Made by a program: the position numbers and the translations under genes. From Lysobacterales bacterium (GTDB lineage Bacteria; Pseudomonadota; Gammaproteobacteria; Xanthomonadales; SZUA-36): a stretch of 64,000 nucleotides of DNA. The first letter of the stretch is position 1; every line of letters starts with the position of its first letter. The notes beneath the pieces are model-generated. The model saw only the letters and a program-made list of their open reading frames with translations, was not told the origin of the DNA and ran no database searches. The stretch spans positions 1 to 64,000 of the forward strand of contig JANQPM010000089.1 of assembly GCA_028289465.1 (NCBI GenBank), written 5' to 3'. This document shows, piece by piece, positions 1 to 64,000 of the stretch.

Positions 1-954
1 AGCAAGCATTTTCCGCTGCGTGCCGGGCTGCTGCGCCGGGTGACCGGCCGGGTGACCGGCCATCTGAAGGCCGTGGACGGGGTCAGCCTGGAAATCGCAG
101 CCGGCGAGACCTTCGGCCTGGTCGGCGAATCGGGCTGCGGAAAATCGACCCTCGGACGCACTACTCTGCGCCTGCTGGAACCCACATCCGGCCGCATCGT
201 TCTCGACGGCGAAGACATCAGCCGAATACAGGCCGCCGCGCTGAAACCCAGGCGTCGGCTGATGCAGATGATATTCCAGGATCCATACGCCTCGCTGAAC
301 CCGCGGCGCACGATCGAGCAAATACTGCTGGAGCCGCTTCAGGTGCACCGTATCGGCAGCGCGATACAGCGTCGTCAGCGGGTCCAGGAACTGCTGGAAT
401 TAGTCGGCCTCGGCAGCAATGCACTGCAGCGCTATCCGCACGAGTTCTCCGGCGGACAACGCCAGCGCATCGGCATCGCCCGCGCGCTGGCACCGCGCCC
501 GAGCTTCGTCGTTGCCGACGAAGCCGTATCCGCATTGGATGTTTCCGTGCAATCGCAGGTTCTGAACCTGCTGTCCGATCTGCAAATGGAAATGGGCGTC
601 GCAATGCTGTTTATTTCGCATGACCTGGCCGTGGTCCAGCACATCGCGCACACCGTCGGCGTGATGTATATGGGGCAACTGGTGGAAAAAGCACGCAGCG
701 ACGATTTGTTCAACGCCCCCCGGCACCCCTATACCCAGGCCCTGATCAACGCGATTCCGATACCGGTTCCGGGCCGGCCGAAGATCAAGCTGCGCGTGCA
801 CGGAGAAGTGCCCTCAGCGCTGAAGCCGCCAGCCGGCTGTGCGTTCCATCCGCGCTGTCCGAAAGCGATGGCCGTGTGCAAAACGCAAAAACCCGTTACA
901 CTGAACGTCGCCGAAAATCATACTGTCAGTTGCCACCTCTATGACGAAAGCTAG
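1..954 (+). CDS. Oligopeptide/dipeptide ABC transporter ATP-binding protein (OppF/DppF type), 5' end cut by window
   Basis: ATPase subunit that would power import of peptides or similar solutes through a Dpp/Opp-type inner membrane permease. The reading frame is open from base 1 (it begins [11 protein letters not shown], typical of the OppF amino terminus), so the true start lies outside the window; the GTG at 40 is internal. Visible motifs are the Walker [10 protein letters not shown], the Q-loop region [11 protein letters not shown], the signature [15 protein letters not shown], the Walker B VVADE, the switch His in ISHDLAVV, and the C-terminal oligopeptide-transporter extension with GCAFHPRCP. 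One small oddity is DEAVSALD where most members have DEPVSALD. The permease and binding-protein genes must be upstream. Family certain, substrate unknown. Confidence 0.93.
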
Positions 955-1402
955 CTTCGCCGTTTTGCTGTTTCTGTCCGCGTTGCTGATCGGATGCGGC
1001 GGCAATCCGCGCATCAGCGGCAAACCGCCTCAGGTTCGTATTAATTCGCTGACGGTGGATGGCCCGATGCTGACCCTGGAACTGCATATCAGAAATATCA
1101 ACCAGGAACCGCTGAACATCCGCGAATTGCCGCTGTCCGTACAACTCGGCGAACAGCAACTGGCCGAATACAGCGGCGCCATCGCTCAGCAAGTCGGCGC
1201 ATCGGGCAGCGAAGTCGTCTCGGTCCGGCTGCAAGGCGGCAGCGCCGGCCTGGCCATGCTGGCCGATCTGCAGAACGGCCGCGAAACCAGCCTGCCCTAC
1301 CAACTTCAAGGCCATGTATTGAACGACGCCGGCAAGCGCCTGGAATTCGATTTCAGCGGACGCCTATTTGCAGTGCCCGGACGCCCGGGCCAGTTTCACT
1401 GA
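941..1402 (+). CDS. LEA14-like (water stress/hypersensitive response domain) lipoprotein
   Basis: Predicted 153-residue lipoprotein. The first 19 residues form a lipoprotein signal with lipobox LLIGC, so Cys19 would be lipidated. The rest (RINSLTVDGPMLTLELHIRNINQEPLNIRELPLSV) has the alternating hydrophobic pattern and the N-x-N-x-x-P-L motif of the late embryogenesis abundant type 2 fold, which in bacteria is usually a periplasmic or outer membrane anchored beta-sandwich of unknown role. It overlaps the end of the ABC ATPase gene by 14 bases in another frame, suggesting co-transcription, and its 3' end overlaps the convergent DUF1643 gene by 50 bases. Confidence 0.75.
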   Translation: MTKASFAVLLFLSALLIGCGGNPRISGKPPQVRINSLTVDGPMLTLELHIRNINQEPLNIRELPLSVQLGEQQLAEYSGAIAQQVGASGSEVVSVRLQGGSAGLAMLADLQNGRETSLPYQLQGHVLNDAGKRLEFDFSGRLFAVPGRPGQFH

Positions 1403-1895
1403 CCGGCGCGGATGCCGGTTGCGAATACGGCATTGGGGTGATATCAGCCGGAATATACAGCGGATGAGCCGGTGCGCCTGACCGGTTGATGCGCAGGCAA
1501 TACCATTCCTTGTGCGCGTTGATCAGCCACTCCGACGGCCCTGACTGATGACCCGCATTGCCCCAGGCCGCAAATGCGCGGGCCGCAGTCGCCAGCAATT
1601 TTCGCAGCCACTGCCGATTGTCCGGACCTTCGGCGTGCTGCTGTTCGAACAGACGCTTCGGGTACGGCGTCCGGTACGCGAATAAATTCCCGACCAGTAC
1701 GCCGTCGTAGCCCCAGTCCTGCGCGAATTGAATGCAGCGGCGAATGGTCGGATCATTGTGCACGCCGTCGGCCGTGGACGGGTTCAAGCCGAGAAACAGC
1801 GCCAGACGATCGCCCGCGGCCCAGCGTCGCCATAGCGCATAACGATAAGTACGGCATTGACTGAAAACCGCGCCGGAGGGCATTTCAAGGTTCAT
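1353..1895 (-). CDS. DUF1643 domain-containing protein
   Basis: 180 residues. The segment LALFLGLNPSTADGVHNDPT followed by RRCIQFAQDWGYDGVLVGNLFAYR is the hallmark of DUF1643, a family often annotated in phage-like and accessory contexts and of unknown biochemical function. The conserved NPSTAD and NLFAYR motifs are intact, as is AWGNAG further on. The start is the ATG at 1893-1895. The C-terminal 15 or so residues overlap the convergent lipoprotein gene, so that tail may be species-specific. It lies just downstream of the Xre-type repressor on the same strand (68 bases apart), and the two could be co-transcribed. Confidence 0.85.
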   Translation of the reverse strand: MNLEMPSGAVFSQCRTYRYALWRRWAAGDRLALFLGLNPSTADGVHNDPTIRRCIQFAQDWGYDGVLVGNLFAYRTPYPKRLFEQQHAEGPDNRQWLRKLLATAARAFAAWGNAGHQSGPSEWLINAHKEWYCLRINRSGAPAHPLYIPADITPMPYSQPASAPVSETGPGVRALQIGVR

Positions 1896-1963
1896 ATCGG
1901 ATCAGCTTAGCGTCGAAAGCAATATCGTAGAATATCTTTTGGTGTTTGGCGCCGAATCCTGCG

Positions 1964-2188
1964 CTAGCGCCGCTCGGTTTTCGAGTCGGTCAGCAGCTCA
2001 AATACGGAAATATTCAAGCCTTTGGCCAGGGCTTCGAGGCTGTCGATCGTGGCCGCTTTTTCTGTTCGCAGATAGCTGCTGATTTGCGATTGAGATACTC
2101 CGGTAATCTGCTGCAAGCCCTGCTGGGAATAACCTCGCTCTTTCATAATCCGGCGCAGGTTCTTAGACAATGCTTTACGAAGTTTCAT
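1964..2188 (-). CDS. Xre/Cro-family helix-turn-helix transcriptional regulator
   Basis: 74-residue protein that is almost entirely one HTH domain: KNLRRIMKERGYSQQGLQQI, then TGVSQSQISSYL as the recognition helix region, then ATIDSLEALAKGLNISVFEL as the usual C-terminal helices. Such single-domain proteins act as dimeric repressors binding short palindromes. Two 14-base palindromes lie directly upstream (2215-2228 and 2238-2251), between the gene and a divergent rightward promoter, making them the obvious candidate operators. Fold certain; target inferred from position only. DUF1643 gene follows on the same strand. Confidence 0.88.
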   Translation of the reverse strand: MKLRKALSKNLRRIMKERGYSQQGLQQITGVSQSQISSYLRTEKAATIDSLEALAKGLNISVFELLTDSKTERR

Positions 2189-2212
2189 GGCGCACTAATG
2201 TACACGTAAAGA

Positions 2213-2256
2213 TTACCGCTATGGCGGTTGACGAATTAGCGCTATAGCGGTAACAT
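2213..2256 (+). promoter_or_regulatory. Divergent control region: sigma-70-type promoter with two palindromic operators
   Basis: Seen directly: TTGACG at 2228-2233, a 17-base spacer, and TAACAT at 2251-2256, reading rightward. Palindrome ACCGCTATGGCGGT (2215-2228) abuts the -35 and AGCGCTATAGCGGT (2238-2251) fills the spacer, centres 23 bases apart. The outer 10-base arms TTACCGCTAT and ATAGCGGTAA form an exact inverted repeat. Occupancy by the Xre-type protein encoded just to the left would block the rightward promoter and probably its own leftward transcription. The repressor assignment is inferred. Confidence 0.7.
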
Positions 2257-2316
2257 GCGCGCTGTTTGATATTTGTTGTCAAGCTGTGCAAACGCCACCC
2301 GATAGGCACAGTCATG

Positions 2317-2348
2317 TGCGGCCCATAGCTCCTGATAACCGGGCCGCA
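2317..2348 (+). other. GC-rich stem-loop in the leader of the Xre-controlled transcript
   Basis: TGCGGCCC at 2317-2324 pairs perfectly with GGGCCGCA at 2341-2348 across a 16-base loop. It is not followed by a T-run, so it does not look like an intrinsic terminator. It sits about 60 bases downstream of the predicted rightward promoter and could be a structured leader or small RNA element. Function unknown. Confidence 0.4.
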
Positions 2349-2434
2349 CTTCCAACTAGAACGAAGGCATATAACGCTGCAGTCACAAAAAAGGGAGGTC
2401 GAAGGAAACCGTTAGGAACCTAATACCCTCTTGT

Positions 2435-2515
2435 ATGCCGTCAGACTCCCGTTGCACGGACTGCAACAGGTGTGAACGCACTCTGCCTCGTTCCGAAACT
2501 TGCGGGTACCGATAG
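2435..2515 (+). CDS. Possible 26-residue Cys-rich micro-ORF (speculative)
   Basis: ATG at 2435 opens a short frame ending at TAG 2513-2515 with the pattern CTDCNRCERT and another Cys four residues from the end. It lies between the predicted Xre-controlled promoter and the acidic small protein. There is no good ribosome binding site right before the ATG, although purine-rich AGGAA and GGGAGG runs lie 20-45 bases upstream. Four Cys in 26 residues is unusual, but such a short frame can arise by chance. Confidence 0.15.
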   Translation: MPSDSRCTDCNRCERTLPRSETCGYR

Positions 2516-2559
2516 GGAAGCACTTGTACGGCCAGTATTCGGACCGCAAGGGGACGTCT

Positions 2560-2745
2560 ATGACGAACGAATCACCCAATTTCGATTGGGACGATGAGGA
2601 ATGTCGACCAGAAGACTTGGACTACAAACTGGTATTTAACGAACTGCTGGACGAGGTCGAATCGCTAAAGGTCTCCATCCTGGCAGTTCTTCGAATTATT
2701 GACCCCGGTAATCAGAGGCCATCCAGACAGATGGAATCCGAATAA
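2560..2745 (+). CDS. Small acidic hypothetical protein
   Basis: 61 residues from the ATG at 2560, chosen over the upstream in-frame TTG at 2500 because AAGGGGA stands at good distance before it. The first third is very acidic (FDWDDEECRPEDLDY) and is followed by an amphipathic helix-like stretch VFNELLDEVESLKVSILAVL. I recognise no family. It is the only convincing protein downstream of the operator-rich promoter at 2213-2256, so its expression may be controlled by the Xre-type repressor. Acidic single-helix proteins of this size are often antitoxin-like or DNA-mimicking, but nothing here proves either. Confidence 0.5.
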   Translation: MTNESPNFDWDDEECRPEDLDYKLVFNELLDEVESLKVSILAVLRIIDPGNQRPSRQMESE

Positions 2746-2931
2746 GGCCTGCGAACCCGGTTCCGGCGCTGCGCGCCATCGCGGGCGACGGCCGGCTCGG
2801 TGGCTAACGCGTGTCAAGCAACGCTATACGATCTTCCAACACAAACCGCGCCGGCCCACATTGACACTTCCCTGCCCCGGGCAGCGTTGCCCGTCCTTCT
2901 GATCTGGGACGCGAAAATACGGTTTCGCTAA

Positions 2932-2966
2932 GCGAAGAAGCCTTCTGACAGAGCCGTTAAGCGCGT
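2932..2966 (-). repeat. Dispersed repeat, type 3, copy 1
   Basis: The reverse complement reads ACGCGCTTAACGG(C)TC(T)GTCAGAAGGCT and continues to CGC; it matches 39212-39246 at about 31 of 35 positions. Both copies are intergenic. Confidence 0.65.
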
Positions 2967-3133
2967 GCGGACGAAAACCGCAACCGCACACCCCCAAGTT
3001 ATCCATTTCGGACTTCCCAGTCTGGGCTGCAGTGTGCAACGAACGCGCGACCCCTCTGGTGTCGCCCGCCCCTCTGGTCTCGCTCGCATTGCTCGCTCAC
3101 CCCACCGGGAGAGCAAGCCAAGGAAGGCCTCAC

Positions 3134-3197
3134 GGGTTGCGCAACGCGCAAGAAGCCGTGCTTCACGGCGCCCGCTCAGTCGGGTCGCCAAGCTCTT
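3134..3197 (-). repeat. Dispersed repeat, type 2, copy 1
   Basis: Reverse-complement copy of the element at 46704-46769: both share GGCGACCCG, GAGCGGGCGCCGTGAAGCA, GGCTTCT and GCGCGTTGCGCAA in the same order over roughly 65 bases, with few mismatches. Internal dyads (GAAGCCGTGCTTC; GCCCGC/GCGGG-like) make it structure-forming. Shorter relatives occur at 41129-41171 and 54011-54052. Confidence 0.7.
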
Positions 3198-3243
3198 GTT
3201 TATCGCGGAAATGGCATCATATAGTCAATCGCCCTTGGTGAAA

Positions 3244-3275
3244 TTGACCCCCCCGTGACAGCCGGTATAGGCTGT
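3244..3275 (+). promoter_or_regulatory. Sigma-70-type promoter with overlapping inverted repeat upstream of the DUF1232 gene
   Basis: TTGACC at 3244-3249, 16-base spacer, TATAGG at 3266-3271. ACAGCC (3258-3263) and GGCTGT (3270-3275) form an exact 6-base inverted repeat centred on the -10 element, which could be an operator. The start codon follows at 3305. Confidence 0.5.
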
Positions 3276-3304
3276 AGCGGATTTGCAGCTTGAGAGACGG
3301 AATC

Positions 3305-3868
3305 ATGGCCTTAGAAATCACTTTTGAACTCGCTGAATCGGACTTGGAGCACTTCCGCCAGATCATGGAACGGGTGCGCGCAGCGTCCAAGAATCTGGAT
3401 GAAGCAACCGTGATCGGCAACGCCCGCGAGCTGCTGAACCAGGTACGTCAATCTTCGGCCACCGCATTTATCCGTACCCGCGTCAACCGGATGGAAACCA
3501 TGATCGCAATGGTTCAGGACGACGGCTGGGGACTGGAACAAGAAGACCGGCAACGGATCATTCAGGCACTGGGCTATTTTTCCGAACCCGAAGATTTGAT
3601 TCCGGATCATATTCCGGGACTGGGTTTCCTGGACGATGCGATCATGATCGAACTGGTCACGCGCGAGCTGGAACACGAAATTGCTGCGTACCGGGACTTT
3701 CTGGTCTTCCGCGCGGCGGAAACCAGCCGCCACGGCCAACAGGCGCAGGAACTGGAACGCCAGGACTGGCTGCAGGAGCGGCGTATTCAACTGCAATCCC
3801 GCATGCGGCGCCGGCGGCGGCGATCCAGAGGCAGCGGCAGCAGCAGTAGCGGATTGTCCCTGCTTTAA
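3305..3868 (+). CDS. DUF1232 (YkvA-like) domain protein
   Basis: 187 residues from the ATG at 3305 (MALEITFEL), preferred over the TTG at 3290 because GAGAGACGGA gives a ribosome binding site. Residues about 55-110 carry the DUF1232 core: ALGYFSEPEDLIPDHIPGLG followed by FLDDAIMIELV, the P-x-D-L-I-P-D-x-I-P-x-L-G-x-x-D-D signature. The N-terminal part is helical and charged. The C-terminus ends with an Arg-rich run (RMRRRRRRSRG) and a Ser/Gly tail, which could bind nucleic acid or acidic lipids. Typical YkvA proteins are membrane-associated; no clear transmembrane segment is seen here. Function unknown. Confidence 0.8.
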   Translation: MALEITFELAESDLEHFRQIMERVRAASKNLDEATVIGNARELLNQVRQSSATAFIRTRVNRMETMIAMVQDDGWGLEQEDRQRIIQALGYFSEPEDLIPDHIPGLGFLDDAIMIELVTRELEHEIAAYRDFLVFRAAETSRHGQQAQELERQDWLQERRIQLQSRMRRRRRRSRGSGSSSSGLSLL

Positions 3869-4383
3869 GCTGAAACGCCTGACGCGGCGAACGGCAGTTC
3901 GCGCTGGTTTTCGAGCAGCATCTCGACATGCGGAATACCGTCTTCCTGATACGGTTCGCTGACCGTGGCAAAGCCGAGATGCCGGTAGAACCCCTCCAGA
4001 TGGTGCTGTGCTGAAATACGCAGATCGGCACCGGGAAAACGCTCGCGAAAACCGACGATACCGCGCTGCATCAGTTCCTGCCCGATACCCTGCCCGCGAT
4101 AACTATCGGCCGTTAGCACGCGGCCGATACTCGGTTCGGCGTAGCGGGCGCCTGCCGGCAGCAGCCGCAGATAGGCGGCCAGGGTTTGTCGATCCCAGCC
4201 GCACAGATGCCACGCGTCCGCGTCCAGCCCGTCCAGATCCTGGTACGGACACGCCTGCTCCACTACGAATACTTGAATGCGCGCGGCGAATACGGCGTAA
4301 GCCTCGTCCGCCGTCCAATCGTCGAATTTGTGCCATCGCCATTGACAGGCGGCCGGCGCTTGCTGCTTACAGTATTTCGGCAT
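3865..4383 (-). CDS. ElaA-type GNAT N-acetyltransferase
   Basis: 172 residues starting at the ATG 4381-4383; a longer frame to 4509 exists, but its extra 42 residues are Cys/Arg-rich and unlike the family. The order WHKFDDWTADEAYAVFAARI, VFVVEQACPYQDLDGLD, then acetyl-CoA binding IGRVLTADSYRGQGIGQELM and FYRHLGFATVSEPYQEDGIP matches E. coli ElaA closely, including the VVEQ-CPYQ-DxD motif and the HxxM ending (PHVEM). Would transfer acetyl from acetyl-CoA to an amine; substrate unknown. It overlaps the DUF1232 gene by 4 bases tail to tail and is divergent from the next gene. Confidence 0.88.
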   Translation of the reverse strand: MPKYCKQQAPAACQWRWHKFDDWTADEAYAVFAARIQVFVVEQACPYQDLDGLDADAWHLCGWDRQTLAAYLRLLPAGARYAEPSIGRVLTADSYRGQGIGQELMQRGIVGFRERFPGADLRISAQHHLEGFYRHLGFATVSEPYQEDGIPHVEMLLENQRELPFAASGVSA

Positions 4384-4507
4384 TGGCGTTTTTCGGCATC
4401 GACTCCACGGACGGCGATGGGTATTCACGGCCTGCATATTCGGCAGACCACACGGGCATGCGCTACAATGCGCCGCACAATCATAACGCCCCCCGCTTTG
4501 CGACTCC

Positions 4508-5674
4508 ATGTCTGAACTGATTCATCACCCGATTGTTGTCGCGCTGGAAACCGATGCAAGCCGGTTTCACGGCCCGTCTGCCGACCGGCCGGCGCTACTG
4601 GATAAAACCGCCGCGGAGCAACTGGCCGCCCACTTGAGCGCCGACCTCGGCGAACTGATTCCGGACATCCATCAAGCAGCCTTGAGCGTTTGCGGTGCGC
4701 TGTATGACCAGACGCAGATCCTCAGCTTCGGCTGGCCGGTTTTCGAAGCGCTGCATGCGCTGACCGTTGCCAGCTATCAGGGCAAGGCTTTTCAGCCGCG
4801 GCTGGTCAGCTTCGGCGCCCACGACGGCCGCCTGCCGCATACCGGCCTGCAACCCGACTCATCGCTGCCGGTCAGCATCATGCAGCTCATCGCGATAACG
4901 ATATCCGGCCCCGCATCCGTGGTGCAGCCGATCAGCCATCAGAGCGAGCATTGTTTTCTGGAAAAGGGTCAGCTCTCGGCCCACAGTGCACAGTGGATCA
5001 GCCGGATTTTCGATCTCGACATCAGACATGGCCGCTTCATGACGACCGCGGACCTGGCTGCGATGTTACGTATGCAGTTGGACAGCGTCGGTTTTCTGCC
5101 GCTATGGGAGCTGCTGGAATGCGCCTTATACCGGCCGCAGGAAGCCCTGTCGGTCGAAACCGCACTGGGCAATACCTTCAGCTATCGAAGCGGAGAGGTG
5201 CACAGTGCGTTTCAGACTTTCGATTACTGGGCCGGCACCGGCGCGGGGCGGAAGCTGCCGTACGAATCGCTGGCCGATGCGTATGCCGACTGGACACGAA
5301 TGCAACGGCAGTTTCAGATCACATTGGCCGCGCACGGACTCGATATGCACTACTGCCTGCCGGAACGTCCGCAATCCTCGCTGACCGGCACCTACTACTG
5401 CGAAACGGCAGACCGCCCACTGAGCACCAAGACCGAGGGTATCACCGAACACAGCGTTGCCGACATCGGCACAATCGCCGTCACCGTAGCCCATCGAGGC
5501 CGGCAGCGTCACTTCTATCCGCTGACACCGGAGGGGCTGAACGATATTCACCGCGATATTCGGGCCGAATTCAGCACCGCGCTGGCGCTGGCCTATCCAG
5601 GCACCCTGCTGTTCGATCGCAATGGACGGTTTTTGATTCCTGAACGGTTGCCCGATCAGGCCCCACATTCATAA
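4508..5674 (+). CDS. Conserved-looking hypothetical protein, 388 residues
   Basis: Not recognised. The protein is soluble-looking with no signal peptide or membrane segment. It begins MSELIHHPIVVAL and contains several aromatic-rich stretches (FSYRSGEVHSAFQTFDYWAG, HYCLPERPQSSLTGTYYCET) and a C-terminal YPGTLLFDRNGRFLIPERLP. Codon use looks like the neighbours, so it is likely an ordinary chromosomal gene. It begins shortly after the divergent ElaA gene and is followed after 50 bases by the SET-domain gene on the same strand, so the two may form an operon. No function proposed. Confidence 0.7.
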   Translation: MSELIHHPIVVALETDASRFHGPSADRPALLDKTAAEQLAAHLSADLGELIPDIHQAALSVCGALYDQTQILSFGWPVFEALHALTVASYQGKAFQPRLVSFGAHDGRLPHTGLQPDSSLPVSIMQLIAITISGPASVVQPISHQSEHCFLEKGQLSAHSAQWISRIFDLDIRHGRFMTTADLAAMLRMQLDSVGFLPLWELLECALYRPQEALSVETALGNTFSYRSGEVHSAFQTFDYWAGTGAGRKLPYESLADAYADWTRMQRQFQITLAAHGLDMHYCLPERPQSSLTGTYYCETADRPLSTKTEGITEHSVADIGTIAVTVAHRGRQRHFYPLTPEGLNDIHRDIRAEFSTALALAYPGTLLFDRNGRFLIPERLPDQAPHS

Positions 5675-5724
5675 TCCGCCGTCAATCGCCCGATATCCAT
5701 AACGCCAAAACACGTAAATCCACC

Positions 5725-6042
5725 ATGCGCAAATACGACGACAACCCGCTGGTCTATGTAGACCGCTCGCCCATTCACGGCCGCGGTCTGTTCGCCCGCC
5801 AACCGATTCAGGCCGGCGCACTGATCGGCGAGATCGAATACAAGGCAACCCGGAAAAACGGCATGCATGTGCTGTGGATCTGGGATGAGGAAACCGAGCG
5901 GTGGAACGGCTACGATATCAAGAACGAGCTGCGCTTTGCCAACCATTCCGGCCAGCCGAACGCCGAGTTCTGGGATACCGAGCTCTATGCGCTCTCCGAC
6001 ATCGCGACCGATGACGAAATCACGTTTGACTATCAGTGGTAG
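5725..6042 (+). CDS. Small SET-domain protein (putative protein lysine methyltransferase)
   Basis: 105 residues that are essentially one SET domain. RSPIHGRGLFARQPIQAGALI matches the SET N-terminal SAM-binding segment (GxG), ELRFANHSGQPNAEF is the pseudoknot motif and DDEITFDYQW contains the catalytic-tyrosine motif ITFDY. The usual NHSC Cys is Gly (NHSGQPN). There is no post-SET zinc-binding Cys cluster. Bacterial stand-alone SET proteins of this size are common but mostly uncharacterised; substrates in bacteria are largely unknown. The 3' end overlaps the convergent aminotransferase gene by 10 bases. Confidence 0.85.
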   Translation: MRKYDDNPLVYVDRSPIHGRGLFARQPIQAGALIGEIEYKATRKNGMHVLWIWDEETERWNGYDIKNELRFANHSGQPNAEFWDTELYALSDIATDDEITFDYQW

Positions 6043-7235
6043 TCGGCCAGCAATTCGTCGATGCGTTCGATCACGTCTCCGATCACGTCGGCCGGCGGCA
6101 GCAGCGTCATTCGAAAGTGGTCCCGCCGTGCAAAATTGAAGCTGGAACCGGGCACCAGCAAGACATGCTTGCGCTCCAGCAGGCTCATCGCGAAATAGTG
6201 ATCGTCAAACGCCGGAACCCGGTCCGTATTGACCGCCGGAAATCCGTACATTGCGCCCTGCGGCGCAACGATATCCAGATACGGACTGCTCTCGATTCCG
6301 GCCAGCATGGCCTGCCGGCTGTCATACAGCGAACCGCCCGATACGATTAAATCGTCGATGCTCTGGTGTCCACCCAGCGCGGTCTGCACCGCCCACTGGC
6401 CCGGCACGTTTGCACACAGCCGCAGTGCGGCCAGCAGTTCCAGCGCCTGCCGGTAATCCTGCGCCTGGTCCACCGCGCCGGAAAGCACCGCCCAGCCAAC
6501 GCGGTATCCGCAGGCGCGATACACTTTTGACAGACCCGAGAATGTGACGCAAAGCGTGTCGTGGGCCAGCGTCGCCATCGGGTGAAACCGCGCGCCGTCG
6601 TATAAAATCCGGTCGTAGATCTCATCGGTGAGTATCACCAGCCGATGGCGCTCGGCAATCTCGGTCAGTCGCTGAAGCACCTCCATCGGGTAGACCGCGC
6701 CGGTCGGATTATTCGGATTGATGATCACCAGCGCGCGGGTCCGTTCGCCGATCAGCGCCTCAACGGCATCGGGGTCCGGAACGAAACCGTTTTCGGGCCG
6801 GCAATCGTAGTACGTCGGTACCCCGTCGTTAAGCACGGTCGCCGCCGACCACAGCGGATAGTCCGGCGACGGCAGCAGAACTTCGTCGCCCGGTTCCAGC
6901 AATGCGCGCAGACACAGATCGATCAGCTCGCTGACGCCGTTGCCCATGAAGACGTTTTCCACCGACACATCCATGATGCCGCGGTCCTGAAACTGCATTA
7001 CAACCGCTTCGCGGGCTGGAAATATGCCCTTCTGGTGGCTGTAGGGCTCCGCTTTCTCCAGGTTGCGAATCACCGCCTGGCGCATGGTTTCAGGGGTTCG
7101 CAGGCCAAAACTGCCGGGATTGCCGACATTGAGCTTGATGATTTCATAGCCCTGGCGTTCCATTTCCAGCGCCCGGCGCGCGAGTGCGCCGCGAATCTCA
7201 TATTTGACCTGTTTTAGCTTTGTCGTCGGTTTCAT
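6033..7235 (-). CDS. alaA: AlaA-type alanine aminotransferase (class I/II PLP enzyme)
   Basis: 400 residues from the ATG at 7233-7235, which has GGTGG at the right distance; the longer frame to 7367 adds 44 atypical residues. Fold-type I aminotransferase: LNVGNPGSFGLRTPETM near the N-terminus, SPDYPLWSA, IINPNNPTGAVYP, TDEIYDRILYDG and the PLP-binding Lys237 in FSGLSKVYRACGYRVGW; the phosphate-binding and Arg motif NFARRDHFRMTLLPP is close to the end. This set matches E. coli AlaA/YfbQ, which makes L-alanine from pyruvate and glutamate. Exact amino acid preference is inferred from family likeness. Three GGTGCC repeats lie in its leader. Confidence 0.88.
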   Translation of the reverse strand: MKPTTKLKQVKYEIRGALARRALEMERQGYEIIKLNVGNPGSFGLRTPETMRQAVIRNLEKAEPYSHQKGIFPAREAVVMQFQDRGIMDVSVENVFMGNGVSELIDLCLRALLEPGDEVLLPSPDYPLWSAATVLNDGVPTYYDCRPENGFVPDPDAVEALIGERTRALVIINPNNPTGAVYPMEVLQRLTEIAERHRLVILTDEIYDRILYDGARFHPMATLAHDTLCVTFSGLSKVYRACGYRVGWAVLSGAVDQAQDYRQALELLAALRLCANVPGQWAVQTALGGHQSIDDLIVSGGSLYDSRQAMLAGIESSPYLDIVAPQGAMYGFPAVNTDRVPAFDDHYFAMSLLERKHVLLVPGSSFNFARRDHFRMTLLPPADVIGDVIERIDELLADYH

Positions 7236-7255
7236 GGTTATTCCACCGCTTTTTG

Positions 7256-7291
7256 GGTGCCATGTTTTGGGCACCACGTTTCTGGGGCACC
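7256..7291 (-). repeat. Three GGTGCC half-sites in the alaA leader
   Basis: On the alaA strand, GGTGCC occurs at 7291-7286 and 7275-7270 (direct repeats 16 bases apart), and the inverted partner GGCACC at 7261-7256, 14 bases further on. They lie 21-56 bases before the alaA start. An 11-base palindrome GGTATAATACC (7303-7313) with a TATAAT is just beyond. Likely regulatory, but no specific protein can be named. Confidence 0.35.
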
Positions 7292-7489
7292 ATGCCAAGC
7301 GCGGTATAATACCTGAGGACAGGGTTGGAGGCAGCCGGAAAATCGCATCGAAGGGGCGGCGGTGCAAAGACAGGGGTATGCCGTTCCCTTGATTCCTGAT
7401 CGAAACCGCCTCATTTATGATCCAACGGCATTGTCAAGCCGAAGTCCGGTATGCGTGCCGGCCAATATCGGAGCTTCCAGGAATATCGC

Positions 7490-8413
7490 ATGAGCTTATC
7501 GACCGAAACCAGAGAGAAAATCGAATCCCTGTTGCAGGACAACCGGGTGGTGCTGTTTATGAAAGGCACGCCGCAGCAACCGCAGTGCGGTTTTTCGGCC
7601 AAGACCGCCGGTCTGTTGTCGACGATTGTGCCCGACTACGCCGCGGTGAACGTGCTGGCCGACCAGGACATTCGCGAAGGGATCAAAGTGTTCGGCAACT
7701 GGCCGACGATTCCGCAACTCTATATCGAAAAGGAGCTGGTCGGCGGCTGCGATATCGTCACGCAGATGTACAACAGCGGCGAATTGCATGACATGCTGGG
7801 CGCGGAAAAGCCCGACCGCACACCACCGCAGATCACCATTACCGATACAGCGGCGGAAAATATCCGCGAAGCATCCCGCGGGCACGATGGTCTGGCGCTG
7901 CATTTCAGCATCGATGGCAACTGGCAGTCGCAGTTCAATCTGGCGCCGGAAGAAGGCCATGAAATCGCAGCGGAATCCAACGGTATCCGCGTGTTGATGG
8001 ACCTGGGCACCGCGCAGCGGGCACAGGGTGCGGTGATCGACTGGGTCGACAGCCTGCAAGGCCAGGGGCTGAGCATAGAGTTGCCGGAAGCGCCGCCCGC
8101 AGTCAAACCGCTGAGCGTGCAAGAACTGAAGGCGCTGCTGGATCAGGACCAGGTGCTGCTGGTCGACGTGCGCAATGCCGAAGAACGCGGCAAAGCGGAA
8201 ATCGACGCCGCGGAACCGCTGACCCGGGAGTTGATGGCGCGTATCGACGCACTGGATAAAACGACCCCAATTGCCTTTATCTGCCATCACGGCAATGCCA
8301 GCCAGGGCGCAGCCGAGCACTATCGCCGCGAAGGCTTCACCGATGTCTACAACGTCATCGGCGGCATTAATGCGTGGTCGCTGGAAATCGACCCGTCAGT
8401 GCCGCAGTACTGA
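7490..8413 (+). CDS. Grx4-family monothiol glutaredoxin fused to a degenerate IscA-like domain and a rhodanese domain
   Basis: 307 residues from the ATG at 7490 (AGGA 12 bases before). Residues 1-105 are a monothiol glutaredoxin with the CGFS motif at 33-36, preceded by VVLFMKGTPQQPQ and followed by NWPTIPQLYI and the GGCDI glutathione site; such proteins carry or transfer [2Fe-2S] clusters. Residues about 115-205 resemble the HesB/IscA fold (ITITDTAAENIREA, IDWVDSLQGQGLSIELP) but lack the cluster-binding Cys. Residues 210-307 are a rhodanese domain with Cys265 in CHHGNAS. This three-part form is known from gammaproteobacteria; iron-sulfur or redox function is expected. The DUF427 gene follows 3 bases later. 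Confidence 0.9.
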   Translation: MSLSTETREKIESLLQDNRVVLFMKGTPQQPQCGFSAKTAGLLSTIVPDYAAVNVLADQDIREGIKVFGNWPTIPQLYIEKELVGGCDIVTQMYNSGELHDMLGAEKPDRTPPQITITDTAAENIREASRGHDGLALHFSIDGNWQSQFNLAPEEGHEIAAESNGIRVLMDLGTAQRAQGAVIDWVDSLQGQGLSIELPEAPPAVKPLSVQELKALLDQDQVLLVDVRNAEERGKAEIDAAEPLTRELMARIDALDKTTPIAFICHHGNASQGAAEHYRREGFTDVYNVIGGINAWSLEIDPSVPQY

Positions 8414-8416
8414 ACG

Positions 8417-8698
8417 ATGCGCGCGGTATGGAACAACGCCGTCATCGCCGAAAGCGATGACACCGTGGTGGTTGAGGGCAACCATTATTTTCCGCCCGAC
8501 TCGGTCAACTTCGAATATCTGCGCGACAGCACCAAACATACCGTGTGTCCATGGAAGGGAACGGCGTCCTACTACGATGTGGTTGTCGACGGCCAGCAGA
8601 ACAAAGCCGCGGCCTGGTACTACCCGGAGACCAAAGACGCCGCCCGGCAGATCGCCGGCCGTATCGCATTCTGGCGCGGAGTGGACGTTACCGGTTGA
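8417..8698 (+). CDS. DUF427 domain protein
   Basis: 93 residues, a single DUF427 domain: RAVWNNAVIAESDDTVVVEG, NHYFPPDSVNFEYL, the strongly conserved CPWKGTASYYDV, and AWYYPETKDAARQIAGRIAFW. The family is widespread and of unknown activity. It begins 3 bases after the glutaredoxin-rhodanese gene and is surely in the same transcript. Intergenic 8699-8922 after it shows no gene and no clear terminator. Confidence 0.88.
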   Translation: MRAVWNNAVIAESDDTVVVEGNHYFPPDSVNFEYLRDSTKHTVCPWKGTASYYDVVVDGQQNKAAAWYYPETKDAARQIAGRIAFWRGVDVTG

Positions 8699-8922
8699 GC
8701 GACGAGGCAACTGACAGAATATTCGCCAGCTCCTTGTCTCATGAACACTGAAACATGCATGGCTGTTTAGATTTCAAACTGAGGTACTACCGTCGACTCA
8801 CCTATTATTTACGTTCACGATCCCCCCTTGTCGTGCTTACCTAGGAGCGCCCCTGGGAGCCCCGACTTCTGAGCCGAATCTTCCTTGTTGTTAGGGCCCC
8901 AGCAAAATGGTGCCTGACGGCC

Positions 8923-9558
8923 TCAGGCATTGCTCTCACAGTATGGCGAATTAGGCGTCATATTTGACTGCAGGGAACCCGTGGAACAGTCATATTGAAG
9001 CTCGGTACCGCCAGCACAAACACGAACGCTAGTGAATATAGTGGCGACACCATTGATTGCGACTTTGTTGCCCGCACAGCTAAACGATGTCGTCGCCTCA
9101 GTTTTTGCTTCTCCAGGCTGTTTCCCTGCCTGATCAATCATTCTCAAAACTGACGGGTCTACAGGGTTGTCACCGAAAAATGTGACATTGCTGATTGGCT
9201 CCGCTGCTGACGAGGCAGGCACCATCAGATTGTAAACGATGACCTCATCGGCAACGAAGCGTATCCTCGATTGGTCATGATAAATTAGTGCCTCACCGGC
9301 GGTGGCCGATACATCTTCGGACTCGATTTGGACAGTGCCGGCAATCACAGAGAACACCGGTTTGCCCCGAAACTCTGTGGTATTCATGGCATCACCCGTC
9401 ACGATTATCCCACCGATATCGACTTCCGGAGATTCGCGGTCAATGCTTACCGTGGTATCAGTAATGGATGTTTCCGCAATGACTCCACCGCGGATTTCCG
9501 CTGCCAACACAATACTGGCCGGCAGCGCACTAATTAGTGCGCAGATAAAAAATTTCAC
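8923..9558 (-). CDS. Secreted hypothetical protein with C-terminal Cys residues
   Basis: 211 residues. Start chosen at the GTG 9556-9558 because AAGGGG lies 8 bases before it; the GTG at 9567 would overlap that site. KFFICALISALPASIVLA is a signal peptide with likely cleavage after VLA or AAE. The mature part begins with beta-rich repeating hydrophobic segments (GGVIAET, DIGGIIVTGDAM, PVFSVIAGTVQIESE, AGEALIYHDQSRIRFVADEV), suggestive of a beta-helix or OstA/LptA-like sheet. Four Cys are in the last 55 residues. Not recognised as a named family. Base composition is less GC-rich than the neighbours, so acquisition is possible. Confidence 0.65.
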   Translation of the reverse strand: MKFFICALISALPASIVLAAEIRGGVIAETSITDTTVSIDRESPEVDIGGIIVTGDAMNTTEFRGKPVFSVIAGTVQIESEDVSATAGEALIYHDQSRIRFVADEVIVYNLMVPASSAAEPISNVTFFGDNPVDPSVLRMIDQAGKQPGEAKTEATTSFSCAGNKVAINGVATIFTSVRVCAGGTELQYDCSTGSLQSNMTPNSPYCESNA

Positions 9559-9592
9559 ACTAGGCACCCCTTGTCAGCTCTGTGGGCAAATT

Positions 9593-9622
9593 ATTATAAG
9601 TAGGCCACAGTTCGCAATACAA
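9593..9622 (-). promoter_or_regulatory. Sigma-70-type promoter of the secreted hypothetical gene
   Basis: On the minus strand TTGTAT (9622-9617), 18-base spacer, perfect TATAAT (9598-9593), 35 bases before the chosen start codon. Confidence 0.6.
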
Positions 9623-9777
9623 GACTTACCATGATTACCTCAGGCCACCTCTAGCGTGAGCGGCCGTTCACTGAGTAGTGACGCCCTTACACCGGACTAT
9701 TCCTGCTTGTGACGCTAGTCAGCGGAAGCCCACACCCGCCTTCCGGCAACTGAGACACCACACAGCTATCATGGCGC

Positions 9778-9806
9778 TTGTAAAGCATTACTTGAGATGA
9801 TATAAC
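9778..9806 (+). promoter_or_regulatory. Sigma-70-type promoter of the divergent secreted gene
   Basis: TTGTAA at 9778-9783, 17-base spacer, TATAAC at 9801-9806, 34 bases before the ATG at 9840. The intergenic space between the two divergent promoters (about 9623-9777) shows no gene. Confidence 0.6.
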
Positions 9807-9839
9807 CGGGGCAAATAACCGCATAAAGGGGAGTTTCGA

Positions 9840-10337
9840 ATGCGCATTTTTCTGCTTTGTCTGACCATACTGGTATGCGCTAGCGGACTGGCCTCCGAAT
9901 ACGACAGCCGTATCGTTCGAGCCATTATTCACGAGCTCAATTACCGGGCGTCAGAAATGCTGCCGAACCCTGGAGAAAAAGGGTTTGTGGTTTTCCTGAC
10001 CGACCATTCTCACCAGGGCTTCGTGACACTATTAGGCCCGGACGCAGCCCATGATCAAAGCGCCAGCTATAGCGTTGAAAACGGCATCGTTTCGTATACG
10101 CACGATCAAACAGGCAAAACCGGATCATTTGATTTGGCCACCTACGCCGCAGATCCCGGCGCCCATGACGACATTCAGCCCGAAGCGCTGAGCGGCGTTC
10201 AATGCATTCGCTTTATCAGAGACTGCCGGTCAATCGCGTTGGAAACCTGCAAGTCGCCGAAGGGGCTGTCCGTTTCCGCAAATTGTGCCACGGAGTCCTG
10301 TTCATTTAGCTGTGGCAATTCAGACGGTAGTCATTAA
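9840..10337 (+). CDS. Secreted hypothetical protein, Cys-rich C-terminus
   Basis: 165 residues with a signal peptide MRIFLLCLTILVCASGLAS (cleavage after GLA or LAS) and a strong ribosome binding site AAGGGGAG. The mature protein carries eight Cys in its last 65 residues, in the pattern QCIRF-RDCRS-ETCKS-NCATESCSFSC, so disulfides in the periplasm or outside the cell are likely. No family recognised. It is divergent from another secreted protein with C-terminal Cys; the pair shares a 280-base intergenic region with a promoter each way. Confidence 0.62.
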   Translation: MRIFLLCLTILVCASGLASEYDSRIVRAIIHELNYRASEMLPNPGEKGFVVFLTDHSHQGFVTLLGPDAAHDQSASYSVENGIVSYTHDQTGKTGSFDLATYAADPGAHDDIQPEALSGVQCIRFIRDCRSIALETCKSPKGLSVSANCATESCSFSCGNSDGSH

Positions 10338-10527
10338 GGCAGGGGTGATCTCAGCCGCTTCGGACAGACGCAGACGAAAGGAGTCATGGCCGGTCTGATT
10401 CGAGGAATCCGGCGGACTTTCCGAATCAGTTCTCCCGCATGATGACCTCCCCAGTACCATAACTCCGGGTACAATAACCCCGGTACAGTATCTATTACCC
10501 CATAGCTTAGCGATTGAACCGGCCGGC

Positions 10528-11385
10528 ATGCCTTTGACAACCGAGATTATGATGACCTGCCGGGACGGCTTTACGCTGGCCGGAACACTGGCGCAAACCG
10601 ATGCGCCGGCGAAAGCGAGCCTGGTGATCTGCAGCGCGCTCGGCGTACCGCGCAGATACTACCGCCGATACGCCGCTTATCTGGCCGATAACGGCTACCG
10701 GACGCTGATTTTCGATTACCGCGGCATCGGCGATTCCGTCCTCGATGCCGATACCGAAATCCGTATGTCGCTCTGGGGCGAGCAAGACATTGACGCGGCG
10801 CTGCGCTATGCGCGGACCAGCGCGCCGGAAACGCCGTTATTTATGCTCGGGCATAGTTGCGGCGGTCAATTGTTCGGGTTGACGCCGGAAAGCACCGGCC
10901 TGGCCGGCGCAATCTTCGTCGGTGCGTCCATGGCTTACTGGAGCCGCTGGCCGACTCCGCTGAATATTGGTGCGCTGGGCCTGTGGTACGGCTTTCTGCC
11001 GCTGTTCAACTGGCGCCGGACCCGCTTTCCGGCGCGCGCACTCGGTATTTCCTCAGTCGACGTGCCGGCACCGGTGATCGCCGAGTGGATTACCTGGGCA
11101 CGCCGCCCGGAATACCTGTTCTACGAAAAATTCGGCCTGGACACCGCAGGCTATGCCGACTTGAGTTTTCCGCTGCTGTCACTCGGCTTTACCGATGACC
11201 GTTACGCGCCGCGCAAAGCCATTCAGGCTTTGCTGGCCCGCTTTCCGAGCGCGCAGATCGACGACCGGACGATTAAACCGCAGCACGGCAAAATCGGGCA
11301 CTTCGGCTTTTTCAAGCCCGCGCTAAAAGACAGCCTGTGGCGGGATACGCTGCGCTGGCTGGAGAAGCACAGCAGTTCGAACTAA
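10528..11385 (+). CDS. Alpha/beta-hydrolase fold protein
   Basis: 285 residues. The hydrolase fold is shown by LVICSALGVPRRYYRRYAAY (oxyanion-hole region), LIFDYRGIGDS after strand 4, and the nucleophile elbow GHSCGG with the Ser in the G-x-S-x-G position; the acid is probably in LSLGFTDDRYAP and the His in IGHFGFFKP. No signal peptide. Resembles the uncharacterised group of RutD/esterase-like cytoplasmic hydrolases (COG4757-type), for which no substrate is known. Upstream (10454-10490) are two 15-base direct repeats GTACCATAACTCCGG / GTACAATAACCCCGG of unknown meaning. Ends 6 bases before the convergent xthA. Confidence 0.8.
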   Translation: MPLTTEIMMTCRDGFTLAGTLAQTDAPAKASLVICSALGVPRRYYRRYAAYLADNGYRTLIFDYRGIGDSVLDADTEIRMSLWGEQDIDAALRYARTSAPETPLFMLGHSCGGQLFGLTPESTGLAGAIFVGASMAYWSRWPTPLNIGALGLWYGFLPLFNWRRTRFPARALGISSVDVPAPVIAEWITWARRPEYLFYEKFGLDTAGYADLSFPLLSLGFTDDRYAPRKAIQALLARFPSAQIDDRTIKPQHGKIGHFGFFKPALKDSLWRDTLRWLEKHSSSN

Positions 11386-11391
11386 GCGGCT

Positions 11392-12156
11392 TCAATCGAA
11401 CTCGGCGACAACCGGCGTATGATCGGACGGCCGTTCCTGGCGCCGCGGTTCGATATCAACATAGGCTGCCCGGCAGCGTTCGGCCATTGCATCAGAGGCC
11501 AGCACCAGGTCGATTCTGAGTCCGCGCTTGCGCCGGAACGCCATCATTCGGTAATCCCACCAGCTATAGATTCTGTCTTCCTGTTCGAACAAGCGAAACG
11601 TATCGGCCAGGCCGAGATCCAGAATCCGCTGAAAGGCGTCTCTCTCCGGCGTGCTGCACAGGATTTTTTCGTGCCAGGCTTCCGGGTCGTGCACATCGCG
11701 GTCCTCGGGCGCGATATTGAAGTCTCCGAGTACGATGACATCGTCGTGCGCGGACAACTGGGACGCGATGTAGTCGGTGACATGCTCCAGCCAGTTCAGC
11801 TTGTAGGCGTATTTATCCGAGCCGACCTCCTTGCCGTTGACCACATACAGATTGATTACCCGGACATCGCCGACCGTCACGGCCAGAATCCGCCGCTGCG
11901 GATCGTCCAGGCCGGGCACATCGGTGACGGGATCGTAGGCCGGCTGCCGGCTCAGCACCGCAACGCCGTTATAGGTTTTCTGGCCCGAATAGGCGCTGTG
12001 ATAGCCGATCTCGGAAAGCGCATCCAGTGGAAACTTGTCGTCCGTCATCTTGGTTTCCTGAAGCGCAAGCACGTCGGGCTGGTTCAGCTCGCACCAAGCG
12101 ATGACCTGGGGCAGCCGCACATTCAGCGAATTGACATTCCAGGATGCAACTTTCAT
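11392..12156 (-). CDS. xthA: Exodeoxyribonuclease III (AP endonuclease)
   Basis: 254 residues, the usual size. XthA removes nucleotides from 3' ends and cleaves at abasic sites in base-excision repair. Catalytic residues are in place: SWNVNSLNVR at the N-terminus (Asn7), metal-binding Glu34 in ALQETK, NLYVVNGKEVGSDKY, Asp145 and Asn147 in LGDFNIAP, YSWWDYR, and Asp245-His246 in PSDHTPVV. Lies downstream of prlC on the same strand with an 80-base gap. AGGA is 8 bases before the start. Confidence 0.95.
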   Translation of the reverse strand: MKVASWNVNSLNVRLPQVIAWCELNQPDVLALQETKMTDDKFPLDALSEIGYHSAYSGQKTYNGVAVLSRQPAYDPVTDVPGLDDPQRRILAVTVGDVRVINLYVVNGKEVGSDKYAYKLNWLEHVTDYIASQLSAHDDVIVLGDFNIAPEDRDVHDPEAWHEKILCSTPERDAFQRILDLGLADTFRLFEQEDRIYSWWDYRMMAFRRKRGLRIDLVLASDAMAERCRAAYVDIEPRRQERPSDHTPVVAEFD

Positions 12157-12236
12157 CTCGGTATCCTAATCGGCAACGCAATCAGCCAAGCCTAGGTAGC
12201 TTTACCGGTGGATGCAAGCGAAACCAATGCGGTCCG

Positions 12237-14282
12237 CTAGACATCCCGAATGTCATAGCTGGCCAGCAGCGGCTCGATGGACGGGCTTCGGCCACGGAAC
12301 GCGACGAAAGATTCCAGTGCCGGACGGGAAGCGCCTGCCGCGAGTATTTCCCGGCGCAGGGACGCACCGATGGACGCATTCATCAGACCCTCGTCCCGAA
12401 ACCGCTCAAACGCATCGGCGGCCAGTTGTTCGGCCCACAGGTAGCTGTAATAGCCCGCGGCATAACCCCCGCCGAACAGATGGCTGAACGCGTTCAGAAA
12501 ACGATCTTCCGAATGGCTGGGCGCAACAGCGACCCGGGCCCTGACAGCGTCCATGATTTCCTGCGGCGGGCGCGGGCGAGGCTTTGCCTGCTCCAGGTGC
12601 AGTTCCATATCGACGATCGCAAACTCCAGTTGCCGCACCAGTTGCATGGCCTTCTGGAAATTCCGCGACCGCCACAGTTTCCGGTACAGCGGATCGGGCA
12701 TTGGCTTTTCGGTCCGGTAGTGACGGGCAAAGCGCAGTAGCGATTCGCGCTCCAGGCACCAGTTCTCCATGATCTGGCTCGGCAGTTCTACCGCATCCCA
12801 CTCGACATTGGAGATGCCGTTAATCGGCGGCCAATCGACCTCGGTCAGCACATGGTGCAGGCAATGTCCGAACTCGTGAAACAGGGTTTCCACATCGCGA
12901 AAATTCAGCAGCGAAGGCTGGCCGGCCGACGGTGGCGAAAAATTACAGCACAAGAACGCAATCGGTGTCTGAACGCGCTGAGCGGTTCGGCGCCGGGACC
13001 GGCATACATCCATCCACGCACCGCCACGCTTGTCGCTGCGCGCGTACAAATCCAGATACAAGCCACCGATGGCCTTTCCGGCCGAGTCGGAAACCGTCAG
13101 GTACCGAACGTCGCGATGCCATAGCGGCGGCGATGCGTCGTCGGAAAAACGCAGACCGAACAACCTGCCGGCAATGTCCAGCAAGCCGTCCAGCACCTGC
13201 GGCACCGCGAAATACGGCTGCAGTTCTTCCTGGCTGATCGCATAGTTCTGCCGGCGCAGTTTTTCCGACCAGTAGGCCACATCCCAGACTTGCAGCGCAT
13301 CGGGTCCGCCCTGCTCGCGAGCGAATTCGGACAGCTCGGCGAATTGCCGCTCGGCCGCCGGTCTGGCCCGAACCAGCAGGCCCTCGAGAAATTGCCGTAC
13401 CTGCTCGGCAGACTCGGCCATGCGCACCGCTATGGCATAGTCGGGATAGTCGGAAAAGCCGAGCAATCCGGCCAGTTCCTGGCGCAGGGACAGCAGGCGC
13501 ATCATCGCCGGGCGATTGTCCCATTCGCCGGCATTGGGCCCGCGATCCGATGCCCGCGTTACATAGGCATGATGCACTGTCTCGCGCAATGCCCGGTCGT
13601 CGGCATAGGTCATCACCGCAAAATAGCTGGGGTAGCTGAGGTCGATCAGCCAGCCCGTCTCGTGCTGTTTTTCGGCCAGATTGCGCAGCAGGTTTTTTTC
13701 GTTTTTCGGCAGACCGCGTAGCTGATTCTCGTCGTCAATTCGCTTAAACCAGCCGTAGGTCGCATCCAGCACATTTTCGGAGAACCGATTGCTTAGTTGC
13801 GTCATTTCCTCGGTCAGTTCGCGGTAGCGCTGCTTTTTCTTGTCGTTCAGCGTCACGCCGGATCGCTCGAAATCCCTCAGCTCCAGTTCGATCAGGCGCT
13901 GCTGCTTTTGGTCCAGTTTTTCACCACCCAGCCGGCGGTATGCGCGATACAGGCGCTCATTCTGAGCGCGCTCGTTTTGCTGCTGGGTAATCAACACCAT
14001 CGCTTCGCGGTAGACCGCCCGCAGCGCGTCCGAATCTTTGACATTGCTCAGATGAGAGACCTGCGACCAGGCTTGCGCGATTCGATCCGTCCAGTCCAGT
14101 TCCCGCTCCACCAGTTCGTCCCAGTTCAGGTCCCGGTCGTTCTGCAACAAGGTATCCAGGCCGCTTTGATAAGCGCCGATAAGCTGCCGAATGGCCGGCA
14201 GCACATGTTCCGGCTTCAGCAGGTCGAAACGCGGTAAACGATCCTCGCCTAGCAGCGATGTGTCCAAAAGGGGGTTGCTCAT
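12237..14282 (-). CDS. prlC: Oligopeptidase A (M3 family zinc metallopeptidase)
   Basis: 681 residues from the ATG at 14280-14282 (MSNPLLDTS), equal in length to E. coli OpdA/PrlC. Zinc site H469-E-F-G-H473 in ETLFHEFGHCLHH with the downstream Glu in VEWDAVELPSQIMENW; N-terminal helical half DLLKPEHVLPAIRQLI is typical. It degrades short peptides including cleaved signal peptides in the cytoplasm. A longer frame to 14327 exists but adds an unlikely N-terminus. The divergent dgkA gene starts 146 bases away. Confidence 0.95.
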   Translation of the reverse strand: MSNPLLDTSLLGEDRLPRFDLLKPEHVLPAIRQLIGAYQSGLDTLLQNDRDLNWDELVERELDWTDRIAQAWSQVSHLSNVKDSDALRAVYREAMVLITQQQNERAQNERLYRAYRRLGGEKLDQKQQRLIELELRDFERSGVTLNDKKKQRYRELTEEMTQLSNRFSENVLDATYGWFKRIDDENQLRGLPKNEKNLLRNLAEKQHETGWLIDLSYPSYFAVMTYADDRALRETVHHAYVTRASDRGPNAGEWDNRPAMMRLLSLRQELAGLLGFSDYPDYAIAVRMAESAEQVRQFLEGLLVRARPAAERQFAELSEFAREQGGPDALQVWDVAYWSEKLRRQNYAISQEELQPYFAVPQVLDGLLDIAGRLFGLRFSDDASPPLWHRDVRYLTVSDSAGKAIGGLYLDLYARSDKRGGAWMDVCRSRRRTAQRVQTPIAFLCCNFSPPSAGQPSLLNFRDVETLFHEFGHCLHHVLTEVDWPPINGISNVEWDAVELPSQIMENWCLERESLLRFARHYRTEKPMPDPLYRKLWRSRNFQKAMQLVRQLEFAIVDMELHLEQAKPRPRPPQEIMDAVRARVAVAPSHSEDRFLNAFSHLFGGGYAAGYYSYLWAEQLAADAFERFRDEGLMNASIGASLRREILAAGASRPALESFVAFRGRSPSIEPLLASYDIRDV

Positions 14283-14428
14283 CGGCTCTCGTGTTCTGAT
14301 CGGTGACCGGGATGCTAACATAAGCAAACCTGTATGGCCCTCGGAGGCAATCTTGACTGAAAAAGCCGGTGCCCGTCCTTTTCACGCCGCCGAATATACC
14401 GGTGCTGGCTTCGGTCGAGAGTGAACCG

Positions 14429-14797
14429 ATGAAACCGGGCAAAACGGGAATCAGCCGGCTGATCAACGCGACACGCTATTCAAGCAAGGGCCTGGTCGCG
14501 GCATTCCGCCACGAGGCGGCATTTCGGCAGGAACTGGTGCTGGCGGCAATCGGCATTCCGGTCGCCGCCTGGCTGACCGAAACCATTACCCAGTTCCTGC
14601 TGCTGACCATACCGCTGATTTTGCTGCTGATCGTCGAACTGACCAACAGTGCGATTGAAGCGGTTGTCGACCGCATCGGCGACGAATATCATGAGCTTTC
14701 CGGACGGGCCAAGGACCTCGGCTCCGCTTCGGTATTGCTGACGCTGGTACTCATAGGACTTTGCTGGGGTTTAGTTTTATATGACATTTACCGATAG
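14429..14797 (+). CDS. dgkA: Diacylglycerol kinase
   Basis: 122 residues from the ATG at 14429 (GAGAGTG before it), the standard size for prokaryotic DgkA. Motifs: INATRYSSKGL, the active-site FRHEAAFRQEL (Glu for ATP binding), three transmembrane helices (about 33-48, 51-70, 97-118) and the strictly conserved VELTNSAIEAVVDRIGDEYHELSGRAKDLGSA, here in two parts around the second helix. Phosphorylates diacylglycerol to phosphatidate in the inner membrane, recycling the lipid left from osmoregulated glucan synthesis. The next gene overlaps it by 17 bases. Confidence 0.95.
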   Translation: MKPGKTGISRLINATRYSSKGLVAAFRHEAAFRQELVLAAIGIPVAAWLTETITQFLLLTIPLILLLIVELTNSAIEAVVDRIGDEYHELSGRAKDLGSASVLLTLVLIGLCWGLVLYDIYR

Positions 14798-15116
14798 ACC
14801 ATTACGCACATTTTCGCCAATCGTCCTGATCGTGCTGGGCCTGACCTTGTCGGGCTGCCCGGCTCCCGAGCAAAACCAAGGCGGAGAGGACATCAATGCC
14901 GGTGCCGCCGCGGAACAGCAAGACTGCACCGTGGCGCCCGAAGGCAATCAGGACAAAGCCTGCCCGATGCACTACGAACCGGTTTGCGGCTGCAACGGAA
15001 AGACCTATTCAAATAGCTGCTTTGCCGCACTGGCCGGTGTGTCCTCGTGGACCGACGGACGTTGCGAAGGCGATGACCTGACCCGTGCGCTGAAGCCGGC
15101 CGCAGCCGGCGGCTAG
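14781..15116 (+). CDS. Lipoprotein with a Kazal-type protease inhibitor domain
   Basis: 111 residues. Positions 1-26 are a lipoprotein signal with lipobox TLSGC; a Glu/Gln/Ala-rich linker follows, then a Kazal domain of about 50 residues: ACPMHYEPVCGCNGKTYSNS, C-x-A-A-x-A-G-V and a final Cys in DGRCEG, i.e. the six-Cys pattern of Kazal inhibitors (first Cys in QDCTVAP). Such domains block serine proteases; bacterial versions anchored to the envelope are known but rarely studied. It starts inside the last codons of dgkA, so it is in the same transcript. Target protease unknown. Confidence 0.88.
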   Translation: MTFTDRPLRTFSPIVLIVLGLTLSGCPAPEQNQGGEDINAGAAAEQQDCTVAPEGNQDKACPMHYEPVCGCNGKTYSNSCFAALAGVSSWTDGRCEGDDLTRALKPAAAGG

Positions 15117-17137
15117 TACGGCTGCCAGCGCAGGTCGATGAACCACTGACGGCCGGCACCCGGAAAATAACGCAGATTGCCGAATGCGAAATCGGCCCGC
15201 TCTGCATATCGCTTACCGGCAAGGTTGCGCAGGCGCAGGCCGACCGACCAGCGCTGCGACAGACGGCGGCTGACGTACAGATTCAGCAAATCATGGCCGG
15301 GGTATTGCTCGCTGTTCGCAGCATCCAGAAAATAGCGGCCCTGGTGCAGCCATTCCAATTCGAAATTGCCGCGGTCGACATCGCGGTATTGCAGATAGAA
15401 GCGCCCCAGTCGCGCCGGGGCAGTATCCACCCGGTTACCGGAAACGATGGTCTCCGCGCCGGCCGCCTGGCGGCTGAATGCGTATTCGTGCACCGCCCAG
15501 CTACCGTTGCCGCCGAGACGCCAGCGCTCGGTCAGCGGCAGCGACCAGTCCCATTCCAGCCCGAAATGCCGGGTCCGACCGTCGCTGAGGTTAAAGCCGT
15601 CCGCATCGCGGAAGATAAAATGCGCCTTGGCCGCGTAGTAAGCTTGCAGCGACCAGCGCACGCGGCCTTCTCCGCTGGCGTGAAACTCGATGCTGTCCAA
15701 GGTCTCCGAGCGAATATCGGCAATGTCCTGCCCCCGCTGCAACCGATACAGCTCGGTAATCTGCGGCGCTCTGAAGCCGCGCGCCAGCCGCAGCGATAAT
15801 GCGAGCCGTTCGCCGACCCGCCAGCCCAGTGCCAGTTCAGGCGCAATATTAAAAAAAGCGTCGCTGCGATCGGCCGGCCGGTTAAACAAACAACCACCGA
15901 AACCGCAGGCGCTGCCGTCCTCTTTGAGATTGCCGTCGGTCAGACGATTGTCGTAGTCATAGCCCAGCCATTCCGCACGCAGGCCGGCACGCCACCATTT
16001 ACGTTCCCCAAAACGCCCTTCCCATTGCGCAAAGGCGGCCAGCATTCGCGTATCGGTGCGAAAATCGTAATGCCGGCCCACCGGGCGCGTTTCGCGCAGA
16101 AATTCCGATCCGCCGCTGACCGGTTCGGCCTGGGTTTCTTCCAGGTCTACCCGCGCGCCTTCCAGGTCGAGGCCGAAGCTGAACAGCCCCGCTGCGGCCG
16201 GTCGATGCGCGTTAAGCTGCAGGCCCAGGCTGCGATGACCGTTGCGCTCCAGCGGCTGACCGGGCAGAAAGTGCTGCAAAAAACGCATTCGGCTGTGCCG
16301 CGCATAGGGTACCCACTCGATCCGCAGCCCGTTCGCCAGCACAGACCGCCAGTGGCTTTGAATACGCAGCGCACGGCCGTCGCGAAACGCCTCCGGGTTT
16401 CGGTTGCTGCGCCTTGCCGACGCATTGCGGTATGCATCCCGGCCGAAAACGAACCCGGCGGTATCCTGGTCCAGCCGGGCCAGACTGACAGCGGTGTAGC
16501 CGCGATCGGCACCATGAGCCGCGCGAACGTTCAGCAATGCGTGCCGGTGGGCTTCATCGTCGCGGAAACTCTCGCTGTCGGTAGCAGACCCGGTTGCCGA
16601 CAGCCGGCCTGCGGACCATCCGAACCCGAACCGGCGGAACCGATTCGAGCCAAACCCGGCACCGAGCCAGTTTCCCGAATCGGCGGACGGCTTGACATTG
16701 ATCACACCATGCAGCGCATTGCCGCCGTGAACCACCGTCCCTGGTCCGCGCAGCACTTCAATCGATTCAGCACCGTTCAGATTCAGTTCAAACAGGCCGT
16801 TCAGATTGCAAAAGCCGGCCGGGCGCACCGGTACACCGTCTTCGGCGATCAGAAAGGCCCCGCAGGCACCAGCACCGGTCAGAACCGGCGAACGGATCGC
16901 GGTCAGATGCTCCTGGCCGCTGCCGCGGCTGATCCATGCACCCGGAACCGCATGAAACAACTCATTCGGGTGGTTCGGCCTGACCTGCCGAATGGCTGCG
17001 CGGTCCAAATGGTGCCGGGCGTTGGTCTTCTGCAACGTTGTCAGACGCGAAAATACCGTAACGGTGTCCAGTTCCTGAACCGCTGCTGCCGGTGCCAGCG
17101 TATTCAAAGCCCACAACAGCAGCGCTCCCGCAGTCAT
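15113..17137 (-). CDS. TonB-dependent outer membrane receptor
   Basis: 674 residues. Short signal peptide (ALLLWALNTLAPAAA), TonB-box-like LDTVTVFSR, plug domain with IRSPVLTGAGACGAFLIAED and SIEVLRGPGTVVHGGNALHG-type motif, then a beta-barrel of alternating aromatic strands ending in WFIDLRW-QPY, with the terminal aromatic near the end as required for Bam assembly. Two Cys in the plug (GAGACGAF and PAGFCNLNG) may form a disulfide; another pair is at ACGFGGCLF in the barrel. Substrate unknown. Its ATG overlaps the stop of the upstream MFS gene (ATGA), so the two are translationally coupled and likely act on the same solute. Confidence 0.9.
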   Translation of the reverse strand: MTAGALLLWALNTLAPAAAVQELDTVTVFSRLTTLQKTNARHHLDRAAIRQVRPNHPNELFHAVPGAWISRGSGQEHLTAIRSPVLTGAGACGAFLIAEDGVPVRPAGFCNLNGLFELNLNGAESIEVLRGPGTVVHGGNALHGVINVKPSADSGNWLGAGFGSNRFRRFGFGWSAGRLSATGSATDSESFRDDEAHRHALLNVRAAHGADRGYTAVSLARLDQDTAGFVFGRDAYRNASARRSNRNPEAFRDGRALRIQSHWRSVLANGLRIEWVPYARHSRMRFLQHFLPGQPLERNGHRSLGLQLNAHRPAAAGLFSFGLDLEGARVDLEETQAEPVSGGSEFLRETRPVGRHYDFRTDTRMLAAFAQWEGRFGERKWWRAGLRAEWLGYDYDNRLTDGNLKEDGSACGFGGCLFNRPADRSDAFFNIAPELALGWRVGERLALSLRLARGFRAPQITELYRLQRGQDIADIRSETLDSIEFHASGEGRVRWSLQAYYAAKAHFIFRDADGFNLSDGRTRHFGLEWDWSLPLTERWRLGGNGSWAVHEYAFSRQAAGAETIVSGNRVDTAPARLGRFYLQYRDVDRGNFELEWLHQGRYFLDAANSEQYPGHDLLNLYVSRRLSQRWSVGLRLRNLAGKRYAERADFAFGNLRYFPGAGRQWFIDLRWQPY

Positions 17138-18435
17138 TTACCGTCCCCGCCCTCGAGCCGCCGCTGGCGTGCGGCCAGCAGCACGAACCAGATCGCGCCG
17201 GCCGCACTGAGCAGAAACGGGACGATCAATGCGTAACGCCCGAAATCCGGATTCACCGAAGACAAGCCCTGGTAGATCGCAACACCGAGCAGCGGCATGA
17301 CCAGTCCGCGCAACCCGGTCAGCGTCACATGCGCGCCCATATACAGCGCGCTGGTCGCTTCGGTCGAATAGTCGTTGTGGCCGAGGTTCCAGCCGAGCGC
17401 AGCGCCGCCGAACGCAATACCGAGCGCGGCGGAGCCCGCCCACAGCAGCCAGACCTGGCCGATGGCCGCCGCCAGCGCAAAGCAGCCGAGCGCAAAGACG
17501 AAAGCCCAGCTCTGTCTGGCGCGGTATTGCAGGATATGCTGGCCACCGAGCAGCCGGGCCCACAGCGGAACGCTGGCCGATACCAGCAGCAGCGGTATCG
17601 TCGATGTCATCAACACCTGCGTGAAGCGGGACAGTTCGAAATGCTCGTTCAGCACGATAATCAACGGTGCCATCAACATCAGGTTTCCACTGCCGAAAAT
17701 CATCATGACCGTCAAATAGCGTCCGAACTCGCGATCCTGGGTAAAAATGCCGAAAAGATCCCGAATACGGATGCCGCCGGCGCTGTCGCGTTCCTGTTGC
17801 AACGTCCGGCGCCGGCGTCTGACCGCCGTGCCGGAGTACACCCACGCCGCCGCCATTCCGGCAAGGGCCAGCGCGGGATAGAGCCAGTGAAAATGACGGT
17901 TGCTATCGTCCAGCAGCAAACCGATCGCACCGCTGCCGCCGCCAATGATTACGCCCGCGAGGGTAATGACGCGGCCGGTGACTATCGCCCGTTCGCGCCG
18001 TTCGAAATTAGTCCGCCAAACACTGGCCCTGAGCGTGACGATGCCCGACCACAGGATTCTGACCACGATCATGCTGACCGTCAGCAACAGCAGGCCCGCC
18101 GGGCTGACCGGCGAAAACCCCATCACTGCCAGACACAGGCCGCAGCCGACCATCATCCAGCTCATCAGGCGGACTTTGTCGCGGCCCTGGGCGTATGCGG
18201 CAAAACCCAGGCTTAGCAGATTGGCAAATGCCGGCGCACCGGAAACCAGCGCCACCGCAGTATTCACCCACAGCTGGGACGCGACCCCGGCATAGGCGTT
18301 TTTCACCAGCACGCCGACCAGACCGCCTTCTACCGCGGACAACAGCAATGAAATCGTCCACCAGGTCGCCAGCTCGCGCGGCAACAGCGATCGGGTTCGT
18401 TGCGACAACGCGGAAGCGGTACTGAACTGTGGCAT
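17134..18435 (-). CDS. MFS transporter
   Basis: 433 residues with about 12 hydrophobic helices in two halves separated by a basic central loop (TAVRRRRRTLQQERDSAGG). The loop-2/3 region AYAQGRDKVRLMSWMMVG is the expected place for the MFS basic motif. The last part has NLGHNDYSTEATSALYMGAH, an unusual polar stretch for MFS. No substrate can be assigned from sequence. Coupled by a four-base ATGA overlap to the TonB-dependent receptor downstream, suggesting uptake of one compound across both membranes. Ribosome site CGGGG before the ATG at 18435. Confidence 0.85.
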   Translation of the reverse strand: MPQFSTASALSQRTRSLLPRELATWWTISLLLSAVEGGLVGVLVKNAYAGVASQLWVNTAVALVSGAPAFANLLSLGFAAYAQGRDKVRLMSWMMVGCGLCLAVMGFSPVSPAGLLLLTVSMIVVRILWSGIVTLRASVWRTNFERRERAIVTGRVITLAGVIIGGGSGAIGLLLDDSNRHFHWLYPALALAGMAAAWVYSGTAVRRRRRTLQQERDSAGGIRIRDLFGIFTQDREFGRYLTVMMIFGSGNLMLMAPLIIVLNEHFELSRFTQVLMTSTIPLLLVSASVPLWARLLGGQHILQYRARQSWAFVFALGCFALAAAIGQVWLLWAGSAALGIAFGGAALGWNLGHNDYSTEATSALYMGAHVTLTGLRGLVMPLLGVAIYQGLSSVNPDFGRYALIVPFLLSAAGAIWFVLLAARQRRLEGGDGK

Positions 18436-18595
18436 GCCGACCCCGGCTCGAAAAAGCCGTCACTTTACTCGCACCGGTTGTCCGCCGCCACCATCGCGGC
18501 CGGTCAGGGCTGTTGCAGTACTGCGATTTGGGTACAATGCGATACGATAGGCGGTAGGAAATCAAGTATCAACGGTGGATTCAGGAGTCATTTGA

Positions 18596-18814
18596 ATGAA
18601 GCCAGTGAACCCGAAATGCTCTGACTGCGGCGCGTCCATGGAAGCCGGCTTTTTGGCCGATCATGCCCAATCCGGTTTTCAGCAGTCGCGCTGGGTTAAA
18701 GGCGGTCCGGAGAAAAACTGGCTGGCTGGCGTAAAGGTAAAAGGCAAGGCGCAGTATGCTGTTGAAGCCTGCCGCTGCCAGCGCTGCGGTTTGGTCAAGC
18801 TGTATGCAAGCTGA
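18596..18814 (+). CDS. Small zinc-ribbon-like hypothetical protein
   Basis: 72 residues with two Cys pairs: KCSDCGASMEAGFLAD at the start and ACRCQRCGLVKLYA at the end, spaced as a zinc ribbon. The central part (QSRWVKGGPEKNWLAGVKVK) resembles the PF20097-type small proteins with a nucleotide-binding or membrane-associated neighbour, but I am not certain of the family. Begins 160 bases from the divergent MFS gene and overlaps the thioesterase gene by 11 bases. Confidence 0.75.
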   Translation: MKPVNPKCSDCGASMEAGFLADHAQSGFQQSRWVKGGPEKNWLAGVKVKGKAQYAVEACRCQRCGLVKLYAS

Positions 18815-19310
18815 CGCTGCCCGGCTGCAAGCGACTGATCCGGCGGGTACCTGGGCGGAACGCCTTCAGACCTTGCTGTACCGGGAGATACCCCTGAGCC
18901 GCGCGATGGCAGTAACGGTAGCGGGCTACGATGCCGGCGGTCTGACGCTGACCGCGCCGCTGGCGCCGAACATCAACGACAAGGGCACGGCCTTTGGCGG
19001 CAGTCTGTCGGCCGTTATGACGCTGGCCGGCTGGGGTACGCTGTGGATTGCGTGCCAGCGGGTCCGGATCGACGCCGACATCATGATTCAGGACGGAGCG
19101 GTTTGCTATCAAGCGCCGGTGGCGAGCGCGATTACCGTCCGCTGCGCGGCGCCCGAGGAAAGCCGCTGGGAACAATTTCTACAGGCCTTTCGGCGCCGCG
19201 GAAGAGGCCGTATTGATTTATCCGTTCATACCGTCGGCGCTGATCGTCCGGCTGCGACGATGGATTGTCGGTTCGCCGTTATCGCCAAGCACTCTGACCG
19301 GGAATTTTAG
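18804..19310 (+). CDS. YiiD C-terminal-type thioesterase (hot-dog fold)
   Basis: 168 residues from the ATG at 18804, which overlaps the preceding stop; a longer frame back to 18756 is only read-through of the zinc-ribbon frame region. The core YREIPLSRAMAVTVAGYDAG, LTLTAPLAPNINDKGTAFGG and SLSAVMTLAGWGTLW matches the putative thioesterase domain found at the C-terminus of YiiD/FabY-like proteins, with N-x-N-D-K-G-T-A-F-G-G-S as the signature. Likely hydrolyses acyl-CoA or acyl-ACP; substrate not known. Confidence 0.85.
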   Translation: MQADAARLQATDPAGTWAERLQTLLYREIPLSRAMAVTVAGYDAGGLTLTAPLAPNINDKGTAFGGSLSAVMTLAGWGTLWIACQRVRIDADIMIQDGAVCYQAPVASAITVRCAAPEESRWEQFLQAFRRRGRGRIDLSVHTVGADRPAATMDCRFAVIAKHSDREF

Positions 19311-19313
19311 CGT

Positions 19314-19733
19314 ATGAAGAACACCTGTATTCGCTTGCTGACGCCGCTGCTGGCCGCGCTCCTGCTAAGCGCCTGCGCCAGTACCAAGCGCGACCAAGAT
19401 CTGGACAAAACCCTGCGCCAATACGGGCAGGCCATTCGCTTCAGTCAATTCCAGGCTGCGCTGCGCTACCACCATCCGGACTACCTGCGTGAGCATCCGG
19501 TCAGCGAACTGGACATCAACCGCTTGCAGCAATTCAGGATCACCGGCTATGAGGCCGGGCCCTCTGAGACCCTCGAAGACGGCAACGCGGTGCGCCAGCG
19601 GGTGGTGATCAAGCTCTATAACGTCCGCCGAGCACGCGAACGCAGCATCGCCCAAGATCAGTTGTGGCGCTACGATGCCGAACGCGAAGCCTGGTTATTG
19701 CACTCCGCCCTGCCAGACGTCAGGCAGCGCTGA
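19314..19733 (+). CDS. Hypothetical lipoprotein
   Basis: 139 residues with a lipoprotein signal and lipobox LLLSAC (Cys20). The mature domain (LRQYGQAIRFSQFQAALRYH, then YNVRRARERSIAQDQLWRYD) has the look of a small cystatin-like or NTF2-like periplasmic domain; proteins of this type are found across gammaproteobacteria without known function. Starts 3 bases after the thioesterase gene and is followed 15 bases later by the GrpB-family gene, so part of one operon. Confidence 0.75.
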   Translation: MKNTCIRLLTPLLAALLLSACASTKRDQDLDKTLRQYGQAIRFSQFQAALRYHHPDYLREHPVSELDINRLQQFRITGYEAGPSETLEDGNAVRQRVVIKLYNVRRARERSIAQDQLWRYDAEREAWLLHSALPDVRQR

Positions 19734-19748
19734 GCGTAACCAGCAGCG

Positions 19749-20270
19749 ATGGATAAACCTGTCAACGCTGACGCCGTCGACAAGGTCTTTCTGTCGCCCT
19801 ACTCGGCAGACTGGCCCAGAGAATTTCACCTGGAACGGCAACGGCTGACCGATGCGCTGGCGCAATGGCAGCCGGTCTTTGAGCATTTCGGCAGTACCGC
19901 GGTTCCAGGCCTGCCGGCGAAGCCGATTATCGATATGCTGGGCGGACTGCAGGATTTCTCAGCCGCGCAGTCACTGATGAATCCGCTGATCGATCTCGGC
20001 TACCGTTTCGAAGGCAGTTTTACCGAACGCCTGATGTTTGCTTCCCGTGACCGGGAAGGACGGCGGAAATACCACTTGCACCTGGTAGAGCACGACGGCC
20101 CGCAGTGGCAATTGCGGCTGAAGTTTCGGGACGCACTGCGCGAATCCGCCGACCTGCGGGCAGCCTATCTGGTCGAAAAACACCGGTTGGCCGCGCGCTA
20201 CCCGGATGACATGAAAAGCTACGCCGCCGCCAAAGGCGAGTACTTGAAAACACTGATTGACGAGCTGTGA
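19749..20270 (+). CDS. GrpB/UPF0157 family protein (nucleotidyltransferase-like fold)
   Basis: 173 residues with the family hallmarks VFLSPYSADWPREFHLER, FEHFGSTAVPGLPAKPIID (the GST-x-V-P-G-x-x-A-K-P-x-x-D motif), RLMFASRD and KYHLHLVE, and LKFRDALRES near the end. GrpB proteins have a nucleotidyltransferase-like core; some members are dephospho-CoA kinase-associated domains, but the activity of the stand-alone form is unknown. Same strand and close spacing to both neighbours. Confidence 0.9.
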   Translation: MDKPVNADAVDKVFLSPYSADWPREFHLERQRLTDALAQWQPVFEHFGSTAVPGLPAKPIIDMLGGLQDFSAAQSLMNPLIDLGYRFEGSFTERLMFASRDREGRRKYHLHLVEHDGPQWQLRLKFRDALRESADLRAAYLVEKHRLAARYPDDMKSYAAAKGEYLKTLIDEL

Positions 20271-20322
20271 TATACCGGAACCGGCATTGTGCAGAGCCGG
20301 CCGGAGACAGGGATCGGGGACC

Positions 20323-20682
20323 ATGACAAAAATCGAGTTTCGACCGGGAAAAAACATCGCGATCAAAACGCCCAGTCACGAATTCCAGGCGCTGGTCGAA
20401 TTCTACCGGGACACGCTGGGTTTCAAGGTACTCAAGCAGGGCCGGAACAACGTCAGCTTCGAGTTTGGCGGCAAAATCCTTTGGGTGGACCACGTTCCGC
20501 ATGTCACTCAGGCGGAAATATGGCTGGAAGTGCACTGCCCGCAGACCGATGGCGCCCGCGACTACCTGCGGCAAAAAGGCGTTAGGTTCAGCGAACAGGT
20601 GGAACCGCTGGACGACGGTTTTCCGGGTTTTTGGATCTCGGCACCGGGTAACCTGATTCACCTGATAGCAGGCGACTACTGA
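20323..20682 (+). CDS. VOC-family (glyoxalase/dioxygenase fold) protein
   Basis: 119 residues from the ATG at 20323 with GGGGA just upstream; the longer frame from 20257 overlaps the GrpB gene and is less likely. Single vicinal-oxygen-chelate module pair: NIAIKTPSHEFQALVEFYRD, TLGFKVLKQG, WLEVHCPQTDGARDYLRQKG and GFWISAPGNLIHLI. The metal-binding His/Glu set is only partly visible. Substrate not known. Confidence 0.82.
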   Translation: MTKIEFRPGKNIAIKTPSHEFQALVEFYRDTLGFKVLKQGRNNVSFEFGGKILWVDHVPHVTQAEIWLEVHCPQTDGARDYLRQKGVRFSEQVEPLDDGFPGFWISAPGNLIHLIAGDY

Positions 20683-20704
20683 CCGCGAACGTTTGAGCGC
20701 CGTC

Positions 20705-21484
20705 TCAAAACCCGAACACCGAAAACCCGCCGTCAACGGCAAGCGTCTGGCCGGTGATGTAGCTGGCGGCCGGCATGCAGAGAAATGCAACCGTATTGGC
20801 GACCTCTTCAGACCGCCCTACCCGGCCCATCGGCGTTCGGGCGATTACCTGCTGCCGGTATTCCTCGTCCTGCAGAACCTGTTCGGCCAGCGGTGTCTGG
20901 ATGTACCACGGTGCGACCGCATTTACGCGGATACCGTCCGCCGCCCATTCGCAGGCCAGATTGCGGGTTAGCTGAATCATTGCGGCCTTGCTCATTGCGT
21001 ACGGCGAGCCGGTACGCATATGGGTCAGACCGGCCACCGAGCTGACATTCACCACGCTGCCCGACCCGCTCTGCTTCAGCGTCGGCCGAAAACGCCGGCA
21101 GAGTTCGAAGCAGCTGGTCAGGTTGGCGTTCCAGATCTTGTGGTACTCCTCGGCCGAATACTCGGTAGTCGGCTTACGGATATTGGTGCCCGCATTGTTA
21201 ATCAGGATGTCGATCAGATGGTGAGCGACTTCATCGAGCAGGTCGTCGCGGTCGCGCTCGGACCCGACATCCGCCGCGACGGTTTCCACATTTGCTTCGG
21301 GTGCTATGGCCTTGACCGACTGTGCGGCTTGCGACAGTCCCTCGGCTCCGCGGGCCACCAGAATCAGATCGGCGCCGAGCGTCGCCAGGGAACTGGCAAT
21401 CTCCAGACCGATTCCGCGGCTCGCGCCGGTAATCAGCGCACGGCGACCGTCAAGGCGCCAGACGGATGCAGGTTGGTGGTTCAC
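20705..21484 (-). CDS. Short-chain dehydrogenase/reductase (tropinone reductase-like)
   Basis: 259 residues, starting at the GTG 21482-21484 with AGGAAA before it. Classical SDR: NAD(P)-binding [24 protein letters not shown], catalytic Ser in [10 protein letters not shown], and the Y-x-x-x-K pair in [11 protein letters not shown]-terminal [17 protein letters not shown]. The SDR group closest by eye is tropinone reductase-like / 3-ketoacyl reductase-like, with substrate unknown. Its start overlaps the end of the DUF457 gene by 35 bases on the same strand. Confidence 0.9.
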
Positions 21485-22496
21485 AAGCGTTTCCTTTAAT
21501 CATGCTCCATAGCTCGGCGAGCCGGTCTCGCCGCGGTGCAAACGAAGTATAAAACTCGGCGTGCCGATCCGCATCCGCAGGCGAGAAGCGCAGGCCCCAC
21601 AGCGTTTGAGTATCCTGCGGCAGCGCCGAATAGCGCAGGTCGCCGACCGTTACGGCAGCCGGGTCCGATGCCGGGGCCAGACCCAGGTAGCCGTCGCTGA
21701 ACGAACGAAAGCGGTCGAGGTCCCTTTCAAGCACACTCGACCGTTCGGGAATGCCCTGCCAGGCCGGCACCGGCCCGCCGGGATAGTGCTGCGCGCCGGT
21801 GCCCAGTCCGGGCCGTAACGCATCAATATAAAATATGTCCCGGTAGCGGTACACCGACCGCCAGACCAGCAAGTTTCCGATCGACGGCATCACTCGGCGC
21901 TGCATCGGCCCGGCTGCTTCCCGGTGATCGCGCGCATCGATCAAGCGGCTTTGCAGTTCAAGCGCGCGCTGGTGTTGCAGCACGCCCAGCCCAAGATATG
22001 CCAGCGCCCATAGCAGCGCGATCCGCCACCAGTTTCGGCTGCGGCGCGTAAACGCGACTAACAAAGCCAATGCAACCGGAATACTGATCAATGGATCGAT
22101 AATGCTGATGATATCCCAGGCATAGCGGCGTTCCGACAGCGGCCACAGCAGGCGCGTGCCGTACGAGGTACAGGTATCCAGCAGGCCATGCGACAACATA
22201 CCCAGAGCGCAGAATCCATACAAAGCCGCAAAGCGCGCCGATTCCGATAACCGCCGGAACAACAGCCAAAGCAGCAGCGAGACCAGCAATGCGCCAAACG
22301 GCACGAAAAACAGCGAATGGGTAAAGTGCCGGTGAAATTCGATGCCGAGCAGGGGATCGCTGCCGGAGCGGATCAGCACGTCCAGGTCCGGCGCCATCCC
22401 GCCTGCGGCACCGGCGATGAAAGCCCACCGCAGCCGGGGCGTGCGCGCAGCGCCGGCGGCGAGACTGCCGGCCAGACCCTGACTGATCGGATCCAC
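21450..22496 (-). CDS. DUF457-type membrane-bound metal-dependent hydrolase (YdjM-like)
   Basis: 348 residues starting at the GTG 22494-22496. N-terminal signature [15 protein letters not shown], then [29 protein letters not shown] and [20 protein letters not shown] give the conserved His/Asp set of the DUF457 (LexA-regulated YdjM-like) family. Four to five membrane helices lie in the first 190 residues; the C-terminal soluble half probably faces the periplasm. Function of the family is not established. Overlaps the SDR gene by 35 bases. Confidence 0.85.
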
Positions 22497-22561
22497 GATT
22501 CAGACCTGGCGGCCGAAGTCCGGGTGAAAAGCGCTGATAGCCTAGTTTTCCCGAGCGCCGG

Positions 22562-24514
22562 TCATTTCAAATCGCACAGGCAATGAGCATACAGCGCAAA
22601 CTGCTCGTCAGCCGCGGAAATCAGGCTCAAATCGTCCAGCAAACGCTGGACCAGACCGCTTTTGGCCCAGTTCGATGTGAGAATATTCGATGGCTTGAAC
22701 CAGTCGTCAATCCCCGCTACCGACGCCACGCCGGCGGTCATGTTCACCAAAAACCGCTCAAATGCCGACAATCGTGGTTCGACGAAATCAACGGTATAGT
22801 CGTCACTCAGGCCGGCTCGCTTGGCCGCGGCCGCAACCGCCTGCTGCAAGCCACCCAATTGATCCACCAAACCCCTTTCCAGTGCCTGTTCGCCGCTCCA
22901 GACCCGGCCCCGCGCAATCTGGTCCACATCGGCCGGTTCCATCTCGCGCGCAGCGGCCACGCGGTTGATGAACTCTTCGTAGCCGCGCTCAGTAGACCGC
23001 TGGAAGATTCGGCGGGCGTCGTCGGTCAGCGACCGTTCCGGCCGAATCGCACCGGCGAGCGGCGTACTGCCAACGCCGTCGTTGTAGATGCCGAGCTTGG
23101 CCAGGGTCTGCGGGAAGGTCGGTATCATGCCGAAAATGCCGATGGATCCGGTGATGGTCGCGGGCTGGGTCCAGATTTCATCCGAGGCCAGCGATATCCA
23201 GTAACCGCCCGATGCAGCGACATCACCCATGGAAATAACGATCGGCTTGCCCGCCTCCCTGACCGACTGCAATTCGCGCCGGACAATTTCGGACGCGAAT
23301 GCGCTGCCGCCCGGGCTGTTGACCCGAAAGACCACCGCGGCCACCCGGTCATCATGCGCGGCGCGGCGGATTTTTCGTGCAGTCGCATCGGCCGATATGA
23401 CGCCCGGCGGTTCGTCGCCGCCGACAATACTGCCTTCTGCGGTCACCACCGCGACGCTTTTGCCGGTCGACCGGCTTTGCTCGACCATGCCGAGATAGTT
23501 GCGAAAATAGACTTGGCGAAAGCTGTCGCCCCGGTCGGCGGCAGCACCGGCCTGAATCACTGCGCTGCGAAATTCCGGCCGGGACACCAATTGATCCACC
23601 AGGCCCTCGTTTAGCGCAAACGCGGCAAAATCGCCGTCCGCCTGATCGAGCTGAACCGCGTAATTCTCAATACTGCGATTCAATACCTCCAGCGGCAGAC
23701 CCCGGTTGCGCGCAACTCCGTCCAGATACTGGCGCCACAGGTTGTTAATCCAGTAGGCATTGGCTTCCCGGGCCTCTTCGGACATATTGTTGCGGATAAA
23801 CGGTTCCATCGCCGACTTGTACTCGCCGACCCGGAACAGGTTGATTTCCACCGCCAGCTTATCCAGCGCGTCTTTGTAGAAATTGCGATAACGCGCGTAG
23901 CCGTCAACCCAGACGAAGCCACTCGGGTTCATCCAGATTTCGTCGGCCAGCGCCGCGAAATAGTATTGATGCTGGGCCATATTCTCGGCATAGGTCAGCA
24001 CCGGCTTGCCGGATGTCTTGAAGTCCGTTACCGCCGCTTCCAACTCCTGCAGCGAGGCCAGACCCGCGCTCCAGATATAGTCCGGTATCAGAATCAGGCG
24101 GGAAATGCGGTCATCGTTTTTGGCCGCGCGAATCGACTTGATGATATCGCGCAAACGGACTTCCGGCTCCTGCCGGTCCAATGCCTCGCTCAGTGCCCGG
24201 TCCAGCGGATCGCCCGAGTACTGCTCGACGATATGGCCGTAGGGCTGAACCACCAGTGCGGTATTCGGCTTCAGCACGAATTGCTCGCCGGCCCCGAACA
24301 GGGCTTTGAACAGCAGCACCAGCAGCAAAATAAAGATGATGTTGAAAACCAGTCGGCGCGTACCGTCGACAAAACCCCAGAACCCGTTCCACAAGCGAAC
24401 CAGAAACGGTTTACGCTTGGTGGGCCGGCCGTTGACCGCCGTCAATGCCGGATCCTGCGCCGCGGAAGACCGCGACAGCTCATCGCCAAAAGGGTCATGA
24501 ATATTACTTCCCAT
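22562..24514 (-). CDS. sppA: Signal peptide peptidase SppA (protease IV), 67K type
   Basis: 650 residues from the ATG at 24512-24514, the long two-domain form. One membrane helix near residues 55-75 (LVFNIIFILLLVLLFKALFG) anchors it with the bulk in the periplasm. Catalytic dyad by comparison with E. coli protease IV: Lys233 in VGEYKSAMEP and Ser404 in NSPGGSAFASE, both present. SppA degrades signal peptides left in the inner membrane. It is divergent from pspA across a 323-base region holding a GC-rich hairpin (GCCGGCAG at 24559-24566 with CTGCCGGC at 24585-24592) and the psp promoter. Confidence 0.95.
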   Translation of the reverse strand: MGSNIHDPFGDELSRSSAAQDPALTAVNGRPTKRKPFLVRLWNGFWGFVDGTRRLVFNIIFILLLVLLFKALFGAGEQFVLKPNTALVVQPYGHIVEQYSGDPLDRALSEALDRQEPEVRLRDIIKSIRAAKNDDRISRLILIPDYIWSAGLASLQELEAAVTDFKTSGKPVLTYAENMAQHQYYFAALADEIWMNPSGFVWVDGYARYRNFYKDALDKLAVEINLFRVGEYKSAMEPFIRNNMSEEAREANAYWINNLWRQYLDGVARNRGLPLEVLNRSIENYAVQLDQADGDFAAFALNEGLVDQLVSRPEFRSAVIQAGAAADRGDSFRQVYFRNYLGMVEQSRSTGKSVAVVTAEGSIVGGDEPPGVISADATARKIRRAAHDDRVAAVVFRVNSPGGSAFASEIVRRELQSVREAGKPIVISMGDVAASGGYWISLASDEIWTQPATITGSIGIFGMIPTFPQTLAKLGIYNDGVGSTPLAGAIRPERSLTDDARRIFQRSTERGYEEFINRVAAAREMEPADVDQIARGRVWSGEQALERGLVDQLGGLQQAVAAAAKRAGLSDDYTVDFVEPRLSAFERFLVNMTAGVASVAGIDDWFKPSNILTSNWAKSGLVQRLLDDLSLISAADEQFALYAHCLCDLK

Positions 24515-24784
24515 AGTAAATTCCAATCAATGCCAGTCGCCAACCCGTAGAATTGTCGGCCGGCAGGTATTACAGCGTGCGCTGCTGCCGGCAAAAATGC
24601 TTCGGCAGGCAGGCGAGCGCCGCTAGTGTTTAAGCACCGTCTATTCTAGGTAAAGCTTAGGACCGCAACAATGCGCCAATTGTCACAGCCGGCATCGCCA
24701 GCAGTGTGTCAAATTCACCACCGGCAGACGCTGCCTATATCGAAACCCAGGATAAAAAATATTATAAATTAATCGCTTAACATC

Positions 24785-24800
24785 TGGCATGTTTTCTGCA
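24785..24800 (+). promoter_or_regulatory. Sigma-54 (-24/-12) promoter of pspA-pspC
   Basis: TGGCATGTTTTCTGCA: the invariant GG and GC are exactly 10 bases apart between them as in the consensus TGGCAC-N5-TTGC. Only C-to-T at position 6 and T-to-C at position 12 differ. The start of transcription would be near 24812, 26 bases before the pspA ATG. An AT-rich tract (about 24752-24778) just upstream could bend for an IHF-like protein. Phage shock operons are classically sigma-54 dependent through PspF, and no pspF is seen in the window. Confidence 0.85.
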
Positions 24801-24837
24801 TAAAGTACCTTGAAGGTTTATTTTTCAGGAGACAACC

Positions 24838-25548
24838 ATGGGAACATTTTCAAGGCTTCGCTATGTCATCGCCGCCAATGTGAACGCGATGCTGGAAAAG
24901 GCGGAAAACCCGCACAAACTGATCCGCGCGCTGATCCGCGAAATGGAGGAAGCTCGCGAAGAAGCGCGGGTTGCGGTGGCCGAATTGATGGCCGAGGAAA
25001 GCCATCTGGAGCGGTCGCTGCAACAGGCAGAGGCCAATCAGCGAAAATGGCAGGAACGTGCCGAGCTGGCGGTTAAACAATCCCGCGACGATCTGGCCCG
25101 CGAAGCACTTAAACAAAAAACGGAAACCGAGGAACTGCAATCCAATCTGAACGCCGAGCTCTCGGCCGCCCGCGAGCGCGTTGCCCAGGTCAGGCAGGAC
25201 ATGGCCACGCTGAACAGCAAGTTGCAGCAAGCCAAGCAGATCGAAACCGAACTCAGCCGCAAACCGGCAACCCATTCGGTAAACGGAAAAACGGTGGCCA
25301 TACCCGAGTCCAAGACGGACAAAAAACTGCGGCGGGTGTTTTCGCGTTTCGACACGCTGGAATCGCAGGTCGAATCGCTGGAGGCACGCGTGCGTTCCTA
25401 CGAGACCGTTGAGCCGACGCGCGATCCGTGGACCGCTTTGCGCTCAGTCGACGATGAAGCGGTCGAAGCCGAATTGAGCGCACTGAAAAAGCGCCTGGAC
25501 AAGCCCGCCAAGGCCGGCGGCAGCGCTGAAGCCGTACAAGGCGCCTGA
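24838..25548 (+). CDS. pspA: Phage shock protein A (PspA/IM30/Vipp1 family)
   Basis: 236 residues, preceded by AGGAG at good distance. Almost wholly coiled-coil helices: start FSRLRYVIAANVNAMLEKAE NP region, then IREMEEAREEARVAVAELMA and long Glu/Gln/Lys/Arg heptads to about residue 140, ending with RFDTLESQVESLEARVRSYE. Peripheral inner membrane ESCRT-III-like protein that supports membrane integrity under stress and in PspF systems inhibits the activator. Stop TGA overlaps the start of pspC. Confidence 0.95.
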   Translation: MGTFSRLRYVIAANVNAMLEKAENPHKLIRALIREMEEAREEARVAVAELMAEESHLERSLQQAEANQRKWQERAELAVKQSRDDLAREALKQKTETEELQSNLNAELSAARERVAQVRQDMATLNSKLQQAKQIETELSRKPATHSVNGKTVAIPESKTDKKLRRVFSRFDTLESQVESLEARVRSYETVEPTRDPWTALRSVDDEAVEAELSALKKRLDKPAKAGGSAEAVQGA

Positions 25549-25874
25549 TGATGCGGGGCCTGTATCGCAGCAGAAAATCCGCGCTGGTTGCCGGTGTCTG
25601 CGCCGGCATGGCCCGACGGTTCCAGTGGAACGTATGGCTGGTTCGAATGGCCTGGGTATTGCTGGCCCTGATTACGCTGAAGATCGCGCTGCTGGCCTAT
25701 CTGATCCTGGCTCTGGTCCTGCCGACAACCGATCGCAGCCCGCACAGCGGTGCAGACGAGGCCGGCGTCATCGACGGCGAAGCCCGGCGAATCACACCAG
25801 CCAATGCATCCAGCTTGCGAGTTCAACGCCTGGAAGAAGAGTTTCGCGAGCTGGAGCGGCGCTTGAAATCCTAG
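25548..25874 (+). CDS. pspC: Phage shock protein C (PspC domain)
   Basis: 108 residues. PspC domain at the N-terminus: GLYRSRKSALVAGVCAGMAR and the following FQWNVWLVRMAWVLLALITL membrane segment, plus a second hydrophobic stretch IALLAYLILALVLP. The C-terminal 25 residues form a short coiled coil (LRVQRLEEEFRELERRLKS) suited to contact PspA. The ATG at 25548 shares its A with the pspA stop; a second ATG follows at once. No pspB is present between pspA and pspC, unlike E. coli. Confidence 0.93.
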   Translation: MMRGLYRSRKSALVAGVCAGMARRFQWNVWLVRMAWVLLALITLKIALLAYLILALVLPTTDRSPHSGADEAGVIDGEARRITPANASSLRVQRLEEEFRELERRLKS

Positions 25875-25939
25875 GGAAAGAAGCGGGCACGAGACTCCTT
25901 GTTCCCCTGCCAGGCCTGACGGTGGCCTGAAAGCGGTCC

Positions 25940-27307
25940 TTACAGACCGATTTCTATCAGACGCCTGCTGCTGCGCCAAAAGCGTCCCGTCAGCAGTATG
26001 GCGGCCACCGTCAGGCCTGCGATCATCCCGATCCACATGCCCTTAGGACCCTGCTCCAGATTGAAGGTGAGGTAGTAGCCGAGCGTCATACCGACCGCCC
26101 AGTACGCGATAATGGTATAGAACATCGGTACCCGGGTGTCTTTCAGCCCGCGCAATGCACCGGCGGAACAGACCTGAATGCCGTCCGAAAACTGAAAAAT
26201 AGCGGCGAACAGCAGCAAATGCACAGCCAGGCCGGCCACCGCCGCCTCATCAGTGTACAGCGCCACGATATGCTCGGGGAACAACAGCATCGCACCGGCA
26301 CTCAAGCTCTGAAACCCGAGTACGATCAGCAGACCGATACGCCCGGCGTATCTGGCCGCAACCGGATCCCGGCGACCGACCGCATTGCCGACCCGAACCG
26401 TGATCGCGCTGGACAGGCCCAGCGGAATCATAAACGTCAGCGCCGCAAAATTGATCGCGACCAAATGCGCCGCAGCCGGCACCGTACCCAGCTTGCCGAT
26501 AAACAGCGCAGCGGCAACAAACAAACTGCCCTCGACGAATATCATCACGGCTATCGGCAGACCGACTTTCAGCAAATCGCCGATACGTTGCCAGTCCGGG
26601 CCGTCCCAGCGCGCGAACAGCGCATACGGACGATAATGGCTGTGACGAGTCAGGTAAATCAGCAGTACCAGCAACTGCACCCAAAGCACAATAGACGTCG
26701 CGTAGCCGCAGCCGACCGCACCCAGTGCCGGAAAACCGAGCTTTCCGTACATCAGCAAGTAGTTCATCGGAATATTCAGCATCACGCCGAGAAAACCGAT
26801 ATACATCGTGGGTTTGGTATTGCCCGTTCCTTCGCTGAAAAAGCGCAGCGCGAACACCAGGCAGACGGCCGGCGCTCCCCAGGACAGCGCAGCCAGGTAG
26901 CCGGCCGCGGTCGGGATGATCTGCTGATCGATCTTAAACCAGTACAGAAAATACACACCGGTATTGAGCACAACGATAAATACCGCTGCGTAGAGGAGCA
27001 CTATCCACAGTGCCTGGCGCGTTGCCGCACCGGCATCCAGCGGACGGCCGGCGCCGTCGTACTGGGCGACAGTCGGTTGTATCGCCATCAAGGTGCCGAG
27101 CACGAACATCAACACCGATGACCATATCGCACCCCCGGTTCCCAGTGCCGCCAGCGCGATTTCCTCATCGTCCAGGCGCCCGGCCATCACGGTATCGACG
27201 AAGTTCATACCGAAACCGGTCACCTGCCCGATAATCACCGGCAGCGCCAGTTGCAAAGTACGCCGGATTTCGATCAGATGATTAGTAGTTGGAGTTATAC
27301 TGGACAC
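25940..27307 (-). CDS. MATE-family multidrug/sodium antiporter (NorM type)
   Basis: 455 residues if started at the GTG 27305-27307; a TTG at 27346 would add 13 residues and neither has a clear ribosome site, so the start is uncertain. Twelve membrane helices. Motifs fitting NorM: LALPVIIGQVTGFGMNFVDT, VMAGRLDDEEIALAALGTGG, PTVAQYDGAGR, FFSEGTGNTKPTMYIG and, in the second half, AIN--ALTFMIPLGLSSAIT followed by VRVGNAVGRRD and SDGIQVCSAGALRGLKDTRV. Exports cationic drugs by Na+ or H+ antiport. Convergent with pspC. Confidence 0.9.
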   Translation of the reverse strand: MSSITPTTNHLIEIRRTLQLALPVIIGQVTGFGMNFVDTVMAGRLDDEEIALAALGTGGAIWSSVLMFVLGTLMAIQPTVAQYDGAGRPLDAGAATRQALWIVLLYAAVFIVVLNTGVYFLYWFKIDQQIIPTAAGYLAALSWGAPAVCLVFALRFFSEGTGNTKPTMYIGFLGVMLNIPMNYLLMYGKLGFPALGAVGCGYATSIVLWVQLLVLLIYLTRHSHYRPYALFARWDGPDWQRIGDLLKVGLPIAVMIFVEGSLFVAAALFIGKLGTVPAAAHLVAINFAALTFMIPLGLSSAITVRVGNAVGRRDPVAARYAGRIGLLIVLGFQSLSAGAMLLFPEHIVALYTDEAAVAGLAVHLLLFAAIFQFSDGIQVCSAGALRGLKDTRVPMFYTIIAYWAVGMTLGYYLTFNLEQGPKGMWIGMIAGLTVAAILLTGRFWRSSRRLIEIGL

Positions 27308-27522
27308 CGGCGGATAAACTATCGGAATCCCGATTCCGAGCAGCAAAGCGGGTCATTGTAGCTGACCGCGATGACGATTGGGATCGGGATTTCTTATCCG
27401 AAAACCGTCTGAGGGTGGGCACCTCGCAGACAGGCCAAGGGGATGGGATTAGCCTCGGCTAAGAAAAAACGGGGCGGTTCATGCCGGGTCATGAGCCGCG
27501 AAAACGTAGGAAAATCTGCAAG

Positions 27523-28512
27523 ATGAGCCATACCGCTTTCGTAACGGGTGCCACTGGGTTTGTCGGCATCAATCTTGTCCATGAGTTGGCCAGGCAGGGG
27601 TGGGAAACCACCGTGCTGGCCCGCCCGACCTCTTCGCTGGTCGATATCCAGTCGCTGCCGATACGCATCAAGCAGGGCGATATCACCAATGTATACATGC
27701 TGGAAAAAGCCATACCGAAAAATGTCGATTGCGTGTTTCATGTCGCAGCCAGCACCAATGTCTGGTCGAAAAACAACGCCCAGCAACGTTTGGTCAATGT
27801 CGAAGGAACCCGCAATGTAATGGAAGCGGCGATCACGCAAGACGCGCGCCGAATGATACACACGTCGAGTTTCGTGGTCTGGGGTTTTCAACCCGAGATA
27901 TTCGACGAACAGTCAACGCGCCTGACCAATGCCCAGTGGATCAACTATGTGCGAACCAAGACCGAAGCCGAGCAGGTGATCCGCGATGCGGTGCTGGGCA
28001 GCCGCATCGATGCGGTCATTCTGAATCCGGGTCATATTCTGGGCCCGTATGACCGGCATAACTGGTCGCGCATGATTCGAATGGTCGACCAGGGCAATCT
28101 GCCGGGCGTGCCGCCGGGCGGCGGCGTTTTTGCCGATGTGCGGGAAATTGCGAAGGCGCAGATTGCGGCCTTTCACCAGGGGCATCGCGGGCAGAATTAT
28201 CTACTTGGCGGCGTCGCCGCAGACTACCTGGATCTGGTCAAAATCGTCGGCGAATTGCTGAACCGCAAAGTACCCGAAAAGCCCACACCGGCATGGCTTC
28301 TCAGAAGCGTGGGCCGGGTCAAGGCGATGATCGCCCGCTATACTGATCGGGAACCGGACATCACGCCGGAATCGGCCGCGATGATCACCAACCATATGCA
28401 CTGCGATTCGAGCAAAGCGATTGAAAAGCTCGGCTACAGCGAGACGCCGATCAGGGAATTGCTGGAAGAAACCTGCCGCTGGATGAAGACTGCGGGGCTG
28501 CTGCAAGGTTGA
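27523..28512 (+). CDS. NAD-dependent epimerase/dehydratase (extended SDR, dihydroflavonol reductase-like)
   Basis: 329 residues from ATG 27523. N-terminal cofactor motif FVTGATGFVGINLVHELARQ, then VFHVAAST and the catalytic Y-x-x-x-K pair in INYVRTKTEAEQVI (YVRTK). The start and later motifs (NPGHILGPYDRHNW, GGGVFADVREIAKAQIAAFH) match the large family of SDR proteins called dihydroflavonol reductase-like or hopanoid-associated sugar epimerase-like. Substrate unknown. The following DUF3667 gene starts 5 bases after its stop. Confidence 0.87.
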   Translation: MSHTAFVTGATGFVGINLVHELARQGWETTVLARPTSSLVDIQSLPIRIKQGDITNVYMLEKAIPKNVDCVFHVAASTNVWSKNNAQQRLVNVEGTRNVMEAAITQDARRMIHTSSFVVWGFQPEIFDEQSTRLTNAQWINYVRTKTEAEQVIRDAVLGSRIDAVILNPGHILGPYDRHNWSRMIRMVDQGNLPGVPPGGGVFADVREIAKAQIAAFHQGHRGQNYLLGGVAADYLDLVKIVGELLNRKVPEKPTPAWLLRSVGRVKAMIARYTDREPDITPESAAMITNHMHCDSSKAIEKLGYSETPIRELLEETCRWMKTAGLLQG

Positions 28513-28517
28513 ACGCG

Positions 28518-29639
28518 ATGAACCCATCGCCGAATATCGGCATTAAAAAGAAACAGGCGCTGACCATCAAGGCACAGCGGCTGGCCGGATCGGATGCCTG
28601 TCTGAACTGCGGTACCGCGCTGCAGGGCGCGTTTTGCCACTATTGCGGACAGCCGGACAAACGCATTTTGCGCTTTTTTCCGGTGCTGCTGCGCGAGCTG
28701 CTTGAAGATATCGCCGATTTCGATTCGCGCTTTGCGCGCACCATGCGTCCGTTGCTGTTCAGGCCCGGCAAACTGACCCGCGACTATCTCGACGGCCGCC
28801 GGTTTCGCTACACCCCGCCGCTACGCCTGTATCTGTTTTCCAGCGTGATACTGTTCGTGCTGGCCGCACTTACCACCAACTGGGCGCTGTCGCTGGACGA
28901 GCTTGATATTACCGCCGACGATCGCGGCAACGTCACCTTCAATGTCGGAAACGACGAGCAGCCGGCTGCCCGGACGCCGCCGGAAAATGCTGCGGATGCA
29001 GGCAGTGAAGCGGAAACGACAGCCAGTGCGACCGACGGCGACGCGGTTCCGTGGTACGAAAGCGAAGGCAATGAGGTGACTATCTTCGGCACTCGGCCCT
29101 GGCATCCGGAAACCAATCCGGTTCGAATCTTATTCGCGCCCGAGCGCCTGAACCGCTGGATCAATGAAGAACTGAAAAAATCGCCCGAGAAGGGCAAGAT
29201 GATCGCCGAGAACCCGCGGCTGATCGTCAATGAGATCATCGACCTGCTGCCCAAAGTGATGTTCGTGCTGCTGCCGGTGTTTGCATTGATTATGAAGTTG
29301 TTCTACGCGTTCGCGAAGCGTTTCTATGTCGAACACCTGATGTTCTCGCTGCATAACCACAGTTTTATCAATGTGGTTTTCATCCTGGCGATCTTGCTGT
29401 CCCTGGCCGAAGAAGGGGTCGAGGGAAGCAACCTGTCCTGGCTGTCCACCCCGGTTAGTTATCTGGTACTGGCTCTGATGATCTGGGTACCGGTGTACTT
29501 GCTCTTTGCATTGAAAAGAACCTACCGGCAGGGCTGGCTGATGACCGCGGCGAAGTACCTGCTGGTCGGGGTAAGCTATTCGGCCATCCTGATTCTGACG
29601 ACCGCGCTGATCGGTTTGATTAGCTTCCTGAAGGTCTAG
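28518..29639 (+). CDS. DUF3667 membrane protein
   Basis: 373 residues from ATG 28518 with AAGG before it. N-terminal zinc-ribbon-like CLNCGTALQGAFCHYCGQPD, then RFFPVLLRELLEDIADFDSR and LLFRPGKLTRDYLDGRRFRY as in DUF3667/YppC-like proteins. Four to five membrane helices (about 100-118, 245-270, 285-305, 315-335, 350-370) with a roughly 130-residue acidic extramembrane loop rich in Glu/Asp/Ala. Function not known. Same operon as the epimerase-like gene and the DUF4286 gene. Confidence 0.85.
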   Translation: MNPSPNIGIKKKQALTIKAQRLAGSDACLNCGTALQGAFCHYCGQPDKRILRFFPVLLRELLEDIADFDSRFARTMRPLLFRPGKLTRDYLDGRRFRYTPPLRLYLFSSVILFVLAALTTNWALSLDELDITADDRGNVTFNVGNDEQPAARTPPENAADAGSEAETTASATDGDAVPWYESEGNEVTIFGTRPWHPETNPVRILFAPERLNRWINEELKKSPEKGKMIAENPRLIVNEIIDLLPKVMFVLLPVFALIMKLFYAFAKRFYVEHLMFSLHNHSFINVVFILAILLSLAEEGVEGSNLSWLSTPVSYLVLALMIWVPVYLLFALKRTYRQGWLMTAAKYLLVGVSYSAILILTTALIGLISFLKV

Positions 29640-29647
29640 GCGCGGGC

Positions 29648-29953
29648 ATGCTGATCTACGAAGTCAATCTTACTGTCGAACGCGCGATTGCCGACCAGTA
29701 TCTGGAATGGCTGGAGCCGCATATGCAGGAAATGGAACGCTTTGACGGTTTCGGCGCAGCCAGCGCCTATCGTGTTGCCGACCCGGCTGCGAAGCCGGAC
29801 CAGGTGGTTCTTTGCGTGCAGTACCGGGTCGCCAGCCGGGAAGCGTTGGAAGACTATCTGAGCAACCACGCGCAGCGCATGCGGGAAGACGGCATACGAC
29901 GTTTCGGCGACTCATTCAGCGCCGCCAGACGCGTACTGGAGCCGCTGCAATAG
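29648..29953 (+). CDS. DUF4286 family protein
   Basis: 101 residues: LIYEVNLTVERAIADQYLEW at the N-terminus, a middle YRVADPAAKPDQVVLCVQYR and a C-terminal LEDYLSNHAQRMREDGIRRF. This is the antibiotic-biosynthesis-monooxygenase-like alpha/beta ferredoxin fold called DUF4286, without known activity. Begins 8 bases after the DUF3667 stop. Confidence 0.85.
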   Translation: MLIYEVNLTVERAIADQYLEWLEPHMQEMERFDGFGAASAYRVADPAAKPDQVVLCVQYRVASREALEDYLSNHAQRMREDGIRRFGDSFSAARRVLEPLQ

Positions 29954-29959
29954 CGCGGG

Positions 29960-30053
29960 TTTAACGGTAGCGCGCGCAGGTAGTAGAAGTTGGACTCCTG
30001 CGGCCTAGATGGGTGGTCCGCTTTAACGGTAGCGCGCGCGCAGGTAGTGGAAG
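29960..30053. repeat. Direct repeat: duplicated 3' end of the aminopeptidase gene
   Basis: Copy 1 is 29960-29989 and copy 2 is 30022-30053, both starting TTTAACGGTAGCGCGCGC and ending in CAGGTAGT(A/G)GAAG. Copy 2 codes for the last residues HYLRARYR and the stop of the M17 peptidase; copy 1 is a one-unit-shorter (GC dinucleotide) version lying beyond the stop. The 32 bases between them are unrelated. Confidence 0.75.
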
Positions 30054-31402
30054 ACCGCCCGCATACCCAGCGCCTCGCCGCCCGATGGGCGGCCGGAGCG
30101 GTCGGCATCATTCCATGCGTAGGTGTCGACATGAACCCAGGGTATCTGCCGGCCGACAAAGTGCTGCAAGAACAGTGCCGCGGTAATCGCGCCGCCGAAA
30201 CCGCTTTTCGCGACATTGGCCAGATCGGCAATCTTACTGGCGATCAGGCGCCTGTACGGCTGGTGCAGCGGCAATTGCCACAGCGGATCCTCGACCTGCT
30301 CTCCGGCAGCCAGCAGGCCGCCGGCGACTTCATCGTCATTGCTGAACAACGCCGGAAGGTCGGTGCCCAGCGCAACGCGGGCGGCACCGGTCAAGGTTGC
30401 GAAATCCAGCAGCAGTTCCGGGTTGTCCTCGCAAGCCCGGGTCAGCGCATCGGATAAAATCACCCGTCCCTCGGCATCGGTATTGCCAATTTCGACCGTC
30501 TTGCCCCGGCGGGTCGGAATCACGTCCCCGGGCCGGTAGGCGTTGCCGGCAATGCTGTTTTCCACTGCCGGAATAAACAGGTTCAGGCGCACCGGAAATT
30601 GAAACTGCATCACCAGCCGCGCGATGGCCATCACATGCGCCGCACCACCCATGTCCTTTTTCATTTTCAACATACCGACCGCGGACTTGATATCGAGCCC
30701 GCCGGTATCAAAACAAACGCCTTTGCCGACCAGTGACAAACCGGGCCTGTCTTCATCGCCCCAACTCAGGTGAATCAGTTGCGGCGGCCGCGTGCAGGCT
30801 CTGCCGACCGCATGTACGGCCGGAAAATTCTGCGTCAGGAGTTCGTCGCCGCGAACGATTCCCACGTCCGCGCCGAAACTTTCCGCCTGCTGCACCACCG
30901 CCGCGGCCAGTTCGTCCGGACCGAAATCTTCGGTTGGCGTATTAACCCAGTCGCGTACCAGGTATTGCGCGTCGGTCAATGCGCTGACCGCAGGCTTCAG
31001 CGCTTTTGGCAGCAACAGGCGCGCTTTGCCGGCGCTTTGGCGCTTATAGCGGTTAAAACGGTAAGCGGCCAGGCCCCAGCCGAGAAATAATTGTTCCAGT
31101 TCCGCCGGCAACAATTCGTCCTGGTTTTCCGGCGCGATATGGTAGCCGCCCTTCGGCAGGCCTTTATAAAGTGACGAGAGCTGATACAGCGGTCCTGAAT
31201 CCCGCTTGCCGGCCAGTACCGCCTTGAGCTCGCCACCCCGGCCCGGTAACAGACAATGGCTGCCCGGCTTTGCGGTAAAGCCGGCGTTTTCAACCCAGCG
31301 CCGGGTGGTGACGTTCTGCTGCCCCAGCCAGCGCCGTAATTCAGTCCGGTCAAGCAGCAGAATCGGGGTTGTCTGTCCCCGTTGCAAAAACGCCGAAGCC
31401 AT
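30023..31402 (-). CDS. Leucyl aminopeptidase family (M17) metallopeptidase
   Basis: 459 residues from ATG 31400-31402 (GGAG before it). Catalytic half: SLVGKGVCFDTGGLDIKSAV with metal ligand Lys and Asp, MKKDMGGAAHVM, the signature NTDAEGRVILSDAL, and LTGAARVALG. N-terminal half (GPLYQLSSLYKGLP) is less conserved. This is the M17 group sometimes listed as PepA-like / cytosol aminopeptidase but shorter than PepA, close to E. coli PepB-like or Xanthomonas homologues. It removes N-terminal residues from peptides. 3' end is duplicated beyond its stop. Confidence 0.92.
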   Translation of the reverse strand: MASAFLQRGQTTPILLLDRTELRRWLGQQNVTTRRWVENAGFTAKPGSHCLLPGRGGELKAVLAGKRDSGPLYQLSSLYKGLPKGGYHIAPENQDELLPAELEQLFLGWGLAAYRFNRYKRQSAGKARLLLPKALKPAVSALTDAQYLVRDWVNTPTEDFGPDELAAAVVQQAESFGADVGIVRGDELLTQNFPAVHAVGRACTRPPQLIHLSWGDEDRPGLSLVGKGVCFDTGGLDIKSAVGMLKMKKDMGGAAHVMAIARLVMQFQFPVRLNLFIPAVENSIAGNAYRPGDVIPTRRGKTVEIGNTDAEGRVILSDALTRACEDNPELLLDFATLTGAARVALGTDLPALFSNDDEVAGGLLAAGEQVEDPLWQLPLHQPYRRLIASKIADLANVAKSGFGGAITAALFLQHFVGRQIPWVHVDTYAWNDADRSGRPSGGEALGMRAVFHYLRARYR

Positions 31403-31444
31403 AACCACACTCCATCTCAATTCGCCTGTGTAAATACTACAGGA

Positions 31445-32200
31445 TTAGTTGTTCATATCCAGTCGCGCAAGAACCTGCAGCAGGTCGCATGCCATCGCCG
31501 GCGGACGGCCCGGCAGCGGCCAGGTTCTGGCATTGCGGTTCAGCCACAACGCCTGCATTCCGACGTCGCAGGCGCCTTTGACATCTTCTACCGGATGATC
31601 GCCGATGTGCAGAATTTGCTCCGGGACCAGCCGCAACTGTTCGGCCGCGGAATGGAACAGCGCCGCGGCCGGTTTGGCACAACCGGTATCGGTCGCGCGA
31701 ACGGTAATCGGCAAGTAACGACTGAGGCCGATTGCCTGCAAGTCGGCATTTCCGTTGGTCACCGCAGCCAGGCGCTTGTACCGTTGAAGCCGCCGAAGCA
31801 CCGGCAGCACATCGTCAAACAGTTGTACACGGTTACGGATTTTCAGAAACAGTTCGTAAGCTTGTTCGGCCAGTTCCGGCTGATAGCCGCAATCACCCAG
31901 CGCCCGCAACAGTGTCTGCCGGCGCAGGAAACCGAGGTCGTAGGAACGCTCCGGATACCGTTTGATAAGTTCTGTTCTGATCCGGCGCAAATCCTTGACG
32001 GTATAGCGCCGGACGACCCGCGGGCAGTGCTCATGCAACCATTGCTGTACAGCACGCTCGGCCGCCTCGATAGCCGGCCAGACCGGCCACAGCGTATCGT
32101 CCAAATCCAACGTGATGCCGGCAATGCGATCGACATCCAGACCGCTGAAGTCCGGTTGCGGCCGCGGGGAATCGAAGGGTGGTGATACGGTATATGTCAA
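31445..32200 (-). CDS. HAD-family hydrolase (YigB-like)
   Basis: 251 residues. HAD motif I is ITLDLDDTLWPV (nucleophile and acid Asp), motif II AAVTNGNAD, motif III Lys in GCAKPAAALFHS and motif IV HIGDHPVEDVKGA, giving a full phosphatase-type active site with a C1 helical cap. Resembles YigB, a flavin mononucleotide or sugar-phosphate phosphatase. The only fitting start is the TTG at 32198-32200 whose bases overlap the stop of the upstream protease gene, so translation is probably coupled to it. True substrate unknown. Confidence 0.87.
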   Translation of the reverse strand: MTYTVSPPFDSPRPQPDFSGLDVDRIAGITLDLDDTLWPVWPAIEAAERAVQQWLHEHCPRVVRRYTVKDLRRIRTELIKRYPERSYDLGFLRRQTLLRALGDCGYQPELAEQAYELFLKIRNRVQLFDDVLPVLRRLQRYKRLAAVTNGNADLQAIGLSRYLPITVRATDTGCAKPAAALFHSAAEQLRLVPEQILHIGDHPVEDVKGACDVGMQALWLNRNARTWPLPGRPPAMACDLLQVLARLDMNN

Positions 32201-33552
32201 TCGAGCACCGCAACATAGGCCCGGCCGTCACGACGAATCTGCAGCAGCAGCCGGCGGCCAGCCTTTTTCACCAGTTGCTCGAAATCGGCGACCGAACCGA
32301 CCGGCTGGCGGTCAATGCCGATGACGATATCACCGGGCCGCAGACCTTCCAGCCACAGATTGCTGCCCGGTTCGACTTCGGAGAGATAGACACCCTGCGA
32401 ACCGGTCTGCCGGGCAACCCGCTCGGGCAGCGCTTCGAACAAGCCGCCGTCCAGTCGACCGTCCAGGTTTCGCCCGCGGACGATCTGCCGCGCTTCAATC
32501 ACCACACTGGCACGGCCTTTACGCCCTTCTCGAATGTAGTCTACCGCCAGGCGCTGACCGATCGGCATCAGCCCTTCGACGTTGCGGAAATCCTGCTCGG
32601 AGCGAACGACTTCGCTGCCCATTCGAGTAATGACATCGCCGGGCTCCAGGCCGGCCTTGTCGGCCGCAGATCCGGGTTCGATCTCCGCGATGACCGCGCC
32701 GGATCCGCCCGGCAGGCCAAACGCGCCGGCAAGCTCCGGCGTCAGGCTTTGCACTTCCACGCCGAGCCAGCCGCGCCGGACTTCGCCATATTCGACCAGT
32801 TGCTGCATGACATGATTGACCATGCTTGATGGAATTGCGAAGCCGATGCCGACGTTGCCGCCGCTGGGCGTGAATATCGCCGTATTAATACCAACCAGTT
32901 CGCCGCGCAGGTTGATCAACGCGCCGCCGGAATTACCGGGATTGATGGATGCATCGGTCTGAATAAAGTTTTGAAACTCCAGCCCGCGGATGCCGACCCG
33001 GCCGAGCGCACTGACGATGCCGGACGTGACGGTCTGTCCTAAACCGAAAGGGTTGCCGACGGCCACGACGAAGTCGCCGACTTGCAAGCTGTTCGAATCG
33101 GCCAGCGGCAGCGCGGACAAATCGTCGCTCGGAATTCGAATCACGGCCACATCGGTATCGGGATCGGCCCCGATCAACTCGCCGGTCAGCGTACGGCCGT
33201 CCTTCAGGGATACTCGAATATCATCAGCGCCTTCGATCACATGATTGTTGGTAATCACGTACCCCCGCCGGGCGTCGACGATAACGCCGCTGCCCAGTGA
33301 CTGGGATACCCGTTCGCGGGGCACGTTTGGCACGTTGAAGAAACGGCGGAAGAACGGGTCGTCCATCAGCGGGCTGCGCACCCGTACGCGGGTCTCGGTA
33401 TGGATATTGACCACCGATGGCGTGACTTCGGTCAGAATCGGTGCCAGCGATGGCAGCGGCTGCCCGTCCACGGTAGCCGGCAACGCTGCATGGCCCGCTG
33501 GTGCCGAAAATGCCATCAGCAGAACAGAAAAACCCAGCACCTTGCGAATCAT
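32197..33552 (-). CDS. degQ: Periplasmic serine protease DegQ/DegP-type (Do family)
   Basis: 451 residues. Signal peptide MIRKVLGFSVLLMAFSAPAG with cleavage near HAA. Trypsin-like domain with triad His104 (TNNHVIEGAD), Asp134 (PDTDVAVIRI) and Ser208 (NPGNSGGAL), then two PDZ domains (about 250-345 with WLGVEVQSL, and 370-451 with GVYLSEVEPGSNLWLEGLRP). Length fits DegQ better than DegP, because the Q-linker is short. Degrades misfolded envelope proteins. A HAD hydrolase follows in overlap. 272 bases separate it from the divergent HNH gene. Confidence 0.93.
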   Translation of the reverse strand: MIRKVLGFSVLLMAFSAPAGHAALPATVDGQPLPSLAPILTEVTPSVVNIHTETRVRVRSPLMDDPFFRRFFNVPNVPRERVSQSLGSGVIVDARRGYVITNNHVIEGADDIRVSLKDGRTLTGELIGADPDTDVAVIRIPSDDLSALPLADSNSLQVGDFVVAVGNPFGLGQTVTSGIVSALGRVGIRGLEFQNFIQTDASINPGNSGGALINLRGELVGINTAIFTPSGGNVGIGFAIPSSMVNHVMQQLVEYGEVRRGWLGVEVQSLTPELAGAFGLPGGSGAVIAEIEPGSAADKAGLEPGDVITRMGSEVVRSEQDFRNVEGLMPIGQRLAVDYIREGRKGRASVVIEARQIVRGRNLDGRLDGGLFEALPERVARQTGSQGVYLSEVEPGSNLWLEGLRPGDIVIGIDRQPVGSVADFEQLVKKAGRRLLLQIRRDGRAYVAVLD

Positions 33553-33734
33553 CCTTTACCTCGCTGCGGCACTCGCCTGCAATGCGCCAGCGCCGGTTGC
33601 TTAATCAATGTTTCAAATGGTACCAAGGCTGAAAAGGCGGGTTAAGCCCGGACCGGCGCGCCATGCACGCCCAAGTCTTTGAAACCGGGTATTTGAAACG
33701 GCGGACGGACCGGAGGCCGGATCGGGGAAATGTC

Positions 33735-33764
33735 TTGACTTTAAACCTTGACCTCGGATATATA
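33735..33764 (+). promoter_or_regulatory. Probable promoter of the HNH endonuclease gene
   Basis: TTGACT at 33735-33740, 18-base spacer, TATATA at 33759-33764. A second -35-like TTGACC is at 33748. The region is AT-rich against its surroundings. Confidence 0.4.
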
Positions 33765-33784
33765 GCCATACAAGTGTCATGTAA

Positions 33785-33800
33785 GCACAATATATTGTGC
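33785..33800. promoter_or_regulatory. Perfect 16-base palindrome in the HNH gene leader
   Basis: GCACAATATATTGTGC equals its own reverse complement. It lies 25 bases before the ATG and about 20 bases downstream of the predicted -10, a position typical for a repressor operator. No regulator gene is adjacent. Confidence 0.5.
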
Positions 33801-33824
33801 CTAATTTGACCTGGTAAATGAAAC

Positions 33825-34439
33825 ATGAGTAACCCGCTGCACCAACAAGTGCTTAGAACCGATGTTTCCGGAATGCCGCTGGAATGGGTCAACTATCAGC
33901 AGGCAACCCGGCTCATCGCGCTGGGCCAGGTCAGCTACTCGCTGGGCGAGACCATTTTCCACATTCGGGGCGGCATCAACGCGCTGACCGGCATTCAAAG
34001 CGAAATTTCGGTCGACGCCATTCTCGCAACCAACGGCCATCACCCGCACGCACATTTATTTCTCGACAGCTATGTGCCGCCACTGTCCAACAAGGCGCTG
34101 TTCCGCCGCGATCAGTCCCTGTGCCTTTACTGCGGCCAGCAGTTTCCGAACAACATGCTGTCCAGAGATCATGTGAAACCGTTAAGCCAGGGCGGGCGCG
34201 ATCGCTGGAACAATGTCGTCACCGCGTGCAAGCGCTGCAACAACCACAAGGCCAGCCGAACGCCGGAACAGGCCGGAATGCAATTGCTGGCGATTCCGTT
34301 CACGCCGACCCATGCCGAATATGTCTATCTTCAGGGCCGCCGCATTCTGGCCGACCAGATGGATTTCCTGCTGGCGCATTTTCCGCGTAACAGCGTACTG
34401 CGCAGGCGAGTGGAGCAAGGCGGAACCCTGCTAGACTAG
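33825..34439 (+). CDS. HNH endonuclease-domain protein
   Basis: 204 residues. N-terminal 85 residues are a helper domain (VNYQQATRLIALGQVSYSLG). The HNH motif follows: CLYCGQQFPNNMLSRDHVKP, LSQGGRDRWNNVVTACKRCN, NHKASRTP, i.e. two CxxC zinc-binding pairs around the Asp-His and Asn of the active site. The C-terminal part (YVYLQGRRILADQMDFLLAH) is conserved in gammaproteobacterial housekeeping-type HNH proteins. Nuclease activity is expected from the family; biological role unknown. The exonuclease gene follows on the same strand after 27 bases, so a DNA-processing pair is possible. Confidence 0.9.
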   Translation: MSNPLHQQVLRTDVSGMPLEWVNYQQATRLIALGQVSYSLGETIFHIRGGINALTGIQSEISVDAILATNGHHPHAHLFLDSYVPPLSNKALFRRDQSLCLYCGQQFPNNMLSRDHVKPLSQGGRDRWNNVVTACKRCNNHKASRTPEQAGMQLLAIPFTPTHAEYVYLQGRRILADQMDFLLAHFPRNSVLRRRVEQGGTLLD

Positions 34440-34466
34440 TCCCCTGTTTATTCATTGGAATACGCT

Positions 34467-35354
34467 ATGCAGCAGCCGGTTGCGTATCTGGTAGACGCCA
34501 GCATCTATGTTTTTCGCGCGTGGTATTCGGTGCCGGACGAGTTCGAGGACGCCCAGGGCAACCCGACCAATGCGGTCTACGGTTTTACCGGCTTTCTGTG
34601 CAATCTGATCGAACAGACCCAGCCGGAACTGCTCGCGCTGGCCTTTGACGAATCGCTGACCACATCTTTTCGAAACGATATCTATCCAGACTATAAGGCT
34701 AACCGCGAATCGGCGCCTGAAGAACTCAAGCGCCAGTTCCGGTGGTGCCGCGAAGTTGCCGAATCGATGGGTATCACCTGCTATTCGGATCCGCGCTACG
34801 AAGCCGACGATCTACTCGCGACGGCCGCTGTCGAACGGCGGCGCCAGGGGCACCCCGTCTGCGTGGTGTCGGCGGACAAAGATTTGACGCAGTTGCTGAC
34901 CCAGGAGGATACCTGGTGGGATTTCTCCCGCAATCAGAAACTGGACTGGCACGGGGTGGAAAAGAAGTTCGGTGTCTACCCGGACCAGATTGCCGATTTT
35001 CTGGCGCTTACCGGCGACAAGGTGGACAACATACCGGGCGTTCCCGGCGTCGGACCGAAATCCGCTTCTGCGCTGCTTACCCATTTCCGCGATCTGGAGC
35101 GGCTCTGGCAAGGCATTGAAGAAGTGCCGTTTTTGCGTATCCGCGGCGCGAAATCGCTGCATCAGAAGCTGCTTCGGCATAAAAACGACGTGCTGCTGGC
35201 GCGGCAGCTCACCGAAGTCTTCGATCAGGTACCTTCAGTTTTGGATTGTCCGGATATCAACATCGACGCAACGCGGACCGACGAACTGAACGCGCTGTTC
35301 GACCAACTCAATTTCGGTCCGCTGCTTCGGCGTCGCTGTCTAAACCTTGGTTGA
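34467..35354 (+). CDS. 5'-3' exonuclease / flap endonuclease family (ExoIX-like)
   Basis: 295 residues from ATG 34467 with GGAA at good distance. Matches the nuclease domain of DNA polymerase I on its own: YLVDASIYVFRAWYSVP, LALAFDESLTTSFRNDIYPD YK-type arch, YEADDLLATAA, VVSADKDLTQLL, LTGDKVDNIPGVPGVGPKSA with the metal-binding Asp residues and the helix-hairpin-helix. Longer than E. coli Xni (ExoIX). Acts on 5' ends or flaps of DNA, or RNA primers. Its tail overlaps the convergent next gene by 47 bases. Confidence 0.92.
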   Translation: MQQPVAYLVDASIYVFRAWYSVPDEFEDAQGNPTNAVYGFTGFLCNLIEQTQPELLALAFDESLTTSFRNDIYPDYKANRESAPEELKRQFRWCREVAESMGITCYSDPRYEADDLLATAAVERRRQGHPVCVVSADKDLTQLLTQEDTWWDFSRNQKLDWHGVEKKFGVYPDQIADFLALTGDKVDNIPGVPGVGPKSASALLTHFRDLERLWQGIEEVPFLRIRGAKSLHQKLLRHKNDVLLARQLTEVFDQVPSVLDCPDINIDATRTDELNALFDQLNFGPLLRRRCLNLG

Positions 35355-36771
35355 CCGCCCGGGCACGCTGTTCGAGCATCTGCTGCTTCAGCTTTTCCAG
35401 CTCCGGTGAAATGATGTCAGCGCCCTTTTCCAGCGACGTCTTGAATACCTTGACGGGTGGCAGTTGGCCAGCTATTGGCTTGCCCCTGGCATTCACCCGG
35501 GTCCAGTGGCTGTTGGCAAAGAAATACATATCGTTACCGGCCACCGCACCGAAATTGGGATAGTCGAAGTTCGGATTGGCGACCATTAGCGGGCGTACAT
35601 TCCGAATCGCCGTACCGTCGTCGTTGAGTTCGAAGCGCATCAGACGCTGTGGCGAAATGCCGTTCTGAATCGCAACCAGATAGCGGTCGTCCCAGAAATA
35701 CAAGCCGTCGATACCACCGACATTCAGGTTGTCGACCAGCCCCAGCGGCCTGGCTGCCCGGCTTTCCAGGTCGACGACCACCAGGCCCTTCTCATAGTCG
35801 GACAGATACAACTTGCTGCCATCGGCATTCAGAGCCATGCCGCGAATGCTGACCAGAGCCGGTGAGGCCAGAAACGGTGTCAATTTCTGCGCATCCGGCG
35901 CCAGCTTGTAAATGACCGGCCGTACGCTGTCGGCAACATAGACCGTACCGTCGCCGGCTAAGGTCATGTTGGCCAGCGCGCGGCTCTCGCCATCCAGTGG
36001 CAGCAGGTACTTTTTCTGCAGTTCGCCGCTGTTCAGGTCAAAGCGGAACAGGCCGCTGCCGCCTACCCGCCCGGCGCCGTAACCCGAATACCAGGAAACC
36101 AGCGCACTGCTCACCCACAGGTGATTTCGTCCGTTATCGACCTTCAGATCGAAAACGCTCCATAAGCCGTTGTCCACACCGGGCTTGATAAACTCGCGCT
36201 TGCGGCCGTCCAGTCCGACCCGCCAGATGATGCCGTCGGATACCTCGCCGATCAGCAGCTCGCCGCGGGCCTGATCCCAGTCGATGGCTTCAGGCAGAAC
36301 GATATCGCTTTCCAGTTGCAGCACCTGCTGCCCTTCGCCCAGCGGCTCTCCCGCCTTGATCATCAGATCATTCAAATAATTATATAGATTGGTCGTGCGC
36401 AGACTCTCGGAATCCGGTGTGTCATCGAAGTTATAATTCAGGCCCTGGCGCTGCATGATCAGCATCTCGTTGAAAGCCGGCGTCATCTGGCCGTTCAGCG
36501 CATAGGCCAGTACCATTTGATACATGTAGTCGCTGTTATACGGCCTCAGCGATCGCAGTTTTTCCATGATCGCAACAAAACGCGGATAGCGCTTGCCGTA
36601 GTAGGCTTCGCTGGCCAGTTGCCGCAGCCGGTCGATATTATCGGGCAAATCCAAAACCGGCTTGGACGGCGCAGCATCGGCCTGCTCCTTTTCAACATAG
36701 TTTGGTGACTGGGCCATCGCACCGACCGCCCACAAAGCCAGCACCACCGATAAAACACGTCGCAGTTTCAT
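35308..36771 (-). CDS. Secreted beta-propeller-like (SMP-30/NHL-type) protein
   Basis: 487 residues from ATG 36769-36771. Signal peptide MKLRRVLSVVLALWAVGAMA cleaved before QSPNYVE. Residues about 35-115 are helical and TPR-like (RLRQLASEAYYGKRYPRFVA, SDYMYQMVLAYALNGQMTPA). From about 140 on, repeated segments with Gly-Asp/Leu patterns (LPEAIDWDQARGELLIGEVS, GDGTVYVADSVRPVIYKLAP, NADGSKLYLSDYEKGLVVVD) suggest a six-bladed propeller. Function unknown; could be a sensor or lactonase-like domain. Confidence 0.75.
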   Translation of the reverse strand: MKLRRVLSVVLALWAVGAMAQSPNYVEKEQADAAPSKPVLDLPDNIDRLRQLASEAYYGKRYPRFVAIMEKLRSLRPYNSDYMYQMVLAYALNGQMTPAFNEMLIMQRQGLNYNFDDTPDSESLRTTNLYNYLNDLMIKAGEPLGEGQQVLQLESDIVLPEAIDWDQARGELLIGEVSDGIIWRVGLDGRKREFIKPGVDNGLWSVFDLKVDNGRNHLWVSSALVSWYSGYGAGRVGGSGLFRFDLNSGELQKKYLLPLDGESRALANMTLAGDGTVYVADSVRPVIYKLAPDAQKLTPFLASPALVSIRGMALNADGSKLYLSDYEKGLVVVDLESRAARPLGLVDNLNVGGIDGLYFWDDRYLVAIQNGISPQRLMRFELNDDGTAIRNVRPLMVANPNFDYPNFGAVAGNDMYFFANSHWTRVNARGKPIAGQLPPVKVFKTSLEKGADIISPELEKLKQQMLEQRARAVNQGLDSDAEAADRN

Positions 36772-36978
36772 GCTGTTTTCTCTATTTTCTTGACCCCGCT
36801 TAGAGATCGAATCGAGCGGCAAGTTCCGCGCTCGGAACCGGCTAATTGAAAATCACGGTAAAATATCCGCCTGTAATCGAAAAGACCTTTCGAATCAATA
36901 GACTGCAGTCTTTCAGCAGATAAGGACCGCCGCCGGGAAAAGGTATTCTAGCAAAACCCGCCAACAGCGAGGAAAACT

Positions 36979-37512
36979 ATGGATGACTTGCTGGTCCGCT
37001 ATCCGGGCCGTTACGTAAACCTGATGGAAAGGGCAGACTGGGAATATGCAAGCCGCGTTCACCGCCAGGACGTGGTCGTGCTGGTTCCGGTCACGGCCAA
37101 TCGGGAAATCGTGCTGGTGGAACAATACCGGGTGCCGGTACAGTCGGTGGTCATCGAATTACCGGCAGGTCTGGTCGGCGATTGCGAAACACACCGGAAC
37201 GAAGCGCCGCTGGAGGCTGCGGCCAGGGAATTGCAGGAAGAAACCGGATATGCCTCTGGTCGTCTGCAGCCGATTATGCGCTGCCCGACCACCGCCGGAC
37301 TCAGCGATGAGATGGCATTGTTTATTCGCGCCAGCGATTTAATGCAGGTATCGAACGGCGGTGGCGATGAGAGCGAGGACATCACGGTTCATACCGTGGC
37401 GCTCGATGCTGCCGATGCCTGGTTAGACGCGCAGCGGGATGCCGGCAAACTGGTCGACCCGAAGATTTATGCGGCGCTGCACTGGATCGGCAGGGAAGGT
37501 GGCTGCGAGTAG
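36979..37512 (+). CDS. NUDIX hydrolase (ADP-ribose pyrophosphatase-like)
   Basis: 177 residues. The Nudix box is present with an insertion after the Gly: GLVGDCETHRNEAPLEAAAR then ELQEETGYASG (E-x7-R-E-L-Q-E-E-T-G). The N-terminal strands VVVLVPVTANREIVLVEQYR and VPVQSVVIELPAGLVG are typical of the ADP-ribose pyrophosphatase group (NudF-like). Cleaves a nucleoside diphosphate linked to another group, most likely ADP-sugar; specificity is inferred. AGGAAAA precedes the ATG. Confidence 0.9.
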   Translation: MDDLLVRYPGRYVNLMERADWEYASRVHRQDVVVLVPVTANREIVLVEQYRVPVQSVVIELPAGLVGDCETHRNEAPLEAAARELQEETGYASGRLQPIMRCPTTAGLSDEMALFIRASDLMQVSNGGGDESEDITVHTVALDAADAWLDAQRDAGKLVDPKIYAALHWIGREGGCE

Positions 37513-37685
37513 CGCGGAACGACAACCCGGACGCTTTTACCGGTGCCCTGTGTTAGCATCACCGGTGGCGTACCGATGCGTACCTGAATTCGACGCATTG
37601 AGGTGGTCATCGGCAAGCGCCTCGTGCGGTCTGTCGCACAGACTGCTGCTTAGTGCAATGTAGTGGGTAACGAAGGAGATAATAA

Positions 37686-37886
37686 ATGAAACAAGGCAAA
37701 CTAATCGGGATAGCACTGTTGGTTATCGGCTTGGTACTGCTGTACATGGGTTTCAACGCGGCCAATTCTCCAGCCGAGGAAATCGGCCAGACATTGACCG
37801 GACGCTATTCCAACCAGACCTTGATGTATCTGATCGGCGGCGCAGTGCTGGGTGTGGCCGGAATCATCATGGCGATTAAGAAGTAA
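37686..37886 (+). CDS. DUF3185 family small membrane protein
   Basis: 66 residues with two membrane helices (KLIGIALLVIGLVLLYMGFN and TLMYLIGGAVLGVAGIIMAI) separated by a short loop AANSPAEEIGQTLTGRYSNQ that matches DUF3185. Strong ribosome site GGAG 8 bases before. Function unknown, typical of small inner membrane stress or structural proteins. 173 bases of empty sequence precede it (with an ACCGGTG / CACCGGT inverted repeat at about 37540-37566). Confidence 0.85.
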   Translation: MKQGKLIGIALLVIGLVLLYMGFNAANSPAEEIGQTLTGRYSNQTLMYLIGGAVLGVAGIIMAIKK

Positions 37887-38023
37887 GATCTGCAACGGCG
37901 AATTCTCCAGAGTCCTACGGCGGACCTTCGGCGTGACCCGTGCACGAAGACCGCTCATGCGTGCCAGCTTTCCAGGGAAGGAAACCGATGCCAACATTCA
38001 CTTCAAACAAATAGGTGACTTCT

Positions 38024-39004
38024 ATGTTTCGTTGGCTACTGTTAGCAAGCCTAGTGATGAGTACCGCAGGCGCTGCTGAAACGCCGCCGATCGCCATTGT
38101 GATCCACGGCGGCGCCGGCACGATATTAAAGTCCGAGATGACCGCGGAAAAGGAAGCGGACATTCGGGCCAAACTGGAACAATCCATCAAGGCCGGGCAT
38201 CAAGTGTTGCAGGACGGCGGCAGCAGCCTGGACGCGGTGACCACAGCCATTCGCATTCTGGAGGATTCGCCGCTGTTCAACGCCGGCAAAGGCGCGGTAT
38301 TCAACGCGATCGGCCAGAACGAACTGGATGCGTCCATCATGGACGGCGAGACCCTGAATGCGGGTGCGGTGGCCGGCGTCAAGACCATTAAGAACCCGAT
38401 CGACCTGGCGCGAACGGTGATGACCCATTCCCCGCATGTGCTGCTGGTGGGCGACGGTGCGGAGGAGTTCGCCAAGAACCAGGGTATCGAACAGGTCGAT
38501 CCGCGGTATTTCCATACCGAGCGCCGTTTGCGGCAGTTGCAGAAAATACAGGCCAAGGAAAAACTCCGCGCGGAATATCGGGACAGCTGGTTCTCCACCG
38601 TCGGTGCGGTGGCACTGGACAAAGCCGGCAATCTGGCCGCAGGCACGTCAACCGGCGGCACCGCCAACAAGCGCTGGGGACGAGTCGGCGATTCGCCGAT
38701 CATCGGTGCCGGCACCTATGCCAACAATCAATCCTGCGGCGTGTCGGCAACCGGCCACGGAGAGTACTTCATTCGCGCCGTTGTCGCGTACAGCATCTGC
38801 GCCCGAATGCAGTTTGAAAACCTGAGCCTGCAGCAGGCCGCGGCCCGGGTGGTCAAGCAGGAACTGGTAGAGATGGGCGGTAGCGGCGGCGTGATTGCGC
38901 TGGACAAGGACGGCGAAGTCGCAATGGTGTTCAACACTCCCGGCATGTACCGGGCGGCGATTGGCCGGGACGGAACGCTGCAAATCAAGATTTATCAGGA
39001 CTAG
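38024..39004 (+). CDS. iaaA: Periplasmic isoaspartyl peptidase/L-asparaginase (Ntn hydrolase, EcAIII type)
   Basis: 326 residues from ATG 38024, which has AGGTGA 6 bases before it. Signal peptide MFRWLLLASLVMSTAGA. The mature protein begins IAIVIHGGAGTIL, then DAVTTAIRILEDSPLFNAGKG. The autocatalytic nucleophile is Thr192 in FSTVGAVALDKAGN, followed by GTSTGGTANKRWGRVGDSPI and TGHGEYFIRA, all as in E. coli IaaA. One difference: the residue before the nucleophile is Ser, where the family usually has Gly. The enzyme removes isoaspartyl peptides or asparagine; the precursor should cleave itself at Ser191-Thr192. Confidence 0.93.
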   Translation: MFRWLLLASLVMSTAGAAETPPIAIVIHGGAGTILKSEMTAEKEADIRAKLEQSIKAGHQVLQDGGSSLDAVTTAIRILEDSPLFNAGKGAVFNAIGQNELDASIMDGETLNAGAVAGVKTIKNPIDLARTVMTHSPHVLLVGDGAEEFAKNQGIEQVDPRYFHTERRLRQLQKIQAKEKLRAEYRDSWFSTVGAVALDKAGNLAAGTSTGGTANKRWGRVGDSPIIGAGTYANNQSCGVSATGHGEYFIRAVVAYSICARMQFENLSLQQAAARVVKQELVEMGGSGGVIALDKDGEVAMVFNTPGMYRAAIGRDGTLQIKIYQD

Positions 39005-39114
39005 CACCAACCGCATAGCGGGAGCCGCTAGTCATGAGGCTGGATGCAACTGCCGAAGCGCGTGGCAGGAGAGCCAGGCTTCCGAGTGCAAGCACCCTGT
39101 GGGAACCCCAATGC

Positions 39115-39208
39115 CTGCAGGAGCGCCTGCAGGCGCGATCCGAGTCTATCGCTACGCAGCCCGCAGCCTTCATCAAACCATAGGCATTCGCGCCTAAAGG
39201 CGCTCCTA
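39115..39208. repeat. REPIN-like inverted REP doublet, copy B
   Basis: Left arm 39115-39139 (CTGCAGGAGCGCCTGCAGGCGCGAT, shown in parts: GGAGCGCCTGCAGGCGCGAT) and right arm 39186-39208 (ATTCGCGCCTAAAGGCGCTC plus CTA) in opposite orientation, about 46 bases apart. Same architecture as 46792-46875, including the shared spacer words AGCCTTCATCA and TAGG-ATTCGCG. Confidence 0.75.
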
Positions 39209-39211
39209 GAT

Positions 39212-39246
39212 ACGCGCTTAACGGTTCCGTCAGAAGGCTGCTGCGC
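39212..39246 (+). repeat. Dispersed repeat, type 3, copy 2
   Basis: ACGCGCTTAACGGTTCCGTC followed by AGAAGGCTGCTGCGC; matches the reverse complement of 2932-2966 at about 31 of 35 positions. Confidence 0.65.
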
Positions 39247-39297
39247 CACGAAAAAAGCGGGGCCGGGATTCCTGATTTGCGCACTTTTCGGCGATGC

Positions 39298-39337
39298 TAT
39301 AATATAATCAGATTGTTATGGAACAATCTGGTTATAT
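39298..39337 (+). promoter_or_regulatory. ArsR-gene promoter with a 16-base inverted repeat over the start codon
   Basis: Two overlapping TATAAT hexamers at 39298-39303 and 39303-39308; no good -35. Arms ATATAATCAGATTGTT (39302-39317) and AACAATCTGGTTATAT (39322-39337) pair at 15 of 16 positions around ATGG, where ATG (39318-39320) is the start codon. Binding of the encoded repressor here would cover -10, start site and start codon. Transcription from the second TATAAT would start near 39315, giving a nearly leaderless mRNA. Confidence 0.75.
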
Positions 39338-39689
39338 AAATCCGCAGACCGATCTCGATGCGATCTTCACGGCGCTGGCCGACCCCACGCGGCGAGCCAT
39401 ATTGTCACGGCTGGCCGACGGACAGGCTTCCGTCAACGAAATCGCCGCGCCGTTTGAAATCAGCCAGCCGGCCGTTTCCCGGCACCTGAAGGTGCTGGAG
39501 CGCGCCGGCCTGATCGAAAGGGACGTCGACCAGCAGCGACGGCCGGCACGACTGAAAGCCGAAAACATGGCGGCAGCGGTCAACTGGCTGGCTGACTTTC
39601 GCGCTTTCTGGGAGGGCAGCTTTGACCGGCTGGATCAGGTTCTGGCCCAGATGAAACATACCGCCGCAAAGGAAACAAACCATGAATGA
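39318..39689 (+). CDS. ArsR/SdpR-type winged-helix transcriptional regulator
   Basis: 123 residues. Single winged-helix domain: AIFTALADPTRRAILSRLAD, SVNEIAAPFEISQPAVSRHL (recognition helix), KVLERAGLIERDVDQQRRPA. Contains no Cys metal site, so it belongs to the non-metal group (SdpR-like) that is commonly paired with SRPBCC proteins. The start codon lies inside a near-perfect inverted repeat that is the likely autoregulatory operator. Overlaps the SRPBCC gene by 8 bases. Confidence 0.92.
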   Translation: MEQSGYINPQTDLDAIFTALADPTRRAILSRLADGQASVNEIAAPFEISQPAVSRHLKVLERAGLIERDVDQQRRPARLKAENMAAAVNWLADFRAFWEGSFDRLDQVLAQMKHTAAKETNHE

Positions 39690-40185
39690 ATTGCCCGAGT
39701 ACGTCCTTGACCGAGTGTTTAACGCACCCCGCGAGATGGTTTGGCGGGCCTGGACGGAGCCGGAATTGCTGGCCCGCTGGTACGGCCCGAATGTAGAGAC
39801 CGTGATCCACAAGTTTGAATTGAAAGCCGGCGGCCTGTGGCTGGGCGAAATGCGCTGGGATGGAAAATCCAATTTCAGCAGATCGGTTTTTCAGCGAGTC
39901 ACGCCGCCGGAAAGGCTGGTGTGGCATCAATCGACTTCGGATGCCGAGTGGAACGTTATCGCCAACCCGATGATGCCGGACTGGCCGCGCGTGATTGTGA
40001 CCGACGTGGCGTTTGAAGACATGGGTGCAACGACCAAGGTGCGTCTGACCTGGGTTCCATTGGAACCGACTGAAGCCGAAATCGCGTGCTTCGCGGCGGC
40101 GATGGAACGGTTCGGCGGAGGCTGGGAAGCCGGGTATGCAATTCTGGACGAGCTGTTCGAAGAACTGCTGGCCGGGGATTCCTAG
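39682..40185 (+). CDS. SRPBCC/AHSA1-domain protein
   Basis: 167 residues: EYVLDRVFNAPREMVWRAWT, EPELLARWYGPNVETVIHKF, then VFQRVTPPERLVWHQSTSDA and a C-terminal GGGWEAGYAILDELFEELLA. This is the Aha1/CalC-like helix-grip fold that binds a hydrophobic ligand. Genes of this type usually follow an ArsR-family regulator, as here with an 8-base overlap. The ligand is unknown. Converges on metF with 24 bases between. Confidence 0.9.
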   Translation: MNELPEYVLDRVFNAPREMVWRAWTEPELLARWYGPNVETVIHKFELKAGGLWLGEMRWDGKSNFSRSVFQRVTPPERLVWHQSTSDAEWNVIANPMMPDWPRVIVTDVAFEDMGATTKVRLTWVPLEPTEAEIACFAAAMERFGGGWEAGYAILDELFEELLAGDS

Positions 40186-40209
40186 CCGGGCCGGCAACCC
40201 GATGGCCGC

Positions 40210-41049
40210 CTACACGGACTTCAGGTTTTTCAATATCCGCAATGTCGCGTTGGCGCGGTTCAGCGTATAAAAATGCAATGCCGGCACACCGCCGCGGACC
40301 AGACGCTCGCATAAGCGCGATACGACTTCGGTACCGAATTCCCGAATCGCGGCGCCATCGTCTCCGTAAGCTTCCAGGCGCTTGCGTATCCACATCGGGA
40401 TTTCGGCGCCGCACATGTCGGAAAAGCGGGCCAGTTGCTTAAAATTGGTAATCGGCATGATGCCGGGTGTAATCGGAACGTCGATACCCCGGCGCTCGCA
40501 ATCGTCGCGAAAGCGAAAATAACTGTCGGCGTTGAAGAAATACTGGGTAATCGCGCCATCGGCGCCCGCTTCCACTTTCTTGCGGAAGAATTGCATTTCG
40601 GTATCGGGGCAGTCCGATTCCGGGTGAAACTCCGGGTAACACGCAACTTCGATATGGAAGTGGTCGCCGGTCTCCCGGCGCACGAAACTGACCAGTTCGT
40701 TGGCATACTGGAACGGCCCGGGCCCGGACACGCCGGACGGCCGGTCGCCTCTGAGCACCACCAGCCGGTCAACGCCAGCGGCCCGGTATTCGTTTAGCAA
40801 ATCCAGTACCGCCTGCCGGTCAGGCGCCATACATGAAATATGCGGTGCGGCGGAGATGCCGGTTTCCTGCTGCAGGCGAAGCACGGTCTTGCGGGTTGCC
40901 GACAGCGTGGAGCCGCCGGCACCGAAGGTCACTGAGAGATATTCCGGCGCCAACGGCGTCAGCAGCTTGCAGGTGGAATCCAGTATCAGTTCCTGCTCTT
41001 CCGTCCGGGGCGGAAAAAACTCAAAGCTGATGGGTAGTTGGAACGGCAC
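40210..41049 (-). CDS. metF: 5,10-methylenetetrahydrofolate reductase
   Basis: 279 residues from the GTG at 41047-41049, preferred because it sits 6 codons before SFEFFPPRTEEQE, the usual N-terminal position; the longer frame to 41127 crosses a hairpin. Motifs: YLSVTFGAGGSTL, APHISCMAPDR, VLRGDRPSG, CYPEFHPESDCPDTE, GADGAITQYFFNADSYFRFR, ITPGIMPITNFKQ and HFYTLNRANA. Makes 5-methyltetrahydrofolate, the methyl donor for homocysteine to methionine. Lies downstream of ahcY on the same strand, so it may share the SAH riboswitch-controlled transcript. Confidence 0.95.
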   Translation of the reverse strand: MPFQLPISFEFFPPRTEEQELILDSTCKLLTPLAPEYLSVTFGAGGSTLSATRKTVLRLQQETGISAAPHISCMAPDRQAVLDLLNEYRAAGVDRLVVLRGDRPSGVSGPGPFQYANELVSFVRRETGDHFHIEVACYPEFHPESDCPDTEMQFFRKKVEAGADGAITQYFFNADSYFRFRDDCERRGIDVPITPGIMPITNFKQLARFSDMCGAEIPMWIRKRLEAYGDDGAAIREFGTEVVSRLCERLVRGGVPALHFYTLNRANATLRILKNLKSV

Positions 41050-41102
41050 GGATAACAATCTCAGCGAAAACTTGTCAACGTCTGTTCGTTGCCGGGGTAT
41101 GA

Positions 41103-41124
41103 CCCGCCCGGTTTCCCGGGCGGG
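41103..41124 (-). terminator. GC-rich hairpin between ahcY and metF
   Basis: CCCGCCCGG (41103-41111) pairs with CCGGGCGGG (41116-41124) over a 4-base loop. No clear T-run follows on the minus strand, so it may attenuate rather than end ahcY transcription, or stabilise the 3' end of ahcY mRNA. Confidence 0.4.
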
Positions 41125-41128
41125 CATA

Positions 41129-41171
41129 AAGGAGTCTCGCGCCCGCTCCGGCGGGTCGCCTGCGGCTCCTT
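41129..41171 (-). repeat. Dispersed repeat, type 2, short copy
   Basis: The reverse complement contains GCAGGCGACCCGCCGGAGCG followed by GGCGC, as at 46711-46735, with outer arms AAGGAG / CTCCTT closing a long imperfect hairpin. A near relative is at 54011-54052. Confidence 0.65.
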
Positions 41172-41181
41172 TGGCAGTCGA

Positions 41182-42600
<1,419 letters not shown>

Positions 42601-42623
42601 GGATTCGCTCCTGAGTCTTTCCG

Positions 42624-42708
42624 TCCGAGCGCAGTGGTTACGGTTTCGGTCGCCAAGCCTGGCCCCGCCGAATATATACAGGACGGGGTTGCAACGCTCC
42701 TTGGCGGC
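42624..42708 (-). ncRNA. S-adenosylhomocysteine (SAH) riboswitch
   Basis: Between metK and ahcY, on the ahcY strand. The consensus core GGAGCGTTGCAACCC and GCCAGGCTTGGCG is readable. P1 is formed by CGCCAAG (near 42706-42700) with CTTGGCG (near 42657-42651); CCCCG with CGGGG forms P2 around a variable loop; GAGCG (in AAGGAGCG) can pair with CGCTC (near 42631-42627), the long-range helix that defines this class. Ligand binding turns on ahcY in known cases. The ahcY ribosome site follows about 15 bases after. Confidence 0.9.
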
Positions 42709-42718
42709 CTAAATAAAG

Positions 42719-43894
<1,176 letters not shown>

Positions 43895-43988
43895 AAGATG
43901 ATTCTGCCTGAATATATATCTTTTGATTCGGATAAAGAGATATATTGTACCCGCAAGTGCATCGAATTGCACCCCACTAATCTCATTT

Positions 43989-44030
43989 AAGGTGTCTTGC
44001 GCTCGCTCCTTTCGTAGCGCAAGACACCTT
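43989..44030. terminator. Perfect 15-bp stem-loop (terminator-like) between the NhaD-type transporter and metK
   Basis: AAGGTGTCTTGCGCT (43989-44003) pairs base for base with AGCGCAAGACACCTT (44016-44030) across a 12-base loop. On the minus strand it follows the transporter stop (44043) by 12 bases, so it is likely its terminator. GGTGTCTTGCGC is shared with the repeat at 54011-54052. Confidence 0.6.
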
Positions 44031-44042
44031 ATTCGCGTCGAA

Positions 44043-45401
44043 TCAGTGCAGCGGTGCGGACAGCCAGTCCCAGAACAGCCAGAAGAATAGTGTCGAGGTG
44101 GCCAGTGTGGCCAGCATCACCGGCAGGCCCTTTTTGAACCACAGTCCAGGCGTGATCTGTACGCTCGGGTCGCCGCTTTCCCGGGCGTAGCGTTCGGAAA
44201 TGGTCACGATGAATACATTGGCCGTCGACCCGATATGCGTGCCGTTGCCGCCCATGCCGACACCGACTACCAGTCCCCACCATAACGGCATCGTGTTGAT
44301 GCCCTGAGCCTCCAAGCTCAGAATGATCGGAATCATCGCTGCGGTGAACGGAATATTGTCAATCAGGGCCGACAACGCCGCACCGACCCACATCAGCATA
44401 ATCGTGGCCATAAACAGATCTTGCTGCACAAACGGTGTGATGAACTGACCGACGTACATCAAAAATTGGCTGTGCTCGACGCCGCCGACCAGCATAAACA
44501 GCGAAATGAAGAAGATCAGCAGCGTGATCTCCACATGTTCGAAGGTCCGGTCCATCACCACACGGCGTGAGACAAATACCAGCGCAGTCATGCCCAGCGC
44601 GGAAACGAACCACGGCTCCCAGTGCAGTTGGTGATGAACCATGAACAGCACCACCATCGCGCCGAGAATAATCAAGGAGGCATTCCAGACCTTTTTGTTC
44701 TTCAGTTCGACATCACGATGGAATTCCGTCGCCGGCTCGACTGCCAACTCCTTGCGGAACAAGAACTTGAACAGAAACAGTACGACGACCCAGGCCACCA
44801 GCACCGGCGGACCCATGCGTTTGACGAATTGGTTGAAAGAAATATCGGCCGCAGAACCGATCATCAAGTTGGGCGGATCGCCAACCAGTGTCGCCACGCC
44901 GCCGGTATCGGACAGCAATGCGGCGGCCAGCAAATACGGAATCGGCGTGATGCGCTGGGCTTTCGCAATCAGGATGATCAGCGGACCGAAAATCACCACA
45001 GTCGTGACATTGTCCAGCAACAATGACAATACCGTAACCAAGGTTCCCATCAGCGCCAGCAGCATAAACAACCGGCCTTTGCTGAGCTCGGCGATCTTGT
45101 AAGCCAGCCGGTCAAAGCCGCCGGTCGGGATCATGATTGCCACGATAGTCATCATGCAGCCGAGCAGGAAAACCACATTCCAGTCGACCGCCTCAATCGC
45201 ACCTCCGGGTGAATAAAAGCCCATGATCTGGCCGGCAATGATCATCGCGATGGCGCCACCAGCGGCGAACTTCACGCGCTCCATCCCATGAATTTGTTCA
45301 GTAAAGATACCGATAAAGGTAACGGCCAGAATAATGCCCGACACCAGCATCGAATCGGTAAATTGCAACGTGCCGGCAAGGATTTCCGCTTCAGCTGTCA
45401 T
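44043..45401 (-). CDS. NhaD/ArsB-type ion transporter superfamily permease
   Basis: 452 residues and roughly 11 membrane helices. Motifs of the NhaD/CitMHS/ArsB superfamily: [64 protein letters not shown], and [20 protein letters not shown] with [20 protein letters not shown]. NhaD proteins exchange Na+ for H+, whereas close relatives move arsenite or dicarboxylates. With the GDPPNLMIG and DNIPFTAA motifs the P-protein/NhaD side fits best. The ion is not proven. Confidence 0.85.
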
Positions 45402-45768
45402 TTTCTGAATTCCTTTTCATTAGCAATGACTTATTACTGTTTGAGTGGCGTTTTCAACGCATCGCCTAAACCTTGCGTGACTACCCCGGCGCTTTGCGCG
45501 GTGCAATCAAACGCATGCTGGCAATAGTGGTAATCCCCCACGGATGGCGCTCGCCACTTAAAAACGCCGGACTGTCCAATGCCCGGCGCTTTCACCGGCT
45601 AATATACCATAGGCGGTAATCGGCGCTGCAACGGGCGACCCTGGGGCACAGCTCATTGCAGACAGTATCCGGCGGGCCGTTGACAACCCCGGCATACCAT
45701 CGCTTAACCTGAAGCGTCGCATTGGTCCAGGCTCTTGCCGGACGCAACCAAAAAATCGGAGAACGATA
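45402..45768. other. Intergenic region before the next hypothetical gene
   Basis: No convincing gene. A TTGACA at 45680-45685 is followed after 17 bases by a weak CTTAAC. Otherwise I see nothing, apart from GC-rich inverted segments near 45500-45600. Confidence 0.4.
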
Positions 45769-46203
45769 TTGAAAGTACCGACCCGCAGACAGGCCATCAG
45801 AGATATTCTGGTATTCCAGCTTAAATTATTCGTTGACGGGTTCCGTGACCTGCTGCTGAGCCCGATTTCGCTGATCGTCGGCCTGCTGGGCGTGCTGGCG
45901 GACAGGCAGCGCCCGGCCCGGGCCTTTCACGATGTGCTGGAATGGGGTAAACGCAGCGAACGCTGGATCAACCTGTTTGGCGCATTGCCGCGGCGGCGTC
46001 AGCTATCGGCTTCGATGGCCGCGAGCCGTTTCAAGGACATGGACGATATCGTGAACGACCTGGAACGCCGGATTATCGAAGAACATGAACAGGGACACCT
46101 CAGCAATAAAGCCAAGGATACGGTAGACCGTTCACTGTCCGCGCTGCACGATGCGTTTCGCCGCTCAGGCCGCAACCGGCGCGACGACGGCGGTATTCAG
46201 TAG
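45769..46203 (+). CDS. Hypothetical protein with one membrane segment
   Basis: 144 residues starting at a TTG (45769) with GGAG 9 bases upstream. A single hydrophobic stretch DLLLSPISLIVGLLGVLAD near residues 25-45 is preceded by VFQLKLFVDGFR. The cytoplasmic tail is long, charged and helical (MDDIVNDLERRIIEEHEQGH, DTVDRSLSALHDAFRRSGRN). I know this kind from gammaproteobacteria without a name. It overlaps the convergent CBS gene by 7 bases. Confidence 0.7.
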   Translation: MKVPTRRQAIRDILVFQLKLFVDGFRDLLLSPISLIVGLLGVLADRQRPARAFHDVLEWGKRSERWINLFGALPRRRQLSASMAASRFKDMDDIVNDLERRIIEEHEQGHLSNKAKDTVDRSLSALHDAFRRSGRNRRDDGGIQ

Positions 46204-46631
46204 GATCCCTGAATGTATTGGCTCAACTGAGCCACTTCTTCCTCTTTCTCCGATAGCAGGCCTTTCACCAGATCGCCGATCGATACGATACCGACCAATT
46301 GCCCGGCTTCCATAATCGGCAGGTGCCGGCAACGGTTATCGGTCATCACCTTCATGCAGCGTTCGATATCGTCAGTGGATTCGACGGTGATAACCGGAGA
46401 AGTCATCACGTCCTGCAACTTCGTCTCGCGCGAGGAGCGGAACTTCAACGCGATTTTTCGCAGATAGTCACGCTCGGTAAATATCCCGCGAATCTTGTCG
46501 TCCACCGTGATAATCAGCGCGCCAACATTATTTTCCGCCATGGTTCGAATCGCCTCGAACACCGTTTGCTGCGGCTTAGCGGTAATGATGTGGCGTCCCT
46601 TACGGTCAAGAATCTGTCTGATCATAGACAT
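46197..46631 (-). CDS. CBS-domain-pair protein
   Basis: 144 residues from the ATG 46629-46631, which is preceded by the strong ribosome site GGAGGG; a longer frame to 46787 would run through a dispersed repeat and is rejected. Two CBS modules: RQILDRKGRHIITAKPQQTV with NNVGALIITVDDKIRGIFTE and then TKLQDVMTSPVITVESTDDI with CRHLPIMEAGQLVGIVSIGD. Such stand-alone pairs bind adenosine nucleotides and act as energy sensors, but no partner is adjacent. Confidence 0.93.
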   Translation of the reverse strand: MSMIRQILDRKGRHIITAKPQQTVFEAIRTMAENNVGALIITVDDKIRGIFTERDYLRKIALKFRSSRETKLQDVMTSPVITVESTDDIERCMKVMTDNRCRHLPIMEAGQLVGIVSIGDLVKGLLSEKEEEVAQLSQYIQGSY

Positions 46632-46703
46632 GGCTTGCCCTCCACAATCTTCCCTACTCCTGAGTCTACTACAGAATGCCCCAATGTAAACCGGAGCCTC
46701 TGC

Positions 46704-46769
46704 AAGAGCAGCAGGCGACCCGCCGGAGCGGGCGCCGTGAAGCATGGCTTCTCGCGCGTTGCGCAAACC
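46704..46769 (+). repeat. Dispersed repeat, type 2, copy 2
   Basis: AAGAGCAGCAGGCGACCCGC then CGGAGCGGGCGCCGTGAAGC, ATGGCTTCTCGCGCGTTGCG and CAAACC. Matches the reverse complement of 3134-3197 over about 65 bases. Confidence 0.7.
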
Positions 46770-46791
46770 GTCCTTTGAGAATCCCAACGTC

Positions 46792-46875
46792 TGTAGGAGC
46801 GCCTTTAGGCGCGATCAGCGTTTATCGGAAGCCTTCATCACGCGGTAGGTATTCGCGCCTAAAGGCGCTCCTACA
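46792..46875. repeat. REPIN-like inverted REP doublet, copy A
   Basis: Left REP 46792-46815 (TGTAGGAGCGCCTTTAGGCG then CGAT) and right REP 46851-46875 (ATTCGCGCCTAAAGGCGCTC then CTACA) are inverted, matching exactly over 22 bases (CGCGCCTAAAGGCGCTCC and TACA), about 35 bases apart. Each arm is itself a small hairpin. Confidence 0.85.
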
Positions 46876-46920
46876 GGTGGGTGGTATTTTCGGACGGTTT
46901 TGCTTTATCGCGGATTATGG

Positions 46921-47265
46921 CTACCGCTGACGGCGGGAGACTACCGTGTATTCGGCTTCGATTGTCTGTCCCGGCCTGGTGGCGCCTGGCTCATCCGGGT
47001 CTGCTTCCGAACCGGCTGTACTGCCCGCAGCGACCGTTTGTCGCTTCTTTTTCCATTGAAGCCAGACGATACGAGTGCGGATCGCAATCACTGCGATTAC
47101 CAATAAGCCTGTGACTACGGCCAGTACCGCAAATCCAAGCAGGAACGAAACCAGCAGCATGATCGCAGCACCGACCGCCGCCAGTATCTGCATCAGCGGA
47201 TTTCCATTAGGCGATTTGAGATAATAGGCCATCACAGTATCGTGGAGTGGACTAATGTCTGACAT
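46921..47265 (-). CDS. Small membrane protein, hypothetical
   Basis: 114 residues if started at ATG 47263-47265. After a polar start (MSDISPLHDTVMAYYLKSPN) comes a long hydrophobic part (ILAAVGAAIMLLVSFLLGFA and VLAVVTGLLVIAVIAIRTRI, two helices), and then a polar tail ending EAEYTVVSRRQR. That start overlaps the divergent Rieske gene by 11 bases; ATG 47232 (MAYYLKS) is an alternative that avoids it. Not recognised. Confidence 0.65.
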   Translation of the reverse strand: MSDISPLHDTVMAYYLKSPNGNPLMQILAAVGAAIMLLVSFLLGFAVLAVVTGLLVIAVIAIRTRIVWLQWKKKRQTVAAGSTAGSEADPDEPGATRPGQTIEAEYTVVSRRQR

Positions 47266-47659
47266 GGGGCCGCCGAAGCCCGATTCAAATAGCCCTTCCG
47301 GCATACGCCTGTGCGGCATCGACGCAGTGAAACCCGGCCAGGGCAAGGAGATTTTTCTGTCCGGCCCTGACGGCGGTACCTATCTGGTGCTGCTGCGCGG
47401 CGCCGACGGCATCGTCGCGTACCACAATGAATGTCCGCACCAGGGCCGACCGATGAACTGGGCTGTCGATCAGTTCCTGATCAGCAAGGAAGGGCATTTG
47501 GTCTGCGCTCACCACGGGGCCTGTTTTGACATCGACAGCGGACGCTGCATCAGCGGTCCGTGCGAGGGCGCCGGCCTGCAGGCGGTGGATGTGCAGATCG
47601 CGGACAGCGGCATATACTTACGAGAACGTCTCTCACCGAGTGAAGAAGTGCATGGCTGA
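47255..47659 (+). CDS. Rieske [2Fe-2S] domain protein
   Basis: 134 residues. Rieske motif in the order ECPHQGRPMNWA and CAHHGACFDIDSGRCISGPC: C-x-H at the first box and C-x2-H at the second, so the two-His, two-Cys cluster set is complete. FLISKEGHLVCAHHGACFDI is the core. Soluble, ferredoxin-like; resembles the small stand-alone Rieske proteins linked to dioxygenase or nitrite reductase-like systems, but no partner is adjacent. GGAG precedes the ATG. Its stop overlaps the next gene start. Confidence 0.92.
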   Translation: MSDMGPPKPDSNSPSGIRLCGIDAVKPGQGKEIFLSGPDGGTYLVLLRGADGIVAYHNECPHQGRPMNWAVDQFLISKEGHLVCAHHGACFDIDSGRCISGPCEGAGLQAVDVQIADSGIYLRERLSPSEEVHG

Positions 47660-47927
47660 GCAAAAAACCACGGTGGTCCTGGAAGAAATCCTGCGAATAC
47701 AAAAAAAGCAACTGGAACTGTCGCGGGAAAGCCTGACCTTGCAAAAGCAGCATATGGCGATGTTGGAAACGCAGTTTCAGCGGGCGGAGAAACTGCACGA
47801 CAAAGCGGAATCCATTCAAGACAAAAGTGCGGCATTGATGGAAGTCGGCCGCAAGACGATAGCGCTCATCCTGCCCATCGCGGTCGCATTGACCCTGTTT
47901 CTCACCTGGCTGGTTCTGTTCCGGTAG
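47652..47927 (+). CDS. Coiled-coil membrane protein, hypothetical
   Basis: 91 residues from ATG 47652, overlapping the Rieske stop by 8 bases. MAEQKTTVVLEEILRIQKKQ begins a helix of heptads to about residue 65, then one C-terminal membrane helix ALILPIAVALTLFLTWLVLF. Shape of a tail-anchored protein. The overlap suggests coupled translation with the Rieske protein, perhaps to tether it or a partner at the membrane. Not recognised. Confidence 0.7.
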   Translation: MAEQKTTVVLEEILRIQKKQLELSRESLTLQKQHMAMLETQFQRAEKLHDKAESIQDKSAALMEVGRKTIALILPIAVALTLFLTWLVLFR

Positions 47928-48007
47928 GTTTCGACAACCGCCCGAAACAGCCAATTTGAACGGATTGATTCGGAACGGTCAATCACGACAATCAACCAGA
48001 ATAATCA

Positions 48008-49852
48008 CTAAAATAAGCAATTCACAACCAGCAGCATCACCACCAGAAACAGTACGCTCATCGGGCTGCCCGCTCTGACAAAATCCTTCACTCGATAGCC
48101 CCCCGGGCCCATGATCAGCGCATTGACCTGATGGGTCGGAATAATAAACGCGTTGGACGTCGACAGTGCGATGATCAGCGCGTACATGGCCGGGTTCGCG
48201 CCGGTGGCCAGCGCGATGGAAATAGCGATCGGAACCAGAATGGTGGTCGCACCGACATTGGACATCACCAGGCTGAACAAGGTGGCCAGCAGCGCCAGTA
48301 CAATCTGCATCGCAAAAGCGGGTATATCGCCGAGAATGCCGAGAATGCGTTGCGCGATCCACGCCGCGGTGCCGGTATCGTTCATCGCCTGGCCGAGCGG
48401 AATCAGACTGGCCAGCAGAAAAACCGTTTTCCAGCTCACCGCACTATACGCCTCGTCCATGGACAGCACCCGGGTCAGTACCATGCCCAGCGCACCGACC
48501 AGCAGTGAAATCGACAGATCGAAATCGGTAAAAATAATCATGAACAGCGCGATTGCGAAGAACATCAGCGCATGCGGTACTTTATGCGGCCGCTGTTCTT
48601 CCTGCGGAATATCGGTGGCGACGATGAAATCCTTCTCGTTGGCGACCCCCGCCAGATCCCGCCAGGTACTGTGGCTGACCAGGCAGTCACCGACTTCCAG
48701 CACCTGCTCGCGCACACCGTGGTTGATCACATCGTTGCGCCGGTTCACCGCCAATACCGAAATACCATAGCGTTGCCGCAAAGCCGCCTCGCCGACCGTT
48801 TTGCCGATCAGCTTGGAACCCGGTGGGATCACAACTTCGGATATTCCGCCCCGGCTCGGGTTGAACAGACCGCCGAAAGTGCGCAGACGGGGCTGGACCC
48901 GGCACTGATTTTTCAACGCGAATTCGCCGACCCGGTTACGCGTTCCCATCACCCCGAGAATGGTCCCGACCCAGATCATTTCATCGGCCGGCGGCGCCAG
49001 GCGCGGTTCGTCGGTATTGCGTATCGCGAGCATCAGCGGCGCGCCCTCAAGCTTCTCCGCGTCTCCGATTTTCATACCGACCAGCGGACTGTCGACCGTT
49101 ACCAGCAGTTCATAAACATTTCCCTTGATGCCGTAGACATCGGCAAAATAGGCCTTGGTTTTCGCCGGTGCGGCACTGCTTTTCTCTTCCCGGGCCGGAA
49201 TCAGCCAGCGCCCGAACAGCAGAAAATAACCGATGCCGGTAATCAGCAGCGCGATGCCGACCGGGGTTACCGAAAACAGATGAAACGCTTCCATCGCCCC
49301 GGCGCCCGCCGGCAGCGAGCGGTTCGCGTCCTCGATCAGATCATTGAGCAGAATCAGCGGCGAGGACCCGACCAGGGTCATGGTGCCGCCCATGATCGCG
49401 CAGAACCCCATCGGCATCAGCAGCCGGGACAAGGAGATGCGCGTTCGGGCCGAGATACGGCTGACCACCGGCAAGAACAGCGCGGTCGCTCCGACGTTCT
49501 GCATAAAGCCGGAAATACCGCCGACGGTGCCGGAAACCAGCGGCACAATGCGCTTTTCGGTCTTGCCGCCGATCTTCAGAATCCACGCAGCGACAACGCT
49601 CATCACGCCGGTCCGGTCCAGACCGGCACCCAGTATCATCACCGCAATGATCGAAATCACCGCATTCGATGCAAAACCCATGAAAAGCTCATCTGAAGGC
49701 ACCAGCCCGAACAGCCCCAGCAACACCAGAATACAGATCGCCGCGACGTCGATTCGCAATCTGAGGCGCTCGAATACAAACAGCGTAATGGTCAGCCCCA
49801 GCAGCAGCAGCACCAGGATCATATCTCGGGACAATGTCAGGCTGGATTCCAT
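48008..49852 (-). CDS. SLC13-family transporter with TrkA-C (RCK_C) domains
   Basis: 614 residues. Two membrane halves (about 10-205 and 420-614) with NVGATALFLPVVSRISART and the matching NVGATTILVPIAISIALATG, as well as GSSPLILLNDL, are the DASS/SLC13 transport motifs. Between them lie two TrkA-C-like regulatory modules (PLVGMKIGDAEKLEGAPLML and GSKLIGKTVGEAALRQRYGI). Likely a Na+-coupled dicarboxylate or sulfate transporter; the substrate is not proven. Separated from the converging coiled-coil gene by 80 bases of empty sequence. Confidence 0.88.
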   Translation of the reverse strand: MESSLTLSRDMILVLLLLGLTITLFVFERLRLRIDVAAICILVLLGLFGLVPSDELFMGFASNAVISIIAVMILGAGLDRTGVMSVVAAWILKIGGKTEKRIVPLVSGTVGGISGFMQNVGATALFLPVVSRISARTRISLSRLLMPMGFCAIMGGTMTLVGSSPLILLNDLIEDANRSLPAGAGAMEAFHLFSVTPVGIALLITGIGYFLLFGRWLIPAREEKSSAAPAKTKAYFADVYGIKGNVYELLVTVDSPLVGMKIGDAEKLEGAPLMLAIRNTDEPRLAPPADEMIWVGTILGVMGTRNRVGEFALKNQCRVQPRLRTFGGLFNPSRGGISEVVIPPGSKLIGKTVGEAALRQRYGISVLAVNRRNDVINHGVREQVLEVGDCLVSHSTWRDLAGVANEKDFIVATDIPQEEQRPHKVPHALMFFAIALFMIIFTDFDLSISLLVGALGMVLTRVLSMDEAYSAVSWKTVFLLASLIPLGQAMNDTGTAAWIAQRILGILGDIPAFAMQIVLALLATLFSLVMSNVGATTILVPIAISIALATGANPAMYALIIALSTSNAFIIPTHQVNALIMGPGGYRVKDFVRAGSPMSVLFLVVMLLVVNCLF

Positions 49853-50104
49853 TCGCGATGGCTTGCTTTCTACTTGTTATGTTCGCCTACTACCTTAGCT
49901 TAAATACGGACCGAACGGCAGTAAACCGCCCGAACCGGCCAACGGGCCCTGAGATATTCTAAACGCCGCCATATCATCACGCCGCAGAAGCATCTTTAGG
50001 CGCGGTGTCGGCGTAACTTGAACCTGCTATTGATCGCGCCTGAAGGCGCTGCTACCGGCAGGTTTACGGCCATGGGCTTCTACCGCCGAATCAGCAGCAC
50101 CGAA
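49853..50104. other. Intergenic region with a decayed REP doublet
   Basis: No gene. Contains a degenerate REPIN-like pair at 49989-50056. Otherwise empty. Confidence 0.5.
49989..50056. repeat. Degenerate REP doublet, copy C
   Basis: AGCATCTTTAGGCGCGG on the left and GATCGCGCCTGAAGGCGCTG then CTACC on the right have the same inverted layout as 46792-46875 but with several mismatches. Confidence 0.55.
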
Positions 50105-50839
50105 TCAGTAGCGTCTGAGCAGCAGATCCCAAACGCCGTGCCCGAGCCGTCGGCCGCGTCGTTCGAAATGAGTTTCCGGCCGCCATGACGGCCGATCGAC
50201 ATAGTCCCCGCCTGCCGATTCATTGGTGAATCGATCGCAGCCGGTTACCACCTCCAGCATATGTTCGGCATAGGGCCGCCAATCGGTCGCCATATGCCAC
50301 AACCCGCCGATTTTCAATTTGTCCGCCACCAGATCGGCAAACTCCGGCTGCACCAGGCGCCGCTTGTGATGGCGCTTTTTCGGCCACGGGTCGGGGAAAT
50401 ACAGTCGTACGGCATCGATTGACGCATCCGCCACGCAGGCTTGCAGTACGTCAACCGCATCGTCCGACATAATGCGCACATTGCCGAGCCCGGCTTGTTC
50501 GATTTTCTGCAGCGCGGCACCCACGCCGGGCGGGTAGACCTCGATACCGAGAAAGTTGCAGTCGGCTTCGGCCGCGGCCATCGCGGCCAGTGCATCGCCG
50601 TTGCCGAAACCGATTTCCAGCACCAGCGGCGCATCCCGGCCGAACGCTGTTTGCATGTCGATGTGGCCGCTGCCGGCTGCCGGGCCGTCCAGACCGTAAA
50701 CCGGCCAGAGTACCTCCAGCGCACGCCGCTGAGCCTTGGTCAGGCGGCCCTGACGCACAACGAAGCTGCGTATCGGCCGCTGCTGCCGGCTCTCGTCTGG
50801 TCCGGAGTCGGTCACAGGATGCTTAAAAGAATGTGCCAT
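50105..50839 (-). CDS. trmB: tRNA (guanine-N7-)-methyltransferase
   Basis: 244 residues. Methylates N7 of G46 in tRNA with SAM. Motifs: [20 protein letters not shown] (SAM loop), [38 protein letters not shown] with the catalytic DPWPKxRHxKRR box, and [17 protein letters not shown]-terminal part includes [20 protein letters not shown] as in the family. Overlaps the end of thiG by 17 bases on the same strand; this thiS-thiG-trmB order is well known in Pseudomonas-like genomes. Confidence 0.96.
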
Positions 50840-51650
50840 CCACCGGCGAGGACGCCGATGCGAAGCGTTTACGCGGAATACGGCCAGCCAGATAGGCTTC
50901 CCGGCCCGCTTTAACCGCCTTGTTCATCGCGGCTGCCATCAGCACCGGGTCGCGCGCACCGGCGATTGCCGTATTCATCAGCACGCCGTCGCAGCCCAGT
51001 TCCATCGCAATCGCCGCATCGGAAGCCGTGCCGACGCCGGCGTCCACCAAGACTGGAACCGAGGCCTCTTCCACGATGGTCAGAATGTTATAGCGGTTCT
51101 GGATGCCCAGGCCCGATCCTATCGGTGCGGCCAGCGGCATCACTGCAACGCAGCCGAGGTCGGCGAAACGCCGCGCAATGATCGGGTCGTCGTTGGTGTA
51201 GACCATCACCTCAAAACCCTCGGCGATCAGTTGCTCTGCCGCGGTCAGGGTTTCCGGAATATCCGGAAACAGGGTTTTTTCGTCACCCAGCACTTCCAGT
51301 TTGACCAGGCTGTGGCCATCCAGTAATTCACGCGCCAGGCGGCAGGTCCGGACCGCGTCGCGGGCCGAATAACAGCCGGCGGTATTCGGCAATATGGTGT
51401 ATTTTTCCGGCGGCAACGCTTCCAGCAGACTCGGTTCGTCGGCATTCTGGCCGATATTGGTGCGGCGAATGGCCACCGTCACGATTTCGGCACCCGCCGC
51501 TTCGGTTGCCCGCCGGGTTTCGTCCAAATCGCGGTATTTGCCGGTGCCGGTCAGCAGCCGTGAACGGTAGCGGCGCCCGGCCACGATCAGTACATCATCG
51601 ACGGGCATGGAAGGGGTCTTGTCTGACGGCTGTGCCTGGCTGCTTGTCAT
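50823..51650 (-). CDS. thiG: Thiazole synthase
   Basis: 275 residues. Builds the thiazole phosphate ring of thiamine from deoxyxylulose phosphate, the ThiS thiocarboxylate and an imine. TIM-barrel motifs: [49 protein letters not shown] with the Schiff-base Lys, [38 protein letters not shown] and [20 protein letters not shown]. The start at ATG 51648-51650 has GGAAA before it, though MPVDD at 51608 is also possible. Followed by overlap with trmB. Confidence 0.96.
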
Positions 51651-51728
51651 CGGGTTTCCAACTGTGTTCGGGAAAATATCAATTCGGTGAAAAATATCAA
51701 TCCGGGCGGAGGTTGAACAAGGCCGGCG

Positions 51729-51932
51729 CTAGCCGCCGCCCATCGCATGTACGATCTCTATTCGATCATTCTGGTTCAGCTTGTAGCCGGAATGCTCGCT
51801 TTTCGGAACGATCTCGAGATTGACCTCGACCGCCACGCGGCGGTGCGGCAGATCCAGATGCTCCAGTAGCTCCGCTACCGTGGTTTTTTCCGGAAGCCGG
51901 ATACAGTCACCGTTTACGATGAGTTCTATCAT
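51729..51932 (-). CDS. thiS: Sulfur carrier protein ThiS
   Basis: 67 residues, ubiquitin-like: MIELIVNGDCIRLPEKTTVA, HRRVAVEVNLEIVPKSEHSG, and the C-terminal HAMGGG, where the final Gly is activated as an acyl adenylate and thiocarboxylate to give sulfur for ThiG. Next gene downstream is thiG (78 bases). pyrB is just upstream on the same strand. Confidence 0.95.
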   Translation of the reverse strand: MIELIVNGDCIRLPEKTTVAELLEHLDLPHRRVAVEVNLEIVPKSEHSGYKLNQNDRIEIVHAMGGG

Positions 51933-51945
51933 GCAGCTATTTTAC

Positions 51946-52863
51946 TCAAACCCGTGCCCCGGTACCCGGATCGTCGGGCCGCAGCAGATGGGCGAATATG
52001 GCCATGCGCACGAATACGCCGTTGGCCACCTGGCGCCAAATCACTGACTGCGGGCCGTCGGCCACCTTCGAGCTGATTTCGACGCCGCGATTGATCGGCC
52101 CCGGATGCATGACCACGCAATTCGGACCCGCCCGGCGCAGCCGGTCTTCCGTCAGTCCCCAATCCCGGTGATAGTCCGCCGATGACGGCAGTTCCAGATC
52201 GCCGATGCGCTCCTTCTGAATGCGCAGCATCATGATCGCATCCGCATCGTCCACGGCCTCGTCCATGTCAGCGCAGAGCCTGATACCGGAACCGGCACTG
52301 GTATCGGGCAGCAGGGCTTCGGGTCCGGCCAGTCGAATCTCCTTCACGCCGAGCCGGGTCAGCAGTTCAACATTGGATGCAACCACGCGCGAATGCCGAA
52401 TATCGCCGACGATGGCCAGCCGGCAACCGTTCAGTTCGCCCCGGGCCCGACGCAGGGTGTAAGCGTCCAGCAACGCCTGGCTGGGATGGGACCCGCTACC
52501 GTCTCCGGCATTAAGGACGGGGATTTGCGACTGCGCCAGCCCGGCCAGCGTGCCGGCGGTCGGATGGCGTACGACGATCGCATCCGGCTGCATTGCCTGC
52601 AAGGTACGAAAAGTGTCTTCCAGCGTTTCGCCTTTCTCGACCGAGGAACCGGCCGAAGACAGGTTCACCACCGCTGCGCCAAGACGCTTGGCTGCGACTT
52701 CAAATGCAACACGGGTTCGGGTGGACGGCTCATAAAACAGGTTAATCACTATTTTCCTGGCCAACAGATCGGACGGCACAGCGGTCTGGAAGCGATCGGC
52801 TAGATCGAAAATCCGCTGAATATCGGCGTCGCTCAGCGACGCGATGTCAATCAAATGACGCAT
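51946..52863 (-). CDS. pyrB: Aspartate carbamoyltransferase catalytic subunit
   Basis: 305 residues from ATG 52861-52863 (MRHLIDIASLSDADIQRIFD). Carbamoyl-phosphate motif FYEPSTRTRVAFEVAA, then VRHPTAGTL, HPSQALLDAYTLRR, VGDIRHSRVVASNV and HPGPINRGVEI. Makes carbamoyl aspartate in pyrimidine synthesis. In Pseudomonas this gene is joined to pyrR and a pyrC-like gene; neither is seen here, and thiS follows instead. It starts 8 bases after the ruvX stop. Confidence 0.96.
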   Translation of the reverse strand: MRHLIDIASLSDADIQRIFDLADRFQTAVPSDLLARKIVINLFYEPSTRTRVAFEVAAKRLGAAVVNLSSAGSSVEKGETLEDTFRTLQAMQPDAIVVRHPTAGTLAGLAQSQIPVLNAGDGSGSHPSQALLDAYTLRRARGELNGCRLAIVGDIRHSRVVASNVELLTRLGVKEIRLAGPEALLPDTSAGSGIRLCADMDEAVDDADAIMMLRIQKERIGDLELPSSADYHRDWGLTEDRLRRAGPNCVVMHPGPINRGVEISSKVADGPQSVIWRQVANGVFVRMAIFAHLLRPDDPGTGARV

Positions 52864-52870
52864 GGTTCCA

Positions 52871-53314
52871 TTATCCCTGTTCCGCGAACCAGGTTTCCAG
52901 CATGATCTTCGCCGCAACCGCGTCGAGCATCTGAATATCCTTGCGCCGGCTGCTGCCGTCTTTTCGCGAAGCCGCGAAGCGCTGCCGGGCTTCGGCCGAG
53001 GTCAGCCTCTCGTCCTGAAATGCAACCGGCAATCCGAATCGGCCATGCAGTTGTCCGGCAAAGCGCCGTGCCAGCCCCGAGGTTTCCGTTTCCTCGCCAT
53101 TCGGGCCCAGCGGCAGGCCAACCAGCAGCCGGCCGGGCTTCCACTCGCCGAGCAGCCGGTCTACGGCCGACCACAAGTCGTCGTCGTTGGTTAATACGGC
53201 AATCGCGGACGCGGTAGAAGAAATGGACTGGCCGACAGCCACGCCGATACGGCGCAAACCGAAGTCGAAGGCAACAACTACTTGAACGGCGGGCGCGTCA
53301 GGCGTTGCCGGCAT
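52871..53314 (-). CDS. ruvX: Holliday junction resolvase-like / pre-16S rRNA nuclease (YqgF)
   Basis: 147 residues from ATG 53312-53314. RNase H-like fold: VVAFDFGLRRIGVAVGQSIS, RLLVGLPLGPNGEETETSGL, FQDERLTSAEARQRF and LDAVAAKIMLETWF. Conserved Asp positions fit YqgF, which trims the 5' end of 16S rRNA. Overlaps the YqgE gene by 17 bases and is followed by pyrB, an order typical of Pseudomonas-like genomes. Confidence 0.94.
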   Translation of the reverse strand: MPATPDAPAVQVVVAFDFGLRRIGVAVGQSISSTASAIAVLTNDDDLWSAVDRLLGEWKPGRLLVGLPLGPNGEETETSGLARRFAGQLHGRFGLPVAFQDERLTSAEARQRFAASRKDGSSRRKDIQMLDAVAAKIMLETWFAEQG

Positions 53315-53915
53315 CAGTGTGTAGATGGTGAAAATCGAAACCGAGCTTGGACACAGCCCGCTCCCAGCGGTTATGCACGGGCAGATCGAAGATAATCGCC
53401 GAGTCGGCATCCGAATTCAGCCACGCGTTATCCTTGATCTCATTTTCCAACTGCCCCGCACCCCAGCCGGCATAACCCAATGCCACCAGAAATTTTTCCG
53501 GCCCCTGGCCTTTGGCGATTGCAGCCAGAACGTCCCTGGATGTGGTAACGCTGATGTTTTCGTCGATGACCGCGCTGGACTCCCAGTCACCGCCAGGCGT
53601 ATGCAGCACAAAACCGCGTTCGGGGTGCACCGGGCCGCCCTCGAAAACCGTCATCTCGGCCACGCCTTGGGCCTCACACTCGATATTCAACTGGCGCAAT
53701 ATCTCCAGCAGCGTAAACTCCGAAGGCCGGTTAATGGTAATTCCGATCGCGCCCTCGTCATTGTGCTGGCACATCAGTGTAACCCCACCAGCGAAGGTCG
53801 GGTCCTGCATACCGGGCATTGCGATCAGAAACTGGCTGTTCAGGGAATACGGGGAGTCCGTCTGACGGGCTTCGTGGTCGGGCCTGTCCCCTGTCGGGAT
53901 TTTTCGTTCACTCAT
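53298..53915 (-). CDS. yqgE: UPF0301 protein (YqgE/AlgH)
   Basis: 205 residues from ATG 53913-53915 with GAGAAAG before it. Motifs SLNSQFLIAMPGMQDPTFAG, GVTLMCQHNDEGAIGITINR, PVHPERGFVLHT and ALGYAGWGAGQLENEIKDNA are those of UPF0301; the Pseudomonas homologue is AlgH. Biochemical role unknown. The standard neighbour of ruvX. 194 bases upstream contain a type 2 repeat but no gene. Confidence 0.95.
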   Translation of the reverse strand: MSERKIPTGDRPDHEARQTDSPYSLNSQFLIAMPGMQDPTFAGGVTLMCQHNDEGAIGITINRPSEFTLLEILRQLNIECEAQGVAEMTVFEGGPVHPERGFVLHTPGGDWESSAVIDENISVTTSRDVLAAIAKGQGPEKFLVALGYAGWGAGQLENEIKDNAWLNSDADSAIIFDLPVHNRWERAVSKLGFDFHHLHTDAGNA

Positions 53916-54010
53916 GACTTTCTCAGTAGTTGCAGTGTGAACCAAATTCAAGAGCGGCCGATGGAAAGCCGGCTCGGCGTTCGGTAACGCGCAGGCTGCT
54001 GACCGCATTA

Positions 54011-54052
54011 GGGTGTCTTGCGCCCGCGCCGGCGGGTCACCTGCTGCTCCTT
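54011..54052 (-). repeat. Dispersed repeat, type 2, short copy
   Basis: The reverse complement reads AAGGAGCAGCAGGTGACCCG then CCGGCGCGGGCGCAAGACAC and CC, clearly related to 41129-41171 and 46704-46735. Its end also shares GTGTCTTGCGC with the hairpin at 43989-44030. Confidence 0.65.
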
Positions 54053-54109
54053 AGCGGAAAATACCATGCGCCACCACATTTGAAAACCGTCGCCGAATAA
54101 GGCCTCGCG

Positions 54110-54967
54110 CTAACGCAGGCTGCCACCGGGTGTAAAGCGCCAGGTCCGGGTGATGTGCAGCACATCGACCTCGCGCAGAATGTGCTCGGGCAGCGGCGCG
54201 TAAGGCGCGGCCAGTTCCACGATTCTGGCCGCAGCGCGATCCAGCTCCAGATAGCCCGACGAGCGCTTGATGATAATGCTTTCCACCGACCCGTCCGGGT
54301 TAACGCCGACGGTCAGCACCAGGTCGCCATTGATATTCAGTTTGCGCGCCTCTTCCGGGTAATTGCGGTTACCCACCGATTCCACCTTGGCCACCCAGGC
54401 CTGCATGTAGCTGGCGTATTCGTACTGCTTGGTGTTCGCGGAAATATATTTCCGGCGCGGCGTTTTGGAATGCCAAACGTCCTCGCGGCTGGTTTCGGGC
54501 TGCATCTGCGCCATTCGCAGAGATTGTTCTATTAAATCCTGCGCGCTAGGCAGCGACTCGGGTTCAACCGGGTTCCGGTTATCGGTCTCCACGACTTCGA
54601 TAGCCGATTGCTGGGCCAGTAATTGTTCCCGCTGTAGCTGGCTGGGATCCGGCGCTCCGGCTTCCGCATTGACTTCCGCTTCGCCTTGGTCGGTATTTGG
54701 CAGCGGTGCGCTGTGCGGCTGGCTGGGCCGGCTTGGTTCGGCCCGTTCGCCACCGCCTTGCTGATCCGCCTGCGCCAGAAAATCCGGATCCTCCGGCGTT
54801 GTTTCCGAACGCCAGTTGACCAGCACCACATCGAGGTGGTCCGCGATGCGATGCGCCGGCGACCATTCGAACGCAAAACCCAACCCGAGCACGACGACTG
54901 CATGGGCGAGCAGCGCTGCCAGCAACGCTCTGCTCATGTTGTCGCCAGCGAGTTTGGTCAGTTCCAT
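54110..54967 (-). CDS. tonB: TonB family energy transducer
   Basis: 285 residues. One N-terminal membrane helix (LLAALLAHAVVVLGLGFAFE), then a long acidic and Pro/Ser/Gln linker, then a TonB C-terminal domain: NYPEEARKLNINGDLVLTVG, VNPDGSVESIIIKRSSGYLE, LDRAAARIVELAAPYAPLPE. Carries the proton motive force to TonB-dependent receptors. Starts at a TGATG overlap with the gshB stop. The Pseudomonas tonB3 gene, needed for twitching motility, lies in exactly this place, so a role in pilus function rather than iron uptake is possible. No exbBD seen. Confidence 0.93.
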   Translation of the reverse strand: MELTKLAGDNMSRALLAALLAHAVVVLGLGFAFEWSPAHRIADHLDVVLVNWRSETTPEDPDFLAQADQQGGGERAEPSRPSQPHSAPLPNTDQGEAEVNAEAGAPDPSQLQREQLLAQQSAIEVVETDNRNPVEPESLPSAQDLIEQSLRMAQMQPETSREDVWHSKTPRRKYISANTKQYEYASYMQAWVAKVESVGNRNYPEEARKLNINGDLVLTVGVNPDGSVESIIIKRSSGYLELDRAAARIVELAAPYAPLPEHILREVDVLHITRTWRFTPGGSLR

Positions 54968-55914
54968 CAGCCGATTTTATCCTCAATGGCGGCGAACAGC
55001 TGCCCGGCAATGTTCAGATCGAACTCAGCATCCAGTTCGCGTATGCAGGTCGGGCTGGTCACATTCACCTCTGTCAGATAATCTCCGATCACGTCCAGGC
55101 CGGCAAACAGGATGCCGCGACGCCTGAGTTCCGGTGCGACCTGTTCACAGATCCACCGGTCCCGTTCGCCGAGCGGCAGCCCCACGCCCCGGCCACCGCG
55201 GGCCAGATTGCCGCGAAAATCCCCGTCGCCCGGAATCCGCGCGAGCGCGTAGGGAACCGCCTCGCCGTCGACCAGCAGGATACGCTTGTCGCCGTCGGCG
55301 ATCTCCTCAATATAAGCCTGGGCCATGACCCATTCCTGTCCCTCGGCGGTTATGGTTTCCAGAATGACGTTGGTATTCGGGTCGCCGTCAGCCAGTTGAA
55401 AAATCGACTGCCCGCCCATGCCGTCCAGCGGTTTGACCACTGCTTTGCGCTGTTGTTTAACGAACTCCCGCAACGCGGACACATCGCGGCTGACCAGGGT
55501 CGGTACGCAGCATTGCGGAAACCAGGCGGTAAACAGCTTCTCATTGGCGTCCCTGAGTGCCTGCGGATCGTTAACGACCAGCGTGCCGGCAGCCTGGGCC
55601 AGCTCCAGCAGATAGGTCGCATAGACATAGTTCATGTCGAATGGCGGGTCCTTGCGCATCAGCACCACGTCCATCTCAGACAGCGGCCCGTCGCTGGCTT
55701 GATCGAGCTGAAACCAGGCCGCAGGATCGTCTTCCACCTGCAGTCCGCGCTGTCGCGAGCGCGCCTCGCCGTCTCGCAGATAAAGATCCTCGAGCTGCAT
55801 GTAACGCAGCCGATGACCGCGCCGTTGGGCCTCCAGCAACATCGCAAAGGTCGAATCCTTTTTGATGTTGATCGCGGCGATCGGATCCATGACCACGCCG
55901 ACTATCAGACTCAT
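54967..55914 (-). CDS. gshB: Glutathione synthetase
   Basis: 315 residues from ATG 55912-55914 with GAGGG before it; a longer frame to 56037 is rejected for lack of a site. ATP-grasp enzyme joining glycine to gamma-glutamylcysteine. Motifs: IVGVVMDPIAAINIKKDSTF, VVLMRKDPPFDMNYVYATYL, AVVKPLDGMGGQSIFQL, QAYIEEIADGDKRILLVDGE and GLDVIGDYLTEVNVTSPTCI. Divergent from pilG; followed in overlap by tonB. Confidence 0.97.
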   Translation of the reverse strand: MSLIVGVVMDPIAAINIKKDSTFAMLLEAQRRGHRLRYMQLEDLYLRDGEARSRQRGLQVEDDPAAWFQLDQASDGPLSEMDVVLMRKDPPFDMNYVYATYLLELAQAAGTLVVNDPQALRDANEKLFTAWFPQCCVPTLVSRDVSALREFVKQQRKAVVKPLDGMGGQSIFQLADGDPNTNVILETITAEGQEWVMAQAYIEEIADGDKRILLVDGEAVPYALARIPGDGDFRGNLARGGRGVGLPLGERDRWICEQVAPELRRRGILFAGLDVIGDYLTEVNVTSPTCIRELDAEFDLNIAGQLFAAIEDKIG

Positions 55915-56010
55915 ACATATCCCTCTGGCGCCTTTGCCGTCAGCTCTATTATGGTGCGGCCAGTTACCGAATGCCACTGCGAGGTGCCAGGAATTAGTGC
56001 GAAAAAAGAA

Positions 56011-56038
56011 TTGTGAATGCTTGTTTTTTCTGTACATT
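56011..56038 (+). promoter_or_regulatory. Possible promoter of the pil-chp cluster
   Basis: TTGTGA at 56011-56016, 16-base spacer, TACATT at 56033-56038, about 150 bases before the pilG start. The region to 56186 shows no gene. Confidence 0.35.
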
Positions 56039-56186
56039 CAGGACTGGCATCCCGACCGCCGTATGGTTTAGACTACACGCCGCGCGTTCAGAAGGGTCAC
56101 ACTTTCGGAAAGCACACGATAATTCGGCGTCATAAAGTAACGTCGGAACTACTTCCAGAAAACAGGGAAAGTAGCAGGAAGTTCAA

Positions 56187-56615
56187 ATGTCAGATTCGAG
56201 TCAATCAAATACACAGCCTGGCGAGCATCCAGCCGGGGGACTCCAGGGCCTGCGGGTCATGGTGATTGATGACAGCTCTACCATCCGTCGCTCTGCGGAA
56301 AAGATGCTGCAGCAAGAAGGCTGTGAGGTCGTTACCGCAGAAAACGGCTTTGAAGCGCTGCCACTGATTGTGCGCAGTCGCCCGCAGCTTATTTTCGTCG
56401 ATATCATGATGCCGCGCCTGGATGGCTATCAGACTTGCGCCATTATCAAGAATAACGAGGAATTCAAGACGACACCGGTCATCATGTTAACCAGCAAGGA
56501 CGGGCTATTTGATAAAGCCCGTGGTCGGGTTGTCGGTTCGGATCAGTATTTGACCAAACCGTTTACCCGCGACGAAATTCTCGGGGCTGTTCGACAATAT
56601 CAGCCAGCAGCCTAA
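56187..56615 (+). CDS. pilG: Twitching motility response regulator PilG
   Basis: 142 residues, a single receiver domain with a polar 20-residue N-terminal tail. VMVIDDSSTIRRSAEKMLQQ has the acidic pair, PQLIFVDIMMPRLDGYQTCA the phospho-acceptor Asp, and TSKDGLFDKARGRVVGSDQY with YLTKPFT the conserved Thr/Ser and Lys. CheY-like output regulator that promotes pilus extension in the Pil-Chp system. First gene of pilG-pilI-pilJ-chpA. Confidence 0.95.
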   Translation: MSDSSQSNTQPGEHPAGGLQGLRVMVIDDSSTIRRSAEKMLQQEGCEVVTAENGFEALPLIVRSRPQLIFVDIMMPRLDGYQTCAIIKNNEEFKTTPVIMLTSKDGLFDKARGRVVGSDQYLTKPFTRDEILGAVRQYQPAA

Positions 56616-56667
56616 ATTATCGTAAACCCCGGTTCGATTGACGAACTGCCGCAGTGGTTTTAGGGGA

Positions 56668-57219
56668 ATGCAAACAGCCAGCGACCATCAATCTTCATTC
56701 CAGAAACTACTGGAGTACGAACAGCGAAGCCTCAGCGCCAGCGAGGAGGGGCCGTCAGAACAGGAGCGCGCCTCCAACTGGTCCGGCGTGGTATTTCGAG
56801 TCAGCGACTACAAGCTGACCTGCGGCATTAACGAGATTCAGGAAATCTTGACCCTGCCGCCGATGACCCCGGTGCCGGGCTCCAAGTCCTGGATTCTGGG
56901 TCTGGCCAATGTGCGCGGCAACCTGGTTACCGTATGCGACCTGTACTGGTATCTGACAGGAGTGCGCTCGCCCATCACGATGCGAACGCGGCTGCTGGTT
57001 GTCGATCTGAAGCAGCGGCCGGTCGGGCTGCTGGTCGACGAAGTCTACGGCCAGCGACATTTTCACACCGACGAGCAGGCGGAAACCGAACGCTTTGAAG
57101 CGACCGAATTCACAACGTTCGTCAAAACCGAATATGCATCGCAGCAAAACCGCTGGGGTGTATTGGAACTATCCAGCTTGGTCAGCGAAGCCACTTTTTT
57201 GAGCGGAGCAAGCCAATGA
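56668..57219 (+). CDS. pilI: Twitching motility CheW-like adaptor PilI
   Basis: 183 residues from ATG 56668; an AGGGGA run lies directly before it, closer than usual. CheW-like domain: GVVFRVSDYKLTCGINEIQE, ILTLPPMTPVPGSKSWILGL, NVRGNLVTVCDLYWYL, LLVVDLKQRPVGLLVDEVYG and the tail. Couples the PilJ receptor to the ChpA kinase. No pilH gene is found between pilG and pilI, as in Xanthomonas/Xylella. Confidence 0.94.
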   Translation: MQTASDHQSSFQKLLEYEQRSLSASEEGPSEQERASNWSGVVFRVSDYKLTCGINEIQEILTLPPMTPVPGSKSWILGLANVRGNLVTVCDLYWYLTGVRSPITMRTRLLVVDLKQRPVGLLVDEVYGQRHFHTDEQAETERFEATEFTTFVKTEYASQQNRWGVLELSSLVSEATFLSGASQ

Positions 57220-57267
57220 AGACCGTCAAATCACAGCGGTCCGTATATTTGATCAGGAGCGAGAATA

Positions 57268-59313
57268 ATGAGTGCTAAGGCGCCGAATTCATCAAGCCAA
57301 CGCAATCGAGGCACCCAGTTACTGCTACTGGCATTGGTTGCGGCCTTGGTATTTGTTGTCGCGGATTTCTATCTGTTGAACCGCAACAACCAATATGACC
57401 GTGAGTACATCGCGCATGCGACCGACATTCAGGTTCTTTCCCAGCAGCTCGCGACCGCGGCCTCGGGAGCCGCTTCCGGCAACCTGGATGCGTTTGATTC
57501 CCTGGAACAGGCGCGCGACAACATCTTTTTACGGGTAAACCAGCTCATTTCAGGAGATCCTGAAACCGGCCTGCCCGAATCGCCTTCGCTGCCGGTTCCG
57601 GCTGACCAGGACCTGGACCCGCTGACGGCCGTTCAAGTGACCTCGGACAGGGTCATTGCCAGTGCCGACGAGATCATCGGCAGCCAAAGCCTGGTGCTGA
57701 ATCTGGCCGATGCGGCTGACGAATTCGCGGCGGTTGTACCACAGATGCAGGCCAAGACCGACGAAGCCATCCGCGCGCTGGTCCAGGCCCGTGCGCCGAA
57801 CCAGCAAGTCTTCGTTACCAGCCGCCAACTGGTTTTGGCCGACCGCATGCTGCGGCGCGTGAGCGATATTCTGCAGGGCGGGGCTACCGCGGTATCCGCC
57901 GCCGACAGTTTCGGGCGCGAGTCCGCGCTGTTTGAAACCGTGCTGGAAAGCCTGATCTCCGGCGATGAGGACCGAAACATCGAGGCCGTTCGCGCACCGG
58001 CGGCTCTGAGTGCGCTGGGTGAGGTGACCCAGCTATTTGATGGCAACAAACAGAACATCGATGCCATTCTGGCCGCATCGACCAATCTTTTTGCCGTGCG
58101 TTCTGCTGCCGATGAAATTCTGTTTGATGCGACCGATCTGTTTGAAGAAAGCGGGGTACTGGCAACGGCCTACGGCGGTCTGTCCGATACCCGGGCGTTC
58201 CCATCAATGACCGCCGGCATTATCGGCACGGTCACGACCCTCGTGCTGTTACTGCTGGTGGGCTGGACGCTGCTGACCGGCGAGCGGCGCCGGGTTCAGA
58301 GCACCCAGGATCAAAACCAGCGTAATCAGGACGCTATTTTGCGCCTGCTGGATGAAATGAGCGCATTGGCTGACGGCGACCTGACCGTGCAGGCGACCGT
58401 CACCGAAGACGTCACGGGCGCTATCGCCGACTCGGTGAACTTCGCGGTTGAGTCCATGCGCGACCTTGTTGTCGACATTAACGACACGGCGCAGAAGGTG
58501 GCCGCGTCCGCGCAGGAAACCCGGGCCACCACCACGCAGCTTGCCGAATCCAGCGAATTTCAGGCCAATCAGGTCCGCTCTGCAACTGACACGATTAATG
58601 CGATGGCCCATTCGTTCGACGATATGGCCAACCGCTCGACCGAATCCGCCGAAGTGGCCCAGCGCTCGGTGGAAATCGCGAACAACGGTGCGCAGATGGT
58701 GCGCCAGACCATCACCGGCATGGACACTATCCGCGATCAGATTCAGGAGACCTCGAAGCGAATCAAGCGGCTGGGTGAATCTTCGCAGGAAATCGGTGAC
58801 ATCGTCGAACTGATTAACGGTATTGCCGAACAAACCAATATCCTCGCGCTGAACGCTGCCATTCAGGCCGCCTCGGCAGGCGGTGCCGGCCGCGGTTTTG
58901 CGGTGGTTGCTGACGAAGTACAGCGCCTGGCCGAACGCGCAACCAATGCGACGCGCCGAATCGAAACGCTGGTACAGACCATTCAGACCGATACCTCGGA
59001 AGCCGTGGTTTCAATGGAAACCACCACCGCCGAGGTCGTGCGCGGCGCCAAGCTGGCCGAAGATGCCGGTGAAGCGCTGGAGCGTATTGAAACGGTATCC
59101 AATGACCTCTCGGCCCTGATTCAGGACATTGCAAAGGAAGCCCAGAATCAATCCGGAACCGCAACCGACGTTGCAGGCATGATGAACGATATTCGTGATA
59201 TCTCCATGCAGGCATCCGAGGGTACCGACCGAACCGCTCAGGCGGTTGGCAAACTGGCCGACCTGGTACGCGATCTGCGTGACTCTGTGGCCGACTTCAA
59301 GTTGCCGGAATAA
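57268..59313 (+). CDS. pilJ: Twitching motility methyl-accepting chemotaxis protein PilJ
   Basis: 681 residues. N-terminal membrane helix LLLLALVAALVFVVADFYLL, a periplasmic sensor (about 45-310) made of two helical repeats with the four-helix-bundle PilJ pattern, a second helix GIIGTVTTLVLLLLVGWTLL, a HAMP region and the signalling domain. The hairpin tip is EQTNILALNAAIQAASAGGAGRGFAVVADEVQRLAERATNATRRIE read in order. Signals surface contact or ligand to ChpA. AGGAG precedes the ATG. Confidence 0.96.
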   Translation: MSAKAPNSSSQRNRGTQLLLLALVAALVFVVADFYLLNRNNQYDREYIAHATDIQVLSQQLATAASGAASGNLDAFDSLEQARDNIFLRVNQLISGDPETGLPESPSLPVPADQDLDPLTAVQVTSDRVIASADEIIGSQSLVLNLADAADEFAAVVPQMQAKTDEAIRALVQARAPNQQVFVTSRQLVLADRMLRRVSDILQGGATAVSAADSFGRESALFETVLESLISGDEDRNIEAVRAPAALSALGEVTQLFDGNKQNIDAILAASTNLFAVRSAADEILFDATDLFEESGVLATAYGGLSDTRAFPSMTAGIIGTVTTLVLLLLVGWTLLTGERRRVQSTQDQNQRNQDAILRLLDEMSALADGDLTVQATVTEDVTGAIADSVNFAVESMRDLVVDINDTAQKVAASAQETRATTTQLAESSEFQANQVRSATDTINAMAHSFDDMANRSTESAEVAQRSVEIANNGAQMVRQTITGMDTIRDQIQETSKRIKRLGESSQEIGDIVELINGIAEQTNILALNAAIQAASAGGAGRGFAVVADEVQRLAERATNATRRIETLVQTIQTDTSEAVVSMETTTAEVVRGAKLAEDAGEALERIETVSNDLSALIQDIAKEAQNQSGTATDVAGMMNDIRDISMQASEGTDRTAQAVGKLADLVRDLRDSVADFKLPE

Positions 59314-59392
59314 CGAATAACGGTTCGGGTTTTGCTTGTGATAATCGCCAACATTATCGATACGCCGGCTATCGACGCGCGGAGCGTGGCTT

Positions 59393-62300
59393 ATGCAGCC
59401 TGAAGCTAACAAGGCATTTGCCGCAATCGGCTGGGTCCGGCCCGATCTCGATCAATTGCTGGGCGCGATTCAGTCGGAGCTGAACAAAGCGGCTGAGGAG
59501 CAAGATCGCAGCGTGATGGAGCAGGCCTCGGCCCGGCTTCAAAACACGCTGTCCAAACTCAATGACACATTGGTATTGCTCAACGCCGAGGGCGCTGGCC
59601 TGCTGACGAGCGAATTGTCCGCCAGTTGGCAAAGCGTACTGGAAGAAGGTGAGGAAAGCCGCGAAGAACTGCTGTCGTCGTTGATGCAGGGTTCGGTGGT
59701 GTTAAACCACTACCTCGACTGGCTGCAGGCGGGCCAGCCTGATCTGCCGCTGATTCTGCTGCCGGCCCTGAACGAATTGCGCGCCGCGCGCAACGCGCCG
59801 TTGATGTCCGAAGGCGTGTTGTTTTCGCCGGACTTGACGATCGCCGATGGCGACGATTGGTCTGACGGCGGCAAGCCGGTGGCCGGCAAGCGCCTGAAAT
59901 CATTTGCAAAGACAAAGCGCGATGCTTACGAAAGCGCACTGGCTAATTGGCTGAAAGAACCGCAGGATCAAAAGAGTCTGACTCGGTTGGCCGAAACGGC
60001 GGCGACGCTGAAGCAGTCCCTGAACGAAACACGGGAACGGCGCCTGTGGTGGTTCGCCGAAAACCTGTTCAACGGACTGGCCGGCGGCGAAATCAGTAAC
60101 AGCATTGCGCTGCGACGGCTTTTTGCACGCCTCGATCTGAACTTGAAGGAGATACAGCAAGGGGAGTCGCCAGCCGCGGCGAATGTCGATGCGCTGGCCT
60201 CTTCACTGCTCTTTTATATCGGAACCGCCCGCAGCGGCAACAGCCAACTGGATAACATTAAGCAGCGTTTTCAACTTGAACGGCTTGTCCCGGACCGCAA
60301 GTGGCTGTCGCGCACGCAAAGCGGTCTCGGTGCGCGCAACCGTGAATTCTACGAATCCATCCGGTCGGCGTTAGAACCCGAACTGGAGGCGATAAAGGAC
60401 TATTTCGATCTGTGCCGGCGCACCGGAAAATGGCCCGACGGCGAGTATCAGCCGATAGATATCCAACTGGAAAAACTGGCCGACACAATGTCGGTTCTGG
60501 GGCTGGCCACCGCCAGTCAATCCATGCGCGACCAGCTTCCGGTGTGGCGCGAGGCGATCGCCGCGGGCGAGTTGCCGACCGAAGCGGAAATGGTACAGGC
60601 CGCGGAGCAGCTATTGCGTGCCGAATCCGCTCTGGAACAGAACCTGAATACGCTGGGCGGTGCGATAGGCGAACCCGATGACGACGCGCTGCCTTTCGCC
60701 GAGCTGCAGGACACCACCGGTCAGCTCTGGCAGGAATGCGTACGGGAACTGCGCGAAATCGAGGAAGAGCTGCAGTCCTGGCTGGAAGGCACGAAAAACA
60801 AAAAGCGTGAGACGAAAATCGATCAGCTGTTCGGCCGTATCGGCAGCGCCTTCGCCATGCTGAATCTCGTCCCGCAGGCGGCTGCAGTATCCCAGCTCAA
60901 GGAATATACCGCCGACCTGCTGAACGGACAGCACAAGACCGATCAAGACGATCTCGATGACTACGCCGACGCGCTGGTCGCGTTGGAGCACTACTTGATC
61001 GAACAACGCGATTCCCGGCACAGCGACGATGCGCTGTTTGAAATATTGCAGCGGCGCCTGCGGACCATTCGGGGTGACGCGCCTGAAGACCAGGACAGCG
61101 CCGAACAAGAGACAGCCAAACCAGATGATGAGCAGGTTCCGGCCGAGCCGGCCGCGGACGAGCAGGTTGCGGAAGCCGCCGCAGAAGAGCCGGTCGCGGA
61201 CAGCACCGCGCCGGCCGTGTCGATCGACGATGAGGTGCTTGAGATATTCCTTGAGGAATATGAGGCCGTCAATCAAGAACTACGCATCAAGCTGCCGAAT
61301 TGGATTGCCGATCCCGTCGTCAACGAAGAGCTGACTGATATACGCCGTGCTTTCCACACGCTGAAAGGCAGCGGCCGCATGGTAGGCGCCAACGAGATCG
61401 GCGAATTTAGCTGGTCGATCGAACAGCTACTCAATCAAGTGCTGGATGGCAACCGCGCCCCCGACCAGGAGCTGTTCAGCGCGGTCAATCTGGGTGTTGC
61501 GCTGCTGCCGGCGTTGAAGGCGCGACTGGCCAATCAGGAGCACGAACTGGGCGACAATATCATCGACGCAGTGAAAAGCGCGATGGACCAGTTTGCCGGT
61601 GGCGGTACGTTTGATGCCGGGCATCTGCGCGAGCTGCTGCCGCCACAGTTGTCCGCGTTGCTGCCGGAAGCTCCGGCTGAAACCGAAGAAGCCGCTGATA
61701 TCGACCCGGGTCTGGCCGATATCATTCGTTCCGAGGTGGGCGAACACCTGAAGCTGCTGACCGTATTTGTCGGCCAGTTAAGTGGCGAAAATCCGGACCA
61801 AGTGGCCGGTACGGCCGAAATCCGGGCCGCGCACACGATTGCCGGCAACCTGTCGCTGGCCCCTGTTGGCGGCGAATCCGCAGTATTCAGCCAGCTCGAG
61901 CGGCTGCTGGAAAGCCAGCACGGCAACGCCATGCCGTTGCCTGTAGAGAGCCGAGAATTGATCGGCCGTGCGATCGCCATTGCCGAGCGGCGGCTCGAGC
62001 AGTTGGATGTCGCTCCCGGCAGCGTGCAGCTGGATATCGGCGATCTGGCCGCCGAGCTCAAAGCCGCAACCACTGCGCTGGAAGCCGAACCGGCTGAACA
62101 GGACGATGCGATCGAACCTGGAGAAGACATCCAGAGCATCTTCTTAGACGAAGCCAGGGATGTGCTCGAGCGCAGCGACTCGCTGTTGCACCGCTGGCGC
62201 GACGGCCTGGAACGCGACGATCCGGACAGCCGGGATACGGTTGTCGCATTGCAGCGCGAAATTCACACCCTGAAGGGTGGCGCCAGAATGTGCGGCTTAA

Positions 62301-64000
62301 ACGCGATCGGCGATCTCAGCCATGCAATGGAGACGCTGCTGGAACAGGTCGCAGACGGCGGTCTTGAAGCCGGCGACCGTATTGTACGCAGCCTCGAGAA
62401 CGGCTGCGATGAACTGGTGAATCTGCTGGATAAAACCGAAGCCGGCGAGAAACCACCCGGCACCGACCTGATTCAGCCCCACCTGGCGGAACTGGCGGAA
62501 GCCGCCAAACCGGCTCCGGAACCAGAACCAGAACCAGAGCCAGAGCTGGAACCGGAACCAGAACCGGTCGCGGACACCGAAGTCCACGAGCCGATCGCAC
62601 CGATCGAAATTCCAGACCTGCCGGCCGCGCCGAGAGAGATTCGGGCGATGCCCGAAGGCGCCACCGATGCGGCCGAAGCCAAGCAGGAAACCGTTCGGGT
62701 ATCCGCGGACTTGCTGGACGAACTGGTCAACTATGCCGGTGAAATCAGTATCTACCGGTCGAGGCTGGAACAGCAGACCAATGCGTTCCGCTTCAACTTG
62801 ACCGAAATCAACCAGACCATTACCCGTTTGCGCGACCAGTTGCGCAAGATGGAAATCGAGACCGAAACGCAGATTCTGTCGCGCTTCCAGCGTGAAACGG
62901 ACCATGACGAAGCGGTGTTTGATCCGCTGGAAATGGACCGCTACTCGACCCTGCAACAGCTCTCACGGGCACTGGCCGAGTCTGTTTCCGACTTGATGAA
63001 CCTGGAAGAGATGCTGGACGATACCGCCCGGCAGTCCGAAACGCTGTTGCTGCAGCAATCCCGGGTTAACACGGAGCTGCAGGAAGGTTTGATGCAGGCG
63101 CGCATGGTATCGTTCGCCAACCTCGCGCCCCGTCTGCGCCGGCTGGTTCGACGGGCCGCCAAGGAAAGCAAGAAAGACGCCCGGCTGGTTCTGCAGCTCG
63201 CCGGCGGCTCCGACGGCCAACTCGACCGTAACGTGCTGGAACGCATCACCGCGCCGTTGGAGCATTTGTTGCGAAATGCGATCGTGCACGGCATCGAAAC
63301 GCCGGCACAGCGCAAGCGCCGCAAAAAACCGAAAGACGGCGAAATCGCGATCACGGTGGAAAATGAAGCCACCGAACTGGTTATTACTGTCGAAGATGAC
63401 GGCGGTGGCATCGACCTGCCGGCCATTCGCAAGCAAGCTATCGAACGCGAACTGATCTCGAAAAACGATAACCCGTCCGATCAAGAACTGATGGAGTTCA
63501 TTCTGGAGTCCGGCTTCACTACAGCCGAAGAGCTGACCGGCCTGGCCGGGCGCGGCATCGGCATGGATGTGGTCAACAACGAGATCAAGCAGATCGGCGG
63601 TTCGGTCGATATTCATTCCGAGCAGGGTGAAGGTACACGCTTCACCATCCGCATTCCGTTCACGCTGGCGGTCATGCAGGCCATTACGGTCCTGGCCGGC
63701 GAACGCGAGTTTGCGATTCCGCTGGCCAGCGTTCGCGGCGTGGCCAAGCTCAGTGCCACAGAATACCGTGAGCGAATATCCAGCCAGCAGCCTGTCTATG
63801 AATTCGCCGGGGAACCGTTCCCGATTCTGGAATTGGAGCCGCAGCTCGGCTTTGAATCCACCGATATCACCGAGGATACGGTATCGTTGCTGATGATCCG
63901 GGCCGGCGAGCAGCGCGCCGCGTTCAGGCCGGTCGAACTCTACACCCACCGCGAAATCGTTATCAAACCGGTCGGGCCGCAAATCAGCAGCATTCCGGGC
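59393..64000 (+). CDS. chpA: Hybrid sensor kinase ChpA/PilL, 3' end cut by window
   Basis: 1536 codons are open to the last base with no stop. GGAG precedes the ATG. Parts in order: residues 1-550, a helical FimL/HPt-like N-terminal region; HPt with His655 (FHTLKGSGRMVG); a weaker HPt with His814 (AHTIAGN); HPt with His958 (IHTLKGGARMCG); a Glu-Pro linker of about 20 residues near 1041-1060; CheA dimerisation (ETVRVSADLLDELVNYAGEI); HATPase with N box around Asn1295 (HLLRNAIVHGIE), EDDGGGID, GLAGRGIGMDVVNN; and a CheW-like domain at the end. A receiver is expected beyond the window. Histidine kinase of the Pil-Chp system. Confidence 0.95.
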   Translation, partial: MQPEANKAFAAIGWVRPDLDQLLGAIQSELNKAAEEQDRSVMEQASARLQNTLSKLNDTLVLLNAEGAGLLTSELSASWQSVLEEGEESREELLSSLMQGSVVLNHYLDWLQAGQPDLPLILLPALNELRAARNAPLMSEGVLFSPDLTIADGDDWSDGGKPVAGKRLKSFAKTKRDAYESALANWLKEPQDQKSLTRLAETAATLKQSLNETRERRLWWFAENLFNGLAGGEISNSIALRRLFARLDLNLKEIQQGESPAAANVDALASSLLFYIGTARSGNSQLDNIKQRFQLERLVPDRKWLSRTQSGLGARNREFYESIRSALEPELEAIKDYFDLCRRTGKWPDGEYQPIDIQLEKLADTMSVLGLATASQSMRDQLPVWREAIAAGELPTEAEMVQAAEQLLRAESALEQNLNTLGGAIGEPDDDALPFAELQDTTGQLWQECVRELREIEEELQSWLEGTKNKKRETKIDQLFGRIGSAFAMLNLVPQAAAVSQLKEYTADLLNGQHKTDQDDLDDYADALVALEHYLIEQRDSRHSDDALFEILQRRLRTIRGDAPEDQDSAEQETAKPDDEQVPAEPAADEQVAEAAAEEPVADSTAPAVSIDDEVLEIFLEEYEAVNQELRIKLPNWIADPVVNEELTDIRRAFHTLKGSGRMVGANEIGEFSWSIEQLLNQVLDGNRAPDQELFSAVNLGVALLPALKARLANQEHELGDNIIDAVKSAMDQFAGGGTFDAGHLRELLPPQLSALLPEAPAETEEAADIDPGLADIIRSEVGEHLKLLTVFVGQLSGENPDQVAGTAEIRAAHTIAGNLSLAPVGGESAVFSQLERLLESQHGNAMPLPVESRELIGRAIAIAERRLEQLDVAPGSVQLDIGDLAAELKAATTALEAEPAEQDDAIEPGEDIQSIFLDEARDVLERSDSLLHRWRDGLERDDPDSRDTVVALQREIHTLKGGARMCGLNAIGDLSHAMETLLEQVADGGLEAGDRIVRSLENGCDELVNLLDKTEAGEKPPGTDLIQPHLAELAEAAKPAPEPEPEPEPELEPEPEPVADTEVHEPIAPIEIPDLPAAPREIRAMPEGATDAAEAKQETVRVSADLLDELVNYAGEISIYRSRLEQQTNAFRFNLTEINQTITRLRDQLRKMEIETETQILSRFQRETDHDEAVFDPLEMDRYSTLQQLSRALAESVSDLMNLEEMLDDTARQSETLLLQQSRVNTELQEGLMQARMVSFANLAPRLRRLVRRAAKESKKDARLVLQLAGGSDGQLDRNVLERITAPLEHLLRNAIVHGIETPAQRKRRKKPKDGEIAITVENEATELVITVEDDGGGIDLPAIRKQAIERELISKNDNPSDQELMEFILESGFTTAEELTGLAGRGIGMDVVNNEIKQIGGSVDIHSEQGEGTRFTIRIPFTLAVMQAITVLAGEREFAIPLASVRGVAKLSATEYRERISSQQPVYEFAGEPFPILELEPQLGFESTDITEDTVSLLMIRAGEQRAAFRPVELYTHREIVIKPVGPQISSIPG

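Follow-up and report, generated by a model that had tools for sequence, protein, structure and literature searches.

A pspA-pspC gene pair with neither pspF nor pspB beside it, placed downstream of a predicted sigma-54 promoter and back to back with the signal peptide peptidase gene sppA, raises the question of what controls such an operon, whether it can signal, and whether sppA shares its control. In the window (the whole 64-kb stretch of DNA analysed), the open reading frames place sppA on the reverse strand and pspA-pspC on the forward strand (24838-25874), divergent and with 323 bp between them. The sppA gene (22562-24514) starts at the ATG at 24514, the TTG at 24526 being the mechanical start of the open reading frame; its product is of the 67-kDa type, with a PF01343 match and 517.4 bits against the TIGR00705 equivalog cut-off of 311.45. 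The back-to-back placement of sppA and psp genes described in the initial annotation is thus confirmed by reading frames and profile matches alike. On the other side, the 236-residue PspA protein (24838-25548, forward strand) belongs to the PspA/IM30 family (PF04012, 97.3 bits; gathering score 33.9) and lies below the equivalog cut-off for canonical proteobacterial PspA (TIGR02977, 160.9 against 242.95 bits). It is followed, with an overlap of one base, by a 108-residue membrane protein (25548-25874, forward strand), which has a PspC domain (PF04024, 66.7 against 25 bits) and stays below the TIGR02978 cut-off (68.7 against 104).

Its sequence marks the operon in the window as a divergent paralogue, here called pspA2-pspC2, which exists beside a canonical psp operon elsewhere in the genome. 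This genome (2.95 Mb in 121 contigs, 95% complete) carries a complete pspA1-pspB-pspC1 operon on contig C120, whose proteins pass the TIGRFAM equivalog cut-offs for PspA, PspB and PspC (for PspA1, TIGR02977 283.4 bits, cut-off 242.95) and which has a sigma-54 promoter of its own, TGGCACG-AAAC-CTGCA. The only PspB above cut-off in the genome is encoded there; the statement that PspB is missing therefore holds for the window operon and fails for the cell, and a reading in which PspB has been lost is ruled out by the C120 operon. The gene rpoN, on which a sigma-54 reading depends, is found on contig C33. The sole PspF above cut-off lies on a contig other than that of the window (C53; 523.8 bits, cut-off 443.55), next to an alanine-racemase-like gene (named by eye), so that the earlier proposal of an activator encoded elsewhere, with no pspF at the locus, is borne out by the profile search of the genome. 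This PspF is 59% identical to that of E. coli, keeps a similar helix-turn-helix region and, by eye, the tryptophan W56. Four further genes of the enhancer-binding protein (EBP) type match the PspF model below its cut-off, and PspG, considered as a second PspF target, has no match above cut-off. Two additional PspC-domain genes are seen at G000:C48:38421-38588 and G000:C74:16884-17030, one of them a 68-residue open frame near a contig end.

The second operon is, by its distribution among the genomes searched, a family trait. The window PspA was searched against 61 genomes (the source and 60 relatives), 37 of which, the source included, fall in the same family; PspA2 occurs in 34 of these 37, namely the source, 29 close relatives and four members of genus g8 (about 37% identity), and the three family genomes without a match are 65-77% complete. 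PspA1 followed by pspB and pspC1 is present in 33 of the 37. In a tree of 92 PspA proteins, rooted at its midpoint only and carrying a long-branch warning for several proteins (including L216, L179 and that of the window), PspA2 forms one clade of 37 rows with a support of 100/100, to which three other families of the order also contribute copies; the tree omits L181 (a duplicate of L034), L223 (a distant, short PspA-like protein) and L057, whose contig ends inside pspA2 and which is also left out of the alignment. In a separate genome scan, the best 80 of 135 matches include 30 close ones, all from metagenome-assembled genomes labelled mainly Lysobacterales, Xanthomonadales or Gammaproteobacteria, with a few Chromatiales, Oceanospirillales and Proteobacteria; they probably overlap the 61-genome set. 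PspF and full-length PspA also go together beyond the family: of 24 other genomes from the order, ten have both and 14 neither, short and weak PspA-like matches being present in three of the latter. The unlinked position of pspF is general: in the 38 genomes with PspF and pspA, the two lie on different contigs in 37 and, in G019, pspF is 240 kb from pspA1. PspF above cut-off was not found in six of the 37 family genomes, where a laxer search yields partial PspF-like matches in two (G013, G007) and other EBPs only in four.

PspC2 bears on whether the window operon can signal. In E. coli, signalling through PspC is reported to be lost when the protein carries the V105D substitution (PMC6003685). 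The segment around V105 (YVTSxxF) is present in all 33 PspC1 proteins, with a pattern match in 32 and a judgement by eye for L163, but in none of the 29 PspC2 proteins, four of which come from other families, one of these (L179) being only partly matched. These 29 stem from 38 loci, the remaining nine, without a PspC match, being L035 and eight of genus g9 (seven readable, L057 cut by the contig end). The seven readable g9 loci (L040, L045, L046, L048, L049, L051, L054) have pspA2 with a sigma-54 promoter and a divergent sppA, and no PspC match after it. Outside the order, the Pseudoalteromonas loci L091, L092, L094, L095 and L101-L105, like the window operon, pair pspA with a PspC-domain gene and have no pspB match; no -24/-12 site of the form searched for stands before them.

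The operon could nevertheless be read as the Psp system of the cell, working without PspB, with PspC2 alone signalling to PspA2 and with sppA co-regulated. This reading fits the absence of pspB from the operon, its sigma-54 promoter and a divergent sppA at most informative loci (counts are given below); it is made highly improbable by the canonical operon in nearly all genomes of the family, by the tail missing from PspC2, by the lack of a PspC match in the seven readable g9 loci, and by an sppA that has its own promoter candidate and is without the enhancer where it is parted from pspA2. Of the two options in the initial annotation, that PspC signals alone or with other partners, the former is unlikely. 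Because PspC2 lacks the signalling tail, the operon is more readily seen as an effector module under the control of a circuit whose genes lie elsewhere. PspA2 may serve as an effector: its N-terminal helix stretch is kept, although less amphipathic than that of E. coli PspA (hydrophobic moment 0.34 vs 0.51).

The promoter of pspA2 is the predicted -24/-12 site TGGCATG-TTTT-CTGCA (24785-24800, forward strand), which ends 37 bp upstream of the pspA ATG at 24838. The motif itself carries little weight: with up to one mismatch it has three matches in the window against 6.94 expected, and TGGCAYGNNNNYTGCA occurs twice in the genome, as often as its backwards control. The consensus, being at chance level in both window and genome, was therefore dropped as evidence in its own right; the site rises above chance by place and conservation, both genomic matches to TGGCAYGNNNNYTGCA being the promoters of the two pspA genes. 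A sigma-54 site lies 52-77 bp before pspA2 in all 30 close loci, those of the source genome and of 29 relatives that are related rather than independent samples, and in three of four g8 loci; overall, it is kept in 33 of the 34 family genomes with pspA2, and no such site is found before pspA2 in L175. In families f5 and f10, the -12 element reads GT or GA in place of GC (by eye). The claim of a correctly spaced site upstream of pspA-pspC stands, with exact GG-N10-GC spacing conserved in relatives. Upstream of it, in an AT-rich stretch of 63 bp, a weak IHF-like site (24767-24779, forward strand) matches the IHF consensus with one mismatch; it may be due to chance.

The AT-rich stretch is bounded on its far side by a candidate PspF enhancer, ATCGCCAGCAGTGTGTCAAATTCACCAC (24694-24721, forward strand). 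The underlying 28-bp motif was trained on 34 pspA2 upstream regions only (L034, the same locus as L181, being left out). With the window held out of the model, the candidate scores 33.3 bits, which none of 2000 shuffles reaches; the next best score in the whole 64 kb is 12.9. Scores are low at some other pspA2 loci (L050 9.3, L038 12.5, L052 14.8 and g8 15.4-21.3 bits), and in L181, where the contig ends, the enhancer is unreadable. The motif, trained on pspA2, also finds the other operon: its site before pspA1 on C120 scores 17.4 bits (none of 2000 shuffles reaches this, the highest at 16.3), and in all 33 pspA1 regions the best match falls 100-132 bp upstream of the -24 GG, a positional range of 33 bp. 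Of 200 dinucleotide shuffles per region, none reaches the match in 30 of the 33 and at most two do so in any, although the 33 regions are not 33 independent tests because the genomes are related. The reverse-complement control on the same regions averages 6.6 bits and rises to 16.7, an effect of the partial palindromy of the motif. Scanned over 6 kb of E. coli K-12, the motif has its best match 159 bp before pspA, in the intergenic region shared with pspF, with 16.4 bits by the pspA2 model and 22.6 by a pspA1 model, the next best on the same strand scoring 4.4 and 0.2, respectively; the opposite strand also peaks in this region (14.8 and 14.3). In E. coli, both the pspA and the pspG promoter are reported to have upstream activating sites to which PspF binds (PMC3709507). 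In the source genome, the enhancer pattern has ten matches with up to one mismatch, against eight for its backwards control, and a TGGCAYG-type promoter lies within 260 nt of just two of the ten, both of them psp loci; another two are accompanied by looser GG-N10-GC words.

For pspA2, the marks of a PspF regulon are thus a sigma-54 promoter with GG-N10-GC spacing, an upstream candidate enhancer motif common to pspA1 and the E. coli psp region, and pspF and rpoN genes in the genome. Since the motif trained on pspA2 is found also before 33 pspA1 genes and in E. coli, it is very probable that PspF activates both psp operons. The four EBP genes below the PspF cut-off would leave room for another activator of pspA2, in which case the two operons would answer different signals. 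The enhancer consensuses do differ in detail, ntcgCCAanantttGtcAAatnCgCCAc for pspA2 and TCagCCAncTnTTGGtggAaTTngCCAa for pspA1, but a motif built from pspA2 alone finds sites before every one of the 33 pspA1 genes, at positions that span 33 bp, and again in the E. coli psp intergenic region; an activator other than PspF is improbable. PspF itself does not appear to be autoregulated through the enhancer where it is unlinked: 29 of 30 pspF loci (30 read of 41 found) have no site of at least 10 bits within 400 bp upstream. The one exception, L187 (G023), has an enhancer-like site of 13.8 bits 66 bp upstream of pspF and may be autoregulated; the next score is 9.4, at L200.

On the other side of the intergenic region, sppA appears to be transcribed from its own sigma-70-type promoter candidate, TTGTTG-17-TAGAAT (24643-24671, reverse strand), conserved at the corresponding place in relatives. 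Sites of the form TTGT..-16/18-TANNNT occur on the sppA side in 25 of the 29 loci with divergent sppA, and some TTG-type match occurs in 27; in 22 of the 29 the match is reached by at most three of 100 single-base shuffles, in the window by ten of 100, so that here conservation is the evidence. A sigma-54 promoter for sppA was considered and rejected in favour of the sigma-70 type: GG-N10-GC matches are scattered and, by eye, none is conserved, leaving sppA without this mark of the PspF regulon. A further sigma-70-like site, ATGCCA-18-TATAAT (24761-24790, reverse strand), overlaps the sigma-54 promoter and points towards sppA.

That the adjacency of sppA and pspA2 reflects nothing but inherited gene order, each gene having its own promoter and no control being shared, is a probable account, and one compatible with PspF control of pspA2. 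The adjacency is well kept: of 33 informative family loci, 27 have sppA directly divergent from pspA2 (the source, 22 relatives and four g8; one more locus is cut by a contig end and not counted), as do both f5 loci with pspA2, SppA being about 50% identical where the adjacency holds; sppA is not divergent in the f7 and f10 loci. Such persistence might speak for shared control, as does the closeness of the enhancer to the sppA -35, 22-99 nt in all but one of the 25 family loci that have a promoter match (L033: 202). Genus g11 points the other way. None of its six loci has a divergent sppA within 1.5 kb of pspA2; in four of these genomes sppA shares a contig with pspA2 at a distance of 6-8 kb, in a fifth it is on a different contig, and in the sixth no sppA was found. 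There, pspA2 retains its sigma-54 promoter and an enhancer-like site (12.5-26.9 bits), while the five relocated sppA genes have no enhancer (best 1.7 bits) and three of them keep a TTG-N3-17-TANNNT promoter; sppA therefore does not need the enhancer. The separation is explained by an inversion in G025, the sole g11 genome read by open frames: in L239 (G025:C37:8600-18600), the stretch that separates sppA from a DegP-like gene runs in the opposite orientation to that in the window, with both promoters kept, and comprises genes for an aminopeptidase, a DUF3667-like protein, an epimerase and a MATE protein, besides pspC2 and pspA2 (names by eye).

What remains of the idea that two envelope-stress functions are joined at this intergenic region is the conserved gene order; a joint response is disputed by the separate sppA promoter candidate and by the five parted loci without an enhancer, and co-regulation, unproven, is somewhat disfavoured. 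PspF tuning of adjacent sppA is conceivable because in E. coli PspF at the psp enhancer is reported to repress the divergent sigma-70 promoter of pspF from the corresponding place (PMC3709507). That PspF also tunes sppA from a shared enhancer, which in the window lies about 22 bp upstream of the candidate -35 element of sppA, is on balance unlikely; if it did, PspF control of a membrane protease would replace the E. coli autorepression of divergent pspF, and one PspF hexamer would raise membrane coating by PspA2 and reset membrane-peptide clearance by SppA.

The reading we consider likely, with good confidence, is that pspA2-pspC2 is a second target operon of the single unlinked PspF and an effector module with a tail-less PspC. 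The gene set, the promoter, the shared enhancer motif, the missing tail and the separate sppA promoter candidate are read from the sequence; PspF binding, stress induction and the effector roles are predicted. Upon inner-membrane stress, PspA1, which would hold PspF, would release it through the canonical circuit, with PspB and PspC1 as sensors. Freed PspF would bind the 28-bp enhancer at 24694-24721 and, via a DNA loop, open the sigma-54 polymerase at 24785-24800, so that pspA2-pspC2 would be made together with pspA1-pspB-pspC1. PspA2 would then act as an extra membrane-coating effector of the ESCRT-III type, and the tail-less PspC2, rather than transducing the signal, would be an effector or the membrane partner of PspA2; sppA would be read in the opposite direction, from a sigma-70-type promoter of its own.

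One close relative is the C120 operon of the same genome, which shares promoter type, enhancer motif and gene families with pspA2-pspC2 and differs by its pspB, its full PspC tail and its scores above the equivalog cut-offs. The Psp system of E. coli and Yersinia (pspF divergent from pspABCDE, pspG unlinked) has in common the sigma-54 promoter, the PspF-type activator and the enhancer motif in the pspF-pspA intergenic region, and there one PspF is reported to serve two unlinked promoters, as proposed here; here, by contrast, pspF is not linked to the operon, sppA takes its place as the divergent neighbour, and a paralogous pspA-pspC operon would be the second target, in a genome with no PspG above cut-off. 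In Bacillus subtilis, pspA and sppA are both reported as membrane-stress genes of the sigma-W regulon (PMC3498285, PMC8144471), a parallel for the functional pairing; they form separate operons (pspA-ydjGHI, sppA-yteJ) under one sigma factor, whereas in the window the two genes adjoin each other and differ in promoter type. Two PspA paralogues are described in that organism too, the second being LiaH. The bac operon of Pseudomonas aeruginosa also places a PspA-family gene (BacB, PspA-like) behind a proposed sigma-54 promoter outside canonical psp, but, as described, with other partner genes and a DUF2170 protein first. Comparative Psp surveys report PspA paralogues (PMC11237479, PMC9239133); in the main text of the former, the terms 'sppA', 'S49' and 'peptidase' do not occur, and in that of the latter, for which 'sppA' by name was not among the terms, the single peptidase passage is archaeal. 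Among the matches listed in literature searches, no title concerns an sppA-psp pair under sigma-54.

The 2022 survey describes tying PspF-type proteins to Psp outside Enterobacteriaceae as difficult (PMC9239133); the enhancer motif may be used to find Psp regulons where pspF is not beside psp. The operon would represent a split of effector from sensor within Psp, and a natural test of a second PspA together with a tail-less PspC. These considerations suggest that, in this little-studied gammaproteobacterial family, a single PspF can act on two unlinked psp operons, a complete one and another without the sensing parts.
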